In this document: positions 1 to 36,576 of the stretch, one piece after another
Position numbering within the stretch: position 1 is the stretch's first letter
How the letters are laid out: each line of letters starts with the position of its first letter
Origin: Candidatus Competibacteraceae bacterium
GTDB taxonomy: Bacteria; Pseudomonadota; Gammaproteobacteria; Competibacterales; Competibacteraceae
Direction of reading: 5' to 3'
DNA: 36,576 nt
Assembly: GCA_003989075.1 (NCBI GenBank)
Contig: RXIX01000022.1
Span: forward strand, 1 to 36,576
Translations under genes and position numbers: made by a program
The notes under the pieces: generated by a model
Databases searched by the model: none
What the model was told of the DNA's origin: nothing
What the model saw: only the letters and a program-made list of their open reading frames with translations

Positions 1-654
1 CCGCCGCGCGCCTCCGATGCCTATGTGACCTATCTGTTCGATCGCTACGCCGAGGGTTTCGATGCCCACCTGCTTGAGGGGTTGCGCTATCAGGCACCGC
101 AGCTGCTGGCTGCGGCGCTGGCCGAGGCGCTGGGGCCGCCAGCCGGCGCGCTGACGGTGCTGGATGCCGGCTGCGGTACCGGGCTGTGCGGGCCACTGCT
201 GCGCCCTTACGCGCGCGAACTGGTCGGCGTCGATCTGTCGCCGCGCATGCTGGACAAGGCCCGCGCGCGCGGTGGTTATGATCAGCTGGTTGCGGCCGAA
301 CTGACCCTGTTCCTGAGCGAGCGGCCGGCCTGCTATGAGCTGATCGTCTCGGCCGATACCCTGGTGTACTTTGGCGATCTGTCGCCGGTGCTGATGGCGG
401 CGGCCGGCGCACTGCGTCCGGGTGGCTGGCTGGCCTTTACCGTCGAGGCTTTGGAAGATCCGGCGGCGGCGACCGGTTTCCGCATCAATCCGAGTGGCCG
501 CTACAACCACAGTGCCGACTATGTACGCCAGACCCTGGCGGCGGCGGGCTTGACGCTGCGGCGTCTGAGCAATGCCACCCTGCGCCAGGAAAACGACCAG
601 CCGATGGTCGGTTATCTGGTGCTGGCCGATAAGCCTGGTGCAGCGCTGGGTTGA
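1..654 (+). CDS. SAM-dependent methyltransferase, C-terminal part (probably of a TPR-methyltransferase); 5' end outside window
   Basis: The reading frame is open from base 1, so the GTG at 25 is not a convincing start: the residues before it (PPRASDAYV) continue the conserved lead-in of this family, followed by LFDRYAEGFDAHL. A class I SAM-binding motif is visible as VLDAGCGTGLCG (about nt 160-195), followed by the acidic strand-2 motif LVGVDLS and then LRPGGWLAF, the usual post-motif loop. Proteins with this start (ASDxYVxxLFDxYAxxFDxHL) often carry N-terminal TPR repeats; these would lie to the left of the window. The substrate cannot be read from sequence. It lies on the same strand as the exosortase-associated genes, but the 109-nt gap to the next gene leaves operon membership open. 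Confidence 0.85.
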   Translation, partial: PPRASDAYVTYLFDRYAEGFDAHLLEGLRYQAPQLLAAALAEALGPPAGALTVLDAGCGTGLCGPLLRPYARELVGVDLSPRMLDKARARGGYDQLVAAELTLFLSERPACYELIVSADTLVYFGDLSPVLMAAAGALRPGGWLAFTVEALEDPAAATGFRINPSGRYNHSADYVRQTLAAAGLTLRRLSNATLRQENDQPMVGYLVLADKPGAALG

Positions 655-685
655 TTGCTGGATTCTTGGCCGCCACGCGGCTATC

Positions 686-715
686 TTGACAACGGTCCGC
701 GTCGCCAAGTGGAAA
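686..715 (+). promoter_or_regulatory. possible sigma-70 promoter before the acyl carrier protein gene
   Basis: A perfect -35 hexamer TTGACA lies at 686-691. The best -10 at an 18-nt spacing is TGGAAA (710-715), which is weak. It sits in the 109-nt gap between the methyltransferase and the carrier protein, about 50 nt before the latter's start. Confidence 0.3.
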
Positions 716-763
716 TCGCACAGATCGCGCGGCTGTCCAGCCCGTTCCAGGAGAGCACTTCTG

Positions 764-1018
764 ATGGTCGAGTTCGAAGCAATACGACAGTTGATCGGCG
801 AAATACTGCAATTGGGTGACCGGATTCGTGGCTTCGGCCCGGACAGTCCTTTACTGGGCAGCATTCCCGAATTCGACTCGATGGCAGTGGTGACCCTGCT
901 CAATGCTCTGGAAGAGCAGTTCGGCATCGAGGTCGCCGACGACGAGATCAGTGCCGAGACGTTTGAAACCTTTGGCCGCGTGCATGACTTCGTGTGCGCC
1001 AAGCTGGCCGCGGCCTGA
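764..1018 (+). CDS. acyl carrier protein, exosortase/EPS-locus type
   Basis: An 84-residue acyl/peptidyl carrier protein. The phosphopantetheine attachment site is the Ser in EFDSMAVV (Ser39), followed by the typical helix LLNALEEQFGIEVADDEIS. The ATG at 764 is chosen because GGAG at 750-753 is well spaced, the length then fits a free-standing carrier protein, and residues encoded further upstream look unrelated. Such a carrier protein is regularly found in exosortase-A (PEP-CTERM/EpsH) loci next to the two hydrolases that follow here, with an acyl-CoA ligase and a PLP-dependent decarboxylase usually nearby; those partners are not in the window. It probably carries an acyl or aminoacyl group used to modify an exopolysaccharide or sorted protein, but the cargo is unknown. 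Its stop is 7 nt before the next start, so it is likely co-transcribed. Confidence 0.88.
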   Translation: MVEFEAIRQLIGEILQLGDRIRGFGPDSPLLGSIPEFDSMAVVTLLNALEEQFGIEVADDEISAETFETFGRVHDFVCAKLAAA

Positions 1019-1025
1019 GCGGACG

Positions 1026-1829
1026 GTGATCGAGCCCTTCTGGCTGCCCGGTTGCCAGGGTGCGCTGTATGCCCTGCATTACCCGCCGGCGACCGGGACG
1101 CCGCGCGCGGCAGTGCTGTGCGTGTCGCCGTTCGCTGAAGAGATGAATAAGGCGCGGCGCATGCAGGCCCTGCAGGCCCGGCAACTGGCGGCGGCCGGGT
1201 TCGGTGTGCTGATCGCCGATCCCTATGGCACCGGCGACAGTGCTGGCGAGTTCGAAGCGGCGCGCTGGGACGACTGGCGGGCTGACCTGCTCACGCAGGT
1301 GTGCTGGCTGCATGATCGGGGTTATGGGACCGTACTGCCGTGGGGTGTGCGTCTGGGCGCGCTGCTGGCGATGGAACTGGCGGTGGAACTGGCCGCGCCG
1401 CGCCTGCTGCTCTGGCAGCCGGTCAGTGACGGTAGCCAGTATCTGCGCCAGTTTCTGCGCCTGCGTCTGGCTGCCGAGCGGCTCAAGGGCAGCAGCGAGA
1501 CCCTGGACGGCTTGCAGACCCTGCTGGCCGCCGGGCAGAGCGTCGAGGTGGCCGGCTATATGCTGCATCCGCAACTGGCAGCGGCCCTGGCGCAGGCACG
1601 CCTGCAACGACCGATGGCCGGGATGCGGGTGGACTGGTTCGAGCTGGCCAGCGATCCGGCGCGTAGTCTGGCGCCGCTGAGCACGCGCCTAGTGGCGGAC
1701 TGGCGCCAGCACGGGGTTGCGGTCGAAGCACAACGGGTGCATGGCGATCCGTTCTGGACCACGCAGGACATCAGTTGCGCGCCGGCCCTGTTGGCCGCGA
1801 CCGTCGCGGCATTGAGCGGGGGCGCGTGA
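1026..1829 (+). CDS. exosortase A system-associated hydrolase 2 (alpha/beta fold)
   Basis: A 267-residue alpha/beta-hydrolase-fold protein matching the exosortase A-associated hydrolase 2 family, recognised by LCVSPFAEEMNKARRM, DPYGTGDSAGEF and PWGVRLGALLA. The GTG start at 1026 puts VIEPFWLPG at the N-terminus, as expected; the frame stays open upstream only inside the carrier protein gene. The nucleophile elbow reads GVRLG (residues 107-111), with Arg109 where a hydrolase would have Ser, so ordinary Ser-His-Asp catalysis is unlikely; a His (VHGDPFW, His239) is present near the C-terminus. No signal peptide or membrane segment is visible, so it is probably cytoplasmic. The stop is 4 nt before hydrolase 1, so the two are translationally close and probably work together. 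The substrate is unknown. Confidence 0.85.
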   Translation: MIEPFWLPGCQGALYALHYPPATGTPRAAVLCVSPFAEEMNKARRMQALQARQLAAAGFGVLIADPYGTGDSAGEFEAARWDDWRADLLTQVCWLHDRGYGTVLPWGVRLGALLAMELAVELAAPRLLLWQPVSDGSQYLRQFLRLRLAAERLKGSSETLDGLQTLLAAGQSVEVAGYMLHPQLAAALAQARLQRPMAGMRVDWFELASDPARSLAPLSTRLVADWRQHGVAVEAQRVHGDPFWTTQDISCAPALLAATVAALSGGA

Positions 1830-1833
1830 CGTT

Positions 1834-2706
1834 ATGACGGCGGAACGTGTGCTGCTGTTCACCTGCCAGGGGCTGAGCCTGCCCGGCATCCTGCATCCAG
1901 GTGCGCCGGACGCATCGCGTGGCGTGCTGGTGGTGGTCGGTGGGCCGCAATACCGGGTGGGCAGTCATCGCCAGTTTGTGTTGCTGGCCCGCGATCTGGC
2001 GGCGGCGGGCGTACCGGTGCTGCGTTTCGACTGTCGTGGCATGGGCGATGCCGAGGGTGAGTTTCCCGGTTTCGAGGATCTCGATGCTGACCTGGCCGCC
2101 GCCATCGACGCCTTTTTTACCCAGGTGCCGAGCCTGCGCGAGGTAGTGATCTGGGGTCTGTGCGATGCAGCCTCGGCGGCGCTGTTCTACGCAGGCAGCG
2201 ATACGCGGGTGCGCGGGCTGGTCCTGCTGAATCCGTGGCTGCGCACCGGAGCCGGCGAGGCGCGCGCCTATCTGCGCCATTACTATCTGGCCCGGCTGTT
2301 GAATCCCGATCTATGGCGCAAGATTCGCCGTGGTGAATTTGCCTTCGGCGCTGCGCTGCGCGGGCTGCTGGACCTGATCATGCGGGCTGGACGCGGGGCC
2401 CGTGAGTCGGCCCGGCAGGCGCTGGTACCGGCGGCGAGTGCTGCGGTCGCGCCGGCGCCGCTGCCCGAACGCATGGCAGATGGCTGGCAGTGCTTCACCG
2501 GACCGATCCTGCTCATTCTCAGCGGTGACGACCTGACTGCGGCGGAATTTCGCGATACCACCCGGGCTTCGCGGCGCTGGCGGCGCCTGCTGGCTGAGCC
2601 GCGGGTGACGATCCGCGACTACCCGGAAGCCAACCATACCTTCTCCCGGTGCGAATGGCGTGACCAGGTGGCGGTGTGGACCCGCGACTGGCTGCGGGCG
2701 TGGTAA
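1834..2706 (+). CDS. exosortase A system-associated hydrolase 1 (alpha/beta fold)
   Basis: A 290-residue alpha/beta-hydrolase of the exosortase A-associated hydrolase 1 family, shown by VVVGGPQYRVGSHRQFVLLARDLA, the FDCRGMGDAEG turn and WGLCDAASAAL. The nucleophile elbow is GLCDA, so Cys110 takes the usual Ser place. A late acidic residue (ILSGDD, Asp232/233) and a His in YPEANHTFS (His268) complete a possible Cys-Asp-His triad. The ATG at 1834 follows the hydrolase 2 stop by 4 nt. In known exosortase loci the two hydrolases occur as neighbours, as here, and are thought to act in polysaccharide or protein-sorting chemistry, but no reaction is established. The C-terminal half after residue 160 is Arg/Ala rich and less conserved. 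Confidence 0.87.
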   Translation: MTAERVLLFTCQGLSLPGILHPGAPDASRGVLVVVGGPQYRVGSHRQFVLLARDLAAAGVPVLRFDCRGMGDAEGEFPGFEDLDADLAAAIDAFFTQVPSLREVVIWGLCDAASAALFYAGSDTRVRGLVLLNPWLRTGAGEARAYLRHYYLARLLNPDLWRKIRRGEFAFGAALRGLLDLIMRAGRGARESARQALVPAASAAVAPAPLPERMADGWQCFTGPILLILSGDDLTAAEFRDTTRASRRWRRLLAEPRVTIRDYPEANHTFSRCEWRDQVAVWTRDWLRAW

Positions 2707-2738
2707 GAGAGTCCTGAGCCTTTCCTGGAGGGATCCCG

Positions 2739-5192
2739 ATGCGAGTCCTGCGTGCCTTGGCCAAGCTGGCTCAATACTACCTGATCGGCATCGGCCTGCT
2801 GGCGCACGTCGCGCTGGCCATTGCTCTGTGGCAGGTTCTGGCGCAGTCGCAATTGACCGTACGCCAGCTGCTGGTCAAGGTCGCCGAGAAGGCCGGCATT
2901 GCCTCGCCGACTCTGGTGAGCTGGGTGTCGCCGGCGCCGCGCTATGCCGATGTGCGCTTTGAGGGTCGCCTGCGGGCCAGTCATCCACGCATCCTGCTGC
3001 CGGAGCTGGCCCAGTGGTCGCGCGTGGGCACGCCGCCGCTGATGGCGGAACGCGCCGCACTCTACAAGCAACGTGGCATGGACGATATGTCCACCTGCGG
3101 GCCGGGTGATATCCTCGGGCTGACCACCTGCTGGCTGCTCTACGGTGAAGCTGAACAGGCCGAACCGCTGCTGCGGGCGCTGCGCGCGTTCGTCGTGGAG
3201 ACGCCGACAGTCAACGGTTACGGTAACGCCTGGCAACTGGCCTTTGCCTACGATTTCATCCGCCTGTATCCGGCGCTGTCGCCGATTGACCGGGCGCAGT
3301 TCGAGGCCCGCATCGAGGAAGCGCTGCGTGAGACATTGCGGGTGCTGGACGAATCCTCAGCCTCGCTCTGGCACGGGCGCAGCTCGCTGGCGGCCATTGC
3401 CTGGCTGTGCGCGGTGGTGCTCGACCCGGACAACAATGGCCCCCGCGCCGCGTTACAGGCTCGCGCCCAGCGCCATTTCCTGGAGACCATCGCTGCCCTG
3501 GAACTGACCGAGGGCTGGCCGGAAGGCTACAACTACTGGATTCAGGAGCGCGCCTTCCTGGTCGTGCTGGCGGCCTCGGCCTATCTGAACGGCGTTGAGG
3601 ACAGTCGTCAGGCCGCGCGGGTGCGCAATGCCCTGCGCCGGGTGGGCTACTGGACGGTATACGCCACCCGGCCCGATCAGCGCATCGAAGGTCTCGGTGA
3701 CGAAGGTTCGCGCGTCGATCTAAAGGACGAAACCCGCCGGGTCATCGACCTGATCGCCCAAGCCACCCGTGACCCGGTGCTGGCCGGCTACTCGCGCTAT
3801 CTGGAGCGCCTGCACGGTCGCGAGAGCTATTACCGTGATTACCGCTGGGGCTTTGCTCTGTTCAATGACCCGCGTCTGGAACCCATTGGCGGCGGCCGTC
3901 TGGAGGGTTTCCAGGGCCTGCTGCCGACAGCGGAGCTGTTTGGCCGTGACAGCCTTAATCTGGCCTATCTGCGTTCCGACTGGTCAGCGGATGCGACCTT
4001 TATCAGTTTCCGCGCCGGGGGTCTGTTCACCCATCACGGTCACTATGATGCCGGTCATTTCAGCCTGTACAAGGGCGCGCCGCTGGCGATCAACAGCAGC
4101 GTCTACGGCGATTTCTTCGGCCCCAACCGCCTCAATTACTCCATCCGCAGCATTGCCAAGAACACCCTGCTGATTCTGCGCCCCGGCGAGACGGTGCGAC
4201 CCAACCGCTTTTTCAGCAACAACGTCGCCGACGGTGGCCAGCGGGTGGTATTGCCGACCGGCAGCGCCATCGGCAGCGTCGCTGACTGGCTGGCCAACCG
4301 CAGTCGTGGCCTGTATCTGCAGGGCGGTCAGGTGCAGCACTTTGAACAGCAGTCCGGTGATTACGCCTATATCGCCGCTGATTTGACCGATGCCTATAAC
4401 ACGCCGGCGCACGATGAGGGTGGTCGTGGTGGCAAGGTCGAGCGCGTGCTGCGGCAACTGCTGTACCTGCCGGGCGAGGACCGCCTGCTGGTCCGCGACC
4501 GGGTGCGCGCAGTGCAGGCGGCTTATGTTAAAAAGTGGCTGCTGCACACGGTCGGGCAACCGCAGGTAGCGGATGCACAGCTGCTGCGCGGCGATCCGGA
4601 CAACGGTATTTTGCAAAGTCGTGCCGCAGTCGCCCAGGTGCATAACGGCCGTGGCTGGTTGCAAATACAGCGCCTGCTGCCCGAGGATGCGCTGATCCGC
4701 GTGGTCGGCGGCCGCGATTATCAGTACTACGTCGAGGCCGATGGCGATGACACGCGCCTGGATGGTTTGAACATCATGGAAGGATCCAATCTCAAGCCGT
4801 GGTTCGATGTGGGTTTTTGGCGGCTGGAGATTCAGCCGGCCGCACCGCGCCAGGACGATACCTTCCTGGTGGTGCTGACACCCTCCGTGGATGCGCCGCG
4901 TCCGCTGTTGGCCTTGCCATTGACGCTGGAACCGCGCGGCGACGGGGTCGTGACTGATGCCTCGGCGACGCTGTTCCTCGCCGATGATGCAAGCGGCGAG
5001 GTGCGGCTGAAGTTGCCGGTAGCCAGTGGTACGCTGCGGGTGATCGGTCTGCCGCCGCTGGCCCGTGCCACGCTGCAGGCTGAAACCGACACCGGGCCGG
5101 CGCGCACCGTGACCGCCAGTGCCGCTGGGGTGGCGGTTTTCAGCGGTCCGCTGAGCATTGCGCCGGGGCGCTGGCGCGTGCGCTGGCAGTAG
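2739..5192 (+). CDS. heparinase II/III family protein with N-terminal membrane anchor
   Basis: An 817-residue protein with one hydrophobic segment at about residues 12-33 and no obvious cleavage site, so it is probably anchored in the inner membrane with its body in the periplasm. Residues about 70-350 look like the alpha-helical toroid of polysaccharide lyases. From about residue 400 the heparinase II/III-like beta-sandwich follows, with the His-rich motif THHGHYDAGHFSLYKG (H432, H433, H435, Y436), then NSSVYGDFFGPN and NTLLI. These families cleave uronic-acid-containing polysaccharides by beta-elimination. Here it would most simply trim or degrade the exopolysaccharide of the locus (inference). 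The ATG has GGAGG at 2727-2731. It follows hydrolase 1 by 32 nt. Its 3' end overlaps the convergent hydrolase gene by 53 bp. Confidence 0.8.
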   Translation: MRVLRALAKLAQYYLIGIGLLAHVALAIALWQVLAQSQLTVRQLLVKVAEKAGIASPTLVSWVSPAPRYADVRFEGRLRASHPRILLPELAQWSRVGTPPLMAERAALYKQRGMDDMSTCGPGDILGLTTCWLLYGEAEQAEPLLRALRAFVVETPTVNGYGNAWQLAFAYDFIRLYPALSPIDRAQFEARIEEALRETLRVLDESSASLWHGRSSLAAIAWLCAVVLDPDNNGPRAALQARAQRHFLETIAALELTEGWPEGYNYWIQERAFLVVLAASAYLNGVEDSRQAARVRNALRRVGYWTVYATRPDQRIEGLGDEGSRVDLKDETRRVIDLIAQATRDPVLAGYSRYLERLHGRESYYRDYRWGFALFNDPRLEPIGGGRLEGFQGLLPTAELFGRDSLNLAYLRSDWSADATFISFRAGGLFTHHGHYDAGHFSLYKGAPLAINSSVYGDFFGPNRLNYSIRSIAKNTLLILRPGETVRPNRFFSNNVADGGQRVVLPTGSAIGSVADWLANRSRGLYLQGGQVQHFEQQSGDYAYIAADLTDAYNTPAHDEGGRGGKVERVLRQLLYLPGEDRLLVRDRVRAVQAAYVKKWLLHTVGQPQVADAQLLRGDPDNGILQSRAAVAQVHNGRGWLQIQRLLPEDALIRVVGGRDYQYYVEADGDDTRLDGLNIMEGSNLKPWFDVGFWRLEIQPAAPRQDDTFLVVLTPSVDAPRPLLALPLTLEPRGDGVVTDASATLFLADDASGEVRLKLPVASGTLRVIGLPPLARATLQAETDTGPARTVTASAAGVAVFSGPLSIAPGRWRVRWQ

Positions 5193-6168
5193 CGGTCGAC
5201 CGGCTCGACCACTGTTCGGCTAGAAAGGCTGGAATCCGCTGCTCCAGCCAGTACTCGGCCCGCCAGGGCCAGCGTCCGCCAACGAAGCCGACATGGCCGC
5301 CGCCGCCGCTCAATTCCAGATGGGTGCAGGCAGACAGTTCAGCCGGGTCCGGGATCGCCTCGGGCAGCATAAAGGGGTCATCGTGGGCGTGCAGGATCAG
5401 GGTTGGCACCGCGATATGGCGCAGATAAGGGCGGCAACTGGCGCGGGCATAATAGTCGTCAACCCCGGCGTAGCCATGCAGAGGCGCGGTTACCCGGTCA
5501 TCGAAGGCGTAGAAATCGCGCAGCTGGGCCAGTTCGTCCAGCGTCACCGGCCCATCGGCGCGCTGCTGGAATTTGGCGCGATAGCTGCGCCGCAATGCAT
5601 GCAGCAGGTGGTGCTGATAGAGTCGTGACAGGCCGCGCCCCATGCGCCGTGCCGCGCTGTCGAGCAGAAACGGCACCGACACCGCAACCGCTGCCTGTAC
5701 TGGCGCTGAGCTGCCAGCCTCGCCCAGCCACTTAAGCAGGGCATTGCCGCCAAGCGAGTAGCCGACCACGGCCAGCGGCGTTGCCGGTTCGCGCTGGTGC
5801 AGCAGTTGTGCAACGTGGGCAAGATCGGCGGTATCGCCAGCGGAATAGCCACGCGCCAAGCGGTTGGGCATGCCGCTGCAGCCGCGAAAATGCATCACCA
5901 CGCCGCGCCAGCGCCGGGCGACGCAGGCCGCCAGCAGCCCACGTGCATAGTGGGATCCGCTGGAACCCTCCAGCCCGTGCAGCAGCAGCACCTGCGGACC
6001 CTGCGTGCCGCCGGTCCAGTCCAGATCGAGATGATCGCCATCCGGCAGGGTCAGTCGCTCCCGGCGCAGGGCGGGACGCGGCCGCCGCCGGCACAGCACC
6101 GGCCACAGGGTCTGGGCATGCGGATTGGCCAGCCACCAGGGTGGGCGAAAGGTAGAAGCGATCAGCAC
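5140..6168 (-). CDS. alpha/beta hydrolase, YheT family
   Basis: A 342-residue hydrolase of the YheT/COG0429 family. FRPPWWLANPHAQTLWP is the family's N-terminal signature, LLLHGLEGSSGSHY follows, and the nucleophile elbow is GYSLGG with Ser138. An Asp (LHAHDDPFM) and a His (SGGGGHVGFVGG) complete the triad. The physiological ester substrate of this family is not settled. The start is GTG at 6168, because WWLANPHAQT must be near the N-terminus. It follows the SnoaL-like gene by 19 nt, so the two are probably one operon. The last 28 or so residues (Ser/Arg/Ala rich) go beyond the usual family end and are encoded largely in the overlap with the convergent heparinase gene, suggesting a stop-codon loss. 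Confidence 0.88.
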   Translation of the reverse strand: MLIASTFRPPWWLANPHAQTLWPVLCRRRPRPALRRERLTLPDGDHLDLDWTGGTQGPQVLLLHGLEGSSGSHYARGLLAACVARRWRGVVMHFRGCSGMPNRLARGYSAGDTADLAHVAQLLHQREPATPLAVVGYSLGGNALLKWLGEAGSSAPVQAAVAVSVPFLLDSAARRMGRGLSRLYQHHLLHALRRSYRAKFQQRADGPVTLDELAQLRDFYAFDDRVTAPLHGYAGVDDYYARASCRPYLRHIAVPTLILHAHDDPFMLPEAIPDPAELSACTHLELSGGGGHVGFVGGRWPWRAEYWLEQRIPAFLAEQWSSRSTATASARASAPAQCSADR

Positions 6169-6187
6169 GGGCGTGGCGCAGTGCGGT

Positions 6188-6640
6188 TCAGAAGCGCATC
6201 GAGAGCGACTGAAACACGTCCTGGGTCATGTTCTGCAGCATGCTCAGAGCGTCCCAGTCATCCCAGGATTCCTGAATCAGGCCGTTTTCAATGCGATGAA
6301 AACTGGTGCCGGTCACCGCCAGGGATTGCCCGCTCGGCGCGATGCCCATGAATTCGCCCTGATGGGTGCCGTGGGCGATCCAGCGCGTGGCGACCTGGCT
6401 GCCTTCGGCGATCTGGTCCTGAATCTCGAAGCGGATGTTCGGGGAAGCAATATGAAACATCATGACCAGTTGCTTGAACGCCTCGGCGCCGCGCACCGGT
6501 TGCGGCAACGTGGCGATATGGCCGATGTAATCGGTCGCGATGAGCGTATCGACCGCTTTCAGGTCACAGGCGCTCCAGATGACTTCAAAATTGCGCCGGA
6601 CCAGCGCCTTGTTAGCTTCCAGTGTCTTGTTATCGGACAT
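6188..6640 (-). CDS. SnoaL-like/ester cyclase family protein
   Basis: A 150-residue protein of the SnoaL-like NTF2 fold, seen from ANKALVRRNFEVIWSACDLKAVDTLIATDYIGH, then GAEAFKQLVMMFHIASPNIRFEIQDQIAEGSQVATRWIAHGTHQGEFMGIAPSGQ and WDDWDALSML. Members bind small hydrophobic ligands and some are cyclases or isomerases, but many have no known substrate. The ATG at 6640 is chosen because AGGA lies 6 nt before it and homology-like sequence begins here; a longer frame to 6802 is Pro/Ser-rich and runs into the intergenic region. It is soluble, with no signal peptide. It is likely first in an operon with the YheT-type hydrolase. Confidence 0.8.
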   Translation of the reverse strand: MSDNKTLEANKALVRRNFEVIWSACDLKAVDTLIATDYIGHIATLPQPVRGAEAFKQLVMMFHIASPNIRFEIQDQIAEGSQVATRWIAHGTHQGEFMGIAPSGQSLAVTGTSFHRIENGLIQESWDDWDALSMLQNMTQDVFQSLSMRF

Positions 6641-6823
6641 CGACAATCCTGCCTTCATAGCGAGAGTGGGCGAAGGTGACGGGGATGACGGTCTTGCGGT
6701 TCCGGCCCTCCAGGCCGCTTGACCGGTTTGTGCTTGCGCTATCTGCCGCGGGTTTTGGAGTATGCGCATCACAGTGTAGTTCGTTCCACCGGGCGCTGCC
6801 ACGGAGCCGGACGGATCAGACCT

Positions 6824-6832
6824 GCTATAATT
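6824..6832 (+). promoter_or_regulatory. extended -10 promoter of the acetyl-CoA hydrolase/transferase gene
   Basis: TGCTATAAT is a perfect -10 hexamer (6827-6832) with the extended TGn element; no good -35 is visible. Transcription would start near 6839, giving a leader of about 150 nt. The rest of the 348-nt divergent region 6641-6988 shows no other gene I can support. Confidence 0.55.
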
Positions 6833-6988
6833 AATCCCTTCCCAAAACCGGCATCGCGCTGCGTGTCCGGGCGGGGAATTCCATATAACTATATGAAAGA
6901 TAAAGCGCTATTGAAGTCCGCGCGCGAAGGCCAGCGGATGGTGCCGCCGACCTGCACGCTCCTCCAACAACCGACCGTGAGAGATCGG

Positions 6989-9169
6989 ATGATGCAGCAA
7001 CAAAGCCCGTCGTATATCCAGGATATCGAAGCGTGTATCGATGAAATCATCGCTCGGGTTGGCAAGCGAATCGTGCTGGGTATCCCGCTGGGGATCGGCA
7101 AGCCCAATCCGCTGGTTAACGCGCTATACCGGCGGGTCAAGGCCGATCCGACACTGTCGCTGAAGATTGTCACCGCGATCACGGTCGAAACGCCAAAAGG
7201 TTCGAGCGATCTGGAAAAGCGTTTCCTGGGGCCTTTCGTCGAGCGGGTGTTTGGCAACTACCCCGATCTCGAATACGCAGTCGATCTGCGCACCGGCCAG
7301 ACCCCGCCCAATTTTGAAGTGGCCGAGTTCTTCTTCAAGCCGGGCGGCTTCATGAACGTGCCGATGCAGCAGCAGAACTACATCAGCACCAACTATACCT
7401 ATGCCGCGCGCGACCTGATGGACAACGGCATTAACGTGCTGGCCCAGCAGGTGGCCAAGCGCGAGGTTAACGGTGAACTGCGTTTCAGTCTGGGCAGCAA
7501 CCCCGATGTGACCCTGGATCTGTTGATCATGGTGGCCCGCGCCCGCGCCGAGGGCCGGGCCATGGTGACCGTTGCCGAGGTCAACCGGGAAATGCCGTTC
7601 ATGTACAACGACGCCGTGGTCGAGCCCGCCGATTTTGACCTGGTGATCGACAATCCGGCCTACGATTTTCAGCTGTTTGGCGCGCCCAACATGCCAGTGG
7701 AGCCGGCTGATTACCTGCTGGGGCTGCAGGCCAGTGCCCTGATCCGCGATGGCGGTACTTTGCAGATCGGTATCGGTTCGCTCGGCGATGCCATCGTCTA
7801 TGCCTGCCAGTTGCGCCAGCAGCAGAACGCGCTCTACAACCAGTTGTTGTCCGAACTGCGCATCCGTGACCGCTACAGCGCCCTGATCGAGCGCATCGGC
7901 GGCACCAGCGCCTTTGAACAGGGGCTGTACGGGTCCAGTGAGATGTTTGTCAACGGGTTCCTGTATCTGTACCGCGATGGCATCCTCAAGCGTCATGTCT
8001 ATGACAGCGAGCCTCTGCAGCGGCTGCTCAACGAAGGCGCGATCAGCGAGGCGGTCGATGAGCGCACCCTGCGGGTGTTGCTGGAGCACGCGGTAGTGCC
8101 GGCCCGGCTCGGTGCGGCCGATGTGGATTTCCTGCACCGCTTTGGCATTTTCAACGAGCAGTTGCGCTATCAGGACGGCGCCTTGCTGGTGCAGGGCACG
8201 CCGTTTCCGGCCGATCTGGCGTGCCCGGAAACCTGGGCGGCGGTCGTGGCGAATGGGCTGGGCACGCGGCTTAAGGGCGGCATTGTGATGCACGGTGGCT
8301 TTTTCATGGGGCCGCAGAGTTTCTACAAGGCGCTGCGCGAAATGCCCGAGGCGGAAAGCCAACAGATCTGCATGACCACCGTGCAGCGGGTCAACCACCT
8401 GTTCGGCGAACATCAGGCTCTGGCGCGCCTGCAGCGGCGTGATGCACGCTTCATCAACACCACCATCATGGTCACCCTGCTCGGTGCAGCGGTATCCGAT
8501 GGCCTGGAAAACGGTCAGGTGATCAGCGGCGTTGGCGGCCAGTACAACTTTGTGGCCATGGCCCACGAAATGCCCGATGCCCGCTCGATCCTGATGCTGC
8601 GCAGCACCCGCGAGAGTGGTCTGAACGTCAGTTCCAATATTGTCTGGAACTACGGCCACATCACCATTCCGCGCCATCTGCGCGATATCGTGATCACCGA
8701 ATACGGCATTGCTGAGCTGCGTGGCCGTTCTGATCGCGAGGTGGTGACTGCGCTGCTCAACATCGCTGATTCGCGCTTCCAGCCGGAGCTGCTGGAGAAA
8801 GCCAAGCGCGCCGGCAAGATTCCTGGCGATTACGAGATTCCCGAGAAGTTCCGCCAGAACACGCCGGCGCGGGTGCAGGCACAGATCGGGCGCTACAAGG
8901 CGCAGGGTCTGTTCCCTGATTTTCCACTGGGCAGCGATTTTACCGAGGAGGAAATCGTGCTCGGCCGGGTCTTGAAGAGCCTCAAGGCGCGGCTGGCAAC
9001 CAAGGGCGATTTGATGAAGACCATCGTCAAGGCGGTAACGGTCGGCACGGCGCCGCAAGCGGCCCAGCGCTATCTGGCCCGCCTGCAGCTTGATCAGCCA
9101 GCCGGGCAGAAGGAGAAGCTGATTCAAAAGCTGATCGTGGCCGAACTGGCGGCTTGCGGTTATCTGTGA
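6989..9169 (+). CDS. acetyl-CoA hydrolase/transferase family protein
   Basis: About 726 residues. The C-terminal part is a clear acetyl-CoA hydrolase/transferase C-terminal domain: ISGVGGQYNFVAMAHEM, LRSTRESGLNVSSNIVWNYGHITIPRHLRDIVITEYGIAELRG. Earlier, GTLQIGIGSLGDAIVYA matches the CoA-transferase glycine motif, and GSSEMF (Glu318 from this start) is the best candidate for the catalytic Glu that forms the CoA thioester. The family hydrolyses acetyl-CoA or moves CoA between short acyl groups. The protein is clearly longer than the roughly 500-residue classical enzymes. Start choice is uncertain: two adjacent ATGs at 6989/6992 with weak GAGAG, or ATG 6893. In context with aceA/aceB and the phasin it suits acetate or storage-polymer metabolism. 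It is preceded by its own promoter. Confidence 0.83.
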   Translation: MMQQQSPSYIQDIEACIDEIIARVGKRIVLGIPLGIGKPNPLVNALYRRVKADPTLSLKIVTAITVETPKGSSDLEKRFLGPFVERVFGNYPDLEYAVDLRTGQTPPNFEVAEFFFKPGGFMNVPMQQQNYISTNYTYAARDLMDNGINVLAQQVAKREVNGELRFSLGSNPDVTLDLLIMVARARAEGRAMVTVAEVNREMPFMYNDAVVEPADFDLVIDNPAYDFQLFGAPNMPVEPADYLLGLQASALIRDGGTLQIGIGSLGDAIVYACQLRQQQNALYNQLLSELRIRDRYSALIERIGGTSAFEQGLYGSSEMFVNGFLYLYRDGILKRHVYDSEPLQRLLNEGAISEAVDERTLRVLLEHAVVPARLGAADVDFLHRFGIFNEQLRYQDGALLVQGTPFPADLACPETWAAVVANGLGTRLKGGIVMHGGFFMGPQSFYKALREMPEAESQQICMTTVQRVNHLFGEHQALARLQRRDARFINTTIMVTLLGAAVSDGLENGQVISGVGGQYNFVAMAHEMPDARSILMLRSTRESGLNVSSNIVWNYGHITIPRHLRDIVITEYGIAELRGRSDREVVTALLNIADSRFQPELLEKAKRAGKIPGDYEIPEKFRQNTPARVQAQIGRYKAQGLFPDFPLGSDFTEEEIVLGRVLKSLKARLATKGDLMKTIVKAVTVGTAPQAAQRYLARLQLDQPAGQKEKLIQKLIVAELAACGYL

Positions 9170-9181
9170 GTCTGTGAGGAA

Positions 9182-9221
9182 GCCCGCGACATCTGTGCTC
9201 GGGGAGAGGCAGATCGCGGGC
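9182..9221 (+). terminator. stem-loop after the acetyl-CoA hydrolase gene
   Basis: GCCCGCGA..TCTG (9182-9195) pairs with CAGATCGCGGGC (9210-9221): a 12-bp stem with a 2-nt bulge, starting 12 nt after the stop. There is no T-tract, so it may be a Rho-linked or mRNA-stabilising hairpin rather than a classical terminator. Confidence 0.45.
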
Positions 9222-9274
9222 CGGTTGAGGGCGGAAGCGGAAATTCAGCAGTCTGGATGCCTTTTCTCCTGATG

Positions 9275-9296
9275 CCTCTCCCGCGAGCGGGAGAGG
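9275..9296. repeat. 9-bp perfect inverted repeat between convergent genes
   Basis: CCTCTCCCG (9275-9283) and CGGGAGAGG (9288-9296) enclose the loop CGAG. It lies in the 176-bp gap between two convergent genes, 50 bp from the glgB stop, without a T-tract on either strand. CTCTCCC/GGGAGAG palindromes of this kind are often dispersed intergenic repeats in proteobacteria; only one copy was noticed in this window. Confidence 0.5.
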
Positions 9297-9345
9297 TACG
9301 TTCATAGAGGTCTTTTTACGAACGCGCAAGAGGGTGTTCAGGCGC

Positions 9346-11673
9346 TCACTCAGGCTGCGCGAGTGCCGGTTTCGCATCCGCAGCGGATGCGGGGGCCGTT
9401 GCTTTCCTGGTGCCTGCAGCAGTCCCGGCGATCTCGGTGACCTCGACAACCTCGGCCTCGGCCTCGATCGGTGGGGCTTCCGGCAGTGGCTGCGGACGCA
9501 GCACAATGCCACCGAGCGGCGGCAGGGTCACGCTGATCGAGTAGGGCTTTTCCATCCAGGGCCGTTCCTCGGCGATCAGGTCTACCCCGCCATTGCCGAC
9601 GCCGCTGCCACCGTAATAGTGGGAATCGGAGTTGAGCGCTTCGGTGTAATGGCCCAGGCGCGGCACGCCGATGCGATAACCGTGGCGCGGCACCGGGGTG
9701 AAGTTGACGATGACGATCAGGAAGTCATCATCCTTCTTGCGCAGGTAGCTGAGGATAGATTGCTCGGCATCATGGCAGTCGATCCACTCGAAACCCGGCC
9801 ATTCGAAATCATGGTGATACAGTTCCGGGCGGTCGTGGTAGAGCCGGTTCAGGTCCTTGACCAGCACGTGCATGCCTTGGTGGTACCCGTACTGCAGCAC
9901 ATACCAATCCAGCGTGGTGGCGCTGTTCCACTCGGTGCCCTGGCCGAACTCGGTGCCCATGAACAGCAGTTTCTTGCCGGGATGAGTGAACATGTACAGA
10001 TACAGCAGGCGCAGGTTGGCAAAGCGCTGCCACTCGTCGCCCGGCATCTTGTTGACCATCGAGCCCTTGCCGTGCACCACTTCGTCATGGGAGAACGGCA
10101 GCATGAAGTTTTCGGTGAAGCAATACAGCATGCTGAAGGTCAGCAGATCATGGTGGTACTTGCGGTGAATCGGATTCTGCGCCATGTAGCGCAGGGTGTC
10201 GTTCATCCAGCCCATGTTCCACTTCATGCTGAAGCCCAGCCCGCCTAGATAGGTCGGACGGGTGACCTGCGGCCAGGACGTCGATTCCTCGGCAATCACC
10301 AGCGCGCCCGGATGTTCGCTGTGCACTACGGTGTTCAGTTCGCGCAGGAAGTCGATCGCTTCCAGGTTCTCGCGGCCGCCGTACTTGTTGGGAATCCACT
10401 CGTCAGCCTTGCGCGAGTAGTCCAGGTACAGCATCGAGGCGACGGCATCCACCCGCAAACCGTCAAGGTGGAATTCCTCGATCCAGTACAGGGCGCTGGA
10501 AAGCAGGAAGTTTTTCACCTCGTAGCGGCCGAAGTTGAAAATCAGCGTGCCCCAGTCGATGTGCTCGCCCTTGCGCGGATCGGCATGTTCGTAAAGCGGT
10601 TCGCCATCAAAGCGGGCCAGGCCAGCGGCATCCTTGGGGAAGTGCGCCGGTACCCAGTCGAGGATCACGCCGACTTCGTGCTGATGGCAGTAGTCCATGA
10701 AGTAGCGGAAATCGTCCGGCGTACCAAAGCGGCTGGTTGGGGCGTAATAGCCGGTGGTCTGGTAGCCCCAGGATGCATCGTAGGGATGCTCGGTGATCGG
10801 CAGCAGTTCGATATGGCTGAAGCCGAGTTCCTTGACGTAATCGACCAGCTGGTGGGCCAGTTCGCGGTAATTCAGAAATTCACCTTCCGGCCCGCGCCGC
10901 CAGGAGCCCAGATGCACCTCGTAGATCGACATCGGCCGGTGCAGCCAGTCGGCAGCTTTGCGCTGTTCCAGCCATTCGCCATCGCGCCAGGCATACTGGT
11001 TAGGGCGGGTCACGATTGAGGCGGTGCTGGGGCGCAGTTCCGCCTGCTGGCCATAGGGATCGGATTTGAGGAACACCGCGCCGCTGTGGCGGTTGCGGAT
11101 CTCGAACTTATACAGGTCGCCCGAGCGCAGGTTGGGGATGAACAACTCCCAGACGCCACTGCCGCCGCGAACCCGCATCATGTGCACGCGGCCATCCCAG
11201 CGGTTGAAGCTGCCGACCACACTGACCCGCTCGGCATTAGGCGCCCACACCGCGAACAGTACACCGGCGACGCCATCGACGGTATGCGGATGCGCGCCGA
11301 GGAGACGGTAGGCATGCCAGTGCTTGCCCTCGCCAAACAGGTACAGGTCGAAATCGGGCAGTTGCGGTGGAAAGCAGTAGGGGTCGTAGCTGATGTATTC
11401 GTGGTGATCAGCGTCACGCCAGATCAGCCGATAGCGCTCAGGAACCTGATCGATCTTGCCGTGCCACTCGAACAGGTCAGTGTTGGGAATGCGCTGCAAC
11501 GGCAGATTACCCTCAGCAATATGGACTTCCTGGGCGTAGGGCAGATGGGCGCGCACGGTGACCATTCGCTTGTCCTGGGGATGACGGCCCAAAACGGCGA
11601 AGGGATCATGATGGCGGGCCTCAACGATACGTTGCAGTTCGGGGTGGAGTTTCGGACTCGTCACGTTTTTCAT
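9346..11673 (-). CDS. glgB: 1,4-alpha-glucan branching enzyme
   Basis: A 775-residue GH13 branching enzyme that makes alpha-1,6 branches in glycogen. Order: an N-terminal beta domain ([11 protein letters not shown]), a CBM48 domain around residues 125-230 ([23 protein letters not shown]), then the catalytic barrel with [18 protein letters not shown] (nucleophile Asp409), [10 protein letters not shown] (acid Glu462) and [11 protein letters not shown] (Asp530), and a C-terminal beta domain ending near residue 727. The last 45 or so residues are a Pro/Ala/Glu-rich tail absent from typical enzymes (about 730 residues). The start at 11673 gives [17 protein letters not shown]; upstream codons look non-coding and only a weak AGG precedes it. 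No other glg gene is nearby, so it appears as a single-gene unit, divergent from the cytochrome lipoprotein. Confidence 0.95.
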
Positions 11674-11967
11674 CCTGTTGTGTTGACGGTTGATGCCATG
11701 TCCGGCCCGATATGCGGTTCTCACCCGTAGCAGGAGCGGGCAGGAGAAACGCGAATGCTGCGGTGGGGGCTTGGACATGGGACACATCCCGAAGCCCGGC
11801 CTCGGGACGCGTGCGAATTGGCACTTATTTATCTAAGTATAACGCCGAATCGCTTAAAGGATGATTTGCTGTAGGGGTATCGATGGACATACTGGCCGGG
11901 CTATGCCAGCCGTGCTCATCACATGATTCCGCCGGCCCGGCCCCGGTTTCCATCGCGTCTGATAAAA

Positions 11968-11995
11968 TTGAAAGTGCAGTACCAATCTTTATCAT
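11968..11995 (+). promoter_or_regulatory. candidate promoter for the cytochrome lipoprotein gene
   Basis: TTGAAA (11968-11973), a 16-nt spacer and TATCAT (11990-11995), each one base off consensus. The start of transcription would fall at about 12002, leaving a very short leader. It lies in the 341-bp divergent region 11674-12014, which also holds an AT-rich patch (11820-11845, with ACTTA/TAAGT arms) that may carry the glgB promoter. No gene is supported there. Confidence 0.35.
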
Positions 11996-12014
11996 GCATG
12001 CAAAGGACGATCTC

Positions 12015-12410
12015 ATGAATACCCATAAACTGTTGGCGTCTACGCTGATTTTAGGGTTTTCTCTGCTGGCGGGTTGCTCGGGAGAACAATCCAGCAAGCC
12101 GGTGAGCTTCCAGAAGGACGTGTATCCGATCCTGAAGGCGAGTTGCGCCGAGTGCCATACCGCGCCCGACGGCGAGGGTTACAAGAAGAGTGGTCTGGCG
12201 GTTGGTACCTACGAGGAACTGATGAAGGGAACCAAGATGGGTCCGGTGATCATCCCCGGCCAGAGCCTGAACAGCAGCCTGAACCGTCTGGCCGAGGGTC
12301 GACCGGGGGTTGATCCATCCATCCGGATGCCGCATGGCAAGGTTAAACTGCCCGAGTCACAATTGGCGATTCTGCGCCAATGGGTCGATCAGGGCGCCAA
12401 AAACAACTAG
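12015..12410 (+). CDS. c-type cytochrome lipoprotein (planctomycete-type cytochrome C domain)
   Basis: A 131-residue protein with a signal peptide ending in a lipobox (LLAGC, Cys21), so it is predicted to be lipid-anchored. One haem c site CAECH (residues 44-48) lies in FQKDVYPILKASCAECHTAPDGEGYKKSGL, and RMPHG provides a likely distal Met105. The pattern with GTYEELMKG, VIIPGQSLNSSLNRL and LPESQLAILRQWVDQGA matches the PSCyt1-type small cytochrome domain often fused to larger enzymes; here it stands alone. It is probably a periplasmic electron carrier, but the partner is unknown. The ATG at 12015 has AAGGA 8 nt upstream; an in-frame upstream ATG (11883) has no signal sequence. Divergent from glgB and 184 nt before relA. 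Confidence 0.85.
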   Translation: MNTHKLLASTLILGFSLLAGCSGEQSSKPVSFQKDVYPILKASCAECHTAPDGEGYKKSGLAVGTYEELMKGTKMGPVIIPGQSLNSSLNRLAEGRPGVDPSIRMPHGKVKLPESQLAILRQWVDQGAKNN

Positions 12411-12538
12411 ATCATGCTTGATCACGCCTGTCACGTCCGGTTCTTTGCCCCGGTTTACCGAGGATGGGAGCGGCGCTGGCCGGTACCGCAGGCTTAATGT
12501 CCTGCATTCCGTTCCGCTACAAACCCCCGCATGATTCG

Positions 12539-12559
12539 CCCGCCGCCGAGCGCGGCGGG
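12539..12559 (+). terminator. GC-rich hairpin between the cytochrome gene and relA
   Basis: CCCGCCGC (12539-12546) pairs with GCGGCGGG (12552-12559) around loop CGAGC. It has no T-tract. It could end the cytochrome transcript or lie in the relA leader, 35 nt before the start codon. Confidence 0.4.
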
Positions 12560-12594
12560 TGCGTAACTCCTCACTCCTGTCCTGGGGATAGTTC

Positions 12595-14745
12595 ATGGTC
12601 AGCTCTCGGCAGACCGCGCTGGCCGGCGCGGATTTCGATACATGGTTGGAGACCTTGCAGGCGCGCTGGTCGCGCGAACAGATCGAACAGGTTCGGCAGG
12701 CCTATCAACTGGGTGGTGCGCCGGAACTGGCGGTTGCCGACCTGCTGGTTGGCCTGGGCATGAACCACGATGTGGTGACGGCCGCACTGCTGCATGAGCC
12801 AGTCGCCAGCGATCAACTCGATCTGACAATGGTCCGGGATCGCTTCGGTCCGGCGATCGTGCGTCTGGTCGAAGGACTGACCAAGCTCAACGACATCGGC
12901 GAACTGCACCAGAGTGGTCGCCATGTGGGCAGTCAGCTGGAAAGCCTGCGCAAGATGCTGCTGGCGATGGCTCAGGACGTGCGCGTGGTGCTGATCCGTT
13001 TGGCCATGCAGCTGCACCTGCTACGCCGCCTGACCCGGGCGCCGGCCAGCGACGAAGAACGCCAGCGCCTCGCCCGCGAGACTCTGGATCTGTTCGCGCC
13101 GCTGGCCAATCGGCTGGGTATCGGCCGCATCAAGTGGGAAATGGAGGATCTGTCGCTGCGCTATCTGGAGCCGCTGGCCTATAAGCAGATCGCCGTGGCC
13201 CTGGACCAGCGCCGCGCCGATCGCGAGCATTACATCGCTGCGGTGGTCGAAGAGCTGCGCGGCCACCTGGTGCAGAACCGCATTCGCGCCGAGGTCAGTG
13301 GCCGGGTCAAGCACATCTACAGCATCTGGCGCAAGATGCAGCGCAAGCGGCTGTCGTTCGAGCAGATTTTTGACGTGCGCGCAGTGCGGGTGATGGTCGA
13401 GACCGTCAACGACTGCTACGCCGCGCTGGGCGTGGTCCATGCCCACTGGAACCATATTCACCAGGAATTCGACGACTACATCGCCCATCCTAAGCCGAAC
13501 GGCTACCAGTCGCTGCACACGGCAGTGGTTGGACCAGAAGGGCGGACTCTGGAAGTGCAGATTCGCACCTTCGACATGCACCGCAATGCCGAACTGGGCG
13601 TTGCCGCGCACTGGCGCTACAAGGAAGGCGGCGATGCGCCCGGCAATGAGGCCGCGCAGCAGATTGCCTGGCTGCGGCAGATGCTCGAATACCGCGATGA
13701 TGACAGCGATGAAGATGACTTGCTGGAGCGGTTCAAGGCCGAGGCCTTTCAGGACCGGGTCTATGCCATCACGCCCAAGGGCACCATCGTCGAATTGCCC
13801 CAGGGAGCGACGCCGCTCGATTTCGCCTACCACATCCACACCGAGGTCGGTCATCGCTGTCGCGGCGCCAAGGTCAATGGCCGCATCGTGCCGCTGACCT
13901 ATGAGCTTAAGAACGGCGAACAGGTTGATGTGCTCACCGCCAAGACCGGCGGACCCAGCCGCGACTGGCTCAGTCCGCACCTCGGCTACACCAGGAGCAA
14001 CCGGGCGCGGGCCAAGATCCGCCAGTGGTTCATCCAGCAGGATCAGGAAAACAGCATCAGCGCCGGTCGCGCTGCCCTGGAACGGGAATTCCAGCGTCTG
14101 GGTGTGCGCAGCCTCAAGCAGGAAAAGGTCGCCGAGAAGCTCGGCTTTGCCCGGCCCGATGATCTGTACGCCGCGCTCGGCCACGGTGCGCTGACCATCG
14201 GTCAGGTGATCGGGCGCATCGCCGAGCTGCTGGCGCCCGCACCCGCCGAGGACAGTGTGCCCATCACACGCCGACCCAGGAGTGGTGATGGTGCGGGCCG
14301 TGATGACGTGCAGATTCGCGGCGTTGGGCAACTGTTGACCCAGATGGCGCACTGCTGCCAGCCGGCGCCGTTTGAACCGATCATTGGTTACATCACCCAG
14401 GGGCGCGGCGTCACTATTCACCGTCAGGACTGTGCCAACCTGCTGGGACTGGCCAGTCAGCACCACGAGCGGCTGATCGACGTCAGTTGGGGCGAAACGC
14501 CGGCCACCTATGTGGTGGATATCATGATCGTCGCCTATGACCGCTCCGGCCTGTTGCGCGATATCACCTCGATCCTGGCCAATGAACAGGTCAATGTGCT
14601 CGGCGCCAATACCCTGACCGATCGGGCTACGTCGATCGCGCGCATGGGGCTGACCTTGGAAATCACCGATGTGGTGCAGCTGAGCCGGGTGCTGGACCGG
14701 ATCAGCCAGTTGCACAACGTGGTCGAGGTGTATCGCAAGAGTTGA
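12595..14745 (+). CDS. relA: (p)ppGpp synthetase, RelA type
   Basis: A 716-residue stringent-response synthetase. The N-terminal HD domain is degenerate: where SpoT has ALLHDVIED this protein has ALLHEPVAS, and LADRxHN is replaced by LAMQLHL, so (p)ppGpp hydrolysis is not expected. The synthetase domain (about 235-345) is intact with GRVKHIYSIWRKMQ, FDVRAVRVMV, PKPNGYQSLHT and EVQIRT. A TGS domain follows (VYAITPKGTIVELPQGATPLDFAY), then a Cys-containing zinc-finger-like region (MAHCCQPAPFEPIIGYITQGRGVTIHRQDC) and a C-terminal ACT domain. This is the ribosome-associated layout that makes ppGpp when uncharged tRNA enters the A site. The ATG at 12595 has GGGGAT at good spacing. It converges with hflD at a 14-nt gap. 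Confidence 0.95.
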   Translation: MVSSRQTALAGADFDTWLETLQARWSREQIEQVRQAYQLGGAPELAVADLLVGLGMNHDVVTAALLHEPVASDQLDLTMVRDRFGPAIVRLVEGLTKLNDIGELHQSGRHVGSQLESLRKMLLAMAQDVRVVLIRLAMQLHLLRRLTRAPASDEERQRLARETLDLFAPLANRLGIGRIKWEMEDLSLRYLEPLAYKQIAVALDQRRADREHYIAAVVEELRGHLVQNRIRAEVSGRVKHIYSIWRKMQRKRLSFEQIFDVRAVRVMVETVNDCYAALGVVHAHWNHIHQEFDDYIAHPKPNGYQSLHTAVVGPEGRTLEVQIRTFDMHRNAELGVAAHWRYKEGGDAPGNEAAQQIAWLRQMLEYRDDDSDEDDLLERFKAEAFQDRVYAITPKGTIVELPQGATPLDFAYHIHTEVGHRCRGAKVNGRIVPLTYELKNGEQVDVLTAKTGGPSRDWLSPHLGYTRSNRARAKIRQWFIQQDQENSISAGRAALEREFQRLGVRSLKQEKVAEKLGFARPDDLYAALGHGALTIGQVIGRIAELLAPAPAEDSVPITRRPRSGDGAGRDDVQIRGVGQLLTQMAHCCQPAPFEPIIGYITQGRGVTIHRQDCANLLGLASQHHERLIDVSWGETPATYVVDIMIVAYDRSGLLRDITSILANEQVNVLGANTLTDRATSIARMGLTLEITDVVQLSRVLDRISQLHNVVEVYRKS

Positions 14746-14759
14746 GCGCGCGCAGCAGA

Positions 14760-15377
14760 TCAGGTGCTTGCCGCCAGCAGCCGCCGCGTTTCACGCAGCA
14801 AAGGATTGCGGCGCAGCAGCAGGGTCAAGCGGTTGCCGCCGCTTTGCCGCCACAGCGTCGCCGCGCGTACTCCGCCCAGCAGCAGCGCGCGGATACGGTT
14901 GGCGTTTTCCGGGTTGTTCAGATAGGCCTGGGTGCCGCTGACCATGACCCGTGGTGACAGGGTACTGAGGGTTTTCAAATACAGGTCGGCGAAGCGGGCG
15001 ATGGTGTTGCTGTGGGTGAGCGGGAAGTGCACCAGACTGGCGCTGATCTCGTCCAGACCGGCGCTGATCAGGCTGAGCAGATCGCTGCGTCGCGCCAGCT
15101 TGCGTTCCAGCGCCAGCAGGGTCACGGCGTAGCGGGTCAGCTCCATGTCCTGGGGGCTGTCGAGCTGTTGTTCGAGCAGGCGCAGGCCGCTGCGCAGCGA
15201 TGCGATGTTGCCATAGACGGCGGCGCTGTTTTCGGCATCGATACGCAGCAGGCTGGCCAGACAGGTGGCGAGATCCTCGGGGTCGGCCTGGCTGCGGCGG
15301 GCGATGTTGCGCACCAGATCGACGGATTGGATCAGGCCAGCAAGGGCGATGGTGCGGTCATGGTCGGTTTGCGGCAT
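14760..15377 (-). CDS. hflD: high-frequency lysogenization protein HflD homologue
   Basis: A 205-residue all-alpha protein matching HflD: RTIALAGLIQSVDLVRNIA, SLLRIDAENSAAVYG, GLRLLEQQL, YAVTLLALERKL and the C-terminal NRIRALLLGGVRAATLWRQSGG. In E. coli it is a membrane-associated protein that counters lambda CII; its normal cell role is unclear. It sits 34 nt downstream of mnmA on the same strand, the standard gammaproteobacterial order, but purB, the usual next gene, is replaced here by convergent relA. Confidence 0.93.
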   Translation of the reverse strand: MPQTDHDRTIALAGLIQSVDLVRNIARRSQADPEDLATCLASLLRIDAENSAAVYGNIASLRSGLRLLEQQLDSPQDMELTRYAVTLLALERKLARRSDLLSLISAGLDEISASLVHFPLTHSNTIARFADLYLKTLSTLSPRVMVSGTQAYLNNPENANRIRALLLGGVRAATLWRQSGGNRLTLLLRRNPLLRETRRLLAAST

Positions 15378-15411
15378 GGTGGCGGCGGGTTCGGGTGGTG
15401 GAAAGGCGGCA

Positions 15412-16500
15412 TCAGTCGCTCGCGGCTTCGATCACGGCACCGCCCAGGCAGAGGTCGTCCTGATAGAACACCACCGACTGGCCGGGGGTGATGGCTCGCT
15501 GCGGCTCGGCAAAATGCACCGTGAGCGCATTGGCGTCGAGGGTTTCCAGAACGCACGCCTGATCGGGTTGGCGATAGCGGATCTTGGCCCGGCAGGCCAG
15601 CGGCACCGGCGGCGGCTCGCCGGCAATCCAGTGCGGTTTCGTGGCGCGCAGGCGGTTGTGCAGTAGCGCCGGATGGTTACTGCCTTGCACCACCAGCAGG
15701 GCGTTGCGCGCCAGATCCTTGCCGGCGACGAACCAGGGCGCGCCATTGCCGTCACGGCGGCCGCCGATGCCCAGCCCCTGGCGTTGACCGAGGGTATGGA
15801 ACATCAGCCCGGCGTGCTCGCCGAGCTGCTCGCCGTCGAGCGACAGGATCGGCCCCGGTTGCGCGGGCAGGAACTGACCGAGGAACTCGCGAAACGGGCG
15901 CTCGCCAATGAAACAAATGCCGGTGCTGTCCTTCTTGTCGTGGGTGATCAGGCCGGCGGCGGCGGCGCGCGCGCGTACTTCGTGCTTGTGCAGTTCGCCG
16001 ACCGGAAAGTCGGCATTGGCCAGCTGTGCCTGATCGAGGCCATGCAGGAAATAGCTCTGGTCCTTGCCGGGATCACGGCCCTTGAGCAGGCAGTGACGGC
16101 CCTGGCGCGTGGTGCGGCGGGCGTAATGACCGGTGGCGATGGCGTCGGCGCCCAGGCGGCGGGCATGATCGAGAAAGGCGCGGAACTTGATTTCGGTGTT
16201 GCAGAGGATATCGGGATTGGGCGTGCGGCCGCAGCGATATTCTTCGAGGAAGTAGCGGAACACTCGGTTGCGGTATTCAGTGCTGAAATTGACCTGATGC
16301 AGGGGAATGCCCAGGGTCACGCACACTGCACGGGCGTCTTCGAGGTCCTCGGCGGCGCTGCAGTAGCCGCTGTCGACCCGGTCTTCCCAGTTTTTCATGA
16401 ACAGGCCATGCACCTCGTAGCCCTGTTCAAGGAGCAGCAGGGCGGCGACCGAGGAATCGACGCCACCGGAGAGACCGACGACGATGCGGGTCTTGGCCAT
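15412..16500 (-). CDS. mnmA: tRNA-specific 2-thiouridylase
   Basis: A 362-residue ATP-dependent enzyme that puts sulfur on U34 of Lys, Glu and Gln tRNAs in the cytoplasm. The N-terminal PP-loop is [11 protein letters not shown]. The catalytic pair is Cys100 in [13 protein letters not shown] and Cys196 in [38 protein letters not shown] and a C-terminal beta-barrel ending in [14 protein letters not shown] complete the family pattern; length is normal. ATG start at 16500. It leads a two-gene unit with hflD. In E. coli a nudJ gene lies just upstream; here the nudJ-like gene is about 8 kb away. Confidence 0.96.
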
Positions 16501-16622
16501 GGGTGCAGGGTAAACTGGAGCAGCTTGGCGATCAGGGTGCGCAACAGCGGTTGCGGCGGACTGTTAGTGCGATCATAACAGAGCCGGCGCGGCGGTGGCG
16601 CTTTGCGTGCTGCAAAAGATCA

Positions 16623-16649
16623 GGGCCGAATCGTGGCGCGATCCGGCCC
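16623..16649 (-). terminator. probable terminator of the phasin gene
   Basis: GGGCCGAATCG (16623-16633) pairs with CGATCCGGCCC (16639-16649), 11 bp with one mismatch. Read on the minus strand it is followed by a short T run (TGATCTTTTGC). It lies 50 nt past the phasin stop. The rest of 16501-16699 shows no gene. Confidence 0.5.
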
Positions 16650-16699
16650 GGCTGAAACGGGCGGTGGGCAGAACGCCGCAGCCGCGTGGTGCTGGACGC

Positions 16700-17047
16700 C
16701 TACTTGGCGGGCGGGTTTGACAGGCTGTCCTGGACTAGCTTGTCAAAATCGGCCTTGAAGCGGGTGGTGAGGTCAGCCAGAGCCTTGGTATCGTCCATCA
16801 GCTTCTGGTGCAGGCTGGCGATGCTGTCCGACTGGCTGGACAGAAAGGTCTGCAGGCTGGTCGGATCGCTGATGTCGGCGGCGGCTTTCATCCGGCTGAT
16901 CGCCATGTCGATGTAGGACTGCAGGGCATTCATCTGAAAGTTGACCAGTGCCTCCAGGTTGGCAGCCGACAGCTTGTTGGCCTTGATGACCGGCGCCAGG
17001 AAAGCCTGGTACTGCGCGGACATCTGATTCAGGGTGTCTTGGGTCAT
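16700..17047 (-). CDS. phasin family protein (PHA granule associated)
   Basis: A 115-residue, mostly helical, amphipathic protein without a signal peptide: YQAFLAPVIKANKLSAANLEALVNFQMNALQSYIDMAISRMKAAADISDP resembles the phasin domain, in which a central helix pair coats polyhydroxyalkanoate granules. No DNA-binding tail is present, so it is a structural phasin rather than a PhaF-type regulator. The ATG has GAGGAG at ideal spacing, which suggests strong translation. It stands alone between terminator 16623-16649 and promoter 17099-17107, so it is probably a single-gene unit; no PHA synthase is in the window. Confidence 0.82.
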   Translation of the reverse strand: MTQDTLNQMSAQYQAFLAPVIKANKLSAANLEALVNFQMNALQSYIDMAISRMKAAADISDPTSLQTFLSSQSDSIASLHQKLMDDTKALADLTTRFKADFDKLVQDSLSNPPAK

Positions 17048-17098
17048 GGAGCGGCTCCTCGTGTGGCGGTAGCGGGATGATTGAAATAGAAAAACTAC

Positions 17099-17107
17099 AT
17101 TTTAGCA
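17099..17107 (-). promoter_or_regulatory. extended -10 promoter for the phasin gene
   Basis: On the minus strand TGCTAAAAT reads as an extended -10 (TGn plus TAAAAT, one base off consensus), about 55 nt before the phasin ATG, in a clearly AT-rich patch. No clear -35. Confidence 0.4.
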
Positions 17108-17235
17108 TACAGAATAGCCTGGGTTTTGCTGCAGTGCAATATCGGCGGGCCTGGTACGACGTGGTTGGCGTGGCTTGGCGAGTCCGGGGCATTGACGGAT
17201 AATGCGCGCCTTTGCAGAAACGGATGATTCTCCTC

Positions 17236-18138
17236 ATGTGGTTCAAGAACCTGTCGCTGTTTCGCTTGGCCGAGCCGCTACTCTGGACTGCCGAGAGCCT
17301 GGCGGCGCAGTTGGAGCCACGGGCGTTTCAACCCTGTCCGAGTTATCTGCCCCGGGCAGCCGGCTGGGTGCCGCCTCTCGGCCGCAAGTCCAGCGACTGG
17401 GTGCATGCAGTGGCTGGCTGCCTGCTGGTGTGTCTGCGCACCGAGGAAAAACTGTTGCCGGCTGCGGTGGTGAATCAGGTGGTTGCCGAACGCGCTGCGC
17501 TGCTGGAAGAACAGCGTCAGGTGCCGGTGCGGCGGCGCGAGCGTCAGGAGTTGCGCGAGCAGGTGGTGCAGGAACTGTTGCCGCGCGCCCTGAGCCGTAG
17601 CCGCAACAGCTATGCCTATCTTGATCGGGTGGAAGGCTGGCTGGTCATCGATAGTGCCAGTCCGCGCGGTGTCGAGGAGATGACCAGTGCCCTGCGCGAG
17701 GCGCTCGGGGAATTGCCGATCACGCCGCTGCGGGTGCAATGGCCGGTGGCTGCGGTGATGACCGCCTGGCTGGCGGCGGGCACGGTCGGCGAAGATTTCA
17801 GCCTGGGCGATAGCTGTGAGCTGCGCGAGAACGCGGAAGCGGGCGGGGTGGTGCGCTGTCGGGGTCAGGATCTGTGCGGCGACGAGATGCGCAGCCACCT
17901 GGAGGCCGGCAAGCAGGTTACCCGTCTGGGCCTGCGCTGGGGCGAGCGGGTGGCCCTGGTGCTGGATGAAGCGCTGGTGGTGCGGCGCCTGCAGTTTCTC
18001 GACGTGCTGCGTGAATCGCTGCGCGAGGTCGAGGCCGATTCTGCAGAGGCCGTTTTTGATGCCGAGTTTGCCTTGATGAGCGGCGAGCTGCGCCGATTGC
18101 TGCCGCGCCTGCTGACCCTGTTCGGCGGCATGGCCTGA
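17236..18138 (+). CDS. rdgC: recombination-associated protein RdgC
   Basis: A 300-residue protein recognised by MWFKNLSLFRL at the N-terminus, then CPSYLPRAAGWVPPLG, a K-rich LRTEEKLLPAAVVNQVVAER segment, RRERQELREQVVQELLPRALSRS, and YLDRVEGWLVIDSAS. RdgC forms a ring-shaped dimer on DNA and limits RecA activity. ATG 17236 is chosen over the in-frame ATG eight codons upstream because the family begins MWFKN; a clear ribosome site is lacking. The C-terminal part (about 250-300) keeps the family helices. Divergent from the phasin gene. Confidence 0.93.
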   Translation: MWFKNLSLFRLAEPLLWTAESLAAQLEPRAFQPCPSYLPRAAGWVPPLGRKSSDWVHAVAGCLLVCLRTEEKLLPAAVVNQVVAERAALLEEQRQVPVRRRERQELREQVVQELLPRALSRSRNSYAYLDRVEGWLVIDSASPRGVEEMTSALREALGELPITPLRVQWPVAAVMTAWLAAGTVGEDFSLGDSCELRENAEAGGVVRCRGQDLCGDEMRSHLEAGKQVTRLGLRWGERVALVLDEALVVRRLQFLDVLRESLREVEADSAEAVFDAEFALMSGELRRLLPRLLTLFGGMA

Positions 18139-18224
18139 ACCGCGGGCGCTGCCGCGATCGGATGGCCTGACGATTGGTCCGGCAACACTGAACAAGACGC
18201 ACGGACGTTTTAGGGGCAGTGGCG

Positions 18225-19277
18225 ATGACGATGTGGCAACTGACGGGCGTAATCGTGATAGTAGCCGTGGTGCTGATGGTCACCGTGGTCGGCTGGCTGA
18301 TCGTGCACCATACCCGCCAGCGCAAGCAACTGATCGAGGAACGGCTGGAGGCCGTACGGCGGCTGGCGGCGGAAAAGGCCGCAGCGGAAAAGGCAGCCGC
18401 TGAGCGGACCCTGGCCGAGCAGGCGCAGGCGACCCGAATTGCTGCCGAGCGCATGGCGGCGAAGCGGGCAGCGGTGGAAAAGGCAGCCGCTGAGAAGGCG
18501 CGCCTGGAACAGGCTGCGGTGGAGCAGGCTATTGCTGAGTGGGCAGTGGCTGAGCAGTCCGAGGCCGAGCGCGTACAATCGCAGCGCGCCGAGGTCGAGC
18601 GTCGCGAGGCCGAGGAGGTCGAGGCGCGGATGCGCGCCGTGGAAGACGCCATCACCGAGTGGGTCGAGGCCGAGCGCGATGGCAGCCGTCTGGCCGCTTC
18701 AGCGATGCCGGGCAAGCCGCCCAGAAAAACCTATACCCGCACTGAAGCGATTCATCAGCAGGTCCGTCTGACCGCCGAGCAGGTTGAGAAGGAAGTGCAG
18801 GAAATGGATTTTATCAAGAACCGCATCCAGGCCGGGGTCGATTTCCTGCCGATCGAGTTCCGGCAGACCATCGACGACTGGAAGGTCGGCAAGGTGTTTC
18901 GCCGCAGCACCTTCGACGATCTCAAGCTCAAGTTCCGCTATAAGGCCTATTCGCTCGAGGACGGCTATGAGCTGCTGTACATGTACAGCGAATGGCTGGC
19001 TCAGCAGCAACAGAAACTGCGGGTGTTCGTCCGGCTGATGGGCACTTCGGTGGAAAAGGGCGAAACCATTCAGGCCGCCATCGAGCGCGCGGAAAAGAAC
19101 GAGCGCGACAAGTATCTGGAAATGGATGTCGATGTGATTTTTACCCTGCGCGACATCCGCGGCATCCTGGAAAAGCTGATCAGCATGGAAAACATCCTCA
19201 AGGAGCTGGAGGATGTCTGCCGGCGCCGTTCCGAGCAGATCATCGCCCCGTCCTGGGAAGCCAAGGGCTCGCTATAG
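18225..19277 (+). CDS. unrecognised membrane protein with long Ala/Glu coiled coil
   Basis: A 350-residue protein I do not recognise. One membrane helix (about residues 5-27, WQLTGVIVIVAVVLMVTVVGWLI) is followed by basic HHTRQRK, so the bulk is probably cytoplasmic. Residues about 32-150 are an Ala/Glu/Arg-rich coiled coil of TolA-like composition containing a 19-bp exact repeat at 18386-18404 and 18476-18494. After a Pro/Arg linker, residues about 165-350 form a non-repetitive mainly helical domain with FIKNRIQAGVDFLPIEFRQ and LRDIRGILEKLISMENILKELEDVC. The ATG at 18225 has AGGGG 8 nt upstream. It may scaffold something at the membrane, but no function is assigned. Same strand as rdgC, 86 nt apart; converges with livF. 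Confidence 0.8.
   Translation: MTMWQLTGVIVIVAVVLMVTVVGWLIVHHTRQRKQLIEERLEAVRRLAAEKAAAEKAAAERTLAEQAQATRIAAERMAAKRAAVEKAAAEKARLEQAAVEQAIAEWAVAEQSEAERVQSQRAEVERREAEEVEARMRAVEDAITEWVEAERDGSRLAASAMPGKPPRKTYTRTEAIHQQVRLTAEQVEKEVQEMDFIKNRIQAGVDFLPIEFRQTIDDWKVGKVFRRSTFDDLKLKFRYKAYSLEDGYELLYMYSEWLAQQQQKLRVFVRLMGTSVEKGETIQAAIERAEKNERDKYLEMDVDVIFTLRDIRGILEKLISMENILKELEDVCRRRSEQIIAPSWEAKGSL
18386..18494 (+). repeat. two 19-bp direct repeats inside the coiled-coil gene
   Basis: GGAAAAGGCAGCCGCTGAG occurs at 18386-18404 and again at 18476-18494, 90 bp (30 codons) apart and in frame. It encodes EKAAAE-type coiled-coil units, so the coil probably grew or varies by slippage or recombination. Confidence 0.85.
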
Positions 19278-19302
19278 GCCGAAGGCTCGTCGGGGGGCAA
19301 GC

Positions 19303-20020
19303 TCAGGCGCGTATCCCCAGGTAAGCCTGGCGCACCTCGGGATTGGCCAGCAGTTCCTCGCCGCTACCTGACAGGCGGATAGCGCCATTCACCAGGACAT
19401 AGCCGCGTTGCGCCAGCTTCAGCGCCTGGCGGGCGTTCTGCTCGACCAGGAAGATGGTGGTGCCGGTGGCGCGGATCTCGCCGAGAATGGCGAAAATGCG
19501 CTGCGTCACCAGCGGCGCCAGACCCAGGCTGGGTTCATCGAGCAACAGCAGTTGCGGGCGACTCATCAATGCTCGGCCAATAGCCAGCATCTGCTGTTCG
19601 CCGCCGGACAGCGTACCGGCACGCTGATCGCGCCGCTCCTTCAGGCGCGGAAACAGCTCGAACACCTTGATCAGATCGGTATCGATGTGCTGCATGCCCA
19701 GAGGCGTCGCCCCCATCAGCAGGTTTTCCTCAACGCGCATCGCCGGAAAAATGCGCCGGCCCTCGGGCGCCTGGGCAATGCCGAGCTTGGCGATGGCGTG
19801 AGTAGGCAGGCCGGTGATGTCGCGCCCAAGGTAGCGAATGTGGCCAGCCGAGGGGCGTGGATCGCCGAAAATACTCATCAGCAGCGTTGATTTGCCAGCA
19901 CCATTAGCGCCAATCAGGGTCACGATCTCGCCGCGCTCGACCCGCAGCGATACCCCGCGCAGCGCCTGGATGGCGCCATAGCGGGCATCGAGCTGCTGAA
20001 TATCCAGCAAGGGTTCCTGT

Positions 20021-20028
<8 letters not shown>
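19303..20028 (-). CDS. livF: branched-chain amino acid ABC transporter ATP-binding protein
   Basis: A 241-residue ATPase of the LivF type: Walker A GANGAGKST, signature LSGGEQQMLAIGRAL, Walker B LLLLDEPSLGLAP and switch His region FLVEQNARQALKLA. The C-terminal GSGEELLANPEVRQAYLG is typical of LivF. It couples ATP hydrolysis to import through LivHM. Its start overlaps the livG stop by 8 nt (ATGCCTGA), giving translational coupling; it is the last gene of the liv operon. Confidence 0.94.
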
Positions 20029-20911
<883 letters not shown>

Positions 20912-22210
20912 TCAGAGACCCTCCACATCAAAAGCGCGGCGCCGTGGCTGAATCAGGCCGCGTGGTCGCCAGATCATCATCAGCACCATCAGCACGCCAA
21001 AGGCGAACACCCGATAATCGGCAAAGGCCCGCAGCACCTCGGGGAGGATGGTCAGCACCAGTGCCGCTAGGATGACGCCGCTGGTCGAGCCCAGTCCGCC
21101 CAGCACGACGATGGCCAGGATCAGTGCCGATTCAAAAAAGTTGAACGAGGCCGGGTTGATAAAGCCCTGATAGGTGGCAAAGAACACCCCAGCGATGCCG
21201 CCGACCATCGCGCCCATCATGAACGCCGACAGCTTGACCAGCACGTGGTTGATGCCCAGCGCCCGGCAGGCGATTTCGTCTTCGCGCAGCGCCTCCCAGG
21301 CCCGCCCGACCGGCATGTTGCGCAGGCGGTTGACCACCAGCGCCATCAGGCAGACCACCAGGAACAGCACCAGATAAATGAAAATGAAGCGGTGCAGCGG
21401 GTTGTAGGCGAGCTGGAAATATTCGTGGAAAGGCAGGCCGCCCTCGCGGGCGCTGCGGCTGAATTCCAGGCCGAACAGTTGCGGTGCCGGTGCGGCGATA
21501 CCGTTGGGGCCGCCGGTGAGGGATAGCCAGTTGTTCAGCACCAGGCGGATGATTTCACCGAAACCGAGGGTGACGATCGCCAGATAGTCGCCATGCATAC
21601 GCAGCACCGGGAAGCCGAGCAGCGCTCCGAACAGCGCTGCCAGCAGCGCCGCCAGCGGCAGCGCGGTCCAGAAGCCGATATCCAGATACTGTGCACCCAG
21701 CGCCAGCCCATAGGCGCCTACTGCGTAGAAGGCAACGTAGCCCAGATCAAGCAGTCCGGCCAGACCGACCACGATGTTCAGGCCCAGGCCGAGCAGCACA
21801 TAGATCATGGCCTGGATCAGCACCGTCAGCGCGTACTTGTTGGCCAGAAAAGGCAGGGCCAGGCCGGCGATGAACAGCAGCAGCAGCCAGCCATGGTGCT
21901 GCCGATCGCTGTCGCTCTGCACCAGGATCGCGGTTTTGCCCCGGTGGGCGCTGAAGCGCTCCAGCCAGAAGCGGCCGCTGGGGGTATGCAGCGCCAGGGT
22001 GAACAGGAAGCGGCCAAGCGCAACCAGCGCGGCGATCAACAGCGGGCGTTGCAATTCGTTTTTAATCTGGTAGCCGTCCAGTACCAGACCGACGATCGGG
22101 CCGAGCAGCAGCAGGGCCAGCACGAAACTGGCGGCGGCTTCCAGCACAGCTTGGCGCAGCACTGCGGTCGGGCCAGCGGCAGAAGTCAGTGGGGTCGGAG
22201 TCAAGGACAT
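20912..22210 (-). CDS. livM: branched-chain amino acid ABC transporter permease
   Basis: A 432-residue membrane permease. The first 120 or so residues are the extra N-terminal LivM region with two hydrophobic segments (FVLALLLLGPIVGLVLDGY; LIAALVALGRFLFTLAL). Then come the core permease helices starting ALPFLANKYALTVLIQAMIYVLLGLGLNIVVGLAGLLDLGYVAFYAVGAY, the ABC-interaction loop EDEIACRALGINHVLVKLSAFMMGAMVGGIAG, and the last helix pair with VVLGGLGSTSGVILAA. It forms the channel with LivH. It lies 3 nt after the livH stop. Confidence 0.95.
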   Translation of the reverse strand: MSLTPTPLTSAAGPTAVLRQAVLEAAASFVLALLLLGPIVGLVLDGYQIKNELQRPLLIAALVALGRFLFTLALHTPSGRFWLERFSAHRGKTAILVQSDSDRQHHGWLLLLFIAGLALPFLANKYALTVLIQAMIYVLLGLGLNIVVGLAGLLDLGYVAFYAVGAYGLALGAQYLDIGFWTALPLAALLAALFGALLGFPVLRMHGDYLAIVTLGFGEIIRLVLNNWLSLTGGPNGIAAPAPQLFGLEFSRSAREGGLPFHEYFQLAYNPLHRFIFIYLVLFLVVCLMALVVNRLRNMPVGRAWEALREDEIACRALGINHVLVKLSAFMMGAMVGGIAGVFFATYQGFINPASFNFFESALILAIVVLGGLGSTSGVILAALVLTILPEVLRAFADYRVFAFGVLMVLMMIWRPRGLIQPRRRAFDVEGL

Positions 22211-22213
22211 GGC

Positions 22214-23131
22214 TTACACCTTCTCCACTTCCGGTTTGCCGAGCAGGCCGGTAGGGCGAAAGATCAGCACCAGCACCAGCAGTGAAAAGGCGAACACATC
22301 CTTGTAATCGGTGTTGACCATGCCGGAGAACAGCGCCTCGCTCAGGCCCAGAATCAGCCCGCCCAGCATCGCGCCCGGCAGCGAGCCGATGCCGCCGAGC
22401 ACCGCCGCCGTGAAAGCTTTGATGCCGGTGACGAAGCCGATATAGAAATCGAAGGAACCGTAATTCAGGGTCACCAGCACGCCGGCGATAGCCGCCATGG
22501 CCGCGCCGATCACAAACACCGTGGAAATGATGCGATCGGTGTCGATGCCCAGGATCGCTGCCATGCGCCGGTCCTGCTGGGTGGCGCGGCATTGCCGGCC
22601 CAGCGTGGTGCGCCCGATCAGCCAGTGCAGCAGCGCCATGCTGGCCAGCGAGACCACCACGATCATCACCTGCACCAGGGTGATCTGCACGAAGGTTTCC
22701 TCATCACCAAAGCGCAGCGTGGCCGGGATCAGGCTCGGTACGCCCTGGGTGCGTGCGCCCTGGCTGAGCTGGACGCCGTTTTGCAGCACCAGCGACATGC
22801 CAATCGCCGAGATCAGCGGTGCCAGCCGGTTGGATCCGCGCAATGGCCGGTAGGCGATGCGTTCGATGGTCCAGCCATAGGCGGCGGTGATCAGCATGGC
22901 GGCAACCAGCGTAGCCAGCAGCGCGAACGGCAGCGAGTCGATTCCGCAGGAAAACAGCACCGCCAGGCAGATCGCGGTCAGGTAGGCCGATACCATGTAA
23001 ACGTCGCCGTGGGCGAAATTGATCATGCCGATGATGCCGTAGACCATGGTGTAGCCAATGGCGATCAGGCCGTATATCGAGCCGAGTGTCAGGCCGTTGA
23101 CCAGTTGTTGGGCAAGGATATGCCAGTCCAT
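22214..23131 (-). CDS. livH: branched-chain amino acid ABC transporter permease
   Basis: A 305-residue permease with QQLVNGLTLGSIYGLIAIGYTMVYGIIGMINFAHGDVYM at the N-terminus, the EAA-like cytoplasmic loop CRATQQDRRMAAILGIDTDRIISTVFVIGAAMAAIAGVL, and AVLGGIGSLPGAMLGGLILGLSE. Length is as in E. coli LivH. It follows livK by 76 nt that contain a hairpin. Confidence 0.95.
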   Translation of the reverse strand: MDWHILAQQLVNGLTLGSIYGLIAIGYTMVYGIIGMINFAHGDVYMVSAYLTAICLAVLFSCGIDSLPFALLATLVAAMLITAAYGWTIERIAYRPLRGSNRLAPLISAIGMSLVLQNGVQLSQGARTQGVPSLIPATLRFGDEETFVQITLVQVMIVVVSLASMALLHWLIGRTTLGRQCRATQQDRRMAAILGIDTDRIISTVFVIGAAMAAIAGVLVTLNYGSFDFYIGFVTGIKAFTAAVLGGIGSLPGAMLGGLILGLSEALFSGMVNTDYKDVFAFSLLVLVLIFRPTGLLGKPEVEKV

Positions 23132-23166
23132 GCGCTGCGGTCCGCCAGGTGGGGGTTTGCGGAAAC

Positions 23167-23194
23167 GCGCCTTCCACAGTGCTGGGGAAGGCGC
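23167..23194 (-). terminator. intercistronic hairpin between livK and livH
   Basis: GCGCCTTCC (23167-23175) pairs exactly with GGAAGGCGC (23186-23194). Placed just after the livK stop, it may partly end transcription or protect the livK mRNA end, so that binding protein exceeds membrane parts. No T-tract. Confidence 0.5.
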
Positions 23195-23207
23195 AGTAGC
23201 GAGTGGC

Positions 23208-24425
23208 TTACTTCTGCGCCATTTCGCGGTAGGTGCCGTCCGGACTCCAGACGAACAGCGAGAAGCTGGTGTCCTTCAGATCACCCTTGGCATCCCAGCT
23301 CTTCGGACCGAGCACGGTGGGTACGGTATGCGCCTTGAGCCAGGCCGCCAGTTTGGCGCCGTCGCTGGTCTTGGCACCCTTCATGCCATCGGCGAGCGCC
23401 TGCAGAGAGGCATAGGCATAGAGGGTAAAGCCGGCCGGATCGAAACCGGCGGCCTGCATCTTCTTGACCACGGCCTGACTGCTGGCGATGTTGCGCGCTT
23501 CGCGCACCGAGGTCATGTAGGCACCGTTGACGAATTGCGGGCCACCAGCGGCGGTAACGATGGCCGGATCCAGACTGCCATCACCGGACAGGAAGGCAGC
23601 CTTCACGCCTTGTTCGCGCAACTGCCGCAGCAGCGGGCCGGCTTCGTTGTACAGGCCGCCGAAGTAGACCGCATCGGCACCGCTGGCCTTGATCTTGGTG
23701 ACCAGGGCGTTGAAATCCTTCTCGCCACGGGTCAGTCCTTCGTACAGCACCACGCGGTTGTCAGCCTTTAGTTCCTTCAGGCGGGTGCGCATGGCGTCGG
23801 CGATGCCCTGGCCGTAGGTATCCTTGTCGTGGATGACGGCGATCTTCTTGGCCTTCAGTTCCTTGACGATGAAGTCAGCGGCCAGCGGTCCCTGCTGGTC
23901 ATCGCGGCCGCACATGCGAAACACGGTCGGCAGGTTGCGCTCGGTGACCTTGGGGTTGGTGGAACCGGGGGTGATCACCACGATATTGGCATCGGCATAG
24001 ACTTCCGAGGCCGGAATGGTCGATGACGAGCAGAAGTGGCCGATCACCGCAGCAACCTTGTCCTGATCGATCAGGCGGTTGGCGACCGCTACGGCCTGCT
24101 TGGGTTCGCAGGCGTCATCGCCCTTGACCAGTTCAATCTTCTTGCCGTCGATGCCGCCGGCGGCGTTGATGTCATCAGCCGCCTGGCTGGCACCGCGCCA
24201 GAACTGCTCGCCGAATGCGGCATTGCCGCCGGTCATCGGCCCGGCCAAAGGGATAATCAATAAGTCGCGGAATAAGATAGCGCCGAATGCGGCATTGCCG
24301 CCGGTCATCGGCCCGGCCACGCCGATCTTGATGGTCTCGGCGGCACTGGCCAGGCCACCGCTCAGGCTCAGGCCGGCAGCCAGGGCTACGCTCAGCAGGC
24401 CGCGGGTAAAGGAGAAAGTAGACAT
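23208..24425 (-). CDS. livK: branched-chain amino acid ABC transporter substrate-binding protein, with internal insertion
   Basis: A 405-residue periplasmic binding protein (Leu/Ile/Val-binding family). The signal peptide is about residues 1-28 (LAAGLSLSGGLASA then AETIKIGV). The body carries AADDINAAGGIDGKKIELVKGDD, GHFCSSSTIPASEVY, VFRMCGRDDQQGPLAADFI and YGQGIADAM. After IKIGVAGPMTGGNAAFG one expects EQFWRGA directly; instead 24 residues (AILFRDLLIIPL plus a second AGPMTGGNAAFG) intervene. At DNA level these are two perfect 39-bp repeats around a 33-bp AT-rich core. The insertion falls in the first ligand-binding loop and may impair or change binding. The start at 24425 has GAGGAG at good spacing. 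First gene of the liv operon. Confidence 0.93.
   Translation of the reverse strand: MSTFSFTRGLLSVALAAGLSLSGGLASAAETIKIGVAGPMTGGNAAFGAILFRDLLIIPLAGPMTGGNAAFGEQFWRGASQAADDINAAGGIDGKKIELVKGDDACEPKQAVAVANRLIDQDKVAAVIGHFCSSSTIPASEVYADANIVVITPGSTNPKVTERNLPTVFRMCGRDDQQGPLAADFIVKELKAKKIAVIHDKDTYGQGIADAMRTRLKELKADNRVVLYEGLTRGEKDFNALVTKIKASGADAVYFGGLYNEAGPLLRQLREQGVKAAFLSGDGSLDPAIVTAAGGPQFVNGAYMTSVREARNIASSQAVVKKMQAAGFDPAGFTLYAYASLQALADGMKGAKTSDGAKLAAWLKAHTVPTVLGPKSWDAKGDLKDTSFSLFVWSPDGTYREMAQK
24209..24319. repeat. two perfect 39-bp direct repeats flanking a 33-bp AT-rich insert, inside livK
   Basis: Copy 1 is 24209-24247 and copy 2 is 24281-24319, identical over 39 bp with a 72-bp period. Bases just outside (24208/24280 and 24248/24320) differ, fixing the ends. 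The 33-bp core 24248-24280 is AT-rich compared with its surroundings and contains AATAAG twice. The net effect is a 72-bp in-frame insertion. Confidence 0.95.
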
Positions 24426-24623
24426 TTTGGACGCTCCTCGGAGTATTGAACGACAACAAGCCAGTGGCAGCGTGCTGAGTGCGCACGCTGCGCGGGATCG
24501 CTTCGGGGATGGCCAGCGCGGAGGGGGGCCGATGTGTCGGCTTTTTAGTGATTGGCCGTGGACATTGCCCGATTTTGCCGATTTTTGCAAAGGGTGTACC
24601 GCGCGGGCAGCTACGAACGATCG

Positions 24624-24652
24624 CTGACCGGCCCATGCAGCAGGCCGGTCAG
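24624..24652 (-). terminator. hairpin downstream of the nudJ-like gene
   Basis: CTGACCGGCC (24624-24633) pairs perfectly with GGCCGGTCAG (24643-24652), with a 9-nt loop. It lies 62 nt past the Nudix stop and about 200 nt before livK, so it separates the two units. No T-tract. The remaining 24426-24713 shows a tandem CCGATTTT pair (about 24569-24586) upstream of livK and nothing else I can name. Confidence 0.5.
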
Positions 24653-24713
24653 GCAACTGTAGTTGAAGGCAGCGCGGTGTGCGCCAGGGAATGTGGTCGG
24701 GCGCGGTCGCGCC

Positions 24714-25157
24714 TTACAGGTAGGTGAACAACGCCAGCGGATAACGCAGGCCGGCGAGGTAGTCGTCGATGCAGCGCAGCACCATCGGGCTGCGCAGCTT
24801 TGGGCCAAGCGCGGCGATCTCATCACGCGTCAGCCACAGGGCCCGCTGGATGCCGTGATCAAGCGGCTGATCAGGGTGATGGTGCAGGGCGGTGCCGGCA
24901 AAACAGGTGCGCACGAAGGTATGGCCCTTGGGATGGGTCCAGTAATACACGCCGACGATGGCATCGACCCGCACTTCCCAGGCGGTTTCCTCCAGCGTTT
25001 CGCGAATCGCCGCCGCCGCCAGTGTTTCATGTTCATCCAGATGACCGGCGGGCTGGTTATAGACCAGTTCCTCGCCATCGGCGTATTCCTCGACGAGCAG
25101 GAAACGGCCATCGCGCTCGATGAGAGTGGCGACAGTCAAACGGGGTAACCAGTCCAT
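24714..25157 (-). CDS. nudJ: NudJ-like Nudix hydrolase
   Basis: A 147-residue Nudix protein most like NudJ (a phosphatase acting on thiamine precursor and nucleoside phosphates): VATLIERDGRFLLVEEYADGEELVYNQPAGHLDEHETL, and the family C-terminus LRSPMVLRCIDDYLAGLRYPLALF. The Nudix box is GHLDEHETLAAAAIRETLEETAW: the metal-binding RE..EE residues are kept, but the consensus Gly before the last aliphatic is Ala, and the flanking aliphatic positions are Thr and Trp. The ATG at 25157 has GAGGAA 6 nt upstream. It lies 10 nt after the DUF3365 gene, so the two are co-transcribed. Confidence 0.85.
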   Translation of the reverse strand: MDWLPRLTVATLIERDGRFLLVEEYADGEELVYNQPAGHLDEHETLAAAAIRETLEETAWEVRVDAIVGVYYWTHPKGHTFVRTCFAGTALHHHPDQPLDHGIQRALWLTRDEIAALGPKLRSPMVLRCIDDYLAGLRYPLALFTYL

Positions 25158-25167
25158 GCGGGTTTCC

Positions 25168-25761
25168 TCAGGGCAGCGGTTTCGCGAGAGTGAAGGCACC
25201 GCGCAGATCGCCTTCCTTAAAACCGCGGGCAGTGTCCTTGGGGTAGAGCGCCGTCAGCTTGGCCTCAACATCGGGCGGAATGCTGGTGCCGTGGCAGCTC
25301 AGGCACATCGTGCCGGTCGGGATGGCCTTCATATAGCGGAAGGTCTTCTGGCCCTGGTCATCGGTCACTACGGCGGAGAATTCCAGGGTATCGACGGTTT
25401 CGCCCTGGGTCTTGCGGGCCTCGAACTGCTTGAGTACTGCCAGTTCCCAGGTATCCGGGGCATTTTCAGGATTGCGCACCTTCAGGCTGGTGCGACCGAC
25501 CATCATGTTCAACTGGGTGGACAGGTCCGTGGCGATCTGGCCAGCCTTGTCGTGGCAGACCGCGATGCCTTCGACCGGGCCACCATTCTTGATGGCTGTC
25601 TGCAGCGCGTCCTTGAGGGTGGTGCTGAACTGCTGTACCGCAGCGCGGCTTGCCTTGATCTCAGCGGACAGGCCGGGTGGTACCTCGGGCACGGGGGGCT
25701 GGGCCAGGGTCGTGCCGCCGATCAGGATGGCGCCAAGAGCGAGGAACGGGGCATAGCGCAT
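25168..25761 (-). CDS. periplasmic DUF3365 (Tll0287-like) haem protein
   Basis: A 197-residue protein with a signal peptide (about 1-20, LALGAILIGGTTLA) and a DUF3365 domain. One haem c motif CLSCH (residues 153-157) is near the C-terminus, followed by ALYPKDTARGFKEGDLRGAFTL, the family end. An upstream Cys-His (AVCHDKAGQIA, Cys69) matches the place of a possible distal haem ligand in the family. It probably senses redox or small ligands, or carries electrons in the periplasm; the role is inferred. The ATG has AGGAG at ideal spacing. It leads a two-gene unit with the Nudix gene. Confidence 0.85.
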   Translation of the reverse strand: MRYAPFLALGAILIGGTTLAQPPVPEVPPGLSAEIKASRAAVQQFSTTLKDALQTAIKNGGPVEGIAVCHDKAGQIATDLSTQLNMMVGRTSLKVRNPENAPDTWELAVLKQFEARKTQGETVDTLEFSAVVTDDQGQKTFRYMKAIPTGTMCLSCHGTSIPPDVEAKLTALYPKDTARGFKEGDLRGAFTLAKPLP

Positions 25762-25803
25762 GCGGATTCTCCTGTTGGGATTATGGTTGGATGTTAATTA
25801 AGC

Positions 25804-25809
25804 ATTATA
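25804..25809 (-). promoter_or_regulatory. -10 box for the DUF3365-nudJ unit
   Basis: On the minus strand this reads TATAAT, a perfect -10, giving a transcript start about 35 nt before the DUF3365 ATG. The -35 region is poor. Confidence 0.45.
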
Positions 25810-25916
25810 GCGCGCGCCGGTTGCTGATAGACCGTGCTATCGGCAGCTAAAGAGGGGTTTTTGGTGCGGTTTTTTTGCATTGCGGTAAGAGCACTCGGCG
25901 GGAAAATAGTGTTTCC

Positions 25917-25925
25917 TGCTATACA
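25917..25925 (+). promoter_or_regulatory. possible extended -10 promoter upstream of the orphan terminator
   Basis: TGCTATACA is an extended -10 (TGn plus TATACA) on the plus strand. A transcript from about 25932 would run about 135 nt to the terminator at 26036-26067. No good -35. Confidence 0.3.
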
Positions 25926-25931
25926 GTTGCT

Positions 25932-26067
25932 TGTTGGGAAAACCATGGAAAATGCCCAGTTTAAGTGCGCTGCACAAAAACAGCGGAAAGGCGGTGTAAT
26001 CGGCTTGAAAAATGCTGCATGGCCGCATAGTATTAAAAACCGCATTTCTTCTCATGCGGTTTTTTTC
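25932..26067 (+). ncRNA. candidate small RNA or attenuated aceA leader
   Basis: This AT-rich 410-bp gap (25762-26171) holds no protein I can support: its open frames start without ribosome sites and look random. It does end in a textbook plus-strand terminator with no plus-strand gene before it, and has a candidate promoter about 135 nt earlier. A small RNA, or an aceA leader that can terminate early, would explain both. The 5' end is a guess. Confidence 0.3.
26036..26067 (+). terminator. strong intrinsic terminator with no upstream gene
   Basis: AAAACCGCAT (26036-26045) pairs with ATGCGGTTTT (26054-26063) around an 8-nt pyrimidine loop, followed by a T run to 26067. The A run before the stem makes it work on both strands in principle. 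It lies 105 nt before the aceA start. Confidence 0.85.
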
Positions 26068-26171
26068 ACGATGCAAAAAAACCCGGACTGTTCAGGGTTC
26101 ACGAAACCGGTGGGCGGCAGGGCTTGTTTCATCATCACCCCGTTGACGACGTCAAAAAGAGGACTGTGAAA

Positions 26172-27464
26172 ATGGCGTTTCTGAGCGTTGAAGAACTGAA
26201 AAAGGACTGGGCCGAGAATCCTCGCTGGCAGGGCATCAAGCGCGGTTACACCGCCGAGGATGTCGTGCGTCTGCGTGGCAGCGTGCCGGTCGAGTACAGC
26301 TTGGCGCAGCGGGGAGCAGAGAAGCTGTGGCAGCTGATTACCACCGAGCCCTATGTCAACTGCCTCGGTGCGTTGACCGGTGGTCAGGCGATGCAACAGG
26401 CCAAAGCCGGCGTCAAGGCTATCTATTTGTCCGGCTGGCAGGTCGCCGCCGACAACAACAGCTACATGGCCATGTACCCCGACCAGTCGCTGTATCCGGT
26501 GAACTCGGTGCCGGCAGTGGTCGAGCGCATCAATAACACCTTCAAGCGTGCCGACGAGATCCAGTGCGCCAAGGGTGTCAAGCCGGGCGACAAGGATTTT
26601 CTTGACTACTTCCTGCCGATCGTTGCGGATGCCGAAGCCGGCTTCGGTGGCGTGCTCAACGCTCACGAACTGATGAAGTCGATGATCCGCGCCGGCGCCG
26701 CGGGTGTGCACTTCGAGGACCAGTTGGCCTCGGTGAAGAAGTGCGGCCATATGGGCGGCAAGGTGCTGGTGCCCTCTCAGGAAGCGGTGCAGAAGCTGAT
26801 CGCCGCCCGTCTGGCTGCTGACGTGTTTGGCGTGCCGACCATCATCCTGGCCCGTACCGATGCTGAAGCCGCTGACCTGCTGACCAGCGACTGCGACGAA
26901 AACGACAAGCCGTTCTGCACTGGCGAGCGTACCGTCGAAGGCTTCTACAAGACCAAGAAGGGCCTGGAACAGGCGATTTCGCGTGGTCTGGCCTACGCGC
27001 CCTATGCCGACATGGTCTGGTGCGAAACCGGCACGCCGGATCTGAACTTCGCCCGCAAGTTTGCCGAGGCCATTCAGGCCAAGTTCCCCGGCAAGATGCT
27101 GGCCTACAACTGCTCGCCGTCCTTCAACTGGAAGAAGAACCTGGACGATGCCACCATCGCCAAGTTCCAGCGCGAACTGGGTGCGATGGGCTACAAGTAT
27201 CAGTTCATCACCTTGGCCGGCATCCACAACATGTGGTACCACATGTTCGATCTGGCGCAGGATTACGTAAAGCGCGGCATGTCCGCCTACGTCGAGAAGG
27301 TGCAGGAACCCGAGTTCGCAGCGCGCGACCGCGGTTACACCTTCGTCAGTCACCAGCAGGAAGTCGGTACCGGCTACTTTGATGACGTCACCACGGTCAT
27401 TCAGGGTGGCGTGTCTTCGGTGACCGCGCTGACCGGCTCGACCGAAGAAGAGCAGTTCCACTAA
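26172..27464 (+). CDS. aceA: isocitrate lyase
   Basis: A 430-residue glyoxylate-shunt enzyme that splits isocitrate into glyoxylate and succinate. The catalytic loop is KKCGHMGGK with Cys191; also seen are [31 protein letters not shown], and [15 protein letters not shown]. Length matches the E. coli class. ATG 26172 has GAGGA at 26159-26163; the same frame extends to 26124 but those residues are not family-like. It lies behind an orphan terminator and is followed by its own, so it is probably transcribed apart from aceB, perhaps under leader control. Confidence 0.97.
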
Positions 27465-27471
27465 GCGCTAC

Positions 27472-27494
27472 ACGTCGCCCGCTGCGGGCGGCGT
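27472..27494 (+). terminator. first hairpin after aceA
   Basis: ACGTCGCCCG (27472-27481) pairs with CGGGCGGCGT (27485-27494), 10 bp including one T-G pair, loop CTG. It lies just 7 nt past the stop and could protect the mRNA end ahead of the main terminator. Confidence 0.5.
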
Positions 27495-27508
27495 GACGAT
27501 CGTATCCG

Positions 27509-27537
27509 CCCGGAGGGAGTTCCCCTCCGGGTTTTTT
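27509..27537 (+). terminator. intrinsic terminator of aceA
   Basis: CCCGGAGGG (27509-27517), loop AGTTC, CCCTCCGGG (27523-27531), then six T. Perfect 9-bp GC stem with T-tract. Confidence 0.92.
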
Positions 27538-27659
27538 GCGCTAGCATGTGCAGGCGCACATCGTTGTGAAATTACCCATAACTACCCATTGCGTCGCAGC
27601 GCTGGCCCGTGGCGAAAGGCGCCTGCCGACGGTCTAAACCACGATATGAGGAGTCACCC

Positions 27660-29258
27660 GTGAGTCTGAATTTGCCTGCCGGCGTGCAAATCAACGCCCC
27701 GATCAAGCCCGAATACGAATCCATCCTTACTCACGATGCCTTGGCCTTGGTCGCCAAGCTGCACCGCGCCTTCGAAGGCCGTCGCCAGGAACTGCTGAAG
27801 GCCCGCGTCGAGCGCCAGGCCCGCATCGATGCTGGCGAAATGCCCGATTTCCTGCCAGAGACTGCCCACATTCGCGCCGGCGACTGGAAGATCGCGCCAC
27901 TGCCCAAAGCCCTGGAATGCCGCCGCGTCGAAATCACCGGCCCGGTCGAAGCCAAGATGATCATCAACGCCTTCAACTCGGGCGCTGACTCCTACATGAC
28001 CGACTTCGAGGATTCCAACAGCCCGAACTGGGACAACCAGATCCAGGGCCAGGTTAACCTGTACAAGGCGATCCGCCGCGAACTGTCGTTCAAGAACGAA
28101 GCCGGCAAGGAATACAAGCTCAACGACAAGATCGCCACCCTGCAGATTCGTCCGCGCGGCTGGCACCTCGACGAAAAGCACGTGCTGATCGACGGTCAGC
28201 GCGTCTCCGGCGGCATCTTCGACTTCGGTCTGGTGTTTTTTCACAACGCCAAGGAGCAGGTCGCGCGCGGCGCTGGCCCGTTCTACTACCTGCCGAAGAT
28301 GGAATCCCATCTGGAAGCCCGTCTGTGGAACGACATCTTCGTCATGGCCCAGGACCACATCGGCCTGCCGCAAGGCACCATCAAGGCCACCGTGCTGGTC
28401 GAAACCATCCTCGCCACCTTCGAGATGGAAGAAATCCTGTATGAGCTGCGCAACCACTCCGCCGGTCTGAACGCCGGGCGTTGGGACTACATCTTCTCCT
28501 GCATCAAGAAGTTTAAGAAGAACAAGGATTTCTGCCTGGCCCAGCGCGGCGCCATCACCATGGAAGTGCCCTTCATGCGCGGCTACGCACTGGCCCTCGT
28601 CCAGGCCTGCCACAAGCGCGGCGCCCCGGCCATGGGCGGCATGTCGGCCCTGATTCCGATCAAGGGTGATCCGGAAGCCAACGAAAAAGCCTTGGCTGGC
28701 ATCCGCCACGACAAGACCCGCGATGCCAACGACGGCTTCGACGGCGGCTGGGTGGCGCATCCGGGTCTGGTCTCCATCGCCATGGAAGAGTTCACCAAGG
28801 TGCTCGGCGATAAGCCGAACCAGTGGGAAAAGCAAGTTGAAGGCAAGTTTGGCCCCGAGCAGTGGCTCGACTTCCGCCCGACGACGCCGATCACCGAAAC
28901 CGGCCTGCGCAACAACATCAACGTCGGTATTCACTACCTCGGCAGCTGGCTGGCCGGTAACGGCTGTGTGCCCATCCACAACCTGATGGAAGACGCCGCC
29001 ACCGCCGAAATCAGCCGTTCGCAAGTCTGGCAGTGGGTGGTGTCGCCGAAGGGCATCCTCGATGATGGTCGTAAGGTTACCGCCGACATCGTGCGTTCGA
29101 TGATCGCCGAGGAGCTGGTCAAGGTGAAGGCTACGGTCACCGCCCAGGGCGAGGACACCGCCACTTATGATCAGGCCGCCGAAATCTTCGACCGCATGTC
29201 GCTGACCCCGGACTATCCGGAGTTTCTGACCCTGCCGCTGTACGAAGCGATGGCGTAA
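27660..29258 (+). CDS. aceB: malate synthase A
   Basis: A 532-residue enzyme condensing glyoxylate with acetyl-CoA to malate. Family motifs are PLPKALECRRVEITGPVEAKMIINAFNSGADSYMTDFEDSNSPNW, TLQIRPRGWHLDEKHV, YYLPKMESHLEARLWND, LVETILATFEMEEILYELRNHSAGLNAGRWDYIFSC and the C-terminal NLMEDAATAEISRSQVWQW. Length matches E. coli AceB (533). The start is GTG at 27660 with GAGGAG 6 nt before it; the open frame continues to 27609 but lacks a ribosome site there. It is separated from aceA by a strong terminator, so it should have its own promoter in 27538-27659, though I cannot point to one. Confidence 0.96.
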   Translation: MSLNLPAGVQINAPIKPEYESILTHDALALVAKLHRAFEGRRQELLKARVERQARIDAGEMPDFLPETAHIRAGDWKIAPLPKALECRRVEITGPVEAKMIINAFNSGADSYMTDFEDSNSPNWDNQIQGQVNLYKAIRRELSFKNEAGKEYKLNDKIATLQIRPRGWHLDEKHVLIDGQRVSGGIFDFGLVFFHNAKEQVARGAGPFYYLPKMESHLEARLWNDIFVMAQDHIGLPQGTIKATVLVETILATFEMEEILYELRNHSAGLNAGRWDYIFSCIKKFKKNKDFCLAQRGAITMEVPFMRGYALALVQACHKRGAPAMGGMSALIPIKGDPEANEKALAGIRHDKTRDANDGFDGGWVAHPGLVSIAMEEFTKVLGDKPNQWEKQVEGKFGPEQWLDFRPTTPITETGLRNNINVGIHYLGSWLAGNGCVPIHNLMEDAATAEISRSQVWQWVVSPKGILDDGRKVTADIVRSMIAEELVKVKATVTAQGEDTATYDQAAEIFDRMSLTPDYPEFLTLPLYEAMA

Positions 29259-29268
29259 AACGCAGCAT

Positions 29269-29323
29269 TTCAGCCCTGTTCAGGCTGAAGAAATGAGCGC
29301 CGGGGCAACCTGGCGCTTTTTTT
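29269..29323 (+). terminator. terminator of aceB, preceded by a smaller hairpin
   Basis: TTCAGCC/GGCTGAA (29269-29275, 29283-29289) is followed by the main stem AGCGCC (29296-29301)/GGCGCT (29312-29317), extended inside by GG/CC around a GCAA tetraloop, then a seven-T run to 29323. Confidence 0.9.
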
Positions 29324-29354
29324 ATCTGCCTGTGCAAGGCATGCTTGCCTTGAT

Positions 29355-29385
29355 CCGCTGCCTGACTCGACTGACCAGGCAGCGG
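29355..29385. repeat. 10-bp perfect inverted repeat upstream of clpS
   Basis: CCGCTGCCTG (29355-29364) and CAGGCAGCGG (29376-29385) with an 11-nt spacer, about 170 bp before clpS in the 293-bp gap 29259-29551. It could be an operator or a folded leader; no T-tract follows. Nothing else in the gap is supported. Confidence 0.55.
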
Positions 29386-29551
29386 CCAATCGTTGAATTT
29401 TTGCTATTTTCTGTGCGGTGCGTGGTTATCAGAACTCTTGAGGAAACTTGCGGGCTGCGTAATATCTAAGAAAGCAGCCCATGATGCCCAATGGAAAAGC
29501 GCGGCGCCGGCCGTTCGCGCCTCACCTCTTGCCCAACGCAGTGCCAATGCC

Positions 29552-29878
29552 ATGAGCCAGGAACACCCAGATTCCCCCGATCAGGACCGCGGTTTAATCG
29601 TCGATCCAGCGCAGCCCGAGCTGAAACGGCCGCCGCTGTACAAGGTCATTCTATTAAATGACGACTACACTCCGATGGACTTCGTCGTGCGGATCCTGGA
29701 GCACTTTTTCACCATGAACCGCGAAAAGGCCACGCAGGTGATGCTGCACGTCCATACCCGTGGCCGGGGCGTGTGTGGGGTCTACAGCCACGACATTGCC
29801 GAAACCAAGGTGGCGCAAGTGAACGAATTTTCCCGCCGGCACCAGCATCCGTTGTTGTGCACCATGGAAGAGGTCTGA
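29552..29878 (+). CDS. clpS: ATP-dependent Clp protease adaptor
   Basis: A 108-residue adaptor that delivers N-degron proteins to ClpAP. The core is [27 protein letters not shown], with the N-end-rule pocket residues NDD, then [28 protein letters not shown] and a C-terminal [10 protein letters not shown]. The N-terminal about 25 residues are the flexible tail that engages ClpA. ATG 29552 gives the usual length; the open frame extends upstream to 29393 but that part is Ala/Ser-rich and not family-like. A ribosome site is weak. clpA follows after 37 nt. Confidence 0.95.
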
Positions 29879-29915
29879 AATCCGATAAACCCCAGCGCGA
29901 TTCGAGGTGTGAGCA

Positions 29916-32168
<2,253 letters not shown>

Positions 32169-32189
32169 GGCGCAGACAACGGAACGTCG

Positions 32190-32230
32190 GATCGTCGCCG
32201 GCACACGCTACCCGGCAGCTGGCGACGATC
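32190..32230 (+). terminator. stem-loop after clpA
   Basis: GATCGTCGCC (32190-32199) pairs perfectly with GGCGACGATC (32221-32230) over a 21-nt loop that can itself pair (CCGG/CCGG). It starts 22 nt after the clpA stop, in the gap before convergent infA. No T-tract. Confidence 0.5.
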
Positions 32231-32288
32231 GCGCGTCGGGAAACGTGATGATTGGCAGGGGAGCGACTGGAGCGGCGGATGCGGTCGC

Positions 32289-32507
32289 TCAGCGCCCGCG
32301 ATAGACGATGCGACCCTTGCTCAGGTCATAGGGAGTCAGTTCCACTTTTACCTTGTCGCCGGTGAGGATGCGAATGTAGTTCTTGCGCATCCGGCCGGAA
32401 ATGTGTGCAGTGATCACATGGCCATTTTCCAATTGCACCCGGAACATGGTATTGGGCAGGGTGTCGACCACGGTGCCTTCCATTTCGATATGATCTTCTT
32501 TTGACAT
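32289..32507 (-). CDS. infA: translation initiation factor IF-1
   Basis: A 72-residue S1-fold protein nearly identical in pattern to other IF-1 sequences: [72 protein letters not shown] (shown by family words [30 protein letters not shown]). It binds the 30S A site during initiation. The ATG at 32507 has GAGAGG upstream; a longer open frame is not family-like. The clpA/infA neighbourhood is conserved in gammaproteobacteria. Confidence 0.98.
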
Positions 32508-32615
32508 AAAACCTCTCGCTGAAAAACCATTCTCTGGTCTTTTGAAAAGACTCGCAACCATAGCGAAAATCCCATGGCGCGGCAAGCAAAGACGCGCGGT
32601 ACGGCAAGCGGGGCA

Positions 32616-33101
32616 ATGTCTGCGCGCGGTGAAAACGGAATACCGGCCGCGCGCCTGCTGATCGTTTATCATTCCCAGACCGGTCATACCCGGACCATGG
32701 CGCGGGCGGTATTGCGCGGTGCGCGCCGGGTGCCGGAGGTCGAGACGCGAATGAAAATGGCCTTGTACGCCGGGCTGGATGATTTGCTGCAGGCACGCGG
32801 TTTGCTGCTGGGTACGCCGGAAAATTTTGGCTATATGTCCGGGGCGCTGAAAAATTTCCTGGATCGCACCTACTATCCCGCGCAAGGCAAAATCAGCGGC
32901 TTGCCTTATGCGGTGTTCATCAGCGCCGGTAATGACGGCAGCGGTGCGCTGCGCAGCATCGAGCGCATCGCCTGCGGGTATCCACTGAAGCCGGTCTGCG
33001 AGCCGATTATTGCCCGTGGCGAGCTGGATGAGGCGATGTTGCAGCGCTGCGAGGAACTGGGCGAAACCATGGCATCGGGGGTGGCGTGGGGTATTTTCTG
33101 A
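32616..33101 (+). CDS. flavodoxin/NAD(P)H-dependent oxidoreductase-like protein
   Basis: A 161-residue flavodoxin-fold protein. [19 protein letters not shown] is the FMN phosphate-binding loop after the first beta strand. [50 protein letters not shown] is the flavin-facing segment of WrbA- and NADPH-FMN-reductase-like proteins. The electron partner is unknown. The start is uncertain: ATG 32616 gives a compact N-terminus with GGGG close by, ATG 32574 would add 14 Arg/Ala-rich residues. The stop overlaps the mtgA start by 16 nt, so the two are translationally coupled. Confidence 0.82.
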
Positions 33102-33838
33102 AAAGCAGGGCGTGGTGGGCGCTGCACTCCTCATCCGTCCGGCAGCGGTTACCGAGAATCGCGATGCTGGCCGGGAAGGCGGTCGGGCTGTTCGTGCTGG
33201 GTTCGATGCTACTGGTACTGGTATTGCGCTGGGTGCCGCTGCCAGGGTCGAGTTATATGCTCCAGACGGCTATCAGTGCCTGGTGGTCGGGCCAGGGCGC
33301 TACGCTGCGTTATGAATGGACGCCTTATGCCCGCATCGCTCCAGCGGCGGCGCTGGCGGTGATCGCCGGCGAGGATCAGCGCTTTCCCGAGCATCACGGT
33401 TTTGATTTCGTGGAAATCCAGGACGCGCTGGAAGATCAGGATGAAGGCAAGCCCCTGCGCGGCGCCAGCACGCTCAGTCAGCAGGTGGCGAAGAATCTGT
33501 TTCTTTGGCCGGGGCGCAGTCTGCTGCGCAAGGCGCTGGAGGCATGGTTTACCGTGCTGCTGGAACTGTTCTGGTCCAAGCAGCGCATTCTTGAGGTGTA
33601 TCTGAATATCGCCGAATTTGGCGAGCGCACCTTTGGCGTGGGTGCCGCCAGCCTGCGTTTTTTCGCCAAGCCGGCGGCACGGTTGAGCAACGAGGAAGCG
33701 GCGCGTCTGGCGGCGGTGCTACCTAGTCCATTGCGCTACCGGGTTGAGCAGCCCTCGGCCTATGTGCGGGCGCGGCAGCGCTGGATCGAACAGCAGATGC
33801 GTCAGCTGGGTGGCACGACTTATCTTGACAGCTTGTAG
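33086..33838 (+). CDS. mtgA: monofunctional biosynthetic peptidoglycan transglycosylase
   Basis: A 250-residue inner-membrane GT51 enzyme that polymerises lipid II into glycan strands. One membrane helix (about 28-48) is followed by the GT51 motifs: [17 protein letters not shown] (catalytic Glu96), [48 protein letters not shown], and [14 protein letters not shown]. No transpeptidase domain follows, as expected. The GTG start at 33086 overlaps the flavodoxin gene; ATG 33164 is an alternative that would leave the helix at the extreme N-terminus. Confidence 0.95.
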
Positions 33839-33846
33839 GAGTGGTC

Positions 33847-34125
33847 ATGGAACCGAAACCCCGGGTCAGTATCCGTTATTGCACGCAGTGCCGCTGGCTG
33901 CTGCGCGCCGCCTGGCTGGCGCAGGAGCTGTTGACTACCTTCGAACAGGATCTGGGCGAGGTAGCCCTGCAGCCGGGTACGGGCGGGGTATTTGAGATTC
34001 GGCTGGGTGATGAGCTGCTCTGGTCGCGCCAGCAGGAGGGCCGCTTTCCCGAGGCCAAGGACATCAAGCAGCGGCTGCGGGATCGGATCGCGCCGGAGCG
34101 CAGCCTCGGGCACTCGGATCGCTGA
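33847..34125 (+). CDS. SelT/SelW/SelH (Rdx) family redox protein
   Basis: A 92-residue thioredoxin-like protein. RYCTQCRWLLRAAWLAQELL carries a CxxC motif (Cys12, Cys15) at the place where selenoproteins of the family have CxxU, then VALQPGTGGVFEIRLGDELLWSR and FPEAKDIKQRLRDRI. The redox partner is not known. ATG 33847 has AGGAG 5 nt before it and lies 8 nt past mtgA. It is likely in one operon with mtgA and upstream of dsbB. Confidence 0.9.
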   Translation: MEPKPRVSIRYCTQCRWLLRAAWLAQELLTTFEQDLGEVALQPGTGGVFEIRLGDELLWSRQQEGRFPEAKDIKQRLRDRIAPERSLGHSDR

Positions 34126-34183
34126 AGCGGGCGAATTTTTTCGCCGGACTGACAACGCAAAACTTCATGGGTTGGGACGGGAT

Positions 34184-34723
34184 ATGCAGGATTCACAACT
34201 GAACGGCGCGGGTGGCATGGCCTGTATTCAGGACAGGCTGTCGCGCCGGATCGTGAATGGGCTGGGTTTTCTGGCCTGTATTGCAGGATTGGGTTTTGCC
34301 GTATATGCCCAGTTTGTGCTGAAGCTGGAGCCGTGCCCGCTGTGCATCTTCCAGCGGGTGGCGCTACTGGCGGTGGGTCTGGTGTTTTTGGCTGCAGCGC
34401 TGCACAACCCGCGTAGCTGGGGCGTCTGGAGCTATGCCGGGCTGTTGGGGCTGAGCAATGTAGCGGGTGCCGCGATCGCCGCGCGGCATGTCTGGCTGCA
34501 GCATTTGCCGCCGGATGAAGTGCCGCGCTGCGGGCCGGGGCTGGATTATATGCTGCAGGCGTTTCCCTTGAACGAAGTTATCCGCGATGTGCTGACCGGG
34601 TCTGGCGAGTGCGCCAAGATTGACTGGACCTTGCTTGGCCTGAGCATGCCGTGGTGGACGCTGCTGCTGTTTATCGGGCTGGGCGTGTTTGGCCTGATGG
34701 GCAATCTCTGGCTGCGGCGCTGA
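34184..34723 (+). CDS. dsbB: disulfide bond formation protein B
   Basis: A 179-residue inner-membrane quinone reductase that reoxidises DsbA. Four membrane helices are visible. The first periplasmic loop holds the CPLC pair (Cys51, Cys54) in LEPCPLCIFQRVALL; the second holds Cys116 (VPRCGPGLDYML) and Cys143 (GSGECAKIDW), so all four catalytic cysteines are present. ATG 34184 has GGGACGGG nearby; a second in-frame ATG at 34217 would give a shorter tail. It lies 58 nt after the Rdx-like gene. Confidence 0.94.
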   Translation: MQDSQLNGAGGMACIQDRLSRRIVNGLGFLACIAGLGFAVYAQFVLKLEPCPLCIFQRVALLAVGLVFLAAALHNPRSWGVWSYAGLLGLSNVAGAAIAARHVWLQHLPPDEVPRCGPGLDYMLQAFPLNEVIRDVLTGSGECAKIDWTLLGLSMPWWTLLLFIGLGVFGLMGNLWLRR

Positions 34724-34738
34724 ACCTGTAAATCGCGG

Positions 34739-34799
34739 CTGAATCCCCCCGACGCCCCGTTTATCTGCATTGGGCAATCACGCCGGGGGGGCTATTCAG
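34739..34799. terminator. bidirectional stem-loop between dsbB and the secreted Cys-rich gene
   Basis: CTGAATCCCCCCG (34739-34751) pairs with CGGGGGG..ATTCAG (34784-34799), with a small bulge. It lies between two convergent stops. No clear T-tract. Confidence 0.5.
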
Positions 34800-34815
34800 T
34801 CCACCATGGACGGGC

Positions 34816-36300
34816 TTACACCTGCCGCCGCCGCCGAACCACATACCACAGCGCGCCCAGGCTCAGTACCGGGAACAGAGGGTCGAAAGGCGCATTGGGC
34901 GTCAGCACGCAACCGCCACCATCTGATGACGAGGGCTGTGGCAGGCTGAAAAAGCTCTGCGGCAGTTTAATCGACGTCACCGCAACCCATTGATCATCCG
35001 TGCAAGGGCCGACATGGCAGCGATAGGCTTCCGAACAAGCCATCGTCACGTCCTGATCATTGGCAGCCGTTTGCCGGCAATGTACAAAGCGCGGCTGGCC
35101 CATGGCGCCACGCGGCACGGCAGCAAACAGGTGCTGATCGTTGTAAACCAATGCCCAGTCCTGATCGAGCAGATTGACACTGATCAGTTTGACCTTGCCA
35201 TCCGGTGTCTGATGGATCTTGCGCTGAGCCGTACTCTCCGGCAATAGCTGCAATGCCTTCTGAATATCGGCATCGCCACCGGCCGGCGGGACTGACAGCT
35301 GCGCCTTGGGGTCATCAGCCGATGGACGATTAAAGAATGTTCCCGGCAGCGTGACCGATTCGTTCATGAACTGCCAGTTTTCCGGATCGCACTGCTGATT
35401 TGAGCAGGGTTCAGCAACCTTGCAGTCATAAGTCGACTGGCGATTATAGGCATCAGGATTGCCATCATCGCTGACAAAGGTGCAGTGTACAAACTTGCTG
35501 TATTTCAAGCCATTCTCGTCATAGCTCACACCGCTGAGCGCCAATGTTTCCGGATTGCGCACCACTGACCAGCGTGTCTTGTTATAGATGCGGCTCGCCA
35601 ATGCATAACGTCCGTTTTCATCGGCTGTGGATGCTATGGAAATACTGCGTCCCTGATTTGATGAGGCTACCGATGCTGTGCTGCTCTTGGTACTAACGGA
35701 TTGCGATCCGCCGGCATTACCCGCTGGATTGTCGATAATGGTCATGATGATGCCGTTATCGGAGCCGCCTAAACCGGCTGTGGCGATATTTACAACATAA
35801 TCATCATTACAAATGGTTTGATGGTTGCTCGTATCGGTCGCCGAAATGGCCGATCCCCAACCGGTTTCGCCGGGGCATTTTGTGTCATCGGATGTGGTCC
35901 ATGTGTCAATGGTACTCAGGTTTAGAAAATAATTATCGCCGCTACCCCAGAATTGCAGTGCAAAAGCATAGCCTCCTATTTTGTAGGATAGCCAGTTTCC
36001 AGAATAATCCGATTTGTCATAATAACAAAACGAACCAGTACTCAGGACGTCTACACTGGACGGGGGCGTAGTCCGGAAAGTCCCTGTTCCGGTTTCGTAA
36101 TATGTCCCGGAATATATGTTATTAGCCTGCAGGCTGCCGAAAGGTGAATTGTTGGCGATATAGAAATCATAACCATTGTCCTTGCTATAACAGTTTGCTA
36201 CATGTGGAATGGTAGCGGCCAAAGCGGTGTGACTGCCCAACAAGCCCATTAATAACAGGGTAATGCGGTTTATCGGAAAAACTGAAGAATTTAGTTTCAT
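34816..36300 (-). CDS. secreted Cys-rich protein with C-terminal anchor/sorting signal, function unknown
   Basis: A 494-residue protein I do not recognise. Signal peptide about 1-28 (ITLLLMGLLGSHTALA). Residues 30-195 are Tyr/Asn/Ser-rich with several Cys. A Ser/Gly linker (about 198-224) follows. Then two related modules: about 244-326 and 382-454, each with W..V, a (K/R)FVHC strand, further Cys, and LP-x-(T/S/Q)-FF. The tail is GGGC (461-464), a hydrophobic stretch (FDPLFPVLSLGALWYVV) and RRRR (489-492). This three-part tail resembles Cys-containing CTERM sorting signals handled by dedicated proteases, not PEP-CTERM. The ATG at 36300 has GAGGA 8 nt upstream. GC is visibly lower than the rest of the window, suggesting transfer. 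Confidence 0.82.
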   Translation of the reverse strand: MKLNSSVFPINRITLLLMGLLGSHTALAATIPHVANCYSKDNGYDFYIANNSPFGSLQANNIYSGTYYETGTGTFRTTPPSSVDVLSTGSFCYYDKSDYSGNWLSYKIGGYAFALQFWGSGDNYFLNLSTIDTWTTSDDTKCPGETGWGSAISATDTSNHQTICNDDYVVNIATAGLGGSDNGIIMTIIDNPAGNAGGSQSVSTKSSTASVASSNQGRSISIASTADENGRYALASRIYNKTRWSVVRNPETLALSGVSYDENGLKYSKFVHCTFVSDDGNPDAYNRQSTYDCKVAEPCSNQQCDPENWQFMNESVTLPGTFFNRPSADDPKAQLSVPPAGGDADIQKALQLLPESTAQRKIHQTPDGKVKLISVNLLDQDWALVYNDQHLFAAVPRGAMGQPRFVHCRQTAANDQDVTMACSEAYRCHVGPCTDDQWVAVTSIKLPQSFFSLPQPSSSDGGGCVLTPNAPFDPLFPVLSLGALWYVVRRRRQV

Positions 36301-36371
36301 GAGTAAAATCCTCTTGGCTGGAATCGAGCAATCAGGGCTTTTCGGCAACGGATTGGGCCGAAGACTTGGCC

Positions 36372-36576
36372 TCATTTATATGAGTCGCATACTAGCTGAC
36401 CGTCATAACTAACCCCTGAATAAGGGCCACACTTATTGTAGTAATCAAGCGAAACTTGAGTATCGACGCCCACCAAGTCGGTTTTGCATGTAGCTTCCAG
36501 TGTTGATCCGTTCCATTTTATATCCTTGCAGTCTGTCGTGTAGCTACCGCCCGGTAGCGGATTCGACGACATTGTC
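36372..36576 (-). CDS. cyanovirin-N homology (CVNH) domain protein, C-terminal part; 5' end outside window
   Basis: The frame is open to the right edge, so the ATG at 36572 need not be the start. The visible 66-68 residues contain PGGSYTTDCKDIKWNGSTLEATCKT, then VSLDYYNKCG and YDGQLVCDSYK. The order SY..xC..I.W.GSTL.A.CKT..(V/T)SLD matches one half of a cyanovirin-N homology domain, a sugar-binding fold with paired cysteines. A signal peptide or other domains would lie to the right. It is 71 nt upstream of the secreted Cys-rich gene on the same strand and shares its low GC, so the two may be an operon. The function is only inferred as glycan binding. Confidence 0.72.
   Translation of the reverse strand, partial: TMSSNPLPGGSYTTDCKDIKWNGSTLEATCKTDLVGVDTQVSLDYYNKCGPYSGVSYDGQLVCDSYK

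Follow-up and report, generated by a model that had tools for sequence, protein, structure and literature searches.

Most of what is known about off-target integration by Cas1-Cas2 comes from overexpression and in-vitro experiments. The 2018 study of Nivala and colleagues reportedly also contains a few putative natural cases. In E. coli, the repeat was shown to be nicked in a staggered manner during adaptation, and gapped intermediates arise (PMC4081107); both the length of the spacer and the second site are set by the complex in the manner of a ruler (PMC13034035). The cut made by Cas1-Cas2 is staggered, therefore gap repair duplicates a target of repeat length around the new spacer. According to the accounts given of Nivala et al. 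(2018), overexpressed Cas1-Cas2 integrates outside arrays (as cited in PMC11788318), and such off-array integration occurs near sites resembling the IHF motif (as cited in PMC9456107). Ectopic acquisition inside arrays was described in Streptococcus thermophilus (PMC7999890).

The livK gene of a Candidatus Competibacteraceae bacterium, located in the window (the whole analyzed stretch of DNA, 36,576 nucleotides), carries an insertion of 72 bp. We consider it likely that this insertion arose when type I-B Cas4-Cas1-Cas2 integrated a CRISPR spacer at a non-canonical (off-target) site. As far as the events of Nivala et al. (2018) are described in the citing papers, the livK insertion is similar to them in that a spacer-sized piece was placed outside an array and a target of repeat length was duplicated. 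However, the system in those accounts was an overexpressed type I-E system, whereas the events reported here are natural, were detected in a type I-B genome, are situated in protein-coding genes and number three in one genome. Canonical spacer acquisition of type I-B takes place at the leader-proximal repeat and has in common with the livK insertion the unit size of 71-76 bp and the predicted chemistry of staggered cutting and gap filling. It targets the repeat, while the target here is a gene without a leader and with marginal resemblance to the repeat. The ectopic events of S. thermophilus likewise display an integrase acting away from the first repeat, but they still took place at a true array repeat (PMC7999890), unlike the one in livK. 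The off-target process itself is already known, and the three natural cases are new.

The repeat-core-repeat unit in livK

The livK product, a periplasmic binding protein, was assigned to Pfam Peripla_BP_6 by profile search (E=2.4e-61), and its closest solved structures are amino-acid and Leu/Ile/Val-binding proteins. No Rfam family was detected in the window. The features of the locus are as follows, with copies numbered in reading order.

23208..24425, minus strand: livK, open reading frame with ATG at 24425, encoding a branched-chain amino-acid ABC transporter substrate-binding protein of 405 aa; host gene of the insertion
24209..24319, no strand: whole repeat-core-repeat unit of 111 bp, net gain 72 bp; probably a one-spacer off-target CRISPR integration
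24281..24319, minus strand: target duplication, copy 1; residues 37-48, AGPMTGGNAAFG, following the original first strand ETIKIGV; 39/39 identical to copy 2
24248..24280, minus strand: inserted core, read as the captured spacer; encodes AILFRDLLIIPL together with neighbouring bases
24209..24247, minus strand: target duplication, copy 2; residues 61-72, AGPMTGGNAAFG, running into EQFWRG; modelled inside the folded domain

A preliminary description of this DNA had reported two perfect 39-bp repeats around a 33-bp AT-rich core, resulting in an in-frame gain of 72 bp with 24 additional residues and a second copy of AGPMTGGNAAFG. All of this was confirmed. The two copies are 100% identical, the GC content of the core is 36% (62% for the genome), and the livK translation gains 24 codons with no stop and contains AGPMTGGNAAFG twice. 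A perfect 39-bp repeat at a distance of 72 bp is far beyond what chance could plausibly produce, and the preliminary description was right to set the structure apart from both simple tandem duplications and ordinary transposon target duplications. The true duplication in livK may be 37 or 38 bp long, since spacer ends equal to the flanking bases by chance would lengthen the apparent repeat. With a 37-bp duplication, the apparent core length of 33 bp would become 35 bp.

The 24 inserted residues were present in none of about 110 LivK homologue rows of the alignment, some of which represent one genome taken from two collections. These rows include members of the same family with 76-85% identity in the best segment. 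At the DNA level, close relatives (those named are Candidatus Competibacteraceae) aligned to the left flank plus one repeat, and to one repeat plus the right flank, and the core was never matched. Judged from these alignments, the insert would have been absent from the ancestral site. The recent origin proposed in the preliminary description is supported by the identity of the copies and the absence from relatives.

Sister insertions and the type I-B system of the genome

A scan for short duplications with a core covered 2.49 Mb of the 3.40 Mb genome (73%), in an exact mode and in an approximate mode with periods of 40-160. When hits in repeat proteins, in a dispersed palindrome and in a tRNA pair were discarded, three non-repetitive duplications with a core were left in the 2.49 Mb.

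livK: 39-bp repeat, 33-bp core, unit of 72 bp
Contig C40, 12651-12762, peptidase S10 gene: 39-bp repeat, 34-bp core, unit of 73 bp
Contig C56, 7088-7199, start of a response-regulator/HD-GYP-like gene: 38-bp repeat, 36-bp core, unit of 74 bp

Two of the three cores are AT-rich, with GC contents of 36% and 31% compared with 62% for the genome, and the C40 and C56 cores are each unique in the genome. The C40 insertion leads to a frameshift in the peptidase S10 gene, which also appears decayed further on. The same contig carries the distal part of the type I-B array some 12 kb away. An orthologue of this site was not found in the DNA search for relatives, therefore the empty site is based on the S10 motif read through the junction. 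In the C56 gene, the upstream copy retains the start expected from relatives (a conserved T before VLVVDD), indicating that the core is the foreign part. This core brings GGAG, similar to a ribosome-binding site, and an ATG. Judged by its sequence, the core apparently gives the frame disrupted by the insertion a new ribosome-binding site and start codon.

The unit sizes of these stray insertions equal the size of a CRISPR repeat plus a spacer, and CRISPR was therefore searched for in the genome. One Cas1, which is Cas1b-like, was found by profile search. The cas1 operon also encodes Cas4b, Cas6b, Cas3b, Cas5b, Cas7b and Cas8b, and a Cmr6-like gene adjoins it. An intact Cas2-like ORF between cas4 and cas1 was recognized by eye. 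As far as can be judged from the genes themselves, the type I-B adaptation module cas4, cas1 and cas2 is intact. Contigs C36 and C40 carry the type I-B arrays, with a 37-bp repeat (GTCTGAAGGCCTAATCCAATACAACAAGGATTGAAAC), at their ends, the leader side being on C36. The spacers of these arrays are 34-39 bp long (n=11 read), giving a unit of 71-76 bp, and the stray units of 72, 73 and 74 bp all fall within this range. The probability that all three units lie in 71-76 bp is ~1e-4 if periods are uniform over 40-160, the range of 71-76 bp having been picked post hoc. A control scan of 0.50 Mb of DNA from relatives, a small sample, detected no isolated unit of this kind. Apart from simple repeats, its only hits were a single dispersed palindrome pair and an approximate repeat with a 42-bp period (L029).

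Around the livK insert, the duplicated target on both sides is of about repeat length (39-bp copies versus the 37-bp repeat), and the insert is of spacer length (33 bp apparent, or 35 bp with a 37-bp duplication, versus 34-39 bp in the arrays). Under a 37-bp duplication the three stray spacers are 35, 36 and 37 bp long. The apparent duplications of 38-39 bp exceed the 37-bp repeat, and their extension by chance has p=0.08 starting from 37 bp and p=0.56 starting from 38 bp. Compared with random genome sites, the three targets taken together displayed only marginal resemblance to the native repeat alone (p=0.06) and to 12 bp of leader plus the repeat (p=0.10).

Origin of the insertions and consequences for LivK

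The reading as off-target spacer integration is based on the anatomy of the unit, the match in size, the occurrence of three events, the adaptation genes described above and the absence from relatives. In this process, type I-B Cas4-Cas1-Cas2 would capture a fragment of about 35 bp, probably of foreign origin, and would attach one end to each strand of livK, at positions separated by about 37-38 bp, rather than at the leader-proximal array repeat. Cas1-Cas2 chemistry would thus have acted on livK itself, and fill-in of the two single-stranded gaps would copy the target stretch to either side of the fragment. At livK the outcome would by chance be 24 stop-free codons and a core with a hydrophobic stretch, DLLIIPL, able to replace the first strand. 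Like events would have occurred in at least two more genes of the genome. The causes offered in the preliminary description were a transposon scar, a template switch and an assembly error; staggered integration by the Cas1-Cas2 of the genome's own CRISPR system, which fits best, was not among them.

The main rival is an assembly artefact, in which contig ends with an overlap of k-mer length were joined uncollapsed with unrelated sequence between them. The genome is a draft of 278 contigs, and such joins would likewise yield perfect repeats of near-constant length. All three repeats are 38-39 bp long, which is close to some assembler word sizes. However, an artefact predicts neither a constant core length nor that repeat and core should add up to the unit of the local CRISPR arrays in all three cases, with no other size present. 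In addition, N runs were absent from the first 1.96 Mb scanned, the cores were not copied from other sites of the assembly, and the livK frame remains open. We regard an assembly artefact as unlikely.

A search of the livK core against the genome, as proposed in the preliminary description, gave a single occurrence with up to 3 mismatches allowed. No exact match of this core was present in viral contigs or genome contigs, and its source was not found in plasmids or phages, the best plasmid match being 19 bp (E=0.9). The C40 and C56 cores gave weak partial matches only, at chance E-values, and a protospacer was found for none of the three cores in the phages, plasmids, viral contigs and genome contigs searched. 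These searches also bear on replication slippage or template switching, by which a duplication would arise with filler copied from elsewhere. Error-prone repair is known to produce duplications with filler. However, no template for the livK core was found in the genome even with 3 mismatches tolerated, and three independent events would have to share the same dimensions with none of other sizes, making this origin very improbable. Least probable of all is a scar of transposon or casposon excision with an unusually long target duplication: its direct-repeat layout would be like a target-site duplication, but those of insertion sequences are far shorter, and the cores are mutually dissimilar, have no counterpart elsewhere in the genome and yielded no common terminal sequence.

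LivK may have retained its function. It was modelled with AlphaFold2 from an alignment of 28 homologues (mean pLDDT 85). Gaps of this alignment at the first copy bias the model toward the answer that this copy forms a tail. Strand 1 of the model comprises residues 54-62, consisting of the core-encoded DLLIIPL and the start of the second AGPMTGG copy, and is followed by a helix at residues 69-88. Values of pLDDT are <50 for residues 1-48, where the signal peptide, the original strand and copy 1 are located. The model suggests that the LivK fold is kept, with the core providing a replacement first strand and the old strand becoming a disordered N-terminal tail. It also suggests an unchanged binding loop. 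The change in specificity considered in the preliminary description is not supported by the model, in which the second of the two identical ligand-binding loops is part of the folded domain and the first is a disordered N-terminal extension.

With considerable reservation, we suggest that CRISPR adaptation in this lineage might act naturally and repeatedly as an insertional mutagen. Type I-B integration would be leaky and place pieces of spacer size in genes, and selection would keep the functional protein extensions, as in livK, or new translation starts, as in the response regulator, that sometimes result. With three natural events in a single genome, including an in-frame change of a transport protein, the mutational cost and the evolutionary yield of CRISPR adaptation would become directly measurable. 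Any genome whose arrays are known can be searched for the signature, which consists of a duplication as long as the local repeat around a core as long as the local spacers.

Other CRISPR-like repeats in the genome

The start of contig C16 (positions 1-430, L129) carries an array whose 28-bp repeat (GTTCACTGCCGAATAGGCAGCTCAGAAA) is type I-F-like, despite the only Cas1 found being Cas1b-like. This array was rejected as the source of the stray insertions because of its 28-bp repeat and the Cas1b-like type of the sole Cas1.

The dispersed palindrome GTCATTCCCGC..GCGGGAATCCAG was detected at L120 (7868-8190 and 18368), L141 (1071), L191 (15281), L196 (12393) and L252 (5550). Its copies are paired or form short arrays, repeating every 58-62 bp, and some of them are separated by differing sequence. 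By spacing, this element looks CRISPR-like. The paired copies of the GTCATTCCCGC palindrome were rejected as sister events, since they belong to a dispersed element.

Lone degenerate copies of the type I-B repeat were identified outside the arrays at L114 (18657-18693), L176 (7299-7335), L240 (10091-10127) and L185 (10449-10485). In L240, a second partial copy is located close by. These lone copies are possibly CRISPR-repeat-like RNA elements, and one of them adjoins the cas operon.
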